Positions 1 through 51,680 of a stretch of 51,680 nucleotides of DNA are shown here, piece by piece; position 1 is the stretch's first letter; the number at the start of each line of letters is the position of its first letter. Both the position numbers and the translations under genes were made by a program. The notes beneath the pieces are model-generated. The model was not told where the DNA came from. It searched no databases and worked only from the letters and a program-made list of their open reading frames with translations. The stretch is from an uncultured Saprospiraceae bacterium (GTDB lineage: Bacteria; Bacteroidota; Bacteroidia; Chitinophagales; Saprospiraceae): positions 1 to 51,680 of the forward strand of contig CAKZVJ010000048.1 of NCBI GenBank assembly GCA_937923345.1, given 5' to 3'.

Positions 1-433
1 CCATGATATACTTCCATCCGCGTCTCTCGAATAGGGAATTGATCGAGATGAGAGGCAATGCAACTACCACTGCTGCGATTGCCCCGTGCACTGCGCCGTG
101 ACCGAATGAGCGATGAAGCGCTGCGTACTTCCCACCTTCAGATACAGACGCAACTATGTCCAACATCGCTTGGTTAGTATCAAAATCTGGCTGCATTATA
201 AATAGCCCCTGAATTGCTGCTTGATGAATAGAAAAGGAAGAAAAAAAGCCACTCAACAGAAAACTAAAAAAATAACAAAGGCCAAAGATGAGCAACATGT
301 TGCCTGATGCTACTTGCTCTTCTGTCACTCCAGAAGTGCGCATCCATACCTTGCCAAATACTTTAGGATTGTACCATACAGAACCCACAGCTAATGGAAT
401 AAGGGCAGTGATAAAAAAGATGTAGAAATTCAT
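1..433 (-). CDS. DUF1761 family membrane protein (partial, C-terminus beyond left edge)
   Basis: Reading the reverse strand from an ATG at 431-433 gives an open frame of 144 codons to the edge of the window with no stop. It begins MNFYIFFITALIPLAVGSVW, a hydrophobic first helix, followed by YNPKVFGKVWM, the N-terminal signature I associate with DUF1761 membrane proteins. A second helix (about residues 44-65) and a Gly/His-rich stretch with a third hydrophobic run (residues 113-130) follow. DUF1761 proteins are small inner-membrane proteins of unknown function, usually about 130-180 residues, so most of the gene is present. The family call rests on recall of the signature, not on a search. Confidence 0.72.
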   Translation of the reverse strand, partial: MNFYIFFITALIPLAVGSVWYNPKVFGKVWMRTSGVTEEQVASGNMLLIFGLCYFFSFLLSGFFSSFSIHQAAIQGLFIMQPDFDTNQAMLDIVASVSEGGKYAALHRSFGHGAVHGAIAAVVVALPLISINSLFERRGWKYIM

Positions 434-529
434 TTTGTAGATTTTAGAGTGCGTGATTTGATGACTCGAAGTTAGCAATTCCGATCCAAATATCTTAGTC
501 TACAAATATTCTATGTGACAAGTAAACGC

Positions 530-2617
530 CTAATAATCAAGCACCTTCCGTATCTCTACAGCCAGTTTATCTGCACTTGGCAGGTAGGCTTTCTCTAAGA
601 TGCTATTGAGCGGAATTGCGGGTGTGTTTACCGAGCCCACCACTTTTACTGGAGCATCTAAATACTCAAAGCAGTTTTCTTGAATAAATCCTGCGATGGA
701 GCGCGCGAATGAATTATTGACTGGCTCCTCGGTCAAGATGATGCACTTGTTGTGCTGCTTGACGCATTCTAGAATAGCCTCTTCGTCTAGCGGATAGAGT
801 GTTCTGAGATCCAAGACTTCTATCTGGCCATCAAATTCTTTGGCCGCATTGAGTGCCCAGTGGACGCCCATACCGTAGGTGATCACGCAAAGACTGTCGC
901 CAGCTTCCACCATATCATCTTCTGCTAGCAAAACAGAATTGGCCTGCCCAAAAGGCAATATATAATCTGCGTCCGGCTCGGGCGTCCGCGCCTCATTGGT
1001 GCCTGGCACCTTGGACCAGTACAAACCTTTGTGCTCTAATATCACCACTGGATTGGGGTCATGATAGGCTGCTTTCATCAGGCCCTTCATGTCTGCCCCG
1101 TTGCTCGGGTAGGCGATCTTGATGCCACGGATATTCGTGATGACCGACTCCACGGATGAAGAATGGTACGGCCCTCCCGACCCGTAGGCGCCTATCGGTA
1201 CTCTGAGGATCATGCTGACCGGGTACTTCCCATTGGACAAGTAGCACGAGCGACTCACTTCTGTGAACAACTGATTGAGTCCTGGCCATATATAATCGGC
1301 GAACTGTACTTCGACAATCGGCTTGAGCCCGACTGCGGACATACCTACGGTAGATCCTACGATAAAAGCCTCCTGAATGGGCGTGTTGAATACCCGCTCA
1401 TCTCCAAACTTTTGCGCCAAGGTAGCCGCCTCTCTAAACACACCACCTAGCCTGCCGCCCACATCTTGTCCGTACAGCAGACAGTGCATATCTGCACGCA
1501 TCAATTCTTCTACGGCGTGTAGGGCACAGTCCACCATCACAACTTCTTCTGCTCCATCTGGCTTACGGATTCCTTTTTCCATTTGTACTGGAGTCGGCGC
1601 AAAATCATGGGTCAGCAAATCGTCTGGTGTAGGATCCTCTGCCTCTTTGGCTCTATCAAAATCAGCTTGCACTTTCTCACGCGCATGCTGCTCTATAGTC
1701 TCAACTTCTTCTTCCGTGATCCCATAGTCCAAGAGTTGCTGTCGCAAGACTGGGTATGGATCTTCTTTTCTATCTTCTTCTAGATCATCGCGATACCATT
1801 CCATGCGCACCCCAGAGGTATGGTGATTGAGTAGTGGCACCTTGGCATGGATGAGATAAGGTCTGCGCTCTTCTCTAATCACAGAGATGGCCTTCGCCAC
1901 CGCGTTATAGCAAGCGATAAAATCGTTGCCCTGTATACTTACAGCCTCGACGCCATGAAATCCTTGGATGTATTCGTATGCGTTTTGCGCTCGGGTCTCT
2001 TCTGCATTAGCAGAAATATCCCAATCATTATCTTGGATGACATACAAGATCGGCAGCTGTCGCAACGCAGCCATCTGAAAGGCTTCTGCCACCTCCCCTT
2101 CCGTCACGGAGGCATCTCCCAAGGAGCATACCACCAGTGGCGCCATATTATTCGCTTCGGCGATACCGACTTGTTCTTTGTATTGTATACCCAGGGCCGC
2201 GCCCGTAGCCGGTATGGCCTGCATACCCGTCGCAGAGGATTGGTGCGGTATTTTTGGTTTGTCCTCCTCTTTCAAACTTGGGTGCGAGTAGTAAGACCGA
2301 CCCGCTGAAAAGGGGTCGTCTTTCTTGGCCATCAGCTGTAGCATGAGATGATACGGCTCCATGCCCATACTTAGGATCATAGAGTCATCCCGATAGTACG
2401 GAAAGGCCAAATCCTGCGGCGCCAGTTGCATCCCGACTGCGATCTGGATAGCCTCATGTCCACGTGAGGTCGCATGCACGTATTTAGAAACAAATTTGAA
2501 ATTGGCTTCATACAGTTCTGTCATGGACTTGGCAGTACACATCAAGCGGAATGCTTGCTTTAGTTTGGTAGCAGTGAGGAGGGTATTGGCTTGTATCATG
2601 ATTGGTTTATTATACAT
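530..2617 (-). CDS. 2-oxoacid dehydrogenase E1 component, fused alpha and beta subunits (branched-chain type)
   Basis: This is the thiamine-diphosphate-dependent decarboxylating component of a 2-oxoacid dehydrogenase complex, most likely the branched-chain 2-oxoacid complex (acyl transfer to lipoyl-E2). Residues about 35-330 are the E1-alpha part, with the ThDP/Mg region GDASVTEGE...NDWDIS near 165-200. Residues about 360-695 are the E1-beta part, with the transketolase pyrimidine domain (EAFIVGSTVGMSAVGLKPIVEVQFADY) and C-terminal transketolase domain (LDLRTLYPLDEEAILE). The single 695-aa chain is the usual Bacteroidota fusion and matches the expected length. No E2 or E3 gene is adjacent. 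The ATG at 2617 lies about 20 nt after the predicted transcription start. A TetR-type regulator lies just upstream on the same strand. Pyruvate as substrate cannot be excluded. Confidence 0.9.
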   Translation of the reverse strand: MYNKPIMIQANTLLTATKLKQAFRLMCTAKSMTELYEANFKFVSKYVHATSRGHEAIQIAVGMQLAPQDLAFPYYRDDSMILSMGMEPYHLMLQLMAKKDDPFSAGRSYYSHPSLKEEDKPKIPHQSSATGMQAIPATGAALGIQYKEQVGIAEANNMAPLVVCSLGDASVTEGEVAEAFQMAALRQLPILYVIQDNDWDISANAEETRAQNAYEYIQGFHGVEAVSIQGNDFIACYNAVAKAISVIREERRPYLIHAKVPLLNHHTSGVRMEWYRDDLEEDRKEDPYPVLRQQLLDYGITEEEVETIEQHAREKVQADFDRAKEAEDPTPDDLLTHDFAPTPVQMEKGIRKPDGAEEVVMVDCALHAVEELMRADMHCLLYGQDVGGRLGGVFREAATLAQKFGDERVFNTPIQEAFIVGSTVGMSAVGLKPIVEVQFADYIWPGLNQLFTEVSRSCYLSNGKYPVSMILRVPIGAYGSGGPYHSSSVESVITNIRGIKIAYPSNGADMKGLMKAAYHDPNPVVILEHKGLYWSKVPGTNEARTPEPDADYILPFGQANSVLLAEDDMVEAGDSLCVITYGMGVHWALNAAKEFDGQIEVLDLRTLYPLDEEAILECVKQHNKCIILTEEPVNNSFARSIAGFIQENCFEYLDAPVKVVGSVNTPAIPLNSILEKAYLPSADKLAVEIRKVLDY

Positions 2618-2644
2618 TTCTAAGGAAACTTACGACTGTTGCTC

Positions 2645-2676
2645 TAAAACTAACAATCATTAGTTAAATAAGCAAA
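2645..2676 (-). promoter_or_regulatory. Promoter of the E1 dehydrogenase gene with overlapping inverted-repeat operator
   Basis: On the reverse strand a TTTG (2673-2676) is followed after exactly 20 nt by TAGTTTTA (2645-2652), one base off the Bacteroidota -7 consensus TAnnTTTG. The spacer and -7 box contain a perfect inverted repeat AACTAA-6 nt-TTAGTT (2648-2665), the size and layout of a TetR-family operator. Repression by the adjacent TetR protein is inferred. Confidence 0.6.
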
Positions 2677-2749
2677 TTTCACCCTTATTAGTTCCTGGAT
2701 ATCTGGCTAAATACCCTATACTATAGGTGTTTTACCTTGAAATCAGGCT

Positions 2750-3316
2750 TTATCGGATCGCAATCCCATCCACGAGGCATTGGATCATCTTTTGCTCTAG
2801 CTCTACGGGGTTGATGTGTTCTTGCTGATGATGCCACGAATACAACCAGCGCAGCGTGGACAAGATGGAGAAGGCCGCTATTTTCGTATCTACTTTTGCG
2901 AACTGCTTTTCCTTGATTCCCTTCTCTATGATGCTTTGTATGTTTTGCTCATAAGCACTCCGTAGGAGCAAATACTTTTTGTGATTGGGTTCTTCTAGAT
3001 GCACCCACTCGCTCGTGATGATGGCTACCGCGTCTGGCTTTTCGACCGTGTAGCGAATGTGCAGGGCGATCAGTCGTTCCATTTTTTCACGCGGACTGAG
3101 ACTTGACTTTTGGATATTCTCCATCCCATCCGTGAATAGCTCCGCGATGTGCATCATCAGTTCTGATAGGATTTCTTGCTTATTGCTGATATGATTGTAC
3201 AGACTCGCCGCCTCCATACCCACTTCCTGAGCGATGTCGCGCATGGAGGTCGCCTTATACCCTTTGAGCCTAAAGAGTCGCGCTGCCTGTTGCTTTATTA
3301 CTTCCTTTTTCGTCAT
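2750..3316 (-). CDS. TetR/AcrR family transcriptional regulator
   Basis: A 188-aa protein with an N-terminal TetR helix-turn-helix: residues about 5-50 read VIKQQAARLFRLKGYKATSM then RDIAQEVGMEAASLYNHISN, the standard fold with YxH at the recognition helix. The C-terminal helical ligand/dimer domain ends EQKMIQCLVDGIA. Length is typical for the family. It lies 132 bp upstream of the fused E1 gene on the same strand, and an 18-bp inverted repeat covers that gene's promoter, so control of acyl-CoA or branched-chain catabolism is plausible. A second inverted repeat at its own promoter suggests autoregulation. The ligand cannot be read from sequence. Confidence 0.9.
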   Translation of the reverse strand: MTKKEVIKQQAARLFRLKGYKATSMRDIAQEVGMEAASLYNHISNKQEILSELMMHIAELFTDGMENIQKSSLSPREKMERLIALHIRYTVEKPDAVAIITSEWVHLEEPNHKKYLLLRSAYEQNIQSIIEKGIKEKQFAKVDTKIAAFSILSTLRWLYSWHHQQEHINPVELEQKMIQCLVDGIAIR

Positions 3317-3331
3317 GCCGTTTTCGTGGTA

Positions 3332-3349
3332 ACAAATATAGAAATTTGT
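3332..3349 (-). promoter_or_regulatory. Candidate TetR operator and -7 box upstream of the TetR gene
   Basis: ACAAAT-6 nt-ATTTGT (3332-3337 and 3344-3349) is a perfect inverted repeat overlapping a reverse-strand TATATTTG (3333-3340), an exact TAnnTTTG -7 box just ahead of the start codon at 3316. No good -33 box is seen at 19-21 nt. The half-site differs from that in front of the E1 gene, so one protein binding both is uncertain. Confidence 0.4.
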
Positions 3350-3462
3350 ATCAGATATGTTGATTCGCTGATTCAGTGATACGGTGATTAAAATTTGACC
3401 AGCTGCTTATTGGGTGATGCAAAATGCTTCCAACTATATCTGAAGAGAGGTTATCTCGTCTT

Positions 3463-3600
3463 TTCAGGGGCCATCCCAGCAGATGATGTCCTAGGCGAAA
3501 AGCCTAGCACATCATCTGCTGGGTCGCTACGTTCTCGGGCTGCGCGTGCGCTCCGGTCCTGTCGGACTTCCCCTTCACATCGCTTGTCCGAAATCAATGA
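3463..3600. repeat. GC-rich palindromic intergenic element (copy A)
   Basis: A block starting GGGGCCATCCCAG carries a perfect 15-bp stem (3475-3489 with 3509-3523), one mismatch, then a further 6-bp stem (3491-3496 with 3502-3507) and a GAAAA loop. The right flank GGGTCGCTACGTT and GGTCCTGTCGGACT recur almost unchanged, in inverted orientation, near 14765-14850. No convincing protein is encoded. Confidence 0.7.
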
Positions 3601-3602
3601 TT

Positions 3603-3724
3603 AATGATCAATGTTCAATGCTGTTTTGACGTGGACTGTTTCAGTGGGCAATTTTCAATGATCAATTTCCAATGCTGCTGTAGCGTATACAGGTTTCAAT
3701 TGGGAATTTTCAATGATCCATTTT
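3603..3724. repeat. Imperfect tandem repeat, unit about 54-55 bp
   Basis: AATGATCA-type unit starts occur at 3603, 3657 and 3712. The units share the order AATGATCAATnTnCAATGCTG ... GGnAATTTTC with divergent middles. The rest of the 3317-3953 gap is AT-rich, with repeats of ATAATT near 3918-3943 and no gene that I can support. Confidence 0.55.
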
Positions 3725-3953
3725 GTGATAAATGTAAAACCGAAAAATTATAAATGTAAAATGTAAAAGGAAGAGTAAAGGCCAGAGCAACAGTATGAGG
3801 AAGAGAAAGAGCGAAAACTGCTGAACGTAAAAGTAATTATTAGCACTATCAGCTGCCTTGTTTGTTGATTTGTTATTTTATTTATTCGTTTATTAAAAAA
3901 AGAACGCATCTTGCTAGAGTTTATAATTTGTAATTTATAATTAATTCACGTTA

Positions 3954-4433
3954 ATGGCAAAACAGAAAAAATATGTGTCCAAAAAAGATGCTTTAAAGAA
4001 GCTGGAACACTATTGTGCTTATCAAGACAGGTGCCATTCTGAGGTCCGTTCCAAACTGCTAGACCTAGGCATCTATGGGGACGATTTAGAAGAAATCATC
4101 ACCGATCTGATTGCCGATAATTTTCTGAATGAAGAGCGCTTTGCCCGATCTTTTGCACGCGGCAAGCAAAGAATGAAAAAATGGGGACGTTATAAAATCA
4201 CAATGCATCTAAAGGCAAAACAGATTTCTGCCTACTGTATTAAAAAAGCCATGGAGGAACTGGACGAAGAAGATTATGCAGAAACACTACGAAATTTGCT
4301 CGAAAAACGCTTAAAATCAGACTTTAGCTACCACTCCGTGGGCAAGGCTGCCAAGTTTGTTATTGGCAAAGGCTATGAGTCCGCATTGGTCTGGGAAACG
4401 ATAAAAACCATGCGTCAAAATTCTGAAACCTGA
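3954..4433 (+). CDS. recX: RecX family regulatory protein
   Basis: A 159-aa basic helical protein of RecX length. The family's three-helix repeats are visible: ALKKLEHYCAYQDRCHSEVRSKL near residues 13-35, then ITDLIADNFLNEERFARSFARGK (about 50-70), the most conserved RecX segment. The C-terminal repeat contains FVIGKGYESALVWETI. RecX binds RecA filaments and restrains RecA activity in recombination and the SOS response. No recA lies in this window. The last codons (QNSET and stop) are duplicated 2.0 kb downstream at 6440-6460, which marks recX as the left boundary of a small inserted-looking module. The start ATG follows an AT-rich leader with no Shine-Dalgarno, normal for this phylum. Confidence 0.9.
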   Translation: MAKQKKYVSKKDALKKLEHYCAYQDRCHSEVRSKLLDLGIYGDDLEEIITDLIADNFLNEERFARSFARGKQRMKKWGRYKITMHLKAKQISAYCIKKAMEELDEEDYAETLRNLLEKRLKSDFSYHSVGKAAKFVIGKGYESALVWETIKTMRQNSET

Positions 4434-4435
4434 TT
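4414..4435. repeat. Left direct repeat at the 3' end of recX
   Basis: The last recX codons and stop, GTCAAAATTCTGAAACCTGA plus TT, recur at 6440-6460 with one missing A. The two copies bracket the peptide gene and the 506-aa gene. Duplication of a gene's 3' end is the pattern left by site-specific insertion, but no recombinase is present, so this is an inference. Confidence 0.5.
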
Positions 4436-4517
4436 TATGTCGTTTTTTGGTCAGAATCATTGTACTATATTCCTTATATTGTTGTTATAATATTATTTAA
4501 TCTCTAAATCTGACAGT

Positions 4518-4715
4518 ATGAAAAATGGTAAATTAAGTTTAGACGAAATGTCTACGAAAGCAGAGAAGCTAAGCAACGAAGACCAGCTAAAGATGTTAGG
4601 CGGAAGAAGAGGAAGAGGGGGTGTTAATTCTTGGTCAACTTCTAGAGGGGGATTAATCGAAGATGATATAATCATCCGCTTTAACCTTCCTGGCTTAGTA
4701 AAAGGCGGGTTATAG
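4518..4715 (+). CDS. Double-glycine-leader peptide, candidate RiPP/bacteriocin-type precursor
   Basis: A 65-aa peptide. Residues 1-29 look like a leader: KLSLDEMSTKAEKLSNEDQL followed by KMLGG, matching the leader pattern of GG-type natural-product precursors in Bacteroidota. The presumed core (residues 30-65) starts RRGRGG, is rich in Gly and Arg, and ends NLPGLVKGGL. It has no Cys, so lanthionine or disulfide chemistry is unlikely. The gene has its own strong terminator. No C39 peptidase-transporter, radical SAM or cyclase gene lies nearby, so maturation and export would have to be supplied elsewhere. The ATG follows an AT-rich leader. Being real is supported by the leader motif and terminator; the function is inference. 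Confidence 0.6.
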   Translation: MKNGKLSLDEMSTKAEKLSNEDQLKMLGGRRGRGGVNSWSTSRGGLIEDDIIIRFNLPGLVKGGL

Positions 4716-4738
4716 CTTTTAGCATAAACCGATAAAAC

Positions 4739-4795
4739 AATGCTAAGAATTGAATAGTCATTTGCTATGCTTTCAATTCTTGGCATTTTTTTTTT
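4739..4795 (+). terminator. Rho-independent terminator of the leader-peptide gene
   Basis: A 16-bp stem (4739-4754 with 4772-4787; one T-G wobble) with a 17-nt loop is followed by a run of ten T (4786-4795). It sits 24 bp after the peptide stop and between convergent genes, so it may also halt reverse-strand transcripts. Confidence 0.85.
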
Positions 4796-4821
4796 GCCTT
4801 AACTTCACTAAAATTTACTCC

Positions 4822-6342
4822 TTAGGAAATCACTACTTTTGATTTTTCCCAATTGTTTCTAACTATTTCTGCAAAGCTCATATTGATTAGCTTGCTATCT
4901 ACCCAAGACATCAAGTCGAATACACTAATCGTCGCCCCCTCCGAATCCGTAATTTTCATCAGACTAGTTTTGAATTTCTGAAAACACTCTTTTACCTCGC
5001 GCTTGCCATGTGTTTTGATTACTGTCTTGATAAAGTTCAAGAAAGCCTTTTCTATTTCATCTAGTTGATTTTCCTTTTTTAGGAATCGGTAGGTAGATTT
5101 TATCAAAGAAGACACCAATAGTATATTTCCTAATTCATAATGCAAGATCAAATTGAATACTCTAGATAGCATCTGTAACTTTGGGTTGTCAATTGTGCTT
5201 GGCATATCTAGCCAATTGTTGAGATGATACAAAGCTTCATCATAATCTCCACATCCAAAATGGATATAGGAATAATGAAATAGGAAATGATGATCATCAA
5301 ACACTTTGGTGTTAAAAGACTTTACTTTTTTGAAATGTTCTGGTAAGGCATGCCTTGCCTCCTCAAACTGCCCCGTACGAATGCAGTAAAGGAAGTGATT
5401 GTGCATGTATTGCAGATGAATCTTTATACGATCATCTATATTTAATGGAGTGACGGTTTTTATTTTTTCATTGGTTTTATGAAGAGTATCAAAGTCTCGC
5501 TTCAGTATGCAAAACGCACAATAGTTATGCAGTGCAGAAATATACTCCGCGACCTCTTCTTTTAAAAAGTGAGGCTTGGATTCCATAATATCTAAAAGTA
5601 CTTTCGAATATTCTCCGAAGCCATCATTATCCTTTTGCATATATGCTAGTAGCGCTTTGGAGCGATAATACAATACCGAGCTTCGATGCGAATTGAAATG
5701 TTCTTTATTGATCAAGTCACTATTTATAATGTGCTGGATCTCGTCTAGGCCTGCCTTACTTTTAATCTTGAGATATAACTCCAGAAACAGATTTCTGTAT
5801 TGGGATAGCAAATTGAGTTGTTCTAGATATCGTTTTTCTTCTGCTTCGATGCGTCCCATCTCTTCGTGCAAAAAATCTACATCAATCATGGTGTGCGCTA
5901 TCCATTTTTCCCATCTGGCTATTTCATATAAAGTTGAAAATTCTTCAAACTGAATAGCTGTTTTTTTAGCTTTTTTGAGTTCTTCTTTACAGAGCTGCAT
6001 GTGCCCTCTTTTGAAAAGTACATCTACATTGTGCATATGATTAGCCAACTTGTTGCGGATAGATGATTTCTCATCAAAAGACTGTAGCGTTTTCAAAATC
6101 ACATCATATAAGTAGCCCTTCAGTTCAGAATAATTCTTTTTACTGATTGACTTCACCTTGTAGACTTGTTCTAAAAGTGCTTCATCATCAAATTCTCTCT
6201 GGGCATCAATGGCGTCAAATAAGACCAAGTACTTGTTAGAATTGTCTCCTTTCTTATTGGCAATTACTTTGAAGTAGCGCTTCTCCATAGCGCTCATGGA
6301 CTTGACAATTTTGAATAATTTGTCTGATGGTGTCTTTGACAT
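4822..6342 (-). CDS. Helical-repeat (TPR-like) protein of unknown function, Bacteroidota-type
   Basis: I do not know a function for this 506-aa protein. It is all-helical and charged, without signal peptide or membrane segments, so cytoplasmic. The N-terminus (LFKIVKSMSAMEKRYFKVIA then NKYLVLFDAIDAQREFDDEALL) matches a pattern I recall from large paralogous families in Bacteroidota. The middle and C-terminal parts have TPR-like helix pairs such as FGCGDYDEALYHLNNWLDM near residues 370-390. It is convergent with the leader-peptide gene (27 bp from that terminator) and both lie between copies of the recX 3' end. A role linked to the peptide (sensor, immunity or regulation) is only a contextual guess. 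Confidence 0.75.
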   Translation of the reverse strand: MSKTPSDKLFKIVKSMSAMEKRYFKVIANKKGDNSNKYLVLFDAIDAQREFDDEALLEQVYKVKSISKKNYSELKGYLYDVILKTLQSFDEKSSIRNKLANHMHNVDVLFKRGHMQLCKEELKKAKKTAIQFEEFSTLYEIARWEKWIAHTMIDVDFLHEEMGRIEAEEKRYLEQLNLLSQYRNLFLELYLKIKSKAGLDEIQHIINSDLINKEHFNSHRSSVLYYRSKALLAYMQKDNDGFGEYSKVLLDIMESKPHFLKEEVAEYISALHNYCAFCILKRDFDTLHKTNEKIKTVTPLNIDDRIKIHLQYMHNHFLYCIRTGQFEEARHALPEHFKKVKSFNTKVFDDHHFLFHYSYIHFGCGDYDEALYHLNNWLDMPSTIDNPKLQMLSRVFNLILHYELGNILLVSSLIKSTYRFLKKENQLDEIEKAFLNFIKTVIKTHGKREVKECFQKFKTSLMKITDSEGATISVFDLMSWVDSKLINMSFAEIVRNNWEKSKVVIS

Positions 6343-6439
6343 AATAGTTAGATTTTAAGTGCGCCTAATTCTCCTCAGCAACCAATATAAATCAAAAGAA
6401 ACTAGAAAACTGACTTAAGCGGAATTTATGCCGATACCT

Positions 6440-6460
6440 GTCAAATTCTGAAACCTGATT
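6440..6460. repeat. Right direct repeat, copy of the recX 3' end
   Basis: GTCAAATTCTGAAACCTGATT matches 4414-4435 with a single-base deletion. A shorter third copy (AAACCTGATTT) lies at 6516-6526. The distance from the left copy is about 2.03 kb. The rest of the 6343-6690 gap holds only the promoter described next. Confidence 0.5.
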
Positions 6461-6601
6461 AATAAAGCGTTTACTCCTTTATTTATTGCCATTTTGCAAT
6501 GATTTTCCGAATCAAAAACCTGATTTAAGCTCATTAATGTCCTAGTGTGGGCACTTCTACCTTCTGGATTATCATTTACTCAGGATATTAGCCCGCCTTG
6601 A

Positions 6602-6634
6602 ATTGCAATCATTGAATCAATAAGATTAAATTTG
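6602..6634 (+). promoter_or_regulatory. Bacteroidota-type promoter of the glycosyltransferase operon
   Basis: ATTG (6602-6605) is followed after 21 nt by an exact TAnnTTTG box, TAAATTTG (6627-6634). Start would be near 6641, 50 nt ahead of the ATG at 6691. A 10-bp palindrome CGGTTAACCG (6650-6659) lies in the leader and could be an operator. Confidence 0.55.
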
Positions 6635-6690
6635 AGCACGGTTTCCAAGCGGTTAACCGTTTCCATTGAGAAATACCATGTTTAGACTGT

Positions 6691-7821
6691 ATGCGCATAG
6701 CTGTCAATGCCCGTTTTTTGATAAAAGATAAACTTGAAGGAGTAGGTTGGTATACCTATGAAATCCTCAGCCGCATGGTTAAAAATCATCCAGAGGATGA
6801 GTTCATCTTGATTCATGATCGCCCTTTGGCACCTGAGTATATATTCGCCGATAATGTTACAGCTGTAAAAACCCTGATTCCTTCGCGTCATCCATTTTTA
6901 TGGTATTTATGGTTTGAGTATGCCATCCCGAATATTTTAAAGAAACATAGGCCTGACGTATTCTTATCCTTGGATGGACACTGCTCCGTCAAAACAGATA
7001 TCCCTACTGCGTATGTGCTACACGACCTCGCTTATCTGCACTACCCCAATGAAATACCCAAAACAGTACTTCGCTTTTATCAAAATTTTATCCCGAAGTA
7101 TATCCATAGAGCCAATCGAATCGTCTCGGTCTCGGAGCATGGAAAACAAGATATCCTAAAACACTTCACCCATATAAAGGCAGAAAAAATAGATATAGTC
7201 GGCAATGCCGCTAGAGCTATCTTCAAACCACTGGAAGAAAATGAAGCGATAGAAATCCGAAAGCAATATTCCAATGGATCTAAATATTTCTTTTATGTCG
7301 GTGCAGTACAGCCACGTAAAAATATCAGTAGACTGATTCAAGCTTTTGATCTTTTTTCAGAGCAGCATCCAGACTGCCAATTATTGATCGCTGGACGAAG
7401 TGCCTGGAAGACAGAGCATATCAAAAAAACGCACTCCGAAAGTAAGCACAAAAAGAAGGTTCAATTCTTGGGCTATGTAGAAGATAAAGTCATGGCTAAA
7501 CTAATGGCCAGCGCTACCGCCTTTGTATACCCTTCCCTTTTTGAAGGCTTCGGTGTTCCCGTCCTAGAAGCCATGCACTGCGAGGTCCCAATCATAACCT
7601 CTAAGGATAGTCCAATGGCAGAGGTAAGCCACAATGCTTCCTTGCAAGTAGATCCTGAGGATCTGAACAGTATCGCTAAAGCTATGTCTGAAATCTTTAC
7701 CAATGCACATCTAGGAGAGCAATTGATACAGTATGGCAAAGTGCAAAGACAAAAATATAACTGGGACCAATCTGCCAAGGATATGTACAAAGTGTTAAAA
7801 GCAACAATAGATAAGCAATGA
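6691..7821 (+). CDS. Glycosyltransferase family 1/GT4 (GT-B fold)
   Basis: A 376-aa GT-B enzyme transferring a sugar from an NDP-sugar to an unknown acceptor. The N-terminal domain begins MRIAVNARFLIKDKLEGVGW, the usual opening with a Gly-rich loop. The donor-binding domain has FFYVGAVQPRKNISRLIQAF (about residues 208-227) and the GT4 signature VYPSLFEGFGVPVLEAMHCE with the E-x7-E pair near residues 275-300. Length is typical. Its last bases overlap the next gene (ATGA), so the two are translationally coupled. An exact -7 promoter box lies 57 nt upstream. Likely cytoplasmic, acting on polysaccharide or glycolipid; no other polysaccharide genes flank it. Confidence 0.9.
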   Translation: MRIAVNARFLIKDKLEGVGWYTYEILSRMVKNHPEDEFILIHDRPLAPEYIFADNVTAVKTLIPSRHPFLWYLWFEYAIPNILKKHRPDVFLSLDGHCSVKTDIPTAYVLHDLAYLHYPNEIPKTVLRFYQNFIPKYIHRANRIVSVSEHGKQDILKHFTHIKAEKIDIVGNAARAIFKPLEENEAIEIRKQYSNGSKYFFYVGAVQPRKNISRLIQAFDLFSEQHPDCQLLIAGRSAWKTEHIKKTHSESKHKKKVQFLGYVEDKVMAKLMASATAFVYPSLFEGFGVPVLEAMHCEVPIITSKDSPMAEVSHNASLQVDPEDLNSIAKAMSEIFTNAHLGEQLIQYGKVQRQKYNWDQSAKDMYKVLKATIDKQ

Positions 7822-8339
7822 ATCCAATATTCCAGACGAATAGATTCTACTTACGTGAGAAGCAACCTAGCGATGCCAAGGACATGTATTTGCTCAATGC
7901 AGATCCAGAGGTGATAAAATACACTGGAGACCCACCTTTTCAGGATGAAGGTGAGGCCTTAGCCTTTATCCAGCAGTATGATCATTTTCAAAAACATGGC
8001 TTCGGAAGATGGGTCATCGTCGATCAACAGAGTGAGGAATATCTAGGTTGGTGTGGACTCAAGAAACATGATAATGGGATGATAGACCTTGGGTACAGAA
8101 TCAAAAAAGTACACTGGGGCAAAGGAATCGCTAGTGAAGCAGCTGCTGCTTGCTTAGACTATGGTTTCAATGTGCTACATATAAACGAAATAGTAGGTAG
8201 AAGCGCAAGCGCCAATGTAGTCTCTATTCGTATTCTAGAAAAAATCGGTATGAAATTCTGGAAGAAAGACACCTGCGATGGTATTGCAGATGCCGTTTGG
8301 TATAAAATTAATAGGAACGAGCCGAAGCGCCCTTTTTAA
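7818..8339 (+). CDS. GNAT family N-acetyltransferase (RimJ/RimL type)
   Basis: A 173-aa acetyl-CoA-dependent N-acetyltransferase of the RimJ/RimL-like branch. The opening TNRFYLREKQPSDAKDMYLL and YLGWCGLKKHDNGMIDLGYR are the family's first strands. The acetyl-CoA loop is HWGKGIASEAAAACLDYGF (about residues 97-115), with the IVGRSASANVVSIRILEKIG segment after it. It overlaps the glycosyltransferase gene by 4 bp and converges with the next gene, overlapping its stop by 4 bp. Substrate unknown; a protein N-terminus or small amine is usual. Coupling to a glycosyltransferase may mean it modifies a sugar amine, which is inference. Confidence 0.88.
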   Translation: MNPIFQTNRFYLREKQPSDAKDMYLLNADPEVIKYTGDPPFQDEGEALAFIQQYDHFQKHGFGRWVIVDQQSEEYLGWCGLKKHDNGMIDLGYRIKKVHWGKGIASEAAAACLDYGFNVLHINEIVGRSASANVVSIRILEKIGMKFWKKDTCDGIADAVWYKINRNEPKRPF

Positions 8340-8716
8340 AAAGGACAATCGTATAAGGACATTTCTTGACTTCCATCCGCTTTAGTAGCGATGCGGTATC
8401 GATAGCACGCATTTTTTGATTTCGCTTTTAAGATATGGCTGTATCCTTTCTGTATTAATGTCTCCAAATTCTTATCTGAAAATTTCTTGAGTACCTTTCC
8501 ATCCAACTCTACTTTAGCATCATCCACAAACATGTTGAATCCACCAATATTAGAAATGGTGCCTGTGATATCAGACTTTTCTTCTACCGTGTTAGAGACT
8601 AATGCTAGGTTAGTAGCTACATCTGTACTGGAAGTTTGTGCTTGTGCAAAGCCACATACATGCAGGCTAGCAATGAAAATGATGGTAAAAATACTCTTAA
8701 TCATAGTGGTATACAT
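8336..8716 (-). CDS. Exported hypothetical protein
   Basis: A 126-aa protein with a clear Sec signal peptide: the second Met (residue 5) starts MIKSIFTIIFIASLHVCGFA, with cleavage likely after AQA. The mature part of about 100 residues contains a Cys pair (NACYRYR and the terminal YDCPF) that could form a disulfide. I recognise no domain. The end overlaps the convergent acetyltransferase gene. Start could be 8716 or 8704; the latter gives the cleaner signal peptide. It is monocistronic, and an imperfect inverted repeat TTGGCT...AGCCAA (about 8747-8771) lies upstream. Confidence 0.65.
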   Translation of the reverse strand: MYTTMIKSIFTIIFIASLHVCGFAQAQTSSTDVATNLALVSNTVEEKSDITGTISNIGGFNMFVDDAKVELDGKVLKKFSDKNLETLIQKGYSHILKAKSKNACYRYRIATKADGSQEMSLYDCPF

Positions 8717-8820
8717 TAGTTAAATTTCTATTGGCTATAATGTCGACAAAGCCAACTGATAATCAATTATGTATAGGCCAAAAACATACCAAAAACGTAT
8801 TATTTCAGCAACCAAATGTA

Positions 8821-9732
8821 TTATGCAGATTCCTTTTTAGGAAAAACAGAGTGTTTTGCTCCCCAGTCATTTTTACGTAAGTAGTCTACTGCAGAACTTG
8901 TAAACAGAAGTCGTACCCCTACTCTAAAGATCATATATACTTGACCTAGCAATAGTCCAAAAATAATGGTAGTAGATGATGACATCACTATTACATCGTT
9001 CAGTGCAGCGTATACACCAAGAATGGCTAGAAATGTCAACATACAAAGCAGGAAAAGGAATAGGATTGAAAAGAAATGGCGTAAGCAGAAGAACTTTACA
9101 TCAATCAGAATAGGCAGAATAAATTTTCTATCTGTGTCAATGACCACTTTTATTTTTGCATATTCATTGACCATGTCGACCCATATCATAATCACTGCGA
9201 AAATGGCAAGCATAATCTTTGTATTGCGAACCAAGATGGTTTCAGATTCTAATTCGAAAGGAGAAAGACCTAGTTTTGAATAGATAGTAAATAGCACTGC
9301 AGCTACCACAATTTGTGCGATGATAAAATACAAAGCCAATCTTATCATTCGCCAAAAGTGCTTGGCACAGTTCGACAAAAATTCACCAAAAGTGTGACGC
9401 TGAAAAACATGAACATAACTCTCAATAAATCCACCTGATAAAAAAATATTAAGAATAAGATAGAGCACAACAAAGAAAGTGGCTTGACCAGCAACAAGGC
9501 TAATCTCCGTGCCAAAATTATTGATCAAGTCTACTATGAAATTTGCATCAAAATTCTTTAAACCTTCTAAGCTTGCTTCATTATTGGCTCCTACTTTATC
9601 CAATAAGGCACCAAAAGGTCTAGCGATGATGAATGCAAAAATAATATTGAAGCCAAATACTGCAAGCCATACTTTCCATTTGAAAAACAACAAACGAATT
9701 CCGCTCAAATATGTAGAGAACACTTCTTTCAT
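8821..9732 (-). CDS. Multi-pass membrane protein of unknown function
   Basis: A 303-aa protein with about six hydrophobic segments, e.g. VWLAVFGFNIIFAFIIA (about 22-38), ATFFVVLYLILNIFLSGGFI (84-103), LALYFIIAQIVVAAVLFTIY, IMLAIFAVIMIWV, FFSILFLFLLCMLTFLAILG and a final TTIIFGLLLGQVYMIF. I do not recognise the family; the layout resembles six-helix inner-membrane proteins of the DUF4013/YihY kind. Its ATG overlaps the stop of the upstream M1 peptidase gene (ATGA, 9729-9732), so the two are coupled in one reverse-strand operon. Confidence 0.75.
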   Translation of the reverse strand: MKEVFSTYLSGIRLLFFKWKVWLAVFGFNIIFAFIIARPFGALLDKVGANNEASLEGLKNFDANFIVDLINNFGTEISLVAGQATFFVVLYLILNIFLSGGFIESYVHVFQRHTFGEFLSNCAKHFWRMIRLALYFIIAQIVVAAVLFTIYSKLGLSPFELESETILVRNTKIMLAIFAVIMIWVDMVNEYAKIKVVIDTDRKFILPILIDVKFFCLRHFFSILFLFLLCMLTFLAILGVYAALNDVIVMSSSTTIIFGLLLGQVYMIFRVGVRLLFTSSAVDYLRKNDWGAKHSVFPKKESA

Positions 9733-11699
9733 ATAAACACCATCAAGCTCTCCAAAGCACGCTGCGTAGCCAAAAAGAATTTAGAAAAATAATACCTGAC
9801 GCCAGATTTATTTGGTTCTACCACAAATGAGTTGTTGATCCAATTTTTATCGATTGGTAATTTTTGTGCTGGATCCAATACAGCTTTGACCACTTTTTTG
9901 TTGGATAAAAAAGCAAAGGTATGCCCCCGAGTTTTGCCATCCCAATATTTCATCTCGCTGATGCCATCTTCAAAAAAGACTTCTACTTCTACAGGTAGCT
10001 TCATTCCCTCTAATCGATGTATAATCACTTTACTTTGGTACTTCTCTTGAGTATTTTGATCTGTAATACAGTCCTCAAAATTGTCAAGATACCCTACCGC
10101 TGAATCTACTGCTTTATTTGAAATACTAGCAACTGCATAATCACAAAAATCTGTACCATATAAAGCCTGGTCAAAAAACCAGTCCATATTCTCCCCTAAG
10201 GCATCTCCGTGATTTTTGCGGACCACAGCATTTACAATGTCAATAAAATCTTGCCCACATGGGTGTTTAAATTTCCAGGTCTCAAAATAGGTTTTCATTA
10301 TTTCTGACATTGTAGCATCGCCTATGAGTCCCTCCAAAGTATTCAGCCATAAAGCCGTTTTGTTATAAGCAATATCTCCATAGCCCCCTTCCGTATATTC
10401 GTAACTCTTAGTAGAAGCCGGCGCAATCTGAGGGTTTGGGCTATTAAAAAATTCTGCTCTATTAAACGCTTCGTTTCCAATTTTGAATCCCAACCAATTT
10501 ATGGTTGACTGATCTGCTCCAAGATACCCATCCAATATCTTGCCTTCAAAGTAAGTCGTAAATCCCTCGTCCAACCATGGCTCTTCTACCTCGTGGGTAG
10601 CGACCATTTGCATGAAATATTGATGCACAAATTCGTGCACCACTAAGGTCTCAGGGGTTCTTATTCCTTCCGGTAGAAAACAAAAGCTTACCGAAGATAT
10701 AAATGTAGGGTACTCCATTCCGCCAGTAAATAACCCATGTATGGGCGGATCCACAATAGTCAAGGTAGGATAAGGATATACCCCTATATGTTCATCCAAA
10801 TATTCAAAAGCGGCTACTACGGCATCAAAATACCTTGGGGCACAATCAACATGCTCCGGATAGGTCAATAATTTAATATCTACACCTTTCCACTGGCGAT
10901 GTAATTCTTCAAATTTTGGGGAGGCCGTCCAGCCAAAGTCAATTACATCTTCTACAACGTATCGCCAGGTGGTCGTCTCTCCTGCCTCTATCTTTTCTGC
11001 TAACTCACCACTTGCGCCTACTACAAAGTCTGAGGGTACATTTATGGATACATCATAATTTCCGAAATCTGAATAATATTCTCCTTGGGCATGATACTGA
11101 TGACAGTTCCAAGCATCTTCTTCAGCGAGGCGCATACCGGCTGGCTCATAGACTCCCAATTTTGGAAACCACTGTACCATAAAGTAGTAATCCATGTTAT
11201 AACCCGTGCGCGGCATAGTTTTCGGGATTTGTGAATGCCATTTCATTCGGAAGCGAGCGGACTCGCCAGGTTGCACTGCAGAGGCTAGCGGTACTCGCAG
11301 TACTGTTTGATCTTGGTCATTATTATCTTCAGGCTGAATATAGCTAGCCCCATTTATAAGTTCTACTCCAGCACTATCTATTAGCGACAAGACTTCTACC
11401 CAGCCCCAATTACAATCTTCGATGCCGTCTTTTGACAAACCACCTCCTAATGAACCCTCCTTCATAAAAGTGGATTCCGAATTCTTAAAAGCATTATAAT
11501 ATAGATGAAATTGAAGTTCACTGACAGGAGCTGTAGAGATGTTTTTCCATATCACTTCTTGATTAGCATTTACTTGCTTTTGTTCAACATCTAAAGACAA
11601 ATCAATGGTATAGTTAGCTATCCTAGGAGACAAAGGCGACTGTCCATGCAATGTGATAGATAGTGTAAAAAAAGAAAGTAAATAGCAGATTATTCTCAT
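9729..11699 (-). CDS. Exported M1 family zinc metallopeptidase (aminopeptidase N-like)
   Basis: An exported peptidase of 656 residues from the ATG at 11699 (an in-frame ATG at 11720 adds seven residues ahead of the signal peptide). MRIICYLLSFFTLSITLHGQ is a Sec signal. The M1 N-terminal beta domain follows. The catalytic zinc site is complete: HEFVH (about residue 345) and, 18 residues on, the third ligand Glu in WLDEGFTTYFEGKI. The exopeptidase motif is GGMEYPTF rather than GAMEN, as is common in this bacterial subgroup. It likely trims peptides in the periplasm or at the surface. The downstream membrane protein gene overlaps by 4 bp. Confidence 0.92.
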   Translation of the reverse strand: MRIICYLLSFFTLSITLHGQSPLSPRIANYTIDLSLDVEQKQVNANQEVIWKNISTAPVSELQFHLYYNAFKNSESTFMKEGSLGGGLSKDGIEDCNWGWVEVLSLIDSAGVELINGASYIQPEDNNDQDQTVLRVPLASAVQPGESARFRMKWHSQIPKTMPRTGYNMDYYFMVQWFPKLGVYEPAGMRLAEEDAWNCHQYHAQGEYYSDFGNYDVSINVPSDFVVGASGELAEKIEAGETTTWRYVVEDVIDFGWTASPKFEELHRQWKGVDIKLLTYPEHVDCAPRYFDAVVAAFEYLDEHIGVYPYPTLTIVDPPIHGLFTGGMEYPTFISSVSFCFLPEGIRTPETLVVHEFVHQYFMQMVATHEVEEPWLDEGFTTYFEGKILDGYLGADQSTINWLGFKIGNEAFNRAEFFNSPNPQIAPASTKSYEYTEGGYGDIAYNKTALWLNTLEGLIGDATMSEIMKTYFETWKFKHPCGQDFIDIVNAVVRKNHGDALGENMDWFFDQALYGTDFCDYAVASISNKAVDSAVGYLDNFEDCITDQNTQEKYQSKVIIHRLEGMKLPVEVEVFFEDGISEMKYWDGKTRGHTFAFLSNKKVVKAVLDPAQKLPIDKNWINNSFVVEPNKSGVRYYFSKFFLATQRALESLMVFI

Positions 11700-11928
11700 C
11701 TCCGTAAAGTAAGCAAACATATCTATAGAAAAATAGTTTTATGGGCAAATTGATATACCTACTGGGTAAAATTTCAAAAACTTACTCAGGGCATCGCTAT
11801 CTAGGTTTAATCGTGCGGGCAACTCAGTCAAGCAACACGGTGTTAAGAATTTGATAAAGGAGCGCATAAACAGTAGCATCATACAGTGATTTTATCTACC
11901 TTAGGGATAGAGAAATAATATATAGCTT

Positions 11929-13374
11929 ATGAAATTGCGATTCTTCTCCATCCTTACCATACTTTTCCTTACTCTCGTAGTACAAGCGCAAGAGAAGGTA
12001 TCAGAAGATTTTTTTCATAAAGAAGAACTAAAGAATGATATAGAACAGTTGCAAGAAAAGCTCTTGACCATCCATCCAGGTTTGGATTATTTTGTTCCTA
12101 AGTCTACTATTGAGCAAATGTTTGCAGAAAGGCTGGAGAATTTGCCTGACTCCATGAGCAGGATGGATTTTTTTGACTTAATGGAACCGATCATTGACAC
12201 TATAGAATGTGGACATACCAACATTAAATTTGCTCACAAATTGTATGACAGAAAAAAGGAAGGTGATAAGCCGCTTTTGTTTCCTATAAAAGTCTTGCTT
12301 TTGGACAATGAAGTTTTGCTTAAGGAAGACTTCAATATTGGATCAAGCATCATCCCTAAGGGGAGTCAGATTTTATCCATCGATTCTGTTGGCATTGATC
12401 ACATAGTAGACCGCATGACAAAATACCACAGAGGAGCTGATGGAGACCATCACTACCCTGAGCGACTATGGGCCGTCCGTACTTTTACAGATGGCTATGC
12501 ACGCTTCTTTGGCCTACAAGATAAATTTCTCATCAACCTTATCAATAGTAAAACAGGAGAAAATCAAACTTATACCATCGATGCCATACCACCCAACGCT
12601 TTACGAGAAATCAATAAAGTAGAAAACAAAAGCTACTCTCCAGTCACATTTGAAACTGTAGATAATGGAAAAATAGGTGTACTCACAATGACTTCATTTT
12701 CTAACAAAAGCTTTTTTAAAAAGAGTAAGAAAAAAATAAATAAAGCATTCAAAGAAGTAAGAAATAAAAATTTAGATAAGCTCATCTTAGATATTCGCAA
12801 TAATGGTGGTGGAGCTATTACAAATATAGAACATTTGACTCGACAATTAATCGATAAAGAATATCTTATCATCAGAGAAAGCTCTTTTAAAAAAGCTTAT
12901 CTAGACATGAAAAAATCTTTCTTTCAAAAAATACTTTTAGGTCTTGCAAGAAAAGATATTGTTGGAGATGATGTCTATTTTAGAAAATGGAGCAAGAAAA
13001 AAATAAAACCTAAATCCAAAGCTTATAACGGAGACTTAATAGTACTAATCAATGGGCAAAGCTATTCTGCAGCTGCCATGACACCCGCCTTATTGAAAGA
13101 TCACAAACGAGGTCTATTGATTGGCGAAGAAGCCGGGGGAAGCTATCATCTAGCCTTTGCAGGCGTATCAAAATATGTCACTATGAAAAATTCAAAGCTA
13201 AAAGTCCGTATTCCTATCATCAGCCTTATATATGATGTAAACGAAAATACGCAGGATCGCAGAGATGGTGTAGTCCCAGATATTGAAAAAAGATATACAA
13301 AAGAAGATTTAATTAACGGTACAGATACAGTGTTGGAATATGCCATTGAATACCTAAACAATCCAAAAACTTAG
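11929..13374 (+). CDS. Exported S41 family (tail-specific/CTP-like) serine peptidase
   Basis: A 481-aa protein with Sec signal MKLRFFSILTILFLTLVVQA. Residues about 30-110 are a helical N-terminal region and 120-170 resemble a PDZ-like segment (IIPKGSQILSIDSVGI). The S41 core starts near residue 240 (GKIGVLTMTSFSN), with KLILDIRNNGGGAI (about 285-298) and the catalytic serine in GQSYSAAAM (Ser near 380), followed by LLIGEEAGGS. Family members cleave C-terminal regions of exported proteins. It is monocistronic, transcribed divergently from the M1 peptidase and convergent with the phosphatase gene (6 bp apart). The substrate is unknown. Confidence 0.9.
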   Translation: MKLRFFSILTILFLTLVVQAQEKVSEDFFHKEELKNDIEQLQEKLLTIHPGLDYFVPKSTIEQMFAERLENLPDSMSRMDFFDLMEPIIDTIECGHTNIKFAHKLYDRKKEGDKPLLFPIKVLLLDNEVLLKEDFNIGSSIIPKGSQILSIDSVGIDHIVDRMTKYHRGADGDHHYPERLWAVRTFTDGYARFFGLQDKFLINLINSKTGENQTYTIDAIPPNALREINKVENKSYSPVTFETVDNGKIGVLTMTSFSNKSFFKKSKKKINKAFKEVRNKNLDKLILDIRNNGGGAITNIEHLTRQLIDKEYLIIRESSFKKAYLDMKKSFFQKILLGLARKDIVGDDVYFRKWSKKKIKPKSKAYNGDLIVLINGQSYSAAAMTPALLKDHKRGLLIGEEAGGSYHLAFAGVSKYVTMKNSKLKVRIPIISLIYDVNENTQDRRDGVVPDIEKRYTKEDLINGTDTVLEYAIEYLNNPKT

Positions 13375-13380
13375 GTAAGC

Positions 13381-14616
13381 TTAAAAGAACTTAGCTGTCA
13401 GTACCGTCAAGTCATCTGGATATGCGGCCTCTCCTCTAAATTCTTCAATTCTTTGTTGAAGCAATTCATTGAATACTGCTGCAGGTAATTTGTGATGACT
13501 AGTTACTAATTGCTCTATAAACTCATCTGTTAGAAAAACATCATTCTCATTTCGCAAATCTGATAGTCCATCTGTATAGCTAAGAATCATCGCTTTCTTT
13601 GGAATATGAATACTACCAACTCCTATCTCTCCAGGTATGCTTTCGAAAGATCCTAAGAATGTGCACCCTTGATCCAGCTTTTGAAGTTCTCCATTGATAA
13701 AGATATAAGGAGGATTATGGCCTGCATTTACGTAAGAGAGCATTCTAGTCTTTCGATTAAATTCCGCAGTAAAGAAAGTGATAAACCTGTCCCCTTTCGT
13801 AACCGCATACACGTTAGAGTTGAGATCTTGAATAAAATTTGGAAAGTCAGTTTTGGTTTTGATTAAACTATGAAATGAGGCTTGGAAATTGGCCATCAAT
13901 AGAGCAGCTGCTACGCCTTTCCCAGAGATATCTGCCACACAAAATGCAAATCGGTCTTCATCTAAATCAATATAATCAAAGTAGTCACCACCTATCCCTA
14001 ATTGAGGCTTATATATACTGGCTAATTCATAACAGGTATCTGAAGGCAAAGCCCTAGGCACTAGCATGAGTTGCATTTCACTTGCCAGCTCCATTTCACG
14101 CTCCATTTTAGATTGCTCCAATTGTCTTCGGAATAAGCGTTTATTTTCGATGGCTACCGCAATAATATTAGTGATAGTTGTGATGAACTGTACTTTATTG
14201 TACATTTCCTCATCCTCTGCTAAGCCTCCAATAAATACATAGGCGATAGCTACTTCTTTATGCTTAACTGGAATGACAATCTCGAATTCATCGATAAGTG
14301 GATCTATACCTTTCTCAATATTCCCTACCCGCTCAAAATTTGGAAAAAATGCTTCGATATTTCGTTTTAATAAACGCTCTTTTATTCCTGAATCACTCGC
14401 GATGATCCAATCATTATCTCTCCTAATATATAGCAGCAACTTGTCAACACCCATCTCCCAATTGAGAAATGAAGTATACATCTTGAATAAGCCATCCACA
14501 GATACATTCTCATTGATCGCTTGGGTGATATTCAACAAACGATTGATTTGCAGCTGCTTCAAATTGAGTTTTTGTTCTAACTCAGCAGGTGTTATGCTAT
14601 CTGTAGATTTAGACAT
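13381..14616 (-). CDS. GAF-SpoIIE type PP2C serine phosphatase
   Basis: A 411-aa cytoplasmic protein. Residues about 35-170 form a GAF-like sensor domain; a short coiled linker (LFRRQLEQSKMEREMELASE) leads to a SpoIIE/RsbU-type PP2C phosphatase (about 185-411). Metal-binding motifs are visible: GIGGDYFDYI, FCVADISGKGVAAALLMANF, NAGHNPPY and SYTDGLSDLRNEN. Such enzymes dephosphorylate anti-anti-sigma factors in partner-switching pathways. No anti-sigma partner or STAS protein is adjacent, so the pathway is not identified here. Confidence 0.92.
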   Translation of the reverse strand: MSKSTDSITPAELEQKLNLKQLQINRLLNITQAINENVSVDGLFKMYTSFLNWEMGVDKLLLYIRRDNDWIIASDSGIKERLLKRNIEAFFPNFERVGNIEKGIDPLIDEFEIVIPVKHKEVAIAYVFIGGLAEDEEMYNKVQFITTITNIIAVAIENKRLFRRQLEQSKMEREMELASEMQLMLVPRALPSDTCYELASIYKPQLGIGGDYFDYIDLDEDRFAFCVADISGKGVAAALLMANFQASFHSLIKTKTDFPNFIQDLNSNVYAVTKGDRFITFFTAEFNRKTRMLSYVNAGHNPPYIFINGELQKLDQGCTFLGSFESIPGEIGVGSIHIPKKAMILSYTDGLSDLRNENDVFLTDEFIEQLVTSHHKLPAAVFNELLQQRIEEFRGEAAYPDDLTVLTAKFF

Positions 14617-14737
14617 TAATCAAATGTAACGAACCTTGATGAGATTCTGTACAAAATGTAGTATTGACTTAATAGAAATCGTAATTTTTACTCCTCATAA
14701 GGTATGTTCGCTTACATATCATTCTATAGACTAATGG

Positions 14738-14860
14738 CCTAGCGCTGTGCAGTAGTGGAGCCAGCAGGCGACAGTCCGACAGGACCAACCGAATAGGGCG
14801 CTGCGAAACATAGCGACCCACGCATTCTTCTGCGTGGGTAGGCCCCAAAAACTACTTTTG
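14738..14860. repeat. GC-rich palindromic intergenic element (copy B, inverted)
   Basis: Read on the reverse strand it starts TTTTGGGGCCTACCCACGCA, forms a 9-bp stem (14816-14824 with 14831-14839) and continues TGGGTCGCTATGTTTCG and GGTCCTGTCGGACT, nearly identical to copy A outside the stem. The stem sequence itself is different. It fills most of the gap before uvrB. Confidence 0.7.
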
Positions 14861-14922
14861 AAACAAGGCATGAAACTCAAGCGAAAAATATTTATCTTTA
14901 TAGGCTAAATTATGCTGTGCCT

Positions 14923-16953
14923 ATGAAATTTCAACTCAATTCTCCATTTACTCCGACCGGGGATCAACCGAAGGCTATCGAGCGTATCGTGGCGGGGGTC
15001 AAAGCTGGGGATCAAGCGCAGGTGCTACTGGGGGTGACGGGTAGTGGTAAGACTTTTTCGATGGCGAATGTGATCAAGGAACTCAATACGCCGACCCTTA
15101 TCTTGACGCACAACAAGACCCTGACTGCGCAGCTCTATAGTGAGTTTAAAGAATTTTTTCCTGACAATGCGGTGGAGTATTTTGTATCCTACTATGATTA
15201 TTATCAGCCGGAAGCATATGTCTCGAGCAGTGACACTTATATAGAAAAAGATCTCTCCATCAATGAAGAAGTGGAGAAACTGAGATTGCGAGCAACCTCC
15301 TCTTTGCTATCGGGCCGACGCGACATCATCATCGTGGCTTCGGTGTCTTGCATCTTTGGGATGGGTAATCCGGAAGATTATAAAGATGGGATCATCCGTA
15401 TTCACAAAGGGCAAGTCGTGAGTCGAAATACGTTTTTGTACGAACTGGTACAGAGTCTATATTCGCGGACCACGGCTGAGTTTAAGCGGGCTACTTTTAG
15501 GGTGCGTGGAGATACGGTGGACATCAATCTGCCGTATGTAGACTATGGATATCGGGTGACATTTTTTGGAGACGAGATAGAAACCATCGATCGTCTAGAA
15601 ATAGAAAGTGGTAAGCGCATCGAGTCTATGGACAATGCGGCCATCTTTCCAGCGACCTTATATGTAGCGCCGAAAGATCGTATCCACGGCATCATTCATC
15701 AGATACAAGATGAGCTCAAAGAGCAGCAAGAATATTTTGAAAAGGAACGCAAGTTTGTAGAAGCGAGACGTATCTATGAGCGCATCAATTTTGATATAGA
15801 GATGATGCGAGAGCTGGGCTACTGCAATGGTGTAGAAAATTATTCTCGATTTTTTGATGGACGCCGACCAGGGACGAGACCTTTCTGCTTACTGGATTAT
15901 TTTCCAGAAGACTATTTGATATTTTTGGATGAGAGTCACGTGACGGTTCCGCAAATCAGAGGCATGTCTGGTGGAGATAGAAAACGAAAACTCAATTTGG
16001 TCAATTTTGGTTTCCGTCTGCCCTCTGCCATGGATAACCGTCCGCTCAACTTTACAGAATTTGAAGCGCTCACCAATCAAATCGTGTATGTAAGCGCGAC
16101 GCCTGGCGACTATGAACTAGAACAGACGGGAGGTGAAATAGTCGAGCAGTTGATCAGACCTACGGGCATCCTGGATCCTCCTATAGAAGTACGTCCAAGT
16201 ATCAATCAGATTGACGATCTGCTCGACGAAATTGATCAAAGAATCAAAGCCGATGAGCGGGTGCTGGTCACGACATTGACTAAGCGTATGTCAGAAGAGC
16301 TGACTAAATACATGACGCGACTCAATCTGAAAGTGCGCTATATTCACTCCGAAGTCGACACGATGGACAGAGTAGAAATCTTGCGTGATTTGCGACTGGG
16401 CACTTTTGATGTATTGGTTGGGGTCAACTTATTGAGAGAAGGATTGGATTTACCTGAGGTATCTTTGGTCGCTATCATTGATGCAGATAAGGAAGGCTTC
16501 TTGCGTAACAATCGTTCGCTCACCCAGACAGCCGGTCGTGCTGCGCGTAATGTCAACGGTCTAGTAATCATGTATGCAGACAAGATGACGGGCTCTATGC
16601 AGTACGCCATAGATGAAACCAATCGTCGTCGAGATATACAGATTGCCTACAATAAAAAGCACGGCATCGTCCCTGTAAATATCAAAAAATCAAAAGAAGA
16701 TATCTGGAACAAGAAAACCATTTTGGATATTCGTGGTGTGGAGAAGCAAGCCTATATTGAGCCAGACAGCTTGGACATCGCAGCAGATCCATTACTACAA
16801 TATATGAATCGAGATCAACTCGAAAAGCTAATTGAAGAGACTGGACGCAAAATGCGCAAGGCCGCAAAGGAATTAGACTTTATCACTGCCGCACAGTACA
16901 GAGATGAGATTGCTGCTTTGAAAAAGAAACTAAAGGAGTCTATAAATGCGTAA
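14923..16953 (+). CDS. uvrB: UvrABC excinuclease subunit B
   Basis: UvrB verifies damage handed over by UvrA and recruits UvrC in nucleotide excision repair. At 676 residues from the ATG at 14923 (an in-frame GTG at 14917 adds two) it has full family length. Visible parts: Walker A GVTGSGKTFSMANVI near residue 40; the beta-hairpin region VSYYDYYQPEAYVSSSDTYI; helicase motifs DESHVTVPQIRGM and VYVSATPGDYELEQ; the C-terminal helicase motif QTAGRAARN; and a terminal UVR motif (about 635-670, MRKAAKELDFITAAQYRDEI) that contacts UvrC. The coding sequence is richer in GC than nearby genes. It stands alone between two palindromic elements. Confidence 0.98.
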   Translation: MKFQLNSPFTPTGDQPKAIERIVAGVKAGDQAQVLLGVTGSGKTFSMANVIKELNTPTLILTHNKTLTAQLYSEFKEFFPDNAVEYFVSYYDYYQPEAYVSSSDTYIEKDLSINEEVEKLRLRATSSLLSGRRDIIIVASVSCIFGMGNPEDYKDGIIRIHKGQVVSRNTFLYELVQSLYSRTTAEFKRATFRVRGDTVDINLPYVDYGYRVTFFGDEIETIDRLEIESGKRIESMDNAAIFPATLYVAPKDRIHGIIHQIQDELKEQQEYFEKERKFVEARRIYERINFDIEMMRELGYCNGVENYSRFFDGRRPGTRPFCLLDYFPEDYLIFLDESHVTVPQIRGMSGGDRKRKLNLVNFGFRLPSAMDNRPLNFTEFEALTNQIVYVSATPGDYELEQTGGEIVEQLIRPTGILDPPIEVRPSINQIDDLLDEIDQRIKADERVLVTTLTKRMSEELTKYMTRLNLKVRYIHSEVDTMDRVEILRDLRLGTFDVLVGVNLLREGLDLPEVSLVAIIDADKEGFLRNNRSLTQTAGRAARNVNGLVIMYADKMTGSMQYAIDETNRRRDIQIAYNKKHGIVPVNIKKSKEDIWNKKTILDIRGVEKQAYIEPDSLDIAADPLLQYMNRDQLEKLIEETGRKMRKAAKELDFITAAQYRDEIAALKKKLKESINA

Positions 16954-16989
16954 GTCATAAGTCATTCTCTCATGTAGTAGCTTGTTTAT

Positions 16990-17140
16990 TTGGGCGTACC
17001 CTATTACTACTCGCTTGAAAGGCGAGCAGTAATAGGTCAGGCTCTTGCGGGGTGCTCGTCCTTGCCTCCCGAAAATGGTCGACTGCAGACTAGCGACTAA
17101 GAAGTCGCTACCCTATCGATCCTTTACGCAAAAAAAAGTG
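16990..17140. repeat. GC-rich palindromic intergenic element (copy C)
   Basis: Starts TTTGGGCGTACC, carries a 14-bp stem with one mismatch (17001-17014 with 17022-17035), then GGTCAGGCTCTTGCGGGG. A second small stem AGCGACT/AGTCGCT lies near 17092-17110, and the block ends CGATCCTTTACGC before an A run. The arms are unrelated to those in copies A and B. Confidence 0.6.
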
Positions 17141-17194
17141 CCTATATTGACAATTCACACAAAATGAAATTTTAGCCACGCTAGAGAAAAATAA

Positions 17195-17824
17195 ATGGAA
17201 GCACCTGATAAACATATTAAATTCCCACTTGATAATTATGATAGATTATGTTTCTTAAAAAACGTGGTCACCAATCCTAACATCATAGTTGGCGACTATA
17301 CCTACTATGACGATTTTGAGACCGTAGAAAATTTTGAGAAAAATGTAAAATATCTATTCGATTTTACGGTAGACAAATTAATCATAGGCAAATTTTGCAT
17401 GATTGCCTCTGACGTCACCTTCATTATGAATGGCGCCAATCACCTGAATAATGCGATCACCACTTATCCATTTGCTATATTTGGAAAAGACTGGACAGCC
17501 GCTATGGAAGGAAAAGAATATCCACAAAAAGGAAATACCGTCATAGGAAATGATGTATGGATAGGATACGGAGCTACTATTATGCCAGGCGTCAGAATTG
17601 GGGATGGCGCCATCATCGCCACCAATTCTGTAGTCACGAAGGATGTTGCTCCCTACTCCATTGTAGGAGGTAATCCAGCTAAAGAAATTCGCAAGCGGTT
17701 TTCTGAGGCAGACATTGAAAAACTACTTGAGATACGCTGGTGGGATTGGCCTATAGAAAAGATCACCCAAAATGTTCAAAATCTTACAGGAAATAATATT
17801 GAGGAATTGGTCAAACAAGTATAA
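17195..17824 (+). CDS. Vat-like xenobiotic acetyltransferase (left-handed beta-helix)
   Basis: A 209-aa hexapeptide-repeat acyltransferase of the CatB/Vat branch, which O-acetylates antibiotics such as streptogramin A or chloramphenicol from acetyl-CoA. The Vat layout is clear: NIIVGDYTYYDDFE near residue 30, KLIIGKFCMIASDVTFIMNG ending in the catalytic-His loop NGANH (about 80-90), the extended loop TYPFAIFGKDW, hexapeptide repeats GNTVIGNDVWIGYGATIMPG (about 112-131), SIVGGNPAKEIRKRF and the C-terminal WWDWPIEKI. Similarity to plasmid Vat enzymes seems high throughout. It is flanked by a palindromic element and a two-part hypothetical, not by a mobile element. True resistance activity is not shown by sequence. 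Confidence 0.88.
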   Translation: MEAPDKHIKFPLDNYDRLCFLKNVVTNPNIIVGDYTYYDDFETVENFEKNVKYLFDFTVDKLIIGKFCMIASDVTFIMNGANHLNNAITTYPFAIFGKDWTAAMEGKEYPQKGNTVIGNDVWIGYGATIMPGVRIGDGAIIATNSVVTKDVAPYSIVGGNPAKEIRKRFSEADIEKLLEIRWWDWPIEKITQNVQNLTGNNIEELVKQV

Positions 17825-17850
17825 ATTTAGAAGAATAATTAAACATCCTT

Positions 17851-18477
17851 ATGGAAACAACAAAATTATATAGACCAGTAAATAGAGCAGAACTTAATTT
17901 GATTCAAGACTCAGGATGGAAAAAATTTCCACCAAGACTTCCTGACCAACCGATTTTCTATCCAGTTACCAATCAAGAATACGCAAGCCAAATCACGACG
18001 GAATGGAATCTACCTTCTTACAAAAATGGCTTCGTTACAGAATTTGAACTTAGCAATCAATACTTATCAAAATTCAAAGTAGAAAAGGTCGGCCTAGATC
18101 ATCATACAGAATTATGGGTGCCGGCAGAGGAACTTGAAGAATTCAACAGCGAAATCATCAATCAAATCTTTGTTGTCGAAGCGTATCATGCCAACCCGAA
18201 AAACCAATTTATTTTAGTACATAATACTTTTGCGCTAAAAGTAGGAAATGCTATTGCATTTGAATTTATTGATAAGAAATCAAATTTTGAAGTTACAGAC
18301 AATTCAGCAATAGGAGGCTTCCATATTCAAAAGTATCTCGAAATACCACAAAAAGTTAAGGAAAATGGAGATATGGATCTTGATACATTTGTAATTCTAT
18401 TGAAAGAAAAATTTGAAAAGAATCCAATTGAAGTGAATAAGATATACCTTTTGCAATCAAACAAATCCGAGGGTTAA
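17851..18477 (+). CDS. Hypothetical protein with 'ADP-ribosylation/crystallin J1'-named N-terminal domain
   Basis: A 208-aa protein in two parts. Residues 1-115 match a small family often labelled 'ADP-ribosylation/crystallin J1': KLYRPVNRAELNLIQDSG, WKKFPPRLPDQPIFYPVTNQ and HTELWVPAEELEEFN. Stand-alone members end near residue 120-130, whereas here about 90 residues follow (from NQFILVHNTFALKVGNAIAF) that I do not recognise. No signal peptide; probably cytoplasmic. It starts 27 bp after the Vat-like gene on the same strand and may share its transcript. The family label comes from automatic annotation and is no evidence of ADP-ribosylation chemistry. Confidence 0.7.
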   Translation: METTKLYRPVNRAELNLIQDSGWKKFPPRLPDQPIFYPVTNQEYASQITTEWNLPSYKNGFVTEFELSNQYLSKFKVEKVGLDHHTELWVPAEELEEFNSEIINQIFVVEAYHANPKNQFILVHNTFALKVGNAIAFEFIDKKSNFEVTDNSAIGGFHIQKYLEIPQKVKENGDMDLDTFVILLKEKFEKNPIEVNKIYLLQSNKSEG

Positions 18478-18541
18478 CAACCTATTATTCCCTATCTTGT
18501 TTCTTTAAACAAGTTAATTATCAAGAAAATATAGCATCCGC

Positions 18542-19021
18542 ATGTCAAAATGGAATCACCTAGATAAAGATGGAAACCCGCAAATGGTAGATGTGTCCGA
18601 TAAGACGCCTACTACCCGCATCGCAGAAGCCCAGTCAAAAGTGTTACTACCTGCAGAGGTGTATGAGAAGTTACAAGCAGGTTCCTTTATTACCAAAAAA
18701 GGATCCGTGCTGCAGACCGCAATATTGGCGGGCATCATGGCATCGAAGAAAACTTCTGAATTGATTCCACTTTGTCACCCTCTAACATTGAACAAATGCA
18801 ATGTAGACATCACCATGAATGATGCAGAGCATAGCCTCACTATTATATGCACCGTCAAAGTAGATGGCAAAACAGGAGTAGAGATGGAGGCCCTCACAGG
18901 AGCAAGTGTAGCCGCACTCACCATTTACGATATGTGCAAAGCACACTCACATGACATCCTCATCACCGATACTCGACTCATGCAAAAGCGTGGTGGAAAG
19001 TCAGACTTCAACAGAACATAG
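18542..19021 (+). CDS. moaC: Cyclic pyranopterin monophosphate synthase MoaC
   Basis: MoaC converts the MoaA product (3',8-cyclo-GTP) to cyclic pyranopterin monophosphate, the second step of molybdenum cofactor synthesis. The 159-aa length and motifs fit: MVDVSDKTPTTRIAEAQSKV, KKGSVLQTAILAGIMASKKT, ELIPLCHPLTLNKCNVDI and VKVDGKTGVEMEALTGASVA with YDMCKA. It opens a forward-strand trio with the MocA-like gene (6 bp gap) and moeB (overlapping). moaA, its partner, is 5 kb away beyond an interrupting gene. Confidence 0.97.
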   Translation: MSKWNHLDKDGNPQMVDVSDKTPTTRIAEAQSKVLLPAEVYEKLQAGSFITKKGSVLQTAILAGIMASKKTSELIPLCHPLTLNKCNVDITMNDAEHSLTIICTVKVDGKTGVEMEALTGASVAALTIYDMCKAHSHDILITDTRLMQKRGGKSDFNRT

Positions 19022-19026
19022 GCATT

Positions 19027-19620
19027 TTGACAATAGCAGCCATCATATTAGCAGGAGGGTCATCTACAAGGATGACGGGCCAAAAGCAATTGCTTCAATA
19101 TAAAGGAGTCAGCTTTATAGAACGCTTGCATAGCACACTGACGAAATTAGACTTGAACAAAATAGTTTGCGTGACCGGTTTTCTAGACCAAAAACTGAGA
19201 ACCTTGCTCAAAGAAACAGATGTACATTTTTTGCACAATCCCGATCATCTTGACGGAATGCTCTCTACACTGCAAGTCGGACTACGTCATCTCACGGAAA
19301 CAAATCCGGTAGATGCTATTTTGGTATGCCTCACGGATCAGCCATTAATACAAGCCGCGCATTATCAGTCACTTTTAGATACTGCTAGGAATACTGAGCA
19401 AAATATAATCTGCACAGGTTTTGAAGAGATGACCACTCCCCCACTGATATTCAAGTCTGCCTACTTTGAAAAAATTCTAGCCCTACCAGGAACTGCCTCT
19501 GCGAAATCCATCATCAAGAAAAACATGGATGATGTGAAAAAGATACATTGTAAAGAGGCTGCTCAAGATATCGACACCGATCAGGATTATGAACACTTAA
19601 TTTCTGAACATGAGCGATAG
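19027..19620 (+). CDS. MocA/MobA-type molybdenum cofactor nucleotidyltransferase
   Basis: A 197-aa NTP-transferase with the defining N-terminal loop AAIILAGGSSTRMTGQKQLL and LVCLTDQPLI near residue 98. MocA-type proteins attach CMP (MobA attaches GMP) to molybdopterin. The sequence resembles the MocA branch in size and in the QKQLL motif, and an XdhC-family gene lies nearby, so molybdopterin cytosine dinucleotide for Mo-hydroxylases is the better guess. The start is a TTG at 19027; no in-frame ATG precedes the LAGG loop. The end overlaps moeB by 11 bp. Confidence 0.8.
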   Translation: MTIAAIILAGGSSTRMTGQKQLLQYKGVSFIERLHSTLTKLDLNKIVCVTGFLDQKLRTLLKETDVHFLHNPDHLDGMLSTLQVGLRHLTETNPVDAILVCLTDQPLIQAAHYQSLLDTARNTEQNIICTGFEEMTTPPLIFKSAYFEKILALPGTASAKSIIKKNMDDVKKIHCKEAAQDIDTDQDYEHLISEHER

Positions 19621-20668
19621 ATATTCTAGACACGAACTATTGTCTGAGATAGGCACCGCTGGGCAAGACAAATTGAATGCCGCTTCAGTAGCTATAGTGG
19701 GTTGTGGTGGATTGGGAAATATTGCTGCCGCATACTTGGCAGGAGCTGGAGTAGGTAGCATAATTTTGATAGACGACGACACACCAGACATCAGCAATGT
19801 ACATCGACAGATATTTTATACAGGAGCCGAATCAAAGCGCAAAGCGGAAGTGCTATGCGAAAAACTCAAGTCTCTAAACCCTGAGGTGAAGTACATTACC
19901 CATGCTGCACGCTTAGACAAATCCAATATAGCCCAATTTTTAGAAGATGCAGACCTAGTGCTAGAATGCACCGATGATCAAGTATGCAAATATCTAGTCA
20001 ATGATTTTTGTGCGATTGAAAATATACCATTGGTATACGGTGCCATTTACAAATTTGAAGGTTATGTTTCTGTTTTCAAAAATCAGACAGACAAGGACGT
20101 ACATCTTAGAGACATCTTTCCACAGCCAGATCTCAAAATTCCTACTTGCTCTGAAGTAGGTGTCTTAGGTACCGTAGCAGGCTTCATCGGACTGCTCCAG
20201 GCAAATGAGGCACTCAAATATATTTTACAAATCGGAGAGAACCTAGTTGGCCAACTGCTTACTTACGACATGCTATCCAATCGACAGATGAACCTCAAGA
20301 TTAAAAAAGCATGGACGCAGGATATGGAAGACCTTTTCGACTCCACTGCGTACACCCCACAAGACTGCCTGGTCGTTCCCGAAAAAACAATCGCAGAATT
20401 GATGGATAATCGAGATAACTATCAGCTGGTCTCAGTCATGATCAAAGAGCAACATCAAGCTATAGATGAAGACACTCTATATATAGATCCCAATGATTTG
20501 GATGGCTTGAAGAAAATCGCAAAACAAAAAGAAACCATAGTGTACTGCAGAAGTGGCCGTGTGTCTCGATCGATGATTTCAAAAATAATCAGCGAGCATC
20601 CGTCTGCAAAAATCTACAACCTAGTAGATGGTCTGAAAGGGTATCAGAAATTTAAGGCCTTGAGTTGA
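19610..20668 (+). CDS. moeB: MoeB/ThiF-type adenylyltransferase with C-terminal rhodanese domain
   Basis: A 352-aa E1-like enzyme that adenylates the C-terminal Gly-Gly of MoaD so sulfur can be transferred. Residues 1-230: RYSRHELLSEIGTAGQDKL, nucleotide loop VAIVGCGGLGN (about 29-39), and PTCSEVGVLGTVAGFIG, holding the conserved Cys. Residues about 270-352 are a rhodanese-like domain with the active loop VYCRSGRVSRS, as in fused MOCS3-type proteins. The usual zinc CxxC before FPxP is absent (DVHLRDIFPQPD), which I recall as common in Bacteroidota. It overlaps the MocA-like gene by 11 bp, and its 3' end overlaps the convergent moaE by 17 bp. Confidence 0.9.
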   Translation: MSDRYSRHELLSEIGTAGQDKLNAASVAIVGCGGLGNIAAAYLAGAGVGSIILIDDDTPDISNVHRQIFYTGAESKRKAEVLCEKLKSLNPEVKYITHAARLDKSNIAQFLEDADLVLECTDDQVCKYLVNDFCAIENIPLVYGAIYKFEGYVSVFKNQTDKDVHLRDIFPQPDLKIPTCSEVGVLGTVAGFIGLLQANEALKYILQIGENLVGQLLTYDMLSNRQMNLKIKKAWTQDMEDLFDSTAYTPQDCLVVPEKTIAELMDNRDNYQLVSVMIKEQHQAIDEDTLYIDPNDLDGLKKIAKQKETIVYCRSGRVSRSMISKIISEHPSAKIYNLVDGLKGYQKFKALS

Positions 20669-21080
20669 CCCAGTAGCTGCCGTCGATGAGGTGCTCTTTC
20701 TTCCAGATGGGCACATCTTTTTTCAGTTGATCTATAATAAATTCACAAGCTTGAAAAGATGCTTTTCTGTGCTTACAAGCGACGGCAATGATGACTGCTA
20801 TCTCAGTGGCTTTCACGATGCCTACTCGATGATGAATGCTTACCTTCTTTACCTCAAACTGCTCTATAGCGGAATCCGCAATCTTGCGTAACTCAGAAAT
20901 AGCCATAGGCTCATAGCATTCAAAATCTAAATGTGTAATCTCTTCGTCTTTATTCCATCTTCTAACTGTACCAATGAATACATTGATCCCACCACAAGAC
21001 TCATCTAAGATGAAGTCATAATTATTAGAGACTTCTAAGGGCTCCGCCAAAATCTGTATATCGATGATATTATCCGCCAC
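20652..21080 (-). CDS. moaE: Molybdopterin synthase catalytic subunit MoaE
   Basis: MoaE inserts two sulfurs from MoaD thiocarboxylates into cyclic pyranopterin monophosphate to give molybdopterin. The 142-aa length is typical. Motifs: GGINVFIGTVRRWNKDEEI, LDFECYEPMAISELRKI, VSIHHRVGIVKATEIAVIIA and the C-terminal catalytic-lysine segment DVPIWKKEHLIDGSYWV. It overlaps moaD by 11 bp, so the two subunits are translationally coupled. Its 3' end overlaps moeB on the opposite strand. Confidence 0.97.
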   Translation of the reverse strand: MADNIIDIQILAEPLEVSNNYDFILDESCGGINVFIGTVRRWNKDEEITHLDFECYEPMAISELRKIADSAIEQFEVKKVSIHHRVGIVKATEIAVIIAVACKHRKASFQACEFIIDQLKKDVPIWKKEHLIDGSYWVNSRP

Positions 21081-21306
21081 TGACAGGAGGTATTATAGCG
21101 ATTTCTTCTGACCCATTTAGCACCTGTTCCTCATCAGCAAACTCTTGATTGACTGCAATGCGAAATTCAAAATAATCCTTGAAGGCAGGAAACTGCGAAA
21201 GCAAATGCGCTTTTAATTCTGCCACCGTCTGAATAACGCCACTCTCTACCTGTAGAGAAGACGTCTTCGTTATTTCTTTAGCGATTCCAAAGCAAAGTAC
21301 TTCCAT
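21070..21306 (-). CDS. moaD: Molybdopterin synthase sulfur carrier subunit MoaD
   Basis: A 78-aa ubiquitin-fold sulfur carrier. It starts MEVLCFGIAKEITKTSSLQV and ends PPVSGG, the exposed Gly-Gly that is adenylated by MoeB and thiocarboxylated. The family core FRIAVNQEFAD...EEIAIIPP is present. Lies 4 bp downstream of the anion exporter gene and overlaps moaE, in a three-gene reverse-strand operon. Confidence 0.95.
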   Translation of the reverse strand: MEVLCFGIAKEITKTSSLQVESGVIQTVAELKAHLLSQFPAFKDYFEFRIAVNQEFADEEQVLNGSEEIAIIPPVSGG

Positions 21307-21310
21307 AAAT

Positions 21311-22063
21311 CTAAAGTGTAAAATATTTTACCAATAACCTAATCCCAACTAGGAAAATAACACCCGCCGTTATCTTTTTTACAATTGCCTGCGAAAAGCG
21401 AAAAATTGTAGTGCGCACACCTAACTGCCCACCAACGATCACACTCAATACTAAAGGGATGATAATCTCTGGCTTCACTGCAAAACCATTTGTAATCACC
21501 TGACCGGTCAATCCTGCAATAGAATTACATAATATAAAGAAGGCAGAAGTACTGGCTATCACTTTGGCTGTATCCCAGCGCGTCAGGTGCAAAAATGGAG
21601 ATAAGAAAATTCCCCCGCCTATACCTACCAGTCCAGAAAACAAACCTATGCCTCCGCCTACAAAGGCATTGAAATACCTTGGCAACTTTTTCGTTTCTTC
21701 CCTTCGATCTACAAACATAATAATAGAAGCGATCAACAATGCCACTGCCAACAATAAAAAGAAAGTCGCCTGAGACAAGAGATACCGCCCACCTAGATAA
21801 GCAAAGGGTACACTCAAGAGCACCATCGGCAACACCTTCCGCCACTCCACCATCTTATGCTTATGGAATAAAAAAACAGAAGCGCAGACTACCGTAATAT
21901 TACAAATGAGCGCCAACATCCTGATTTCGACAAAATCAAACATGGGATATAAACTCAGAATAGCCAAGTAACTCGACCCACCTCCAAAACCAGCAGAAGA
22001 GTAGATCGCTGCGATCAGAAAAAAAAGGATGCTGAGTAGTATTATCTCATTCATGGACGACAT
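21311..22063 (-). CDS. TSUP (TauE/SafE) family anion permease
   Basis: A 250-aa inner-membrane protein with seven to eight hydrophobic segments and the two TSUP half-repeats. The first carries AAIYSSAGFGGGSSYLAIL (about residues 18-36) and the second GLFSGLVGIGGGIFLSPFL (about 140-158), the glycine-rich signatures of the TauE/SafE (DUF81) family. These permeases move sulfite, sulfoacetate or other anions, usually outward. It leads the exporter-moaD-moaE operon, so a link to sulfur or oxyanion handling around Moco enzymes is plausible but unproved. MSSMNE could begin at either Met. Confidence 0.9.
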   Translation of the reverse strand: MSSMNEIILLSILFFLIAAIYSSAGFGGGSSYLAILSLYPMFDFVEIRMLALICNITVVCASVFLFHKHKMVEWRKVLPMVLLSVPFAYLGGRYLLSQATFFLLLAVALLIASIIMFVDRREETKKLPRYFNAFVGGGIGLFSGLVGIGGGIFLSPFLHLTRWDTAKVIASTSAFFILCNSIAGLTGQVITNGFAVKPEIIIPLVLSVIVGGQLGVRTTIFRFSQAIVKKITAGVIFLVGIRLLVKYFTL

Positions 22064-22154
22064 TATGTAGAAATTCTTCAGCCTTAAATGCTAAATTTTA
22101 ACTTGCTGACATCTAACTTGGAGATAGAGCTTAATTAACTGCTTCTTAGTCATT

Positions 22155-23939
22155 CTACTTATTAAATATCTCAACAGGATTTTTCAATTTAAAAATATCT
22201 TTGAGTAAAAATCCTTCCTTTTTATTACTTTCAAAGAGAAGCCTTTCAAGAATAAAAAAGTCATCTATATTTATTTGCCTATCCGAATTTATATCAATTG
22301 GTGAGTTTGCCAAATATTCAATAACACTTATTATCACAAAAGTCAGGTAATATCTTATGTGAGAACTAATACGAGAAATATTTGGCTTGAGAGCAGCTTC
22401 ATGTATTATCTCATTGCGAATTCTGTAAATCCTTGATAAATTCCATTCTAAATCTTTCCTATGACTATTAATTTTTTGAATTCTTCTTTCTGTTTGAAAA
22501 AGTGTTCTTTTTAATTGATACGCTCTAAAGGACAAAATTGGTCTCGATGTTATATAAGTATCTTTTATAAAATCATAATTAGACTCCACATTCAAATATT
22601 GTGAATAGTCATGATTGAAAAAATTCAAATCCTCATTAATTTTCAAACGTTTAATATCTTCATGGAATTCTCTTATGTTTCTTTTGTAATATATAAGTTG
22701 ATGGCTATTTGGGAAATTTTCTATTAGTCTCGAAAACGACGATATATCTTTTATTGAAGTCGAAAAAATAAATTCTAATCCTATCCAATAATTAAGAAAC
22801 TTTTGTTCCAACTCAGTTGAATCATTACCTAATCTTAGATATCTTATAGAAGATTTTACCTTTTGCTTAGTATCATTTGATACAAGAGTATTTTGTAAAA
22901 TAACACTCAATTTTCTTTGCAAATTTTCATATAAGTTCTGACTGCTAATGTAAGAGCCCAGTACTCTGTAATTTACAGGACTAGATTTAGCTCTTTCAGG
23001 CTTATTTGCACCTATTACTAATGCCTCTTTGTATACCCTAATATTAGGTTGATTATAACCCAAGAATATTCTATCTAATATATCTGATAATTTTTCTTTA
23101 GCCTTCTCAACAACTGTATAGTAATCCTTACTTTTTACCCGAATTAGAAGATGTCGTGAGAAATTTTTAGAAATTTCCATAAATTTTAATCCTCGAGCAT
23201 TTGTCTTAGTGACCATCTCAAATATCACATCTTGGTCATAATCGACTTTATCGTCCTTAACTACTACTAATTGGCTTCTTAAGTCTTCTTTGGGAATTAT
23301 TAATTTAAAGACTATATTAAATTCCTCCTCTTTTCTATCCTTCAACTTTGAAAATATTCTAAAACATTTATCAAATGTATTCTGCGAAGTATTCTTAGCA
23401 AAGAGTGAAAAAATTGAGTTATTTAAATAAGTTTTAGAGTAACCAATACTTAACAATTCTGTAATAAGTGAGCCTATTAATCTTTCTAATTTTATTAATT
23501 CGTGTATCTGGAATTTTGAATTTTGATTACAACATTCTATTTCTTCCTTCGTTTTTTCAAAAATTGAATTTATATAGTTTAAATTTTCACTTAACAACAT
23601 TTGGGTAGCAGCAGCCAGATTTTGATAATGATTTTCTTTTACTGTTTTTAGAAGGTCTTGGTAATACTCTTTATTGATCGAAATAAATGCAATCTCATTT
23701 TCGTTTTTCAACAAAAGAGATGTTTCATCAATTACAAGTTTAACAGTATCAAATTTTTTTAACTTATTTTTGCCCCAATCAATTAAGACTTGGTGCAATT
23801 CTTGGAGAATTGTTCTTGGATTATGTAATCTAGCTCTATATGTGTCAATAGTTTTGCTATTAACAAGCTCTAATGTCCTTTCAATAAAGAATTTTTGAGC
23901 TACTGTAAGTCTATTTGGAAGTTCTTTTAATGAAATCAT
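22155..23939 (-). CDS. Large AT-rich HEPN (ApeA-like) domain protein, candidate RNase/defence gene
   Basis: A 594-aa cytoplasmic protein of unknown function. Near residue 385, LNYWIGLEFIFSTS resembles the first helix of ApeA-like HEPN domains (usually an IALE-x-LF pattern), and near 515 RIRNEIIHEA contains the HEPN nuclease motif R-N-x3-H. The C-terminal helices (SSHIRYYLTFVIISVIEYLA) fit the end of that fold. The N-terminal 380 residues are helical and charged and I do not recognise them. Hand counts on single lines give about 22-28% GC, against 35-45% in the Moco genes either side, suggesting transfer. It separates moaDE from moaA and stands alone. HEPN proteins of this kind are often RNases in phage defence or toxin systems; here that is inference. 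Confidence 0.7.
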   Translation of the reverse strand: MISLKELPNRLTVAQKFFIERTLELVNSKTIDTYRARLHNPRTILQELHQVLIDWGKNKLKKFDTVKLVIDETSLLLKNENEIAFISINKEYYQDLLKTVKENHYQNLAAATQMLLSENLNYINSIFEKTKEEIECCNQNSKFQIHELIKLERLIGSLITELLSIGYSKTYLNNSIFSLFAKNTSQNTFDKCFRIFSKLKDRKEEEFNIVFKLIIPKEDLRSQLVVVKDDKVDYDQDVIFEMVTKTNARGLKFMEISKNFSRHLLIRVKSKDYYTVVEKAKEKLSDILDRIFLGYNQPNIRVYKEALVIGANKPERAKSSPVNYRVLGSYISSQNLYENLQRKLSVILQNTLVSNDTKQKVKSSIRYLRLGNDSTELEQKFLNYWIGLEFIFSTSIKDISSFSRLIENFPNSHQLIYYKRNIREFHEDIKRLKINEDLNFFNHDYSQYLNVESNYDFIKDTYITSRPILSFRAYQLKRTLFQTERRIQKINSHRKDLEWNLSRIYRIRNEIIHEAALKPNISRISSHIRYYLTFVIISVIEYLANSPIDINSDRQINIDDFFILERLLFESNKKEGFLLKDIFKLKNPVEIFNK

Positions 23940-23968
23940 TGATTAATTGAAACTATATTGTACTTTTG
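23939..23968 (+). promoter_or_regulatory. Bacteroidota-type promoter of the RNA unit before moaA
   Basis: TTG (23939-23941), 19-nt spacer, then an exact TAnnTTTG box TACTTTTG (23961-23968). Transcription would start near 23975 and run into the hairpin and terminator ahead of moaA. The -33 box overlaps the start of the divergent HEPN gene. Confidence 0.6.
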
Positions 23969-23974
23969 AAGTCT

Positions 23975-24113
23975 AATATAGCAATAAAAAGACTAATACT
24001 GCTTAAAGATAATGAAAGGGAAGACAATATGATATGTCGAGGATTTATCCCACATAACATAAGTTCTTCCCTAAGAAATTAAGATCTAAATCATCGTATT
24101 TAGGTCTTTTTTT
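23975..24113 (+). ncRNA. Candidate structured leader or small RNA upstream of moaA
   Basis: Between a consensus promoter and an intrinsic terminator lies a long hairpin, 24017-24072. It has an 8-bp outer stem AGGGAAGA/TCTTCCCT, a symmetric 3x3 internal loop, a 10-nt stem with one A-A mismatch (24028-24037 with 24052-24061) and a GGA/TCC tip. The terminator follows after 8 nt. Either it is a free small RNA of about 140 nt, or a regulatory leader whose terminator can be bypassed into moaA-moeA. It does not look like the known Moco RNA motif, which is larger and multi-branched. The 5' end is inferred from the promoter. Confidence 0.5.
24081..24113 (+). terminator. Rho-independent terminator upstream of moaA
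   Basis: An 11-bp stem AAGATCTAAAT/ATTTAGGTCTT (24081-24091 with 24098-24108; one T-G wobble), 6-nt loop CATCGT, then a T run to 24113. It lies 76 nt before the moaA start, with no forward-strand gene upstream to terminate. Confidence 0.8.
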
Positions 24114-24188
24114 ATTTATAGACCCCATTTTGTAATTGAATTGTTATTTTGGTAACAAACGTATTTTAAAATATTAAGAAAACAACTA

Positions 24189-25181
24189 TTGTTACAGGAT
24201 TCGCATCATAGAACTATTAATTATCTGCGCATCGCAGTGACAGACAAATGCAATTTGCGCTGCCAATACTGCATGCCTGCAGAAGGAATAAAATATGTAG
24301 CTCACAATGAACTGCTTACCTATGAAGAAATTTTAAGGATTGTTTCAGTAGTTGCATCGCAAGGGGTAGAGAAAATTAGAATCACAGGAGGCGAACCTTT
24401 CTTGAGAAAAGAAATGCCTTACTTGATAAAAGAGATCAGCAAGATCAATGGCATTAACAAACTCGCCATTACTACCAATGCCACCCTTTGCAAAGACTAT
24501 ATTGACGATCTTATTCCTGTAGGACTCACGGATTGGAACATCAGTATAGACAGTCTCGATAGAGAAAGATTTCACAGTATCACTAGGAGAGATAATTATG
24601 ATACGGTCATAGACTGTATCCATCATTTACTCCAAAGACCGGAAGCAAAGCTAAAGCTCAACACGGTGGTCATGAAAGAGCATAATATAGAGGACATCAT
24701 CCCACTTGTCGAAATGACGCGTGAGCACAAGATGAATGTCCGATTTATAGAGGAGATGCCCTTCAACGGATCTGGCAACGAGCAGGCATCCTTGGAGTGG
24801 AATCACAAAAAAATATTGAGCCACGTACAAACGGCGCACCCCAATATCAACAAACTAAAAGACCCTAAGAACAGTACTAGCTTCAACTACCAAGTACAAG
24901 GCTTTGCAGGAAGCTTTGGGATTATCCCAGCATTTACGAGATCATTTTGTGGGACTTGCAATAGGCTCCGACTCACTCCTACTGGTACCATCAAGACATG
25001 CCTATACGATAAAGGCATCTTCAATATCAAGAACATGATTCGCTCGGGTGCCACAGATGCAGAACTCGTCCTTGCCATCAAGGAAGCGATTCGTTTCAAA
25101 GCAAAAGATGGTTTCGAAGCAGACCGCATCAGACGAGGCAGCAATTCGAACTTAAGCTCAATGGCACAAATAGGAGGATGA
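24189..25181 (+). CDS. moaA: GTP 3',8-cyclase MoaA (radical SAM)
   Basis: MoaA turns GTP into 3',8-cyclo-GTP by radical SAM chemistry, the first step of Moco synthesis. The radical SAM cluster motif CNLRCQYCMP (CxxxCxxC) lies near residue 19. The second 4Fe-4S cluster is FCGTCNRLRLTPTGTIKTCL (about 250-270), and the essential C-terminal Gly-Gly is present (SMAQIGG). The 330-aa length is normal. The start is a TTG at 24189, giving the family opening ML-x-D...R-x-INYLRI. Its end overlaps moeA by 4 bp. A terminator-bearing RNA unit lies just upstream. Confidence 0.97.
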   Translation: MLQDSHHRTINYLRIAVTDKCNLRCQYCMPAEGIKYVAHNELLTYEEILRIVSVVASQGVEKIRITGGEPFLRKEMPYLIKEISKINGINKLAITTNATLCKDYIDDLIPVGLTDWNISIDSLDRERFHSITRRDNYDTVIDCIHHLLQRPEAKLKLNTVVMKEHNIEDIIPLVEMTREHKMNVRFIEEMPFNGSGNEQASLEWNHKKILSHVQTAHPNINKLKDPKNSTSFNYQVQGFAGSFGIIPAFTRSFCGTCNRLRLTPTGTIKTCLYDKGIFNIKNMIRSGATDAELVLAIKEAIRFKAKDGFEADRIRRGSNSNLSSMAQIGG

Positions 25182-26374
25182 TAACGGTACAAAAAGCAAT
25201 AGACATCATAAAGGGCACTGTCACCCAATACGGCAAGGAATCCATACCTCTTACTGAAGCCAAAGGCAGAATCCTTGCTGAAGATATCAAAGCAGATAGA
25301 GACTTTCCTCCTTTTGACAGAGTCACTATGGACGGTATTTCCATCCACTTTGAAGCCTATCAAAATGGACAAAGAACGTTCCCTATCGAGTCTATAGCCG
25401 CTGCGGGTGCCCCATTCCAAAAGCTAAAAAATAAAGACAACTGCATCGAGTCGATGACGGGCGCTGGCCTACCCATTGGTTGCGATACCGTGATTCGATA
25501 CGAAGATTTAGAGGTGAATGAAGAGGCGCGCACTGCGACCTTGCTTCCAAATGTCACCCTCACCCACAAGCAGAATATACATTTCCAAGGGATAGATCAA
25601 GCCAAGGGAGAAATACTCCTCCCCAAAGGTACCATCATCAGGCCCAGTGAGATAGGCATCGCCGCCAGCCAAGGATACGCCATGCTAGAGGTAGTCAAAA
25701 CACCCAAGGTCGCTATCATCTCTACAGGCGACGAGCTCGTACCCATCACGGAAAAACCTGAGCCCTATCAGATCAGAAAATCAAATGTATACACCATTCA
25801 GTCACGCCTAGCGGACTATGGTGTGGCAGCAACATTATATCACATTGTAGACGAAGAGGCCAGTATCAAAAAGACCCTCGAAGAACTCTTAAACACATAC
25901 GATGTACTCATTTTGTCCGGCGGCGTATCCAAGGGAAAATTTGACTATATCCCTGCAGCGCTTACTGAGTTGGGCGTCGAAAAATTGTTTCACAAAATCA
26001 AGCAGCGTCCAGGGAAGCCCTTTTGGTTTGGCAAGAAAGAAAACAAGATAATTTTCGCCCTTCCAGGCAATCCAGTTTCTTCTTTCGTGTGCACCAAAAA
26101 ATATATCGAGACTTGGCTGCGCACCTCACTTGGCATTCCGCACAAGCAGGCCTATGCCGTTCTTGGCGCGGATGTACACTTCAAACCAGAGCTCCACTAT
26201 TTCTTGGAGGTTGGTCTGCAGTATTCACAACTGGGGCAGCTCATCGCGTATCCCAAAAAAGGAAACGGCTCTGGCGACTTTGTCAATCTCAAGCGTGCCC
26301 AAGCTTTTATCGAACTCCCTATCGATCGCGTCGATTTTCAAAAGGGAGAGGTTTTCCCTATCCTGTTTTTCTAA
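25178..26374 (+). CDS. moeA: Molybdopterin molybdenumtransferase MoeA
   Basis: MoeA inserts molybdate into adenylylated molybdopterin. At 398 aa it has full family length. Visible parts: the N-terminal swivelling domain (SIPLTEAKGRILAEDIKADR, FPPFDRVTMDGISIHFEAYQ); the hinge AAAGAPF and MTGAGLPIGCDTVIRYED; the MogA-like domain with VAIISTGDELVP (about 178-190), DVLILSGGVSKGKFDYIPAA and FALPGNPVSSFVC; and a C-terminal barrel. FDRVTMDG replaces the usual FDxSxMDG, a mild variation. The gene overlaps moaA by 4 bp. The following 400 bp hold no gene but a large palindromic element. Confidence 0.96.
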   Translation: MITVQKAIDIIKGTVTQYGKESIPLTEAKGRILAEDIKADRDFPPFDRVTMDGISIHFEAYQNGQRTFPIESIAAAGAPFQKLKNKDNCIESMTGAGLPIGCDTVIRYEDLEVNEEARTATLLPNVTLTHKQNIHFQGIDQAKGEILLPKGTIIRPSEIGIAASQGYAMLEVVKTPKVAIISTGDELVPITEKPEPYQIRKSNVYTIQSRLADYGVAATLYHIVDEEASIKKTLEELLNTYDVLILSGGVSKGKFDYIPAALTELGVEKLFHKIKQRPGKPFWFGKKENKIIFALPGNPVSSFVCTKKYIETWLRTSLGIPHKQAYAVLGADVHFKPELHYFLEVGLQYSQLGQLIAYPKKGNGSGDFVNLKRAQAFIELPIDRVDFQKGEVFPILFF

Positions 26375-26404
26375 AGATAACATCGATTCTATTTCAAGTG
26401 TATT

Positions 26405-26740
26405 CAGTAGGGATCATCCCGGTTTGCAACGGGACCAGGCTCTCTGCTATACTACGTGCCGCGTCGATCCTTTGCTCTTGCGCTCTCCGAGCGACTCGCT
26501 TTGGGCGCAAGCGCCTTCGCACAAAAAAAAAGAAGAAGGGTGGCGGCAGCGGGCGAAGGGTGGTAGCGATATGAAGTGAGCAAGAAGGTATAGTATACTA
26601 CGCTGAGCAGTAGCTGAACGGACGAGAGAAGATGCTGAGAAGCGATAGCATACTACCTGAGTGCTTGCTGAATACAAGCGGACGACCTGGTCCCATATGC
26701 GTTGGCCAAAGTAGCGATTGGTGATGGGACGCCCCAAAAT
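26405..26740. repeat. Large GC-rich palindromic intergenic element (copy D)
   Basis: About 335 bp, bounded by a 9-bp inverted pair GGGACCAGG (26431-26439) and CCTGGTCCC (26686-26694). The right end read in reverse starts TTTTGGGGCGTCCCAT and forms a further 7-bp stem (26690-26696 with 26724-26730). The middle contains several short GC-rich self-complementary runs and two AGTATACTA-like repeats. Open frames cross it on both strands but none looks like a protein. Confidence 0.65.
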
Positions 26741-26771
26741 AATTTCAATAGCCAAATTTGCTCAATAAGAT

Positions 26772-27860
26772 TTAATGCCCTCTTCCATGGATCGGTTCCT
26801 GCTTCAAATGCAAATATCCTCCCTTCTTATTTCGCATCTTGGCTACAATTTCGGCACAGATAGATAGAGCAATTTCCTCGGGTGACTCCGCCCCAATCTC
26901 CAATCCAGTCGGGCTATGAATAAAATGAAGTTCGGACATGTCCGTTTCGATATCGCCCTGTAACTTTTCGAACCTTTTCTTTGGACCTAGGATACCTAAG
27001 TAAGCAGCTTTTGAGTCCACCAATTTTTCTAAGAGAGCGAGATCATGCTTGTAATCATGACTCATTAATATTATGGCCGTGTAATCATTGATGACTACTT
27101 TGTCAACGTCTGCAAAATCCAATACTTGTTTGGCATCTTGGTAGACTTGCTTAGTCAACTTCTTGGCTTTTCCTAAGACAGTCGTTCGCCAACCCAATTG
27201 CTTGGCAAAACCCAGCATAGCGTAGATATCGTAATTATCCCCCGCAATCACTAAGTGTGTTTCCGGACGTAGAAATTCGAATAGAATTTTTATTTCTTCC
27301 TTTTCACCAAAACTATAAAGCTTCGCTTTTCGACGAGAACTTACCTCTGTTAATTTTGTCAGCATATCATCATGCTCAACTCCATCAATCTTGACTAAAG
27401 ATTCATCATTCTTTACGAGGTGCATCTTGCCTAGCAATGCTTCTTCAGGATGTTCAACAATTTTTAAAATGAGATTTGGCTCGGAGTCGTCTTTTATTTG
27501 CCTTAGGGTTTCGATTTCGTTGTTTGGGTCATTCACGTCTATCGGTGTAAGCAAAACTTCTATCCGACCATTGCAACCTAAGCCTACACCTATTTGATGA
27601 CTATCATCCTCCATAGTATCATAGACTACAGTAGATACTTTGTTTTCAAATATTGCTTTTTGAGATCTGCGCAAAGCATCTCCCTCCAAGCAGCCTCCAC
27701 TAATTCCTCCTGTCCATACTCCACTGCTTTGGACCAACATACGAGCACCTATCCTTCTGTATGCAGAAGCTTCTACCTGCACTACAGACGCTAAGGCTAC
27801 TTTTTCTTTACTATGATCTATACTATCATACTGTTTTATGATAGCGCGGATTTCTTTCAT
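26772..27860 (-). CDS. XdhC/CoxF family protein (Mo-hydroxylase maturation)
   Basis: XdhC proteins bind sulfurated Moco and deliver it to xanthine dehydrogenase-type Mo-hydroxylases. The N-terminal XdhC/CoxI domain (about residues 15-85) has VALASVVQVEASAYRRIGAR, GGISGGCLEGDALRRS and GLGCNGRIEVLL. The C-terminal Rossmann domain (about 190-362) has HLVIAGDNYDIYAMLGFAKQ, VVINDYTAIILMSHDYKHDL, YLGILGPKKR and FIHSPTGLEIGAESPEEIAL. I set the start at the ATG at 27860 (MKEIRAII, 362 aa); an upstream in-frame TTG would add 14 unlikely residues. No Mo-hydroxylase gene is in the window. Confidence 0.92.
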   Translation of the reverse strand: MKEIRAIIKQYDSIDHSKEKVALASVVQVEASAYRRIGARMLVQSSGVWTGGISGGCLEGDALRRSQKAIFENKVSTVVYDTMEDDSHQIGVGLGCNGRIEVLLTPIDVNDPNNEIETLRQIKDDSEPNLILKIVEHPEEALLGKMHLVKNDESLVKIDGVEHDDMLTKLTEVSSRRKAKLYSFGEKEEIKILFEFLRPETHLVIAGDNYDIYAMLGFAKQLGWRTTVLGKAKKLTKQVYQDAKQVLDFADVDKVVINDYTAIILMSHDYKHDLALLEKLVDSKAAYLGILGPKKRFEKLQGDIETDMSELHFIHSPTGLEIGAESPEEIALSICAEIVAKMRNKKGGYLHLKQEPIHGRGH

Positions 27861-28022
27861 GCACCTACAATTTATTGAGCTAACTCTAGGATAAATAAAC
27901 AACAGAGCAACCGTGTGGTTCGCTTACATATTATCTGCTAAATATAATGAAAATTACTAGGTCTTGACTGTCTTATCAGGAAGGTTTGCTACATAAAGTA
28001 GCCACGCAAAAATACTCAATGC

Positions 28023-29195
28023 TTAATTCAATTGCTTCTGAGGCGCTTCCTTTTTGAAGGTAATTCTAGTGACTATAAAAGCAAACACAATCAATATAGC
28101 GACCAAGAGAAATATCTTTGGGTAGCCATATCCTTCTACTATATAGCCCATCAAGACTGGACCTATCAAAAAGCCAACGTAGCCCATACCCGCCACTGTG
28201 GCTACTCCATCCGAAGAATTTACGCCTTCGACTTGAGAAGACAAACGGTAAATTTCAGGGACAATACCTGACACACCGAACCCAATCATGGCAAATCCAA
28301 ACAAGGCAGAAAACAAAGTGCCCGCTAATACCAAAACTACCCCTAGCACCATCACAATCAAACCACCTTGTACTATAAACTTGCTGCCATAGGTATCACT
28401 AATGGGATCCATAATGAATCGACCAATCGCCATGAACAAGCTGAACATACCTAAGCCATATCCAATAAATAATTCTGGTGCTTTTATCTCCTCACTCATA
28501 TATAATGTACTCCAGTCCATGACTGCTCCCTCAGACATCATCACCATCAAACCGATGATTGCAAAACCAATTAGGGTTTTATTTTGCAATCGTTTAGTCC
28601 GCGACTGCTCCTGAATGACTAAAGCTGTCTTCTCAAGTCTTAAAGGTCCAAAAAAAGTAAAATGCAAAATAATGGTAATGGCAGCAAGTAAAAACATATG
28701 TACAAAAGGGGAATCTAAATAAAACATCAGCACAGAGCCTAAGGTCGCCCCAATGAAAAAACCGACGCTCCAAAATCCATGACAAGCCGACATAAATCGT
28801 ACATCATCCTCTTTTTCTATATGCGCTGCTAAAGCATTCATGCCTACATCCATGGAACCCGCAAAAGCTCCCGCAAAAAATAAAAGAAAACACAACTGAG
28901 AAAGACTAGGCATGAGCACTGCACAAATAATTACGACAATATAACCTATGGTGCTAAAAAAAGTATAACGTCCTTCACCATACTTATTGATCAGCTTTGT
29001 CGAAAACGATAATGAAGTAACTGCACCTATCGCCATAGAGAAAAAAGCATACCCCAATTGAGATTCTGAAATTTCCAGTGCTTCTAGCACATGAGGAGTG
29101 TATAATAACCAGCTACTCATCATCAAGCTATTGATAATAAATGGCAGCGCTACACCAAAGTACCGTTTTTGTAAAAAAATCTTCAGTCCCTCCAT
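28023..29195 (-). CDS. MFS transporter (YbjJ-like)
   Basis: A 390-aa major facilitator with about twelve hydrophobic segments. Features resembling the YbjJ branch: FAGAFAGSMDVGMNALAAHI in the fourth-fifth helix region, FMSACHGFWSVGFFIGATLG, and in the second half AIGRFIMDPISDTYGSKF and FGVSGIVPEIYRLSSQ. YbjJ-type proteins are uncharacterised or suspected sugar/drug exporters; the substrate cannot be read here. It is transcribed with XdhC in the same direction, 162 bp upstream of that gene, so a purine or other Mo-enzyme-linked substrate is possible but speculative. Confidence 0.85.
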   Translation of the reverse strand: MEGLKIFLQKRYFGVALPFIINSLMMSSWLLYTPHVLEALEISESQLGYAFFSMAIGAVTSLSFSTKLINKYGEGRYTFFSTIGYIVVIICAVLMPSLSQLCFLLFFAGAFAGSMDVGMNALAAHIEKEDDVRFMSACHGFWSVGFFIGATLGSVLMFYLDSPFVHMFLLAAITIILHFTFFGPLRLEKTALVIQEQSRTKRLQNKTLIGFAIIGLMVMMSEGAVMDWSTLYMSEEIKAPELFIGYGLGMFSLFMAIGRFIMDPISDTYGSKFIVQGGLIVMVLGVVLVLAGTLFSALFGFAMIGFGVSGIVPEIYRLSSQVEGVNSSDGVATVAGMGYVGFLIGPVLMGYIVEGYGYPKIFLLVAILIVFAFIVTRITFKKEAPQKQLN

Positions 29196-29491
29196 TCAAA
29201 TATACTAACGTCAAAAAATTGTAAGTGGCGCTAAATTAGAGCAATAAATTAAATAAGCGGATATGCTTAAGAGAAAGAATGAATAAAAGCAGCTAAAGAT
29301 TGCTATGAGCAGAAAAGCTTAACGAATAATTAACGATGGTTCGGAAATAAATTCAAAATTTATGACAAGGGATGTGTTGAATTCATAAGCATTGAATTGC
29401 AAATAGTAGATAATAAGGCACTTGTTTCGCTGTGATTTATAATTCCTTGAAAATAGCCGCACCATTCAATAGTACAAGTGCATCAAGCCCA

Positions 29492-30604
29492 TCACTTAGC
29501 ATACCACTTAGATAAGGCTTGCTCTCCCATTTTATTTTGAGGCGTATAGTCTTTACGCATTCTCTGAGGTCCAGCAAATTCATCAGGGTACCACTTCCAA
29601 ACAAAACCTCCTGCCCAAAAGTCCTGCTCATAGAAAACCTGGTACATAGCATCGAAGGCATTGGCTTGAGCTTGCTCATTATACTTTAGTATACTGCGAT
29701 CTGCCTCCAACTCCCACGTTTTTCCCGCGCAGCCCTCCACTGACATATATCCATACTCCGTGAATAGGATTGGCTTGTCAAATGAAGCCGCTATTCTCTT
29801 CATCTCTTTTTCATAGGGATACCAATTAGAGACCAATTCTTCGACGGCAGGAACAGCATCACTATTTAACGGGAAATAAGCATCTACTCCTATAAAATCT
29901 AGCTTATCCCAAAAGGCTATATGTTTGTATTCATCCCAATTGGCCGCATAGGTCAATTTGCCTTTATATAGTTTCCGAATCTTGATGATCAGCTTTTCCC
30001 AATATTCTGGCCGATTTATTGAGCTCAACTTAAACTCGGTGCCAATACAGAATAGGGCTACATTCTGCTCGGATGCAATCTTTGCAAATGTGAGGATGTA
30101 TTTTTCGTAGTCCGACTCCCATTTTTGCCAGTCTTCTTCACTATCAAAATCCATACCTCCCGGCCAACTGCCTGGTATATAGACCTGTGGTTTTAACATT
30201 ACCAACATATCGTTTGCATGCGCTTGTTTGATGGACTGCGTAGCTCCTTTGACTGTCTCTCCCCACCATTGCCAGGTATAAGAACCAAATGCTACACTAG
30301 GTTTACCTTGCTGTGTGTATGCATAAGGTATTATCCCTATCCAATTCACATCTATCTCTTTTAACTTTAAAAAAGGATTGCTAGAAAAAGGCTTAGGGGG
30401 CGCAACTAGAGTCATTCCATCTATCTTATCGTTATTAGTAGCTTTGATACCAACTGACTTTGCTACAGCTGTGCTCTCAGTAAGCATAGCGCCTAATGTC
30501 TGGTCACTATTAGAGATTGAAGGCTGTTGACAGGCCACTACTATAAACATGATAAAGAAAATAGCCCAATAACTATAGAAATTACAATTCACGCTGTGCT
30601 TCAT
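29492..30604 (-). CDS. Glycoside hydrolase clan GH-A lipoprotein, GH113-like
   Basis: A 370-aa lipoprotein: hydrophobic start and lipobox FIVVAC (Cys near residue 24). The rest is a (beta/alpha)8 barrel of the GH113-like type, with GTEFKL (general acid/base Glu, about residue 180), YAANWDEY and DFIGVDAYFPL, and the nucleophile in ILFTEYGYMS (about 278-287), ending FVWKWYPDEFAGP. GH113 includes beta-mannanases, but most relatives in Bacteroidota are untested, so the substrate is open. It is probably tethered to the membrane facing the periplasm. The 296 bp downstream (29196-29491) hold nothing I recognise. No SusCD pair is adjacent. Confidence 0.82.
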   Translation of the reverse strand: MKHSVNCNFYSYWAIFFIMFIVVACQQPSISNSDQTLGAMLTESTAVAKSVGIKATNNDKIDGMTLVAPPKPFSSNPFLKLKEIDVNWIGIIPYAYTQQGKPSVAFGSYTWQWWGETVKGATQSIKQAHANDMLVMLKPQVYIPGSWPGGMDFDSEEDWQKWESDYEKYILTFAKIASEQNVALFCIGTEFKLSSINRPEYWEKLIIKIRKLYKGKLTYAANWDEYKHIAFWDKLDFIGVDAYFPLNSDAVPAVEELVSNWYPYEKEMKRIAASFDKPILFTEYGYMSVEGCAGKTWELEADRSILKYNEQAQANAFDAMYQVFYEQDFWAGGFVWKWYPDEFAGPQRMRKDYTPQNKMGEQALSKWYAK

Positions 30605-30746
30605 AGCTAGTATAACTTGTGAGTAATAGAATTTGTTGAAGATTTGTCAATTAGACACTCAAATTGCACATATTGATTACCATATTTATACTTATATAGC
30701 CTTATAAATGCAATATTTGTAATTTTTTAACTATTTCATTGAAATA

Positions 30747-30778
30747 TTTGACTCAAATAGTGATATACTTTATCTTTG
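30747..30778 (+). promoter_or_regulatory. Consensus Bacteroidota promoter of the tRNA-like RNA gene
   Basis: TTTG (30747-30750), 20-nt spacer, TATCTTTG (30771-30778): both boxes and the spacing match the Bacteroidota consensus exactly. Start is expected near 30785, about 29 nt ahead of the tRNA-like fold. Confidence 0.75.
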
Positions 30779-30813
30779 TCATAAAGATATCTTAAAATAG
30801 TTATCTGACACAT

Positions 30814-30970
30814 TGTAAGGTGATGAAATTGGCAGACATGCCCTCTTGTCTCGGGGGTGAAGATCACGGAATAAACTGAATATAACGAGCTGCTTCGGCA
30901 CTCTAGGGTTGACCACTCAATCTGTATTTATGCTAACCGCTTCGTGGAGGTTCGAATCCTTCCCTTACAG
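30814..30970 (+). tRNA. tRNA-like RNA (tRNA-Leu-type body, about 157 nt, with 88-nt variable region)
   Basis: The ends fold as a tRNA. Acceptor: TGTAAGG (30814-30820) with CCTTACA (30963-30969). D arm: ATG/CAT (30823-30825 with 30837-30839) with a Leu-type loop containing GG. Anticodon-like arm: CCCTC/GGGGG (30841-30845 with 30853-30857), loop TTGTCTC. T arm: GGAGG/CCTTC (30946-30950 with 30958-30962), loop TTCGAAT. Oddities: U1-A72, discriminator G, no encoded CCA (CAA follows), GUC in the anticodon position of a Leu-like body, U at position 37, and an 88-nt region in place of the variable arm. That region folds into its own stem (AAC-GAG-TGC-TTCG-GCA-CTC...GTT, 30884-30910). Promoter and terminator imply a dedicated RNA gene. 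It may be a non-decoding tRNA mimic, an interrupted tRNA or a degenerate tRNA. Confidence 0.6.
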
Positions 30971-30983
30971 CAAATAATTTTCA

Positions 30984-31015
30984 ATAGCCTCAAAGACGTT
31001 TATCTTTGGGGCTAT
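30984..31015 (+). terminator. Intrinsic terminator of the tRNA-like RNA gene
   Basis: A 13-bp stem ATAGCCTCAAAGA/TCTTTGGGGCTAT (30984-30996 with 31003-31015; one wobble), 6-nt loop, followed by the T-rich CCTATTTTAAATTTATTTT. Confidence 0.75.
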
Positions 31016-31112
31016 CCTATTTTAAATTTATTTTACTCCTTACATTGAATAGGTAAAATAAAGTAAACAATATGTCGTTTTGGATGTAGTATTGATTAAA
31101 TAAAGTAACAGG

Positions 31113-31215
31113 CAGCCCCGATTGGTTTTTTTTTCATACAACTAATTCCTTGTCAGGTTTAATAATAGCGAGAGTAGTACAACAATAGTTTATTAAGTAG
31201 GGGCTGCTCTTTTTG
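31113..31215 (+). other. Second structured stretch with terminator-like end
   Basis: CAGCCCC (31113-31119) pairs with GGGGCTG (31200-31206), and inside it TTAATAA (31159-31165) with TTATTAA (31190-31196). The 3' arm is followed by CTCTTTTT. It could be a small RNA, or a terminator region for the reverse-strand HD gene that ends at 31246. No good promoter is seen in front of it. Confidence 0.3.
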
Positions 31216-31245
31216 TACTATATGTTAGTAAGCATATAACAGGCA

Positions 31246-31848
31246 TTACACCTTCCACTTTTCTTTCAAGTCATTCAATTTTTGCAGCTTTTGGGGTTCT
31301 CGTTCTTGTAAACTAAACGATGTATGATAGCTATGACTGCTTAAGAATTTTATTTGAAGGGCATCCCAATCTTCTTCGTTATGCACTATTCCTAATTCGC
31401 TCAATTCTTGAAAGAGCGTATTCCCAATCAAATAAAAATCATCCCTACCTAGATAATCCAAGTCAGCATCACAAATAATCCGTTCCAATTTCGAAGTGGG
31501 TTGTTGGGGTATTTTCGTCGCCATGATCATACCTGCTATCATATCAATATCTTCTTGACTATAGCCAAAATTTGGTAACAGCTCCTTAGCAATATTGACT
31601 CCTTCCTTTTCATGTTCTTTTATTCCGTTCAGAAAGCCAGCGTCATGCATAATGGCAGCAGTACACAAAAGGATCTTTTCGCTTTCTGAAAGCGACTCCC
31701 GCACGGCACTTTCTTCACAAACCTGTAGTACATCAAGAGTATGATGCACTCCATGGTAACGGAGTTTATCCGATAAATCATTTGACAATCTTTCGATCAT
31801 CAACTCCTTTACCTTTTGATATTGCATTGGATCACTTTGAGTTTGCAA
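31246..31848 (-). CDS. HD domain phosphohydrolase-like protein
   Basis: A 200-aa cytoplasmic HD-superfamily protein. Metal-binding residues: His in YHGVHHTLDVLQVCEE (about residues 35-50), the His-Asp pair in CTAAIMHDAGFLNGIKEHEK (about 73-92), and a distal Asp in ICDADLDYLGRDDF (about 135-148). This arrangement is the class of small HD hydrolases often labelled 'phosphohydrolase' and distantly like the HD core of adenylate-cyclase-associated proteins. Natural substrate unknown; nucleotides are usual. It overlaps the upstream DUF4920 gene by 17 bp, so both are probably in one operon. Confidence 0.85.
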   Translation of the reverse strand: MQTQSDPMQYQKVKELMIERLSNDLSDKLRYHGVHHTLDVLQVCEESAVRESLSESEKILLCTAAIMHDAGFLNGIKEHEKEGVNIAKELLPNFGYSQEDIDMIAGMIMATKIPQQPTSKLERIICDADLDYLGRDDFYLIGNTLFQELSELGIVHNEEDWDALQIKFLSSHSYHTSFSLQEREPQKLQKLNDLKEKWKV

Positions 31849-32296
31849 TGTATACTCCTGTTGCCATGAATTTATATTCTTCTTTTGGCTCAGTAATTTT
31901 TTCTATCTCCTCTTTAGACAAGCCTTCATCTTCTGCATAATGCTGTAGCTCCTCCACACTTGTCACTTCTTTAAAAGCTTTGCCATTCATCACTACTTCT
32001 TGTCCAGCAAGATCAAGCGGCATAAAAAATCCATAATCCTTAAACTTTACAAAAATACTTTCTCCCTCATCAGATACAATATTCATCCAACATCCCTTCT
32101 TCTGACAGACAGATTCCACCTTACCTATTACAACAGCTTGAACAGTATCCTGAGAGGCCATTTGCTTAGTGAGATCATTTAGTTCAATATACTTTTTGGG
32201 CTTAAATGTTTCTCCATAAAATCCATTCTCTGACACTTGAGTTGTAGAACAAGATAGAATGAACAAAAAAGCCAACACACTCAACGAATATTTCAT
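31832..32296 (-). CDS. DUF4920 domain lipoprotein
   Basis: A 154-aa lipoprotein with signal MKYSLSVLAFLFILSCSTTQ (lipobox Cys near residue 16). The mature part carries the DUF4920 signature: VQAVVIGKVESVCQKKGCWM (about residues 53-72), then VKFKDYGFFMPLDLAGQEVV and the terminal YKFMATGVYI. The CxxxxCWM motif may bind metal or form a disulfide. DUF4920 proteins are small exported proteins of Bacteroidota and some Proteobacteria without known function. The 3' end overlaps the HD gene. Confidence 0.88.
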   Translation of the reverse strand: MKYSLSVLAFLFILSCSTTQVSENGFYGETFKPKKYIELNDLTKQMASQDTVQAVVIGKVESVCQKKGCWMNIVSDEGESIFVKFKDYGFFMPLDLAGQEVVMNGKAFKEVTSVEELQHYAEDEGLSKEEIEKITEPKEEYKFMATGVYIANSK

Positions 32297-32513
32297 ATCT
32301 CGAAATTTAATATTAATATTTTACTAAAATTTGATGTTTTATCAATCGTCCCACAATATACTGACTTTATAATGGTTATAGTTTGACTTTCAATTTAATT
32401 TTATTTAGCCTTTTCAAATTTCTTATCTATAGGATATAGCATTACTCATTAATTAAAGTTTTTTTCAATCTCTCAAAATGAGGGAACGAAGATTCACCAC
32501 AAATTTTAATCGT

Positions 32514-34205
32514 ATGAATAATCTATTGAGTTGTATTATCCTAATCACCTTCACTGCTGGCCTTAGCGCACAGTGCCTCTCTGGCAATTGCTACAATGGA
32601 ACAGGCACCTACTTCTACAAAAGTGGAGCAGAGTACACAGGAACTTTCAAAAACGGAAAAATTAACGGTAAAGGCACTCTTCTATTTAGCAATGGAAACG
32701 TATATACCGGATTCTGGAAAGACGACTACCGGGAAGGTAAAGGAAATTTAGTATTTATTGATGGTGGATACTACACTGGCGACTTCAAAAAAAGTCAATT
32801 CAGCGGCTTTGGTGAATTCAACTATCCCAATGGAGATTTATATTCAGGCAATTGGGAAAAAAATGTTCCAGAAGGGCAAGGTGAATATAGTTTTGCAAGC
32901 GGTGATCAATACACAGGACAGTTTAAAGGAGGTAAATTCCACGGTCAAGGCACCATGCTATATGCAACAGGAGGACAATACATTGGTCAATGGGCATCAC
33001 ATAAAAAAGAGGGAAAAGGAAAAATTATCAATGCAGATGGTATCGCTCAAGAAGGTACTTGGTTGGCTGGCGAAATGGTCAGAACAGAAATGAGCACCTC
33101 GAATGAAAGAGCGCCTAAGAAAATCAAGAAGCAACAGAGAAACACAGGCAGCACTGCAAATTCTAAGAGCATCGTTAAAGATTGCAATAAGTATTTTTGT
33201 GATGTTGAAGAAGGTCAATATACTTATAGAGATGGCACTCGCTACCTCGGCCAGTTCAGAGGCGGAAAGCCTATAGGAAAGGGAACCGTATTCTACGCCA
33301 ATGGAGATAAATATGTCGGCAATTGGGACACCAATCGACCTCAAGGAAACGGAATTATTTACTTCAAAAATGGACGCGTGCTACATGCACTTTGGGACAA
33401 AGGTCAAGTCGTAAAACAAGTAGACAATATCAACAACATTCCAGAAGAAATAATAGAAGTAGACGAAGACAATGAAGTAAAAATCTGGTCCGTCATCGTC
33501 GGTGTATCTCGCTACACGCACATGCCAACTTTGAAATATACCGATGACGATGCATACCACCTATATGCCTTCCTCAAAAGTCCAGAAGGCGGTGCAGTAC
33601 CAGATGAGCAAATCACTGTACTTATCGACGAAGACGCAAACAAGGAGCAAATCATCAGAACTATGAAACGTAAATTTCACAAGGCTGACGCAAATGATGT
33701 TATCGTATTTTATTTTTCAGGACATGGATTTGACGGCTCCTTTATCCCATCAGATTATGATGGAAAAAATAATCTGCTAAGCCACTCAGATTTGATAAGC
33801 GTTTTAGAAAGTAGCCAAGCAAAGCACAAGGTTGTCTTTGCCGATGCATGCCACTCTGGAAGCCTCCAGCAAAATAATGCTCTTGCGGCGAAAGCTCCAT
33901 ACAGTAAAAAACTAAGCGATTACTACAATCAATTTAATGATTCTAATGGAGGGCTTGCACTACTAATGAGTTCTAAAGAAACTGAATATTCTCTAGAGGA
34001 TCATGGACTCCGCCAAGGCGTTTTCAGTCACTACTTGATGAGGGGACTCAAGGGCGAAGCCAACGCCGATAAAGATCGCAAGATTAGCATCAGCGAACTG
34101 TACGACTACGTCAGTCATAATGTAAGAAGATATACTGGCAACATTCAGAATCCTACGATTACTGGTAATTTTGACAAAGACATGCCTGTTGGCATGATAC
34201 GATAA
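32514..34205 (+). CDS. Exported MORN-repeat/caspase-fold (C14, metacaspase-like) protein, copy 1
   Basis: From the ATG at 32514 the protein has 563 residues and a clean Sec signal (MNNLLSCIILITFTAGLSAQ); an in-frame ATG at 32478 adds 12 charged residues and spoils it. A CLSGNC motif opens six MORN repeats (YTGTFKNGKINGKGTL type), a Ser/Lys linker follows, then a CNKYFC motif and two more MORN repeats. A caspase-like domain fills the last 230 residues: WSVIVGVSRYTHMPTLKYTD, the catalytic His in FSGHG (His416 counted from 32478) and the catalytic Cys in DACHSG (Cys458). Both catalytic residues are intact, so it should be a cysteine peptidase, perhaps Arg/Lys-specific like metacaspases. Export places it in the periplasm or outside the cell. 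A paralogue follows 372 bp downstream. Confidence 0.9.
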   Translation: MNNLLSCIILITFTAGLSAQCLSGNCYNGTGTYFYKSGAEYTGTFKNGKINGKGTLLFSNGNVYTGFWKDDYREGKGNLVFIDGGYYTGDFKKSQFSGFGEFNYPNGDLYSGNWEKNVPEGQGEYSFASGDQYTGQFKGGKFHGQGTMLYATGGQYIGQWASHKKEGKGKIINADGIAQEGTWLAGEMVRTEMSTSNERAPKKIKKQQRNTGSTANSKSIVKDCNKYFCDVEEGQYTYRDGTRYLGQFRGGKPIGKGTVFYANGDKYVGNWDTNRPQGNGIIYFKNGRVLHALWDKGQVVKQVDNINNIPEEIIEVDEDNEVKIWSVIVGVSRYTHMPTLKYTDDDAYHLYAFLKSPEGGAVPDEQITVLIDEDANKEQIIRTMKRKFHKADANDVIVFYFSGHGFDGSFIPSDYDGKNNLLSHSDLISVLESSQAKHKVVFADACHSGSLQQNNALAAKAPYSKKLSDYYNQFNDSNGGLALLMSSKETEYSLEDHGLRQGVFSHYLMRGLKGEANADKDRKISISELYDYVSHNVRRYTGNIQNPTITGNFDKDMPVGMIR

Positions 34206-34504
34206 AGCTCCTTTTGAAATGCGTGTAAATACGCAAAATAAATGTTATAGCGTTTGCACCATTTTTATGATGTGGTAACCCATCGGTTTTAGATGGGCTT
34301 ATCACCTCCCCTTTTTACCACATGCCGTTCGCATAAAAACTCGCTTTGTTGCTCTTCTACGCGAACGATTTAATTTCTTAATTTTTTCAGGTCAATACTA
34401 TTAACCCAATAAAAAAATTTGTCTTCCATTCTCAGGCTGGTTCCTACCGTATCATGATCTCAATCCTCCGTTTCCTAAGCACAACATATTAATAACAAGA
34501 CATA
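34206..34504. repeat. Gap between the caspase genes with nested palindromes
   Basis: TGTGGTA (about 34274) pairs with TACCACA near 34316, enclosing CCCATC/GATGGG. A second stem CGTTCGC/GCGAACG spans about 34326-34369. These look like a diverged member of the window's palindromic-element family. No gene is visible. Confidence 0.45.
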
Positions 34505-34536
34505 TTTGATTAATGCATAATATAGGCATAACTTTC
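34505..34536 (+). promoter_or_regulatory. Promoter of the second MORN-caspase gene
   Basis: TTTG (34505-34508), 20-nt spacer, TAACTTTC (34529-34536), one base off TAnnTTTG. Start near 34543, 35 nt before the ATG. The second copy can therefore be transcribed on its own. Confidence 0.55.
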
Positions 34537-34577
34537 GCATTATATATAGTCATTATATAAACCATGCCACATCCCTA

Positions 34578-36224
34578 TTGATGAATATAACACGTATCTC
34601 CCTCGCTACACTTTGTCTTTTTATAAGCGCGTCTATCTATGCGCAGTGCCTGTCAGGAGACTGCCAGGAAGGAATAGGAAAATATAGGTTTCCTAGTGGA
34701 GCTGTATATGAAGGTACATTTTTCAATGGAGAGGTACACGGCAAAGGCACTTGCTACTACTCTGACGGTAGCATTTATGACGGACAGTGGCAATATCGCT
34801 ATCCGCATGGTCACGGGTCAAAACTCTATCCTGACAAAGAAATGTGGACAGGCACCTGGGTCAAAGGGCGCCCAATCAATAAAAAAGGAAAAATTTTTGA
34901 TGAATCATTTATCAGTAAAGGCGCTACAGCTTACGATGGAACCGACATTCAGTTTGGCTGTATACAAGGAAATTGTGTAGACGGAATCGGTACCTATGCA
35001 TACTCTGATGGTAGCAAATATGAGGGTCAATTTTCGGAACATAAAAGACACGGTTGGGGTTCATTCTATTATTCCAATGGAGATAAATATGTTGGAGATT
35101 TCAATCGTAACTTTGAGGAGGGATTCGGCACGATTTACTACGCAGACGGAAGCCTAGCAAAAGGCTCTTGGTTTAAAGGAGAATTGCTGCGGGAAGATTT
35201 CGTAGCGAAAGGAATAAATGGATGTATCGAAGGGGACTGCCTAGCAGGAAAAGGAAAATTTATTTATCAAGATGGCGCCATGACATACGAGGGAGCTTTT
35301 TTGGATGGACTTCCAAATGGGCTAGGAAAATGCGTTTATGGAAATGGAGAAATATATGAAGGCGAATGGAAAAATGGTGGCTTTAATGGCAAGGGAACCT
35401 TGCACCTCAACGATGGCACCAAAATCAGTGGTCTTTGGCTAAACGGTACTTTGGTAAACACGATTACCGAAGATATCCCAGTTATTCCACAAAGCGCCGC
35501 AGCAAATACGCCTCAAGTGTGGGCCGTAGTTATCGGTGTATCTTCATACGAACACATGCAGACTCTCAAATACTCAGATGATGATGCATATAAAATATAT
35601 GCTTTTCTAAAAAGTCCACAAGGTGGCTCGCTAAAAGATAGCAATATAAAAGTGCTTGTTGATGACAACGCCACTAGAGAAAATATTCTTGGAGAACTTT
35701 CCAATACTTTTTCAAAAGCAGGGCCTAATGACTTGGTCATGATGTATTTTTCAGGGCATGGTCTCAAAGGGTCATTTTTGCCTATAGATTATGATGGCTC
35801 AAACAATAAAGTATTTCACCATGAAATCACTGAAATACTAGAAAACAGTCCAGCTAAATTTAAGTTATGTATCGCCGATGCTTGCCACTCAGGCAGTCTT
35901 TATACTGAGAAAGGTGCACTTAAAAATACCTTGGAATCGTACTACAAATCTTTAGCACAATCTAAACCAGGTATGGCCTTGATTATGTCTTCCAAATCTG
36001 AAGAGACTTCATTAGAAAGTAATAACCTGCGTCAAGGGGTATTCAGCCATTTTTTATTGCGTGGACTTAAAGGCGAAGCAGACAACAACAAAGATAAAAA
36101 TGTTGTGCTTCAGGAACTGTTTGACTTCATCTGCCACAACGTGAAGGAGTATACCTCAAAGCGTCAATCCCCAATCATCAGAGGCGACTACGACCCACAG
36201 ATGGTGATTGCAGTACACGAATAG
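34578..36224 (+). CDS. Exported MORN-repeat/caspase-fold protein, copy 2
   Basis: A 548-aa paralogue of the preceding gene. The signal peptide MMNITRISLATLCLFISASI ends before YAQCLSGDC. Three blocks each start with a C-x4-C motif (CLSGDC, CIQGNC near residue 133, CIEGDC near 215) and contain MORN repeats of the type YEGQFSEHKRHGWGSFYYSN. The caspase-like domain (about 315-548) keeps WAVVIGVSSYEHMQTLKYSD, the catalytic His in FSGHG (His394) and Cys in DACHSG (Cys436). The repeat blocks diverge more between copies than the caspase domains do. It has its own promoter. Possible roles are regulated periplasmic proteolysis, secreted peptidase or a stress/death effector; the sequence does not decide. 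Confidence 0.9.
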   Translation: MMNITRISLATLCLFISASIYAQCLSGDCQEGIGKYRFPSGAVYEGTFFNGEVHGKGTCYYSDGSIYDGQWQYRYPHGHGSKLYPDKEMWTGTWVKGRPINKKGKIFDESFISKGATAYDGTDIQFGCIQGNCVDGIGTYAYSDGSKYEGQFSEHKRHGWGSFYYSNGDKYVGDFNRNFEEGFGTIYYADGSLAKGSWFKGELLREDFVAKGINGCIEGDCLAGKGKFIYQDGAMTYEGAFLDGLPNGLGKCVYGNGEIYEGEWKNGGFNGKGTLHLNDGTKISGLWLNGTLVNTITEDIPVIPQSAAANTPQVWAVVIGVSSYEHMQTLKYSDDDAYKIYAFLKSPQGGSLKDSNIKVLVDDNATRENILGELSNTFSKAGPNDLVMMYFSGHGLKGSFLPIDYDGSNNKVFHHEITEILENSPAKFKLCIADACHSGSLYTEKGALKNTLESYYKSLAQSKPGMALIMSSKSEETSLESNNLRQGVFSHFLLRGLKGEADNNKDKNVVLQELFDFICHNVKEYTSKRQSPIIRGDYDPQMVIAVHE

Positions 36225-36239
36225 TTTGGCTAGGTAGCA

Positions 36240-36395
36240 CATTATTTTTATTTGGCTGTGTCACCAACCTATCCGAATACTCGGGATAGGCTGCTGTCGG
36301 GCTTTCCATGGGTGCGCTTCGCTCCCGTCTCGATGAAAAAAATCGAGACTGCTCCTACCGTCGCACCATTCCTATCCCTCACAGAAAAAAAATCA
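36240..36395. repeat. GC-rich palindromic intergenic element (copy E)
   Basis: Stem CCTATCC/GGATAGG (36268-36274 with 36284-36290), then GCTGTCGGGCTTTCC, a second perfect 8-bp stem GTCTCGAT/ATCGAGAC (36327-36334 with 36342-36349), and an end CCTATCCCTCACAG before an A run. The rest of the 36225-36586 gap holds only a -7 box for lgt. Confidence 0.6.
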
Positions 36396-36553
36396 ACTTT
36401 CAATTTTATATCTTACGCTTTGGCAAAGTGTATACTGCTATTTGCTGCCTAAAATATTGGATGCACAAAACACTCAAAATCTAAAAATGTGCAGAAATAA
36501 AATTGTCTCATTTATCTTTTTGAAGGTAAATGTTATAATTAAGTTTTTTAATC

Positions 36554-36561
36554 TACTTTTG
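36554..36561 (+). promoter_or_regulatory. -7 promoter box of lgt
   Basis: TACTTTTG is an exact TAnnTTTG match, 26 nt ahead of the lgt ATG; start would fall near 36568. A -33 box at the normal distance is weak (TGTT). Confidence 0.4.
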
Positions 36562-36586
36562 TAGACCAAATCTAATTATAAAAGAG

Positions 36587-37453
36587 ATGCAAAACATATT
36601 TACAGCTATCCAATGGAATCCTAGTCCTGAAATCTTCACCGTATTGGGCTTTACAGTTCGCTGGTATAGCTTGATGTTTTTAGCGGGTTTTATGATTGGT
36701 TTTCAGATTATGAAACGCTTTTTCATTCATGAAAAACAGCCGCTCGAATGGTTAGATAGTCTGCTCATTTACCTTATGATAGGAACTATTGTGGGCGCGC
36801 GTTTAGGACATTGCATATTCTATGACTGGGATTATTATGGATCTAGTATACCTCATTTTATTGAGATGTTTATTCCCGTCAGATTTGGAGATGCTTGGCC
36901 AGGAGAGTTTATGGATTTTAAATTTACAGGATTTAGAGGGCTAGCAAGTCACGGTGGCGCTATTGCTATTATTATTATGATGTGGCTCTTCTCTAGAAAT
37001 GTCACAAAAAAATCTATGCTTTGGATTTTAGATAGAGTGGTAATACCTGTTGCTTTGACGGGCATGTTTATACGACTGGGCAATTTGATGAACTCCGAAA
37101 TAATCGGAAAACCATCAGATGCTCCTTGGGCATTTATTTTTGAGAAAGTAAGCAACGTGCCTGTGCACCCTGCACAACTCTACGAATCTATGTCCTACCT
37201 TCTCATATTCATATTTATGATGTGGCAATATTGGAATACAGATGCCAAAGATAAGCTAGGCTTCTTATTCGGAACCTTCCTAGCACTACTTTGGACTGCA
37301 CGATTTATAGTGGAGTTCTTCAAAAAAAGCCAAGGTGGGTTTGAAGAGTATATTGACATAGGTTTGAGTACTGGTCAGCTACTTTCTATCCCATTTATCA
37401 TAGCAGGTGTTTACTTTATGTCAAGTTCCAAAAAAAGATCTGACTTAACCTAA
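36587..37453 (+). CDS. lgt: Prolipoprotein diacylglyceryl transferase Lgt
   Basis: Lgt transfers diacylglycerol from phosphatidylglycerol to the lipobox Cys of prolipoproteins, the first step of lipoprotein maturation in the inner membrane. The 288-aa protein has seven hydrophobic segments. Family motifs: FTVRWYSLMFLAGFMIGF (about residues 22-39), IGTIVGARLGHCIFYDWDYY (about 66-85), GFRGLASHGGAIAIIIMMWL with the HGG-x-A core, GNLMNSEIIGKPSDAPWAF (about 164-182) and HPAQLYES. It serves the many lipoproteins in this window and stands alone. Confidence 0.97.
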   Translation: MQNIFTAIQWNPSPEIFTVLGFTVRWYSLMFLAGFMIGFQIMKRFFIHEKQPLEWLDSLLIYLMIGTIVGARLGHCIFYDWDYYGSSIPHFIEMFIPVRFGDAWPGEFMDFKFTGFRGLASHGGAIAIIIMMWLFSRNVTKKSMLWILDRVVIPVALTGMFIRLGNLMNSEIIGKPSDAPWAFIFEKVSNVPVHPAQLYESMSYLLIFIFMMWQYWNTDAKDKLGFLFGTFLALLWTARFIVEFFKKSQGGFEEYIDIGLSTGQLLSIPFIIAGVYFMSSSKKRSDLT

Positions 37454-37524
37454 ACGCAACTCATACATAACTTTCTCTTATTCAATAATTTATATATTCT
37501 TAAAGGATTTTAACATACCCGGTT

Positions 37525-37556
37525 GTTGATTGTTTTGAACTATGGGGCTATATTTG
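37525..37556 (+). promoter_or_regulatory. Promoter of the di-haem peroxidase gene
   Basis: GTTG (37525-37528), 20-nt spacer, TATATTTG (37549-37556), an exact TAnnTTTG box. Start near 37563 gives a leader of about 100 nt containing a small CTGAC/GTCAG hairpin. Confidence 0.55.
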
Positions 37557-37666
37557 TCTTGGTTCTGACGTTTATAATAAAGTCAGTGTCTCCATATCCC
37601 AGGTTTTAGACGCTCCCATATTAGGATTGTCGAGTATAGCATTTATTTCATAAAGAATACATACCC

Positions 37667-39004
37667 ATGAAGATATTCACTAGCATAGTCTTATTTGCGA
37701 CTGTGTTATTTTCTTGTCAAAACGATCAAACACCGCTGTCTCATTACGATACACAACTGTTCCAGACTATGGATCAGATTGACACAGAAATAGACTTCTC
37801 TTCTTTTATACTTCCCGAAGATGGAGATTATTCTCAATTCGCTCAAGAACCACTTAACCCAATGACACCTGTCAAGGTAGAATTAGGAAAATTCTTATTT
37901 TTTGAGACAGGACTAGGAGCTGATGCTGTTCAAGAAGTTGGAAAATTCACTTATTCATGTGCTACCTGTCATATTCCGGCCAAGGGCTTTATGCCAGGCA
38001 CCGTACAGGGTATTGCAGATGGAGCCATTGGTTTTGGCACCAACGGTGAGGCAAGATCAAAATTTCACCTATATGATGAAGATGAGTTAGACACACAAGG
38101 AGCTAGACCTTTGAGTTTACTCAACGTGGGCTACATGACAAATACTTCTTGGTCTGGTATGTTTGGAGCAGGAGGAGCCAATGAAGGTACCGAAGACCAA
38201 TGGATTGTTGAAAAAGGAACAGACATCAACCACCTTGGGTTAGCTGGTCTTGAAAGCCAAAATATTGAAGGACTCCACCTACATCGTATGCACTTAGATA
38301 AAGAAGTTGCAGACGAATATGGATATACGCCTTTGTTTGATGCTGCTTTCCCCGAGATACCCGAAGAAGATAGATATTCCATAATGACTACTAGTTTTGC
38401 AATCTCTGCTTATCTAAGATCATTGGTTCCTAATCAAGCACCCTTTCAAAAATGGCTCAAAGGCGACATGAATGCCATGACCAATAGTGAAAAAGAAGGA
38501 GCTAACTTATTTTTTGGAAAAGCTGGATGTATCAATTGCCACACTGGTCCAGGTCTTAATAATCAGAAATTTTTTGCCATTGGGGTGAAAGATCTTTACG
38601 AAACAGGAGTAGCTTTTGCTACTGGTCCGGATGATAGGAGAAATCTTGGTAGAGGTGGCTTCACCAGCAGAGCAGAAGACTTATACAAGTTTAAAGTTCC
38701 ACAAATTTATAACATGGCCAATTCTCCTTTCTATTTTCACGGTAGTAGCAAGCGAAGCCTTAGAGAAGTGGTAGAATACTTCAATGATGCAGTTATAGAA
38801 AATGACAACGTAGACAAGAATAACATCTCTGCTTTTTTCAGACCACTTGATTTGACAGAAGAAGAGATTACTGATCTTACTCAATTTCTGGAGACTGGCT
38901 TATACGATCCTAACTTGGATAGATATATGCCTAAGCAAATTTTGTCTGGCAATTGTTTTCCAAACAACGACTTACTCTCTAAGTTCCAAACTGGCTGTGA
39001 GTAA
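37667..39004 (+). CDS. Di-haem cytochrome c peroxidase/MauG family lipoprotein
   Basis: A 445-aa lipoprotein with signal MKIFTSIVLFATVLFSCQND (lipobox Cys near residue 17). Two c-type haem sites are present: CATCH (YSCATCHIPAKGFMPG, about residues 102-106) and CINCH (AGCINCHTGPGLNN, about 289-293). The family's typical signature FKVPQIYNMANSPFYFHGSS with a later REVVEYFN is also seen. Such proteins reduce H2O2 with cytochrome c electrons, or, in the MauG branch, oxidise protein side chains. The longer insertions between haems favour the broad CcpA/MauG-like group rather than classical CcpA. Located at the periplasmic face of a membrane. It has a consensus promoter and no obvious partner gene. 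Confidence 0.92.
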   Translation: MKIFTSIVLFATVLFSCQNDQTPLSHYDTQLFQTMDQIDTEIDFSSFILPEDGDYSQFAQEPLNPMTPVKVELGKFLFFETGLGADAVQEVGKFTYSCATCHIPAKGFMPGTVQGIADGAIGFGTNGEARSKFHLYDEDELDTQGARPLSLLNVGYMTNTSWSGMFGAGGANEGTEDQWIVEKGTDINHLGLAGLESQNIEGLHLHRMHLDKEVADEYGYTPLFDAAFPEIPEEDRYSIMTTSFAISAYLRSLVPNQAPFQKWLKGDMNAMTNSEKEGANLFFGKAGCINCHTGPGLNNQKFFAIGVKDLYETGVAFATGPDDRRNLGRGGFTSRAEDLYKFKVPQIYNMANSPFYFHGSSKRSLREVVEYFNDAVIENDNVDKNNISAFFRPLDLTEEEITDLTQFLETGLYDPNLDRYMPKQILSGNCFPNNDLLSKFQTGCE

Positions 39005-39134
39005 CTAGCTCATTCTATAGCCTATTTGTGTACTATGTTTTCTTCATGATGCATGGAGACCTGAACTTGACATTATATTGGGGATATTCAGAAGTAAGAG
39101 AAGAACATCCCTATATTGATCTGTAACATAACGC

Positions 39135-39884
39135 TTAGTCTTGCTTCTGCAAGCGCTTCAACTTGAGAATACCCAATTTAGAAAATAAATGTTGGACCGA
39201 TACTCTAAGCACACCCAGTCCATATTTCATACTTCGGCTAAAATTGATAGAAGAAGCCTCTTCGAAGTACTTGGTTGGGCAAGTAACTTCTCCAATATCA
39301 AAACCATTGTAGATGATCTGCGATAGCATTTCATTATCAAATACAAAGTCATCAGAGTTTGCATTGAAATTAATACTTCTCAATACCTTTCCACTGAAAG
39401 CGCGATAGCCAGTATGATATTCAGATAATTTGTAATTGATGAGCAGGTTTTGCGTCATAGTCAAAAAGCGATTCGCAATGTACTTGTACACTGGCATGCC
39501 TCCTTTTAATGCCCCCTTACCCAGAATACGGGACCCCATCACTACTGGAAATAAGTCCTCCCCGATAATATTGACCATAGAAGGAATCAGCAAAGGGGTA
39601 TATTGGTAATCAGGATGCAGCATAATCACTATATCCCCCTTGAGTTCTATGGCTTTATTATAGAGAGATTTTTGATTTCCACCGTAGCCTTTATTTTTCT
39701 CGTGTGAGATAATATGTTTGATCCCAATTTCTTTAGCCTTGGATACGGTGTTGTCCTTACTTGCATCATCGCACAGAATCACCTCATCTACTAGATCAAA
39801 AGGGATCTCACGATAGGTCTTTTCTAAGGTTAGCGCAGCATTATACGCTGGCAGTACAACAATGACTTTCTTGTTTTTATACAT
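39135..39884 (-). CDS. Glycosyltransferase family 2 (dolichyl/undecaprenyl-phosphate sugar synthase-like)
   Basis: A 249-aa GT-A enzyme. KKVIVVLPAYNAALTLEKTY at the start, EVILCDDASKDNTVSKAKEI (about 35-54), GGNQKSLYNKAIELKGDIVI, the metal-binding acidic residue in HPDYQYTPLL (HPD in place of DAD) and SEYHTGYRAFSGKVL (about 157-171) place it with the family that makes polyprenyl-phosphate sugars. There is no C-terminal membrane domain. It is convergent with the peroxidase gene and stands alone; the acceptor is not identifiable. Confidence 0.9.
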   Translation of the reverse strand: MYKNKKVIVVLPAYNAALTLEKTYREIPFDLVDEVILCDDASKDNTVSKAKEIGIKHIISHEKNKGYGGNQKSLYNKAIELKGDIVIMLHPDYQYTPLLIPSMVNIIGEDLFPVVMGSRILGKGALKGGMPVYKYIANRFLTMTQNLLINYKLSEYHTGYRAFSGKVLRSINFNANSDDFVFDNEMLSQIIYNGFDIGEVTCPTKYFEEASSINFSRSMKYGLGVLRVSVQHLFSKLGILKLKRLQKQD

Positions 39885-40142
39885 ATCTAAAGCTAAAAAA
39901 CTTCAAAGATACGCAGATTATATGCTATTAATCAAGCGCTAGGGATATTATAGTCTTTGGGTCCAAGTAAATCCTACTCATATTAGGATAAAATAACATG
40001 GGCACTAATACATAAATGGCTAAAGCAACATTTCTCATTGATAGCTGTGAGGCATACTTGGGTAAAACTTAAACTTATTCCTACCTTTAATCATACAATA
40101 GATACAATCAAAATACAAATATAATACTAGGGAAGGCAAACT

Positions 40143-40517
40143 ATGAATAAACACCTTGGACAGCAAACACTTCTGGAATTATTCGCCTGTAGACAGGAGT
40201 TGCTGAACGACAAATACTTTATAAAAAAGACAATTATACAAGCGGCGGAAGTGGCAGAAGCAACAATTGTACAAGATTTTTTCTATCAATTTGCCCCCTT
40301 CGGAATTTCAGGTACGCTGGTTATTACAGAAAGTCATATCAATATTCATACATGGCCAGAACATGATTTTGTAGCCATTGACTTCTTTACATGCAATCCT
40401 GATTTAAAAATAAAAGCGGCTTGCTCATTTCTGATTGAGGCTTTTCAAGCGAGGCAGCATATTCAACATGATCACAAGAGAGGACCACTTGATGTCATTG
40501 AAAAATTACGTGGGTGA
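40143..40517 (+). CDS. speD: S-adenosylmethionine decarboxylase proenzyme (SpeD/SpeH type)
   Basis: A 124-aa pyruvoyl-dependent AdoMet decarboxylase, which makes the aminopropyl donor for spermidine synthesis. The self-cleavage site is in VITESHINIHTWPEHDFVAI: cleavage between Glu and Ser (Ser near residue 64) forms the pyruvoyl group, and the His of TWPEH and Cys of FFTCN are the processing and catalytic residues. Length fits the short bacterial class. Its 3' end overlaps the convergent ATP-grasp gene by 23 bp. With the membrane aminopropyltransferase at 42266 it makes a coherent polyamine unit. Confidence 0.95.
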   Translation: MNKHLGQQTLLELFACRQELLNDKYFIKKTIIQAAEVAEATIVQDFFYQFAPFGISGTLVITESHINIHTWPEHDFVAIDFFTCNPDLKIKAACSFLIEAFQARQHIQHDHKRGPLDVIEKLRG

Positions 40518-41697
40518 CAAAATCCGAATCATCATCAATGATGTGTCCGTCTCTACTCCTAAAACTTAGACAACATGGAATACCTGAGGCTACATAAATT
40601 TGAGCTTGGTAAATATCGCCATCTTCATCCTGATACATTTTTGCATACTCCTGATATACTTTGGTAAAGTCTCCAAACTCCCCTGCCGTCTCTGCTACCA
40701 CCGAACCTTTTGCATCTACGATTTTGACATTTTCGCCCATGCGGCCAAAATTGGTTTTCTCAACAAATGTTTTTCCTCGCAAATGACTACTATCATCGTA
40801 ACTTGGTAGTAAGTATTTACTTTGAGGAAACAATTCGTAGAGCACGGATAACATATGTTTGGACTGGAGTGCTATGCTATACGCTGGATTGAGTACTACC
40901 AAACCATGATTGATGGATAAATCTGTGAGAATGTCCATCAAGTCTGGTTCTTCAAACATAATAAACTCCCATGGGACCAACTTATATACAAAGTTGTACT
41001 GGACGTATACATCTTCACGTTGTAAGAATACACCATCTTCGTCAAAAATCACATCCTCTAGATCTGCATAATCCACTTCGAAGCCTGCTAATTCTGCTGC
41101 CTCTTGGATAATCAACAAATTGAGTCGATCTTCTTCATACCCTAAGGAAGTTAATAAGAGCGTCGCTACCTTGTCTTCAAACTGGTTTTTCAACCTTTTG
41201 AAAACCATATATAAGTCATTGACCAAATTATTGAATTGCCCTTTAGAGATTTCTTTTACCTGCTCATGCATGATAGCCTGAATATGCGAAGACTCAGGCA
41301 TAATGGTACAGGTATCCGCATTAAACTCAATAAGCTTTAGCGGCAAATCCTCTATCCCTCCTGCAAAATCGAACCTGCCACATACATGAGGCAGGTTTCT
41401 ATCTAGATCAAATTCTATAAGTCGTAAAATATTAGGAGGAATACCTAGCCGAGACCAAAGCTTATTGGAGCGAACGTGTTCTAATGCTTTCCAATACATC
41501 TTGAACAAATCTGAACTTGCCTCTCTGAATCTATTTATCTCATCGCGATGAACCATAATGGCCTCATTAGATAGATAATCATGATTGTCTCCATCTTGAT
41601 ACCAGGCAAAACCTGCTTCTTTTAAAATAGATTCATCCCACCTTGGTAGGTCAATAATTCTATCCACCGTATGATCTTGTTGACCTTGAGGATCCAA
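40495..41697 (-). CDS. Glutathionylspermidine synthase-like ATP-grasp ligase (YgiC/YjfC type)
   Basis: A 400-aa ATP-grasp ligase of the GSP_synth family. IEFDLDRNLPHVCGRFDFAG and LKLIEFNADTCTIMPESSHI (about residues 92-145) are the pre-ATP-grasp region; the ATP-grasp fold includes FVEKTNFGRMGENVKIVDAK (about 312-331) and the C-terminal IYVASGIPCCLSFRSRDGHI. Family members such as E. coli YgiC lack the amidase domain of full GspS and presumably ligate an amine to a carboxylate. Adjacent polyamine genes suggest a polyamine substrate. The gene overlaps the upstream lipoprotein gene by 38 bp, echoing the E. coli ygiB-ygiC pair. Confidence 0.9.
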   Translation of the reverse strand: MDPQGQQDHTVDRIIDLPRWDESILKEAGFAWYQDGDNHDYLSNEAIMVHRDEINRFREASSDLFKMYWKALEHVRSNKLWSRLGIPPNILRLIEFDLDRNLPHVCGRFDFAGGIEDLPLKLIEFNADTCTIMPESSHIQAIMHEQVKEISKGQFNNLVNDLYMVFKRLKNQFEDKVATLLLTSLGYEEDRLNLLIIQEAAELAGFEVDYADLEDVIFDEDGVFLQREDVYVQYNFVYKLVPWEFIMFEEPDLMDILTDLSINHGLVVLNPAYSIALQSKHMLSVLYELFPQSKYLLPSYDDSSHLRGKTFVEKTNFGRMGENVKIVDAKGSVVAETAGEFGDFTKVYQEYAKMYQDEDGDIYQAQIYVASGIPCCLSFRSRDGHIIDDDSDFVTHVIFQ

Positions 41698-42199
41698 AGC
41701 CTTTTTTAGGAGTACGTACTGTTTTTCTTGAAGCCGTACTTCTCAAGCTATTTGATGTAGAAGTACTCTTTTTGTATGCTGCATCACTAGCATAAGCAGA
41801 TCTACTAGGTGTCTGGCTCATGCTTCTACCCATCATATATCCCATCATACCATACATCAACACTCCTCTAGTCCCACTTCTCCTAGGATTATCCGCATCG
41901 ACAAGTTCTGCCTCCGCTAAGGTAAAAGTGTCTCTTACACCATCCATGTATTCAGCGATAATACGCGAATCATCGGTCGTAGGAACGAGCGTCTCATCTG
42001 TAATTTTGAAAAGATCCGTCTCCATCTCTTTTACTTCTGTAATGACTCCTTGAGTGGGTGTCAAAACCTCCGTTTCTTGATACTCCACATTGGAACCACA
42101 AGAGAATAAGCTACTTATAAATAATGCAGAGCCAATTACAAAAGAGGCTTTTTTTACCTTATTTGTATACTTAGGAAGTGTTGTTGTTATCTTTACCAT
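41660..42199 (-). CDS. Small lipoprotein paired with the ATP-grasp ligase (YgiB-like position)
   Basis: A 179-aa lipoprotein: basic N-terminus, hydrophobic FVIGSALFISSLFSCGSN with lipobox Cys near residue 34. The middle is acidic and short-stranded; GVLMYGMMGYMMGRSM (about residues 111-126) is a Met/Gly-rich hydrophobic patch, followed by a Ser/Arg/Gly-rich low-complexity tail ending RSYGG. I see no enzyme motif. The overlap with the ATP-grasp gene and the Met/Gly patch plus Ser-rich tail recall the YgiB/UPF0323-type lipoproteins that accompany such ligases; homology is not established. The tail could be the substrate of the ligase, which is speculation. Confidence 0.75.
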   Translation of the reverse strand: MVKITTTLPKYTNKVKKASFVIGSALFISSLFSCGSNVEYQETEVLTPTQGVITEVKEMETDLFKITDETLVPTTDDSRIIAEYMDGVRDTFTLAEAELVDADNPRRSGTRGVLMYGMMGYMMGRSMSQTPSRSAYASDAAYKKSTSTSNSLRSTASRKTVRTPKKGFGSSRSTRSYGG

Positions 42200-42265
42200 T
42201 CGTTTTTGTTTTATAAATCAATGTATAAAGATATTGAAAATAAATGGGAGTTATAGCCTAAGAAT

Positions 42266-43798
42266 ATGATGCGAAAAAAAACATTCTTAATCCTTATTAC
42301 CATTCTCGTAGGAATGTGCTCCATCATCTATGAGCTATTGATATCTACAACGAGTTCCTATTTTCTAGGCAATAGTGTAAAGCAGTTTTCGCTCATCATC
42401 GGCTTTTATATGGCATTTATGGGTTTGGGAGCCTACCTGTCCAAATTTTTCACCAGTAGACTCATATATCATTTTATTGTGATAGAACTCTTATTGGGTT
42501 TAGTAGGCGCTTTTTCTGTGCCGCTGTGTTATTTCTATATCCTATACGCTGATTTTCAGGGATTCAATATTTTTGTTTTTCTACTGATATCCATCATAGG
42601 CGTATTGACAGGATTAGAAGTTCCTTTACTCACAAGGATACTAGAGTACGACTATGCTCTAAAAGAAAACATTTCCAATATCCTCAGCTTTGATTACCTA
42701 GGGGCACTAATTGCAACCATTGCCTTTCCCTTTTTTCTGCTCCCTTTTGTAGGTGTGTATAAGTCCTCTCTATTCTTTGGTTTGCTGAATATCCTAGCAG
42801 GCTTATTCACTTTTTTATTTTTTAGAAAAGAAATCGAAATACCTAAGTCCAAGAAAGTACTTATGGGGCTTGCTCTATCTGGCATCATCAGCATCATTGT
42901 ATTCAGTATTGCGGCGACTCAATCTTTTATGACAAGGTGGCACAATGGGATTTTCAAACATCCTGTCATATATAGTGAGCAGTCGGCGTACCAGGATATC
43001 ACAGTGACCAAGACTGATGACGAGTTTAGGCTTTATCTGAATGGGGCGATCCAGTTTTCTTCTAAAGATGAATACAGGTACCACGAGACACTTGTCCATC
43101 TCCCTATGATGCAACATGAGGCTCCTAAGAGAATTCTACTACTAGGAGGAGGTGAAGGATTAGCCGCAAGAGAGCTATTCAAATATTCGATCGAGCAACT
43201 AGATATTGTGGATATAGATCCAGCCATCACTGACCTGGCAACAAATATGGAACTTATCAAGCAACTTAATCAAAATGCCTTGGTAAGACCAGAAACAAAA
43301 ATACATCATGAAGATGCCTTTTCTTTTTTATTGGAAACAGAAAACATCTATGATGTCATCATTTGTGATTTGCCTGACCCGAATACGGAAAGCATAGCCA
43401 AACTATATAGTCAGTCTTTTTATAAATTGGCGAAAAGCAAACTGGGCAACAAAGGTCTCTTGGTCACCCAAGCCACTAGCCCAACACTAACACCTAATGC
43501 TTTTTGGTGCATCGAAAAAACCTTGGCCAAAAGTGGCTTCTCTTTTCAATATCCCTACCAAGTGAATGTACCAAGCTTCGGGAATTGGGGATTTATCTTA
43601 GCCAGTAATCAGCAGATTCTTTTTCAATATAATGAGACGATAAAGACTTCGTTTTTGGAGCCACAAATGCTCAATCATATTTTTTATTTTCCTAAGGATA
43701 GGCGTGTCAAAGGGCTGCTGCCCAATCAGCTGGATCAACCGATACTCATGGAGTACTATCTCGAACATTGGCGACGGCTCAATCATGAGGTGAGATAA
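42266..43798 (+). CDS. Membrane-bound spermidine synthase-like aminopropyltransferase
   Basis: A 510-aa protein with seven hydrophobic segments in residues 1-215 and a SpeE-like domain after. The catalytic part begins SAYQDITVTKTDDEFRLYLN, with IQFSSKDEYRYHETLVHLPM (about 255-275), the AdoMet-binding loop ILLLGGGEGLAARELFKY (about 289-306; GGGEG instead of GGGDG), IVDIDPAITDLATN and IICDLPDPNTESIAKLYSQS (DLPDP in the DxxDP position). It transfers aminopropyl from decarboxylated AdoMet, supplied by SpeD, to an amine. The membrane domain is typical of the fused group found beside SpeD and YgiC-like ligases. It is divergent from the lipoprotein gene, with a 66-bp gap. Confidence 0.93.
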   Translation: MMRKKTFLILITILVGMCSIIYELLISTTSSYFLGNSVKQFSLIIGFYMAFMGLGAYLSKFFTSRLIYHFIVIELLLGLVGAFSVPLCYFYILYADFQGFNIFVFLLISIIGVLTGLEVPLLTRILEYDYALKENISNILSFDYLGALIATIAFPFFLLPFVGVYKSSLFFGLLNILAGLFTFLFFRKEIEIPKSKKVLMGLALSGIISIIVFSIAATQSFMTRWHNGIFKHPVIYSEQSAYQDITVTKTDDEFRLYLNGAIQFSSKDEYRYHETLVHLPMMQHEAPKRILLLGGGEGLAARELFKYSIEQLDIVDIDPAITDLATNMELIKQLNQNALVRPETKIHHEDAFSFLLETENIYDVIICDLPDPNTESIAKLYSQSFYKLAKSKLGNKGLLVTQATSPTLTPNAFWCIEKTLAKSGFSFQYPYQVNVPSFGNWGFILASNQQILFQYNETIKTSFLEPQMLNHIFYFPKDRRVKGLLPNQLDQPILMEYYLEHWRRLNHEVR

Positions 43799-43879
43799 AT
43801 GTATATACTTACATATTCTAGCGTTGACTCCAAAACTGAATGGAACACTAAAATAAAATGTAATTGAGGTGCGCTGTTT

Positions 43880-44085
43880 GTCATGTCGCCCACCAAATTA
43901 TTTTCAGCGTTACATATCTCCATCAATTTCTACCGCGATAGAGATAGGAAGGAATCCTGACCTGAGTCAGGATGCCCGCTAGGGCCGCAACGAATGTGGA
44001 GTCCTGCATAGCTCGGATCCTCATCTGCTGTGGCAGGCCTAGCGGCGCAAGCTAAAGCGATGAGGATATCGCCCAAAAAAAACTT
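43880..44085. repeat. GC-rich palindromic intergenic element (copy F, inverted)
   Basis: Read in reverse it starts TTTTGGGCGATATCCTCATC. A perfect 9-bp stem ATCCTCATC/GATGAGGAT (44017-44025 with 44059-44067) encloses AGGCCTAGCGGCGC. A second stem AATCCTGACCTGAGTCAGGAT lies near 43952-43972. It occupies most of the gap after the aminopropyltransferase gene. Confidence 0.6.
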
Positions 44086-44094
44086 AACATAGAC

Positions 44095-44116
44095 ATGTAG
44101 AAATTTTCTACATTTG
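44095..44116 (+). promoter_or_regulatory. Palindrome overlapping a -7 box before the 44125 gene
   Basis: ATGTAGAAA-T-TTTCTACAT (44095-44113) is a perfect 9-bp inverted repeat. It overlaps TACATTTG (44109-44116), an exact TAnnTTTG box. Start near 44123 would make the mRNA of the next gene nearly leaderless. The -33 region is poor, so a regulator-dependent promoter is possible. Confidence 0.4.
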
Positions 44117-44124
44117 AAATAAAA

Positions 44125-44901
44125 ATGAAGTTTACCAAATCGGGATGTTTGATTTTTATTATCGCTGGGTCTGCATTGATCTTATTAGGGATGTTTGGCT
44201 TGTATCTGTATCATAATGAGTCGAAGCCAACGGGCAAATCCGGCCCTGAAGCAGAACAGTTGACACAAAAAATGATGGCGGCCATAAATAATGAAGCTTG
44301 GCAAGAGGTAAAATATGTCGCATGGAATTTTGGTGGAAGGCAGCAGCACTTGTGGGATAAGGAACGGCACTTAGCGCAGGTGTCTTGGGGTGACAATACC
44401 GTATTGGTAGATCCGAATGAAATCACTGGTGTCGCGTATGTGAACGGCGAAAAAGTTATAGATGAGGCCAGCGCAGATCAGTTGGTCAAACGGGCTTGGA
44501 AGCATTTTATCAACGATTCGTTTTGGCTCAATGCGCCTTCTCTGGCTAGGCAACCTGGTACTACTAGATCTATAGTCACAGGGGAGGATGGTGCCGATCA
44601 ACTCTTAGTGACTTATACGAGTGGAGGAGATACGCCAGGCGATTCGTATCTATGGAAGCTGGACGCTGATGGTCGCCCAATCAGCTATAAAATGTGGGTA
44701 AAAATCATCCCTGTAGGTGGAGTGGAATTTAGCTGGGAAAATTGGCAGCCCCTAGACAATGGCGCGTTGATCTCCAGAACGCATGCGGGGCCAGGATTCA
44801 CACTAGAATTGACAGATGTAAAATCAGGAGACACTTGGGAGGAAATGGGCTATAAAACCGACCCTTTTGCGGAAATAGAACGTATACTCAACAGCAAGTA
44901 G
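44125..44901 (+). CDS. Membrane-anchored hypothetical protein
   Basis: A 258-aa protein with one N-terminal membrane anchor (LIFIIAGSALILLGMFGLYL, about residues 9-28) and a large exported domain. The exported part has many short beta-type segments: WQEVKYVAWNFGGRQQHLWD, LAQVSWGDNTVLVDPNEITG, YLWKLDADGRPISYKMWVKI and ALISRTHAGPGFTLELTDVK. This reminds me of LolA-like 'outer membrane lipoprotein carrier' domains, where measured fluxes between two sheets bind lipid. I cannot name the family with confidence. It stands alone, after a palindrome-bearing promoter. Confidence 0.7.
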   Translation: MKFTKSGCLIFIIAGSALILLGMFGLYLYHNESKPTGKSGPEAEQLTQKMMAAINNEAWQEVKYVAWNFGGRQQHLWDKERHLAQVSWGDNTVLVDPNEITGVAYVNGEKVIDEASADQLVKRAWKHFINDSFWLNAPSLARQPGTTRSIVTGEDGADQLLVTYTSGGDTPGDSYLWKLDADGRPISYKMWVKIIPVGGVEFSWENWQPLDNGALISRTHAGPGFTLELTDVKSGDTWEEMGYKTDPFAEIERILNSK

Positions 44902-45130
44902 TTTGGGACTTTTCTGTTAATTCTATTGCCCGATATCTGCGTTAAAAATACTCGTTAATGCTGAGGCATCTACTTTGTTTTTTTTCGCCATAATAAGGGT
45001 CAAAATAAATTCGCATAGATTGCCCCAGACCAATTTTCGCTGAGTATAAATTTATAAGAGTTTTTTACCAGTTAATATAGCAGCGGAAAAAAAATGTTAC
45101 TTTAGCTTTATAATATTATAAATCATCGCG

Positions 45131-46555
45131 ATGAAGCGTCCTACTATCGAGCCAGAACAAAAAGCCCTAGAAATCAACTTAGACGATAAGATCTATGGTA
45201 CATTTTCGGAAATAGGAGCTGGCCAAGAGGTGGCCCGATATTTCTTTCAAGCGGGGGCTGCAGCAGGGACTATCGCCAAGACGATGTCCGCCTATGACAA
45301 AGTCTACTCTGATGAAATCTACGGCCCAGAGCCTAGTGGTCGATATGTCTGTGAGTCGAGGATATACAAGATGTTAGACCACGAGTATGATTTGATAGAA
45401 AATCGTCTGCAAAATGAACGTCCTGAAACCAAGTTTTTTGTTTTTGCCGACACGATTGCTGCGCTAAACTTTCATAGAACGATAAAAGGGGATGGCTGGT
45501 TAGGCCTTCGATTTCAACTGAGTCCAAGAGGAGGTACTAATGATATTGTCTTGCATGTAAAGATGCTAGATAACGACACCTTGCTACAACAACAAGCGGT
45601 CGGTATCTTAGGAACTAATTTATTATACGCTTGCTACAAATACGCTAATGATCCTGAACTAATGGTACAGAGTCTAATGGACAGTCTAAAGGGGCGTATC
45701 GCGATAGATATGATTCGTTTATCTGGTCCAGACTTTCCAGACTTAGACAATCGATGGTTGAGTCTGCTACTGGTAAAACATGGACTATCAGATGTAGCTA
45801 TGTTTGATAGCCATAAAAAAAATCTACACGCCTCTGAATTCTTGTATAGAAAATCTGTATTGGTGGTGCGCGGCAGTTTTAGACCGCCAACCCTAGTAAA
45901 CCAAGATATGATCAGCAAGTGCTGGGAACAGTTCAGAAATGAGAAGGCTGTTGATCCTAAGAAAGCCTATTTGCTAGCAGAAATAACATTAGATAATCTA
46001 CGGAACAGCAATAAAGAAATTGATGTGAAAGATTTTTTAGATCGAGCAGATTTGTTGTGTGCTATGGGTCTCACCGTAGCTATCACGGACTGTGAAGAGC
46101 ACGAAAAACTATTGCAGTATCTGAGTGACTACAAGGCTCCCAAAATAGGGTTAGGAATCGGGGTGCGCGAGTTAGAGAAGTTAATCAATACTAAATACGA
46201 CAATAATAATAACGGTAGAATTATTGCTTCCTTTGGTGAACTTTTTACGAGTATAGTCAAGATGTACGTGTATCCAATGATGCAACAAGGTAGCTCTGAA
46301 ATGATAACGGCAAATAATCTCCCCACTCCTGAGGCTGTGCGATTTCTATATCAACACCTACTCGAAAGTGGTCAGATAGTAGATGTCCAAAATTTTGATA
46401 CTGAAGTGATGCACATCTTTTCTAAGGAGGTATTTAAACTGATACAATCTGATCGTGGGGATTGGGAATCGATGGTGCCAAGCAAAGTCGCTAAAGTCAT
46501 TAAGGAGCAGTATCTGTTTGGTTTTCCGAGTGAGAAAATGGAATTTAAATATTAA
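45131..46555 (+). CDS. Conserved protein of unknown function
   Basis: A 474-aa cytoplasmic protein, no signal or membrane segment. The N-terminus IYGTFSEIGAGQEVARYFFQ and AGAAAGTIAKTMSAYDKVYS (about residues 21-60) is strikingly conserved in a family I recall from cyanobacteria, planctomycetes and Bacteroidota, where automatic labels disagree (some call it a nucleotide adenylyltransferase or a TonB receptor, neither supported by motifs here). Further conserved-looking stretches: GWLGLRFQLSPRGGTNDIVL, RIAIDMIRLSGPDFPDLDNR and VLVVRGSFRPPTLVNQDM. It precedes a lipoprotein peptidase gene by 32 bp and may share its transcript. Confidence 0.8.
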   Translation: MKRPTIEPEQKALEINLDDKIYGTFSEIGAGQEVARYFFQAGAAAGTIAKTMSAYDKVYSDEIYGPEPSGRYVCESRIYKMLDHEYDLIENRLQNERPETKFFVFADTIAALNFHRTIKGDGWLGLRFQLSPRGGTNDIVLHVKMLDNDTLLQQQAVGILGTNLLYACYKYANDPELMVQSLMDSLKGRIAIDMIRLSGPDFPDLDNRWLSLLLVKHGLSDVAMFDSHKKNLHASEFLYRKSVLVVRGSFRPPTLVNQDMISKCWEQFRNEKAVDPKKAYLLAEITLDNLRNSNKEIDVKDFLDRADLLCAMGLTVAITDCEEHEKLLQYLSDYKAPKIGLGIGVRELEKLINTKYDNNNNGRIIASFGELFTSIVKMYVYPMMQQGSSEMITANNLPTPEAVRFLYQHLLESGQIVDVQNFDTEVMHIFSKEVFKLIQSDRGDWESMVPSKVAKVIKEQYLFGFPSEKMEFKY

Positions 46556-46587
46556 GAAGCGCTGGCTAGAAAATATAAAACTAATGT

Positions 46588-47400
46588 ATGCTGAACAAAT
46601 TATTTTGGTGTCTAAACTTACTTCTTATCTTTTCTTGTGCATCAGAAAACAAATCAAGCCATATTGCTGAGCAAACTGTCAGCCAAGAAAAGCCGAGCAC
46701 ACCTGTAAAAGCAAAACCTAAAGTGAAAAAAGATATTCCGATAGATTTCATAATGGGAAAATTTAACCCAGAGGTAGATTCGAAATTTGTAGAAATTCCG
46801 CTTAAACATGCTTCCAATAAAGGAATGTATATGCAGGCGGAGGCTTATGCCGCTTTTGAACGTATGGCTACTGCGGCCAAAAAAGAGGGTATAGATTTTA
46901 AGATCATCTCTGCGGCGCGTAATTTCTTTAGACAAAAAACTATCTGGGAAGCTAAATGGAATGGTCAGCGAAAAGTAGATGGTAAGGATTTATCAAAGAC
47001 TATTCCTGTCGCTATGACGCGGGCCTTGAAGATACTAGAGTACAGTTCTATGCCTGGTACTTCGCGACATCATTGGGGCACCGATATCGATATCAATAAT
47101 CTGGAAAACAGTTATTTTGAGAAGGGCCGTGGTCTGAAAGAGTATGAATGGCTAACGGCGCACGCTGCGGAATATGGATTTTGCCAACCGTACTCCCCTA
47201 TCGGCCCAGAGCGTCCTAAAGGCTACTTCGAGGAGAAATGGCACTGGTCTTACATGCCATTATCTAAACCGCTAACTGATGCCGCTGAAGCAAATCTCAA
47301 GAATGAAATGATCAAGGGTTTTGCTGGCTCTGAAACCGCAGTGGAAATCGATGTGGTTAAGCATTTTGTGCTGGGGATCAATGGGGCGTGTAGGCATTGA
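46588..47400 (+). CDS. M15 family D-alanyl-D-alanine carboxypeptidase (VanY-like) lipoprotein
   Basis: A 270-aa lipoprotein; signal MLNKLFWCLNLLLIFSCASE with lipobox Cys near residue 17. The peptidase domain (about 75-235) has FKIISAARNFFRQKTIWEAK and the M15 zinc motif in MPGTSRHHWGTDIDINNLEN (His and Asp ligands of the S/R-H-x-x-G-x-D pattern, about 152-171), with the third ligand in EEKWHWSYMPL (about 213-223). VanY-type enzymes trim the terminal D-Ala of peptidoglycan stem peptides. Periplasmic. It lies 32 bp behind the conserved unknown gene and is followed by a 460-bp repeat-rich gap. Confidence 0.92.
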   Translation: MLNKLFWCLNLLLIFSCASENKSSHIAEQTVSQEKPSTPVKAKPKVKKDIPIDFIMGKFNPEVDSKFVEIPLKHASNKGMYMQAEAYAAFERMATAAKKEGIDFKIISAARNFFRQKTIWEAKWNGQRKVDGKDLSKTIPVAMTRALKILEYSSMPGTSRHHWGTDIDINNLENSYFEKGRGLKEYEWLTAHAAEYGFCQPYSPIGPERPKGYFEEKWHWSYMPLSKPLTDAAEANLKNEMIKGFAGSETAVEIDVVKHFVLGINGACRH

Positions 47401-47859
47401 GCCGAAGGCTCAAAATTGAGAATTGAGAATTAAGGGTGTTCAGAAAATTATTGTAGTATTTTTCATGATATTTTTTTTAATTACTCATGTAGTTCGCGAT
47501 TATTATAACATAAGCTAAGCTAGCACTTGCGAAACCACCAAAGCAATCCAAAGTCAAGGCTCACTTATACAAGTCACCAAAGTCTTCTATGGTATCTTGT
47601 ACAAATGGGAGATGCTTATGGTGAACTCCCGAGAGTCGGGACAAGTTCTGGTGGTTTCGCACACGCTTGGAAAGCTCATTATGATATTTACTCAAAAGAA
47701 AAAGTGTTTTTTTTCTGAATACCCCTAATTCATAATTCATAATTCGCATCAGCAAAGCGTTCATAATTTATAATTCAACATTTATTATTTGCTTTAGCAA
47801 AGCATTTAAGAACACGCAAGCAAAGCATTTATAATTCATAATTCATAATTTATAATTGA
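47401..47859. repeat. Gene-free AT-rich gap with short direct repeats
   Basis: No gene supported. The right half repeats AGCAAAGCRTTYATAATT-like units (about 47752, 47795 and 47820) and runs of ATAATTCATAATTC. A perfect inverted repeat GATTAAGC-TTT-GCTTAATC overlaps the stop of the next reverse-strand gene (about 47857-47875). The left half has two complementary runs, GAAACCACCA (about 47529) and TGGTGGTTTC near 47650. Confidence 0.5.
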
Positions 47860-49077
47860 TTAAGCTTTGCTTAATCGTGCCATATAAAACCCATCAAAAC
47901 CACTTTCCGCAGGGGAAATATGCTGCTCTTTTTCCAAAACAAAATTCTCATGCTCCGCTAAAAATTTCTGCACTTGCAATTCATTTTCTTCTGGCAGGAT
48001 ACTACAGGTAGCATAGACCATCTTACCGCCTGGTTTGACCATTTTGGAATAGCGTTGGAGGATATCTGCCTGTATATTTTTAACTTCCGCCAAAAACTCA
48101 GGCCGCATTTTCCACTTCGAATCAGGATTTCTACGCAGTACCCCCAAACCAGAACATGGAACATCTAATAAAAGCCGATCCGCCTTTTCAGTCAAGCGCT
48201 TAATCGTTTTGGAACTTTCTATCACACGCCCTTCGATGTTGTGAATGCCGTTTCTACGAGCTCTCAATTTGAGTTCTTTCAGTTTCCATTCGTGAATATC
48301 CATAGCGATTACAGAACCTTTGTTTTTCATCAATGTGGCTAAGTGTAGCGTCTTGCCGCCAGCGCCGGCGCAGGCATCAATGACGCGCAAGCCAGGAGCC
48401 ACTTCCAGGAATGGAGCAATTTGTTGAGAACCGGCATCTTGCACTTCAAAAAAACCTTTTTTGAACGCAGGCGTCGCAAAAAGATTTTTACGCAAGGTAA
48501 CGCGTAGGGCAGAGGGAACACCTGCTACCTTTTCAGTCTCTATCTTTTCCTTTAGTAAAGAGAGTTTTAGATCACTGTGGTTGGTGTTGAGCTCATTGAC
48601 GCGAAGGAATACACTCGCTGGTGTATTCATGGCCGCCAATTCTGTACTCCACTTTTCACCTATCGCTGCAAACGCCTGACGATCCATCCAGTCTGGGATA
48701 GACTGTAGCACCGCGCGTTCCGTTGGTCGTGCTTCTTTGAGGTAATTAAGATCTACCTTTTTATCGATGCTGGCAAATTCTGGCCAATCGGGTAGGGCAT
48801 AGCCTTCTCTAGTCAAACTTATGCCAAGTAGTCTCCATAAGGTAGCCTTGTCTTTATGGATCTCATAGTCGGAGCCATTGTAGTGATGCAACAGTCTCCA
48901 CCAGCGCACTATCTCATAGCTATTGAGCGCAATGAAGGCACGATCTTTTGAACCCCATTTACGATTGGATTTCAAAACCGCTTGGATAGCACGATCCGCT
49001 TTTCGATTTTCAGAAAATATTTGGTGGAGCGTTTCCACTACTGCCTGAGCAAGTGGGCGATGAATTCTTTTATGCAA
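47860..49077 (-). CDS. RsmB/NOP family RNA (cytosine-5) methyltransferase
   Basis: A 405-aa class I methyltransferase that makes m5C in rRNA or tRNA. The N-terminal NusB-like part (about 1-150) contains RKWGSKDRAFIALNSYEIVR. The catalytic domain has FEVQDAGSQQIAPFLEVAPG, the AdoMet loop VIDACAGAGGKTLHLATLM (about 240-258), motif IV with catalytic Cys LLLDVPCSGLGVLRRNPDSK, and motif VI Cys in MVYATCSILPEENELQV (about 362-378). Both cysteines are intact. RsmB (C967 of 16S) is the likeliest function but family paralogues cannot be separated by eye. It stands alone. Confidence 0.93.
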   Translation of the reverse strand: MHKRIHRPLAQAVVETLHQIFSENRKADRAIQAVLKSNRKWGSKDRAFIALNSYEIVRWWRLLHHYNGSDYEIHKDKATLWRLLGISLTREGYALPDWPEFASIDKKVDLNYLKEARPTERAVLQSIPDWMDRQAFAAIGEKWSTELAAMNTPASVFLRVNELNTNHSDLKLSLLKEKIETEKVAGVPSALRVTLRKNLFATPAFKKGFFEVQDAGSQQIAPFLEVAPGLRVIDACAGAGGKTLHLATLMKNKGSVIAMDIHEWKLKELKLRARRNGIHNIEGRVIESSKTIKRLTEKADRLLLDVPCSGLGVLRRNPDSKWKMRPEFLAEVKNIQADILQRYSKMVKPGGKMVYATCSILPEENELQVQKFLAEHENFVLEKEQHISPAESGFDGFYMARLSKA

Positions 49078-49286
49078 TTCCTATTGAGTTTAGATTGCAA
49101 AGATAGACTTAATACTATTGAATAAAGCCCATCCTATAGATAAATTCCAAGGTAAGTAGGACCCAAAATAAATTTGCTCAATGATTCAGTCAAAGACCAA
49201 ATATTGAGCAAATTATTTATATAGATAATTGGAGGGCACTTTGGATAAGGAGCATCATCATTTTGGAAAACACTCTTTATCATGTT

Positions 49287-50345
49287 TTATGATTTCATTG
49301 CTATTTCATCTAAGAGACTATACCATGTTGCTTCCATATCCTGATTGATTTGGCTAGTCCATTTTTTATTGCTCATTTCTTTTATGTACTTGTGAGCCAA
49401 TAATTGTCTAGGTGACAAGTATTGATTTGGATTTTGCTGGCTACCAATAGCCGCATTTACTTTTGCCTGCTGATACTTTGACATAGGGATGAATCTGTAG
49501 TTGCTCTTGCTTAAGTAGTATTTTACTTCTCCATCCTTGTGGTAAGAACCAGATTTTTTGACATTCTTTACATCGGTAAATTTTCTTACCTGAGCGAGAT
49601 CATAATCATCATCCACAAATACCGCATCTGCGCAATTTGCTTTTTTGGCTGCCTTTACGATATTAGGAAGCGTCACTTGACTCGCATCATAACTCACTTT
49701 TACTACTTCTCTACCATGCATAAAGCCAGCCTCTGTAGAAAGCACTCCGTCTATTTTAGAAATTTCTTTTTCACCTGTCCAGAAGCAGTACATAGATAGG
49801 TTGGCTTCTTTGATATTGTCTCTACCTTGCTCTTCGGCAAGTCTCATTGATAGATACATCGGCACTTTACCTTGAGATTTTTCTACACCCGCGATTACTG
49901 TCGACAATAGATCTTCAGGGCTCCATCGATTAGCCATGCGCGGCACGATATCTTTACCTTTTGCATTTACGATTCGCACCACAGGATTATTCCATGAAGG
50001 CTCGTTAAATTGTTTTAGGATTCTAGCATCTTCACCTCTTTTATTGTTGTGTATTGCGAGCGCTACAAAGTTATCTTCTATGGCTTCTACTAAAAATGGG
50101 TCTGAGAGTGGTCCGAATCCAAATCGGCTACAAGTACTGCATCCTGGTACTTCTTGAAATAAAATGAAGATAGGTTTATTGTTCTTTTCTGATAGGGCTA
50201 CCGCCTCGTCATAATTTCTGAGCCAGTTGATTTTACCTAGTTCTACAGGGTTAGATGTAGGTCTTGCATCAATTTGTTGTGCGGAAAGTGGCGTTAATAT
50301 GAATAACGCACTGATTGCTATAAAAGCAGAAGCTATGAATTTCAT
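49287..50345 (-). CDS. Exported VPGUxT-type thioredoxin-like protein (Cys form) with MsrA-like domain
   Basis: A 352-aa exported protein; Sec signal MKFIASAFIAISALFILTPL SAQ. The first domain (about 40-165) is a thioredoxin fold with IFILFQEVPGCSTCSRFGFG near residue 60: this is the VPGUxT site with Cys (codon TGC) where relatives carry selenocysteine. The second part (about 180-250) resembles MsrA: MYCFWTGEKEISKIDGVLST and GREVVKVSYDASQVTLPNIV match the MsrA GCFW...GV-x-ST and V-x-YDP segments, with Tyr replacing the first Gly. The C-terminal 100 residues are helical. A periplasmic redox or repair role is likely; the reaction is unproved. Confidence 0.8.
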   Translation of the reverse strand: MKFIASAFIAISALFILTPLSAQQIDARPTSNPVELGKINWLRNYDEAVALSEKNNKPIFILFQEVPGCSTCSRFGFGPLSDPFLVEAIEDNFVALAIHNNKRGEDARILKQFNEPSWNNPVVRIVNAKGKDIVPRMANRWSPEDLLSTVIAGVEKSQGKVPMYLSMRLAEEQGRDNIKEANLSMYCFWTGEKEISKIDGVLSTEAGFMHGREVVKVSYDASQVTLPNIVKAAKKANCADAVFVDDDYDLAQVRKFTDVKNVKKSGSYHKDGEVKYYLSKSNYRFIPMSKYQQAKVNAAIGSQQNPNQYLSPRQLLAHKYIKEMSNKKWTSQINQDMEATWYSLLDEIAMKS

Positions 50346-50466
50346 AATTATTTTCTTTTATTTATGGTTATGAAATAAGAATAATCGTATTTACATCTTT
50401 ATAACGCCATAGACCTACTTTTAGGTTTTAAATTCACAATCGATTTGGTCTTCTTCCTTACCCTCT

Positions 50467-51195
50467 ATGAATAAAAAAATAAAACCAAATATTTTTAACA
50501 AAACCTTAGCATGGGCGGTACATCTATTTACTGCTTCAGGTTTGCTTGCTGGCTTTATGTCTCTATTGGCTATGCATGACCATGATTTGCGTCAAGCGAT
50601 GTTTTGGCTAATCTTAGCATTCGTAATTGATGGAGTAGATGGCACCTTTGCGCGTATGGCGCGGGTAAGGGAGGTATTGCCCAATATGGATGGCAAGACG
50701 ATTGACTATGTTGTGGACTTTGCCAATTTTGCCATTATCCCAGCCTACATTTTTTATCAGTCCGATTTGGTTATCGAAGCTTGGCGCTTGCCCTTGACGA
50801 GCATTATCCTACTGGTGTCTGCGATTTATTATGGGAAGACCGGTATGGTCAGCGAAGACAAATATTTTATCGGCTTTCCTGTCCTGTGGAACATGGTAGT
50901 TTATTTTCTAATTTTTGTGTTTGACCTTTCACCGATTTTCAATGGATGCATAGTTGTCCTTTTTGCAGTCGCCCATTTTGTTCCGCTCAAATATATTTAT
51001 CCTTCCCAAGCACAACGCTGGCAGTTGGCTTCTTCGATTATTGCCGCGCTGTTTTTTATTCTTATGTGCGTTACGGTGTATTATTATCCTGAACGCAATT
51101 TTTATTTGACCACCCTTTCGATGATAGGCTTAGCGTACTTTGCGATGCTAACTCTTCTAGAGCAATGGACGACTATCAAGACCAAGAAAAAATAG
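50467..51195 (+). CDS. pcs: Phosphatidylcholine synthase-like CDP-alcohol phosphatidyltransferase
   Basis: A 242-aa inner-membrane enzyme with about seven hydrophobic segments. The CDP-alcohol motif is in VIDGVDGTFARMARVREVLP NMDGKTIDYVVDF (about 58-90): D-G-x2-A-R, then the extended spacing before G-x3-D-x3-D that marks phosphatidylcholine synthase (Pcs), including the REVLP segment. Length fits Pcs (about 240). Pcs condenses choline with CDP-diacylglycerol. Phosphatidylcholine is unusual in Bacteroidota, and a related lipid-head group cannot be excluded. It stands alone, divergent from the VPGUxT-type gene. Confidence 0.85.
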   Translation: MNKKIKPNIFNKTLAWAVHLFTASGLLAGFMSLLAMHDHDLRQAMFWLILAFVIDGVDGTFARMARVREVLPNMDGKTIDYVVDFANFAIIPAYIFYQSDLVIEAWRLPLTSIILLVSAIYYGKTGMVSEDKYFIGFPVLWNMVVYFLIFVFDLSPIFNGCIVVLFAVAHFVPLKYIYPSQAQRWQLASSIIAALFFILMCVTVYYYPERNFYLTTLSMIGLAYFAMLTLLEQWTTIKTKKK

Positions 51196-51216
51196 TTGAT
51201 ATTGTCGTATTGAGAT

Positions 51217-51402
51217 GTTTTGGCGCTGCCTCCTTTTAGCCTACGCTATCCATCCACGCGTACAAAAGGAGTCGGGTCATCCACTTTACTCCGGCCCTCC
51301 AAAAAGCAATTCAGCCAAGCGACTATGCCGTCTCTCCGAGCCAGCCTAGTAGCGGCTTCATTCCCTTTTGGAGCACCTGCGTGCCCGCTACTACCCCTCA
51401 GC
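51217..51402. repeat. GC-rich palindromic intergenic element (copy G) abutting an intron fragment
   Basis: Starts TTTTGGCGCTGCC; stem CTCCTTTT/AAAAGGAG (51230-51237 with 51264-51271), then TCGGGTCATCCACTTTACTC as in other copies. It ends with AGCGGC/GCCCGCT-type runs and CTACTACCCCTCAGCG before an A run. Its end touches the reverse transcriptase homology. Confidence 0.6.
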
Positions 51403-51680
51403 GAAAAATAAAGTATCTATCAGAGTTAGGCAGTTGGTTAAAGTCGAATGGCAAAGAACTAGTAAGTCAAGTACAATCAGAGCGTTATACACCAAGTGCA
51501 GTACTTGGAGTAACGATACCGAATGCAGATGGAGGGGATAGACTATTAGGGATACCAACAGTAATAGACCGTCTACTACAACAGAGTATACTAGAAATAC
51601 TATCAAAACAATATGAGCCATTATTTAGTGACTATAGCTATGGATTTCGTCCAGGTCGCAGTGCCTTACAAGCGATAAAG
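51381..51680 (+). pseudogene. 5'-truncated group II intron reverse transcriptase/maturase (runs off right edge)
   Basis: From about 51408 the forward frame reads IKYLSELGSWLKSNGKELVS, then SERYTPSAVLGVTIP, GGDRLLGIPTVIDRLLQQSI, LSKQYEPLFSDYSYGFRPGR and SALQAIK to the edge. LGIPTVIDRLLQQ and FSDxSYGFRPGRSA are diagnostic of group II intron reverse transcriptases. The usual first 45-60 residues (ending in the GVDGM motif) and the 5' ribozyme are missing; instead the frame runs into palindromic element G. A GTG at 51381 could start translation but the product would lack the N-terminal RT segment. The 3' part is outside the window. Confidence 0.8.

Follow-up and report, generated by a model that had tools for sequence, protein, structure and literature searches.

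Architecture of the Locus

The locus described here lies in a window of 51,680 nt (the whole stretch of DNA analyzed) from an uncultured Saprospiraceae bacterium. At positions 30814 to 30971, the window encodes a complete tRNA-like cloverleaf in which a structured insert of 88 nt occupies the variable arm. This mature-like span, running from position 1 to an encoded C74, rests on covariation and on a match to R1 (30811 to 30972, 158.9 bits), a model built from 32 copies of the family, of which the window copy is one. A Bacteroidota-type promoter, TTTG-20-TATCTTTG (30747 to 30778), precedes the RNA, and a 13-bp intrinsic terminator-like hairpin (30984 to 31015) follows it; both were read from the sequence. 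All features given here are on the plus strand.

The acceptor stem comprises 7 bp, in which TGTAAGG (30814 to 30820; U1, G2, and U3 conserved) pairs with CCTTACA (30963 to 30969); 5 of the 7 pairs show double changes in the 32-copy alignment, referred to here as A1. The D arm (30823 to 30839) has a 3-bp stem, ATG/CAT, that covaries in four alignments, and a Leu-type D loop with GG (AAATTGGCAGA). It is followed by an anticodon-like arm (30841 to 30857; CCCTC-TTGTCTC-GGGGG) whose loop, UUGUCUC (G34, U35, C36, U37, and C38), reads GUC at the anticodon and matches the tRNA-Asp loop except that A37 is replaced by U. The T arm (30946 to 30962; GGAGG-TTCGAAT-CCTTC) has a TTCGAAT loop and covaries in A1. 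Positions 30963 to 30971 complete the molecule with the acceptor 3' strand, discriminator G73 (30970), and C74 (30971).

The 88-nt domain (30858 to 30945; length checked) replaces the variable arm and contains three covarying helices. Helix V1 (30859 to 30862, paired with 30940 to 30943) has all cells paired and double changes at 3 of 4 pairs in A1. The 5' strand of V2 (30867 to 30869), which also covaries, and the internal-loop motif AAUAAAC together span 30867 to 30876; the commonest form of this motif in the family is GAUAAA-. Helix V3 (30877 to 30882, paired with 30925 to 30930) shows double changes at 6 of 6 pairs, with 87.2% of cells paired in the same alignment. A species-variable hairpin (30887 to 30903), taken from the minimum-energy fold of the insert and not conserved in sequence, is followed by a conserved one (30905 to 30917; AG-GG-UUGA-CC-A-CU, with a UNGA loop and a bulged A) recognized through family motif counts. 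The internal-loop partner UGCUAA (30931 to 30936), whose CUAA is invariant in A1, is succeeded by the 3' strands of V2 and V1, the three together spanning 30931 to 30943. The original prediction of a tRNA-like RNA with an 88-nt structured insertion in the variable arm thus held, as every feature that it listed is present in the sequence.

As to the surrounding genes, the upstream neighbor in the window is a 370-amino-acid gene, different from the Lrp/AsnC-type regulator found at other loci (see below). Two adjoining genes at 32478 to 34205 and 34578 to 36224 were noticed by eye; each encodes what we take to be MORN-type repeats joined to a caspase-like domain with a DACHSG motif. Genes of this kind recur in a neighborhood set of 24 loci, with 11 genes in 6 loci, window included.

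Detection by Standard Tools

The expectation that tRNA finders would miss this gene was also met. ARAGORN reports neither a tRNA gene nor a tmRNA in the window, and Rfam 15 finds no family there at gathering thresholds. A search of the whole genome with RF00005 at an E value of ≤10 returned 27 matches, and the window element is not among them. In five further loci (L095, L197, L217, L264, and L488), Rfam gave 22 matches, none of which are family copies, and no non-tRNA family. The exceptions to the blindness of ARAGORN are five compact phage copies and one relative that lacks the long arm, all called tRNA-Asp. A permissive Rfam scan yielded only weak matches, far below gathering scores; one of these, an opposite-strand match of a plastid group II intron model beside the element, was read as chance.

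Searched with blastn, the window copy matched nothing in the named phage and plasmid collections, nor did two phage copies match anything in the phage collection. We found no paper on this RNA family in the literature searched, although most subscription papers were outside that search. As neither ARAGORN nor Rfam finds the element in the genome at hand, it has probably not been annotated before.

Comparative Support for the Structure

Single-sequence fold energy says little about this RNA, being nonsignificant for both the whole molecule (z score, 0.19) and the insert alone (z score, −0.79), and the proof of structure is therefore comparative. Seven helices (acceptor, D, anticodon, T, V1, V2, and V3) were written down from A1. 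For its 32 copies, drawn from relatives, the share of paired cells is 97.7%, double changes occur at 21 of the 33 pairs, and none of 500 shuffles attained any of the measures. Paired cells amount to 98.6% in 62 distinct phage copies (24/33 pairs doubly changed), to 96.9% in 100 distinct rows from named-genome loci (24/33; 102 rows in all, including 3 weak ones), and to 96.5% in 37 model-found copies (21/33). In the last set, 36 of 500 shuffles attained the observed value of one measure, that of further pair types. Every helix is backed by covariation in all four alignments. It should be noted that the structure definition derives from the first alignment, while the other three were fitted to the model and are hence biased toward that structure; in addition, pairs of the bacterial sets have 2, 4, and 6 identical copies in common. 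Unaided, RNAalifold recovers all of the seven helices except D and V3.

These data bear on the simplest rival, namely, that the element is a tRNA pseudogene or a chance fold. Its unremarkable single-sequence fold energies and its invisibility to ARAGORN and Rfam would fit such a reading; conservation, covariation, promoters, and terminators speak against it. The original prediction had named a lack of covarying homologues and of a transcript, or decay of the stems in close relatives, as grounds for its refutation. Homologues with covariation were found, and this rival is ruled out for nearly all purposes.

The Long Arm and an Arm-Less Relative

Copies of the family range from 100 to 215 nt in length. 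Within the arm, V1 and V2 lead to an asymmetric internal loop, typically of the form GAUAAAC/GCUAA, beyond which lies V3. The UNGA hairpin, GGUNGACCA with a bulged A, is found in 130 of 218 distinct copies and missing in the other 88. Its second flanking pair covaries (GC in 51 copies, AT in 30, TA in 21, GT in 2, and unpaired in 26; n = 130), and across its three flanking pairs, 294 of 390 are paired, versus 248 (maximum, 266) in shuffles. Copies with and without the hairpin coexist in some multicopy loci (3 of 7 in A1, 2 of 16 in A2, and 3 of 7 in A4). The smallest relative, of only 81 nt (L488:837-917, in genome G129), lacks the arm altogether; it has the loop CUAUCUC (A34), is called tRNA-Asp(atc) by ARAGORN, and is followed 3' by what by eye is a strong terminator-like hairpin. 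What stays constant in the family is thus a cloverleaf with an Asp-like loop, onto which the arm is added as a domain with conserved core motifs. Such motifs would fit a binding site, for which we have no binding data.

An alternative raised in the original prediction is that of an interrupted tRNA, whose 88-nt insert would be removed by splicing. The position of the insert inside the tRNA body and the existence of the arm-less relative are in its favor. Against it, the arm is a conserved, covarying domain with its own motifs and not removable filler, the spliced loop would still have U37, and no intron family matches at the gathering threshold. We consider this alternative very improbable.

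Transcription Unit and 3' End

Sequences upstream of bacterial copies are rich in promoter elements. The −7 box TAnnTTTG is present in 84 of 152 distinct upstreams, compared to 15 on the reverse strand, 9 of 153 downstream, and 11.5 in shuffled sequences. The exact arrangement TTTG-17/21-TAnnTTTG occurs in 41 of 152 distinct 100-nt upstreams and in none of 153 downstreams (shuffled, 0.3). Of the 153 downstreams, 98 contain a terminator-like hairpin with a T run; shuffled sequences gave 3.2 and upstream windows 8. That the element forms its own transcription unit is inferred from sequence alone, the promoter having been shown only as a conserved sequence.

The 3' end conforms to local custom. 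Among 26 distinct ordinary tRNAs of the same genome, 20, including tRNA-Asp, end at N73-C74 without an encoded CCA; the missing CCA of the element is therefore no anomaly, and CCA addition would be expected, though it has not been shown. The G-C at positions 73 and 74 is present in 37/37 model-found copies and in 32/32, 97/97, and 62/62 distinct copies of the other sets.

Several claims of the original prediction can be settled at this point. The view that this is a dedicated tRNA mimic and not a standard tRNA held, given the homologues, the covariation, and the gene's own promoter and terminator. The exact promoter also held; it is of the ordinary Bacteroidota type, yet enriched far above control upstream of the family. 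So did the 13-bp terminator. The claim that the insertion folds by itself found no support in fold energy, its helices being backed by comparison, and the absence of CCA failed as an oddity. The prediction had not spotted that the loop has the identity of tRNA-Asp, that phages carry copies, or how deep the conservation goes.

Distribution among Bacteroidota

In a blastn search of 60 near genomes (own genome included), copies within the genus matched at 94 to 97% and those in other genera at about 69 to 89%, with several in tandem; some of the latter matches cover only part of the length. Carriers account for 30 of the 60, own genome included. The other 30 gave no copy under strict filters, and many of the genomes are drafts; with this proviso, the element is not essential everywhere.

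For a wider view, R1 was run over 395 sampled genomes of the phylum. True copies scored 92 to 162 bits versus at most 68.5 bits for other matches, the E values of the model being rough. Five subthreshold matches were inspected and proved to be four tRNA-Leu-like genes and the arm-less relative. Carriers number 40 of 395, own genome included, and fall in seven families: 6/6 sampled genomes in f1 (own genome included), 11/13 in f20, 7/10 in f22, 8/8 in f27, 2/3 in f28, 3/3 in f29, and 3/3 in f67. No copies were found in the other families of this sample. Host chromosomes carry 1 to 4 copies.

A search of 84,980 species genomes with an anticodon-arm pattern returned at least 120 stretches, with 80 loci listed, so that counts are lower bounds. 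All 80 belong to Bacteroidota by title, and R1 confirms a copy in each (those in L043 and L118 are truncated by the end of the locus). Named carrier genera include Chitinophaga, Dyadobacter, Algoriphagus, Cyclobacterium, Echinicola, Fulvivirga, Marivirga, Niabella, and Neolewinella. Chitinophaga pinensis (copy in L044) and Dyadobacter fermentans (L066) are among the carriers. Neighboring tandem pairs always lie on one strand (8/8 in A1, 19/19 in A2, and 8/8 in A4; the sets overlap partly).

A divergently oriented Lrp/AsnC-type regulator lies 121 to 250 bp upstream in 47 of the 80 named loci (e.g., L044:2441-2908). This call is based on Pfam for the L044 member, with which the others cluster by blastp. 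We interpret this neighbor as the sign of an old, vertically inherited locus, not as a proven functional link. SufB- and SufC-like neighbor clusters were also identified by eye near named loci. A search for a partner gene among 254 open reading frames around 24 loci gave only local synteny and no conserved partner. The family is shown to be present in host chromosomes and is old in several Bacteroidota groups.

Occurrence in Phages

A shorter pattern was used to search IMG/VR, again yielding at least 120 stretches, with 80 loci listed. These matches at first looked like chance; R1 then confirmed copies in 75 of the 80, at 87 to 148 bits, which establishes the family in phages as well. Genes for terminase large subunit, exonuclease, and PhoH are among the neighbors. 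ARAGORN calls a tRNA or tmRNA in 49 of 80 phage loci, and an independent tRNA or tmRNA is present in 40 of 75; left out of the latter count are the 5 copy-less loci, two of them with tRNAs, and 7 in which the sole call falls on the element site. Several loci are large arrays with 14 to 26 tRNA/tmRNA calls. The element lies 25 to 26 nt from a phage tmRNA in two loci (L241:4945-5119 and L265:1313-1486), and a tmRNA is found within about 740 nt in L210, L230, and L249 also.

At the other extreme, 13 of 17 whole phage records, all with the element, contain no RF00005 match (sizes, 20 to 93 kb). For 15 of the 17, the choice was made because no tRNA lay near the element, and the records may be fragments. 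A further caveat on the tRNA-free records is that RF00005 is blind to a second phage tRNA-like class, described in the last section. The hosts of these phages have not been shown, and Bacteroidota promoters before phage copies are only weakly visible: the −7 box precedes 11 of 61 copies versus 4.0 in shuffled sequences, and the exact full promoter precedes 0 of 61.

By eye, phage copies in L208, L235, L241, L242, L255, and L271 have an extra hairpin of ∼20 to 30 nt in the D loop, ahead of GG, and some phage copies have the variant internal loops GAAAUAG/UGAAU.

A Leu-Type Body with an Asp-Type Loop

The body of the element resembles tRNA-Leu. The D arm of the window copy closely resembles the one in tRNA-Leu(UAG) of the same genome. 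In A1, the long arm and the T stem are set apart by two unpaired bases, an arrangement known from Leu tRNAs.

The loop points to a different amino acid. Conclusions on the loop use the 37 model-found copies (29 loci), supported by A1, whose copies were found by blastn; the 37 were not drawn by loop pattern, but R1 was built from copies with such a loop. In the pattern-found bacterial and phage sets, loop letters were partly imposed by the search patterns. The loops in the 37 copies are UUGUCUC (16 copies), CUGUCUC (12), UCGUCUC (3), and CAGUCUC (3), with CGGUCUC, CUUUCUC, and CAGUCCC seen once each. U35, C36, and C38 are present in 37/37, and G34 and U37 in 36/37 each. Position 37 is a pyrimidine in all 37 and a purine in none. 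At position 33, 29 copies have U and the other 8 have C, A, or G. G73 and G2-C71 are both found in 37/37. The exceptions to the loop are one A1 copy (L040) with GUCAC, and hence A37, one T34, and one C37. In comparison, 27 ordinary tRNA-Asp genes in the examined loci have U33 in 27/27, A37 in 26/27, and YUGUCAC in 23/27. These 27 are what remains of 33 ARAGORN Asp calls after removal of 5 family copies and 1 member of another tRNA-like class, and some come from near-identical contigs. The constraint on the loop is thus shown.

The identity set of aspartyl-tRNA synthetase (AspRS) comprises G73, G34, U35, C36, C38, G2-C71, and G10. All of these but G10 are present: position 10 of the window copy, and usually of the family, is A, and the 1-72 pair is U-A. 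A match to a normal tRNA-Asp was found in 40 of 40 carrier genomes of the phylum sample (39 by blastn), and ARAGORN confirmed tRNA-Asp(GUC) in the 31 carriers with a locus examined; decoding therefore needs no such RNA. Judged from the sequences, selection looks as if it acts on recognition by AspRS and not on decoding. Among relatives, we found no extra copy of AspRS, and a comparison of AspRS columns between carriers and noncarriers (30 sequences) gave no signal, with 28 of 60 label shuffles scoring as high.

One rival holds that the RNA is a translating tRNA-Asp isoacceptor, whose U37 loop and arm would shield it from tRNA-cutting toxins or defense enzymes while it decodes GAC and GAU. The GUC anticodon, the location in phage tRNA arrays, and the ARAGORN calls of the five compact phage copies support this idea, as does the published general concept of phage tRNAs with nuclease-resistant anticodon loops (PMC10264068). 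Against it stand the non-U position 33 in 8 of 37 copies, the pyrimidine at 37, a large conserved domain that would be superfluous for decoding, the phage records without any other tRNA detected, and the host chromosomes with 1 to 4 copies and the same old neighbor in 47 of 80 listed loci. This rival remains possible.

A second rival is a regulatory RNA whose loop, (Y)UGUCUC, would pair with GAGAC(A) in a target, the tRNA fold serving as a scaffold for stability. The invariant U35, C36, and C38 fit pairing as well as they fit recognition by a protein. However, a site of 5 to 7 nt cannot be located by sequence alone, and these same loop positions, along with G73, are those of tRNA-Asp. We regard this reading as unlikely.

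Proposed Function

In our best reading, the element is an aspartylated, nondecoding tRNA mimic with a partner-binding long arm. This reading is an inference made without RNA-seq, charging, or binding data, and we hold it at slightly less than even odds. Under this proposal, a stand-alone tRNA-Asp mimic gene, composed of a Leu-type class II body, a tRNA-Asp anticodon arm with U37, and the variable-arm domain, would be transcribed from its own promoter. The transcript would mature like a tRNA and be charged with aspartate by AspRS. Charging is inferred because AspRS identity positions are kept, and the absence of ordinary decoding is inferred because U37 is fixed (with the exceptions given above) and position 33 is free to vary. 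The long arm, with its conserved GAUAAAC/GCUAA internal loop and, often, the UNGA hairpin, would hold a protein partner, and the RNA may be an adaptor or decoy that acts around tRNA-Asp and translation. The same activity would be the reason why phages keep it.

Several observations count against this reading: the missing G10, the U1-A72 pair, the single copies with A37, T34, or C37, the A34 of the arm-less relative, the lack of a partner gene or an AspRS signal in the searches above, and the 30 of 60 near genomes without a copy. Moreover, G73 and a long variable arm would also suit SerRS.

Another possibility that cannot be dismissed is that the element is an inhibitor or decoy RNA of a toxin or defense nuclease directed at tRNA-Asp, serving hosts as antitoxin or bait and phages as a blocker; charging would not be needed. 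The element is common to hosts and phages, is kept in phage records without detected tRNAs, occurs as tandem copies on one strand, and has a nearly invariant anticodon arm, all of which favor this view. Against it, no recurrent toxin or defense gene was recognized alongside (only the commonest neighbor clusters were annotated), and a mobile toxin-antitoxin pair would not be expected to show long-standing vertical synteny with a regulator of the housekeeping type.

Returning to the aspartylated mimic, a bolder version would make it an undescribed translation-linked RNA: an Asp-charged, nondecoding tRNA with a partner-binding arm, long kept by Bacteroidota families and carried by phages in which no ordinary tRNA is detected. 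The balance tips against this version. Within it, the RNA could conceivably be a bait, adaptor, or counter-bait in a conflict over tRNA-Asp.

Relation to Known tRNA-Like RNAs

Few bacterial tRNA mimics are well studied, with tmRNA and Y RNA as the main cases. The family is previously unlisted; it resembles tRNA mimics already described, yet by the tests applied here it is neither tmRNA nor Y RNA nor one of the T4 species RNAC and RNAD, and it lacks the loop features that define a decoding tRNA. Canonical tRNAs share with it the covarying cloverleaf arms, the TTCGAAT-type T loop, the D-loop GG, and the N73-C74 end. In contrast to them, the family has U37, a free position 33, and a structured variable-arm domain, and its window copy matches neither RF00005 nor ARAGORN. 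Like the family, tmRNA (ssrA) is a tRNA-like RNA with a large inserted domain, and some phages carry both; the family, however, keeps an anticodon arm and has its insert in the variable arm. Identity with tmRNA was rejected, as neither ARAGORN nor Rfam scored the window as such.

The Y RNA YrlA has been described as resembling the D, T, and acceptor arms of tRNA (PMC8394870) and is likewise a small RNA with a tRNA-like module and a second stem. The 5' and 3' ends of the family, by contrast, form an acceptor stem and not a Ro60-binding stem. Identity with Y RNA was rejected on two counts. Ro60/TROVE (PF05731) is present in 2 of 60 relatives, both carriers, versus the RNA in 30 of 60, and the Rfam scans described above found no family in the window and no non-tRNA family in the five further loci. 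Rfam does hold a YrlA model.

RNAC and RNAD of T4 (species 1 and 2 RNA; 139 and 119 nt) lie in a phage tRNA cluster and are stable RNAs whose roles are reported as unknown (PMC3014915, PMC9697503). No homology was seen, as R1 scored only 8.8 bits, confined to the RNAC T arm. Phage tRNAs with nuclease-evading anticodon loops (PMC10264068) share with the family an altered anticodon loop in a phage tRNA-like gene, but they are described as tRNAs proper, whereas the family is also found in host chromosomes and has a large conserved domain.

The family adds to the bacterial tRNA mimics an AspRS-type cloverleaf, in the inferred sense given above, with a conserved extra domain. Its carriers include genera with named strains (Chitinophaga, Dyadobacter, Algoriphagus, Cyclobacterium, and Fulvivirga) and at least 75 uncultivated phage contigs, so that roles in hosts and phages are both testable. 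Since some phage records have the element and no ordinary tRNA detected, it also bears on why phages carry tRNA-like genes.

A Second Phage tRNA-Like Class

A different tRNA-like class was observed in phages. It has near-constant ends, AGTCAGGTGGCG[AG]AATTGGTAGACGC...TACAGGTTCGAATCCTGTCCTGACTAC (A73 and C74), around a hypervariable center, and occurs in L215 (6141 to 6265, 7681 to 7833, and others), L222, L223, L225, and L339 to L416. One tested copy had no match in the named phages. At least 120 IMG/VR stretches were returned. With a fuzzy regular expression, 79 of 158 loci gave 131 matches in total and as many as 11 each; the match in L252, at least, is in fact a member of the main family. 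Of the 131, only 18 are called as tRNAs by ARAGORN. The 121 distinct centers fall into 108 clusters, and it is possible that this class represents a natural tRNA scaffold for variable inserts.
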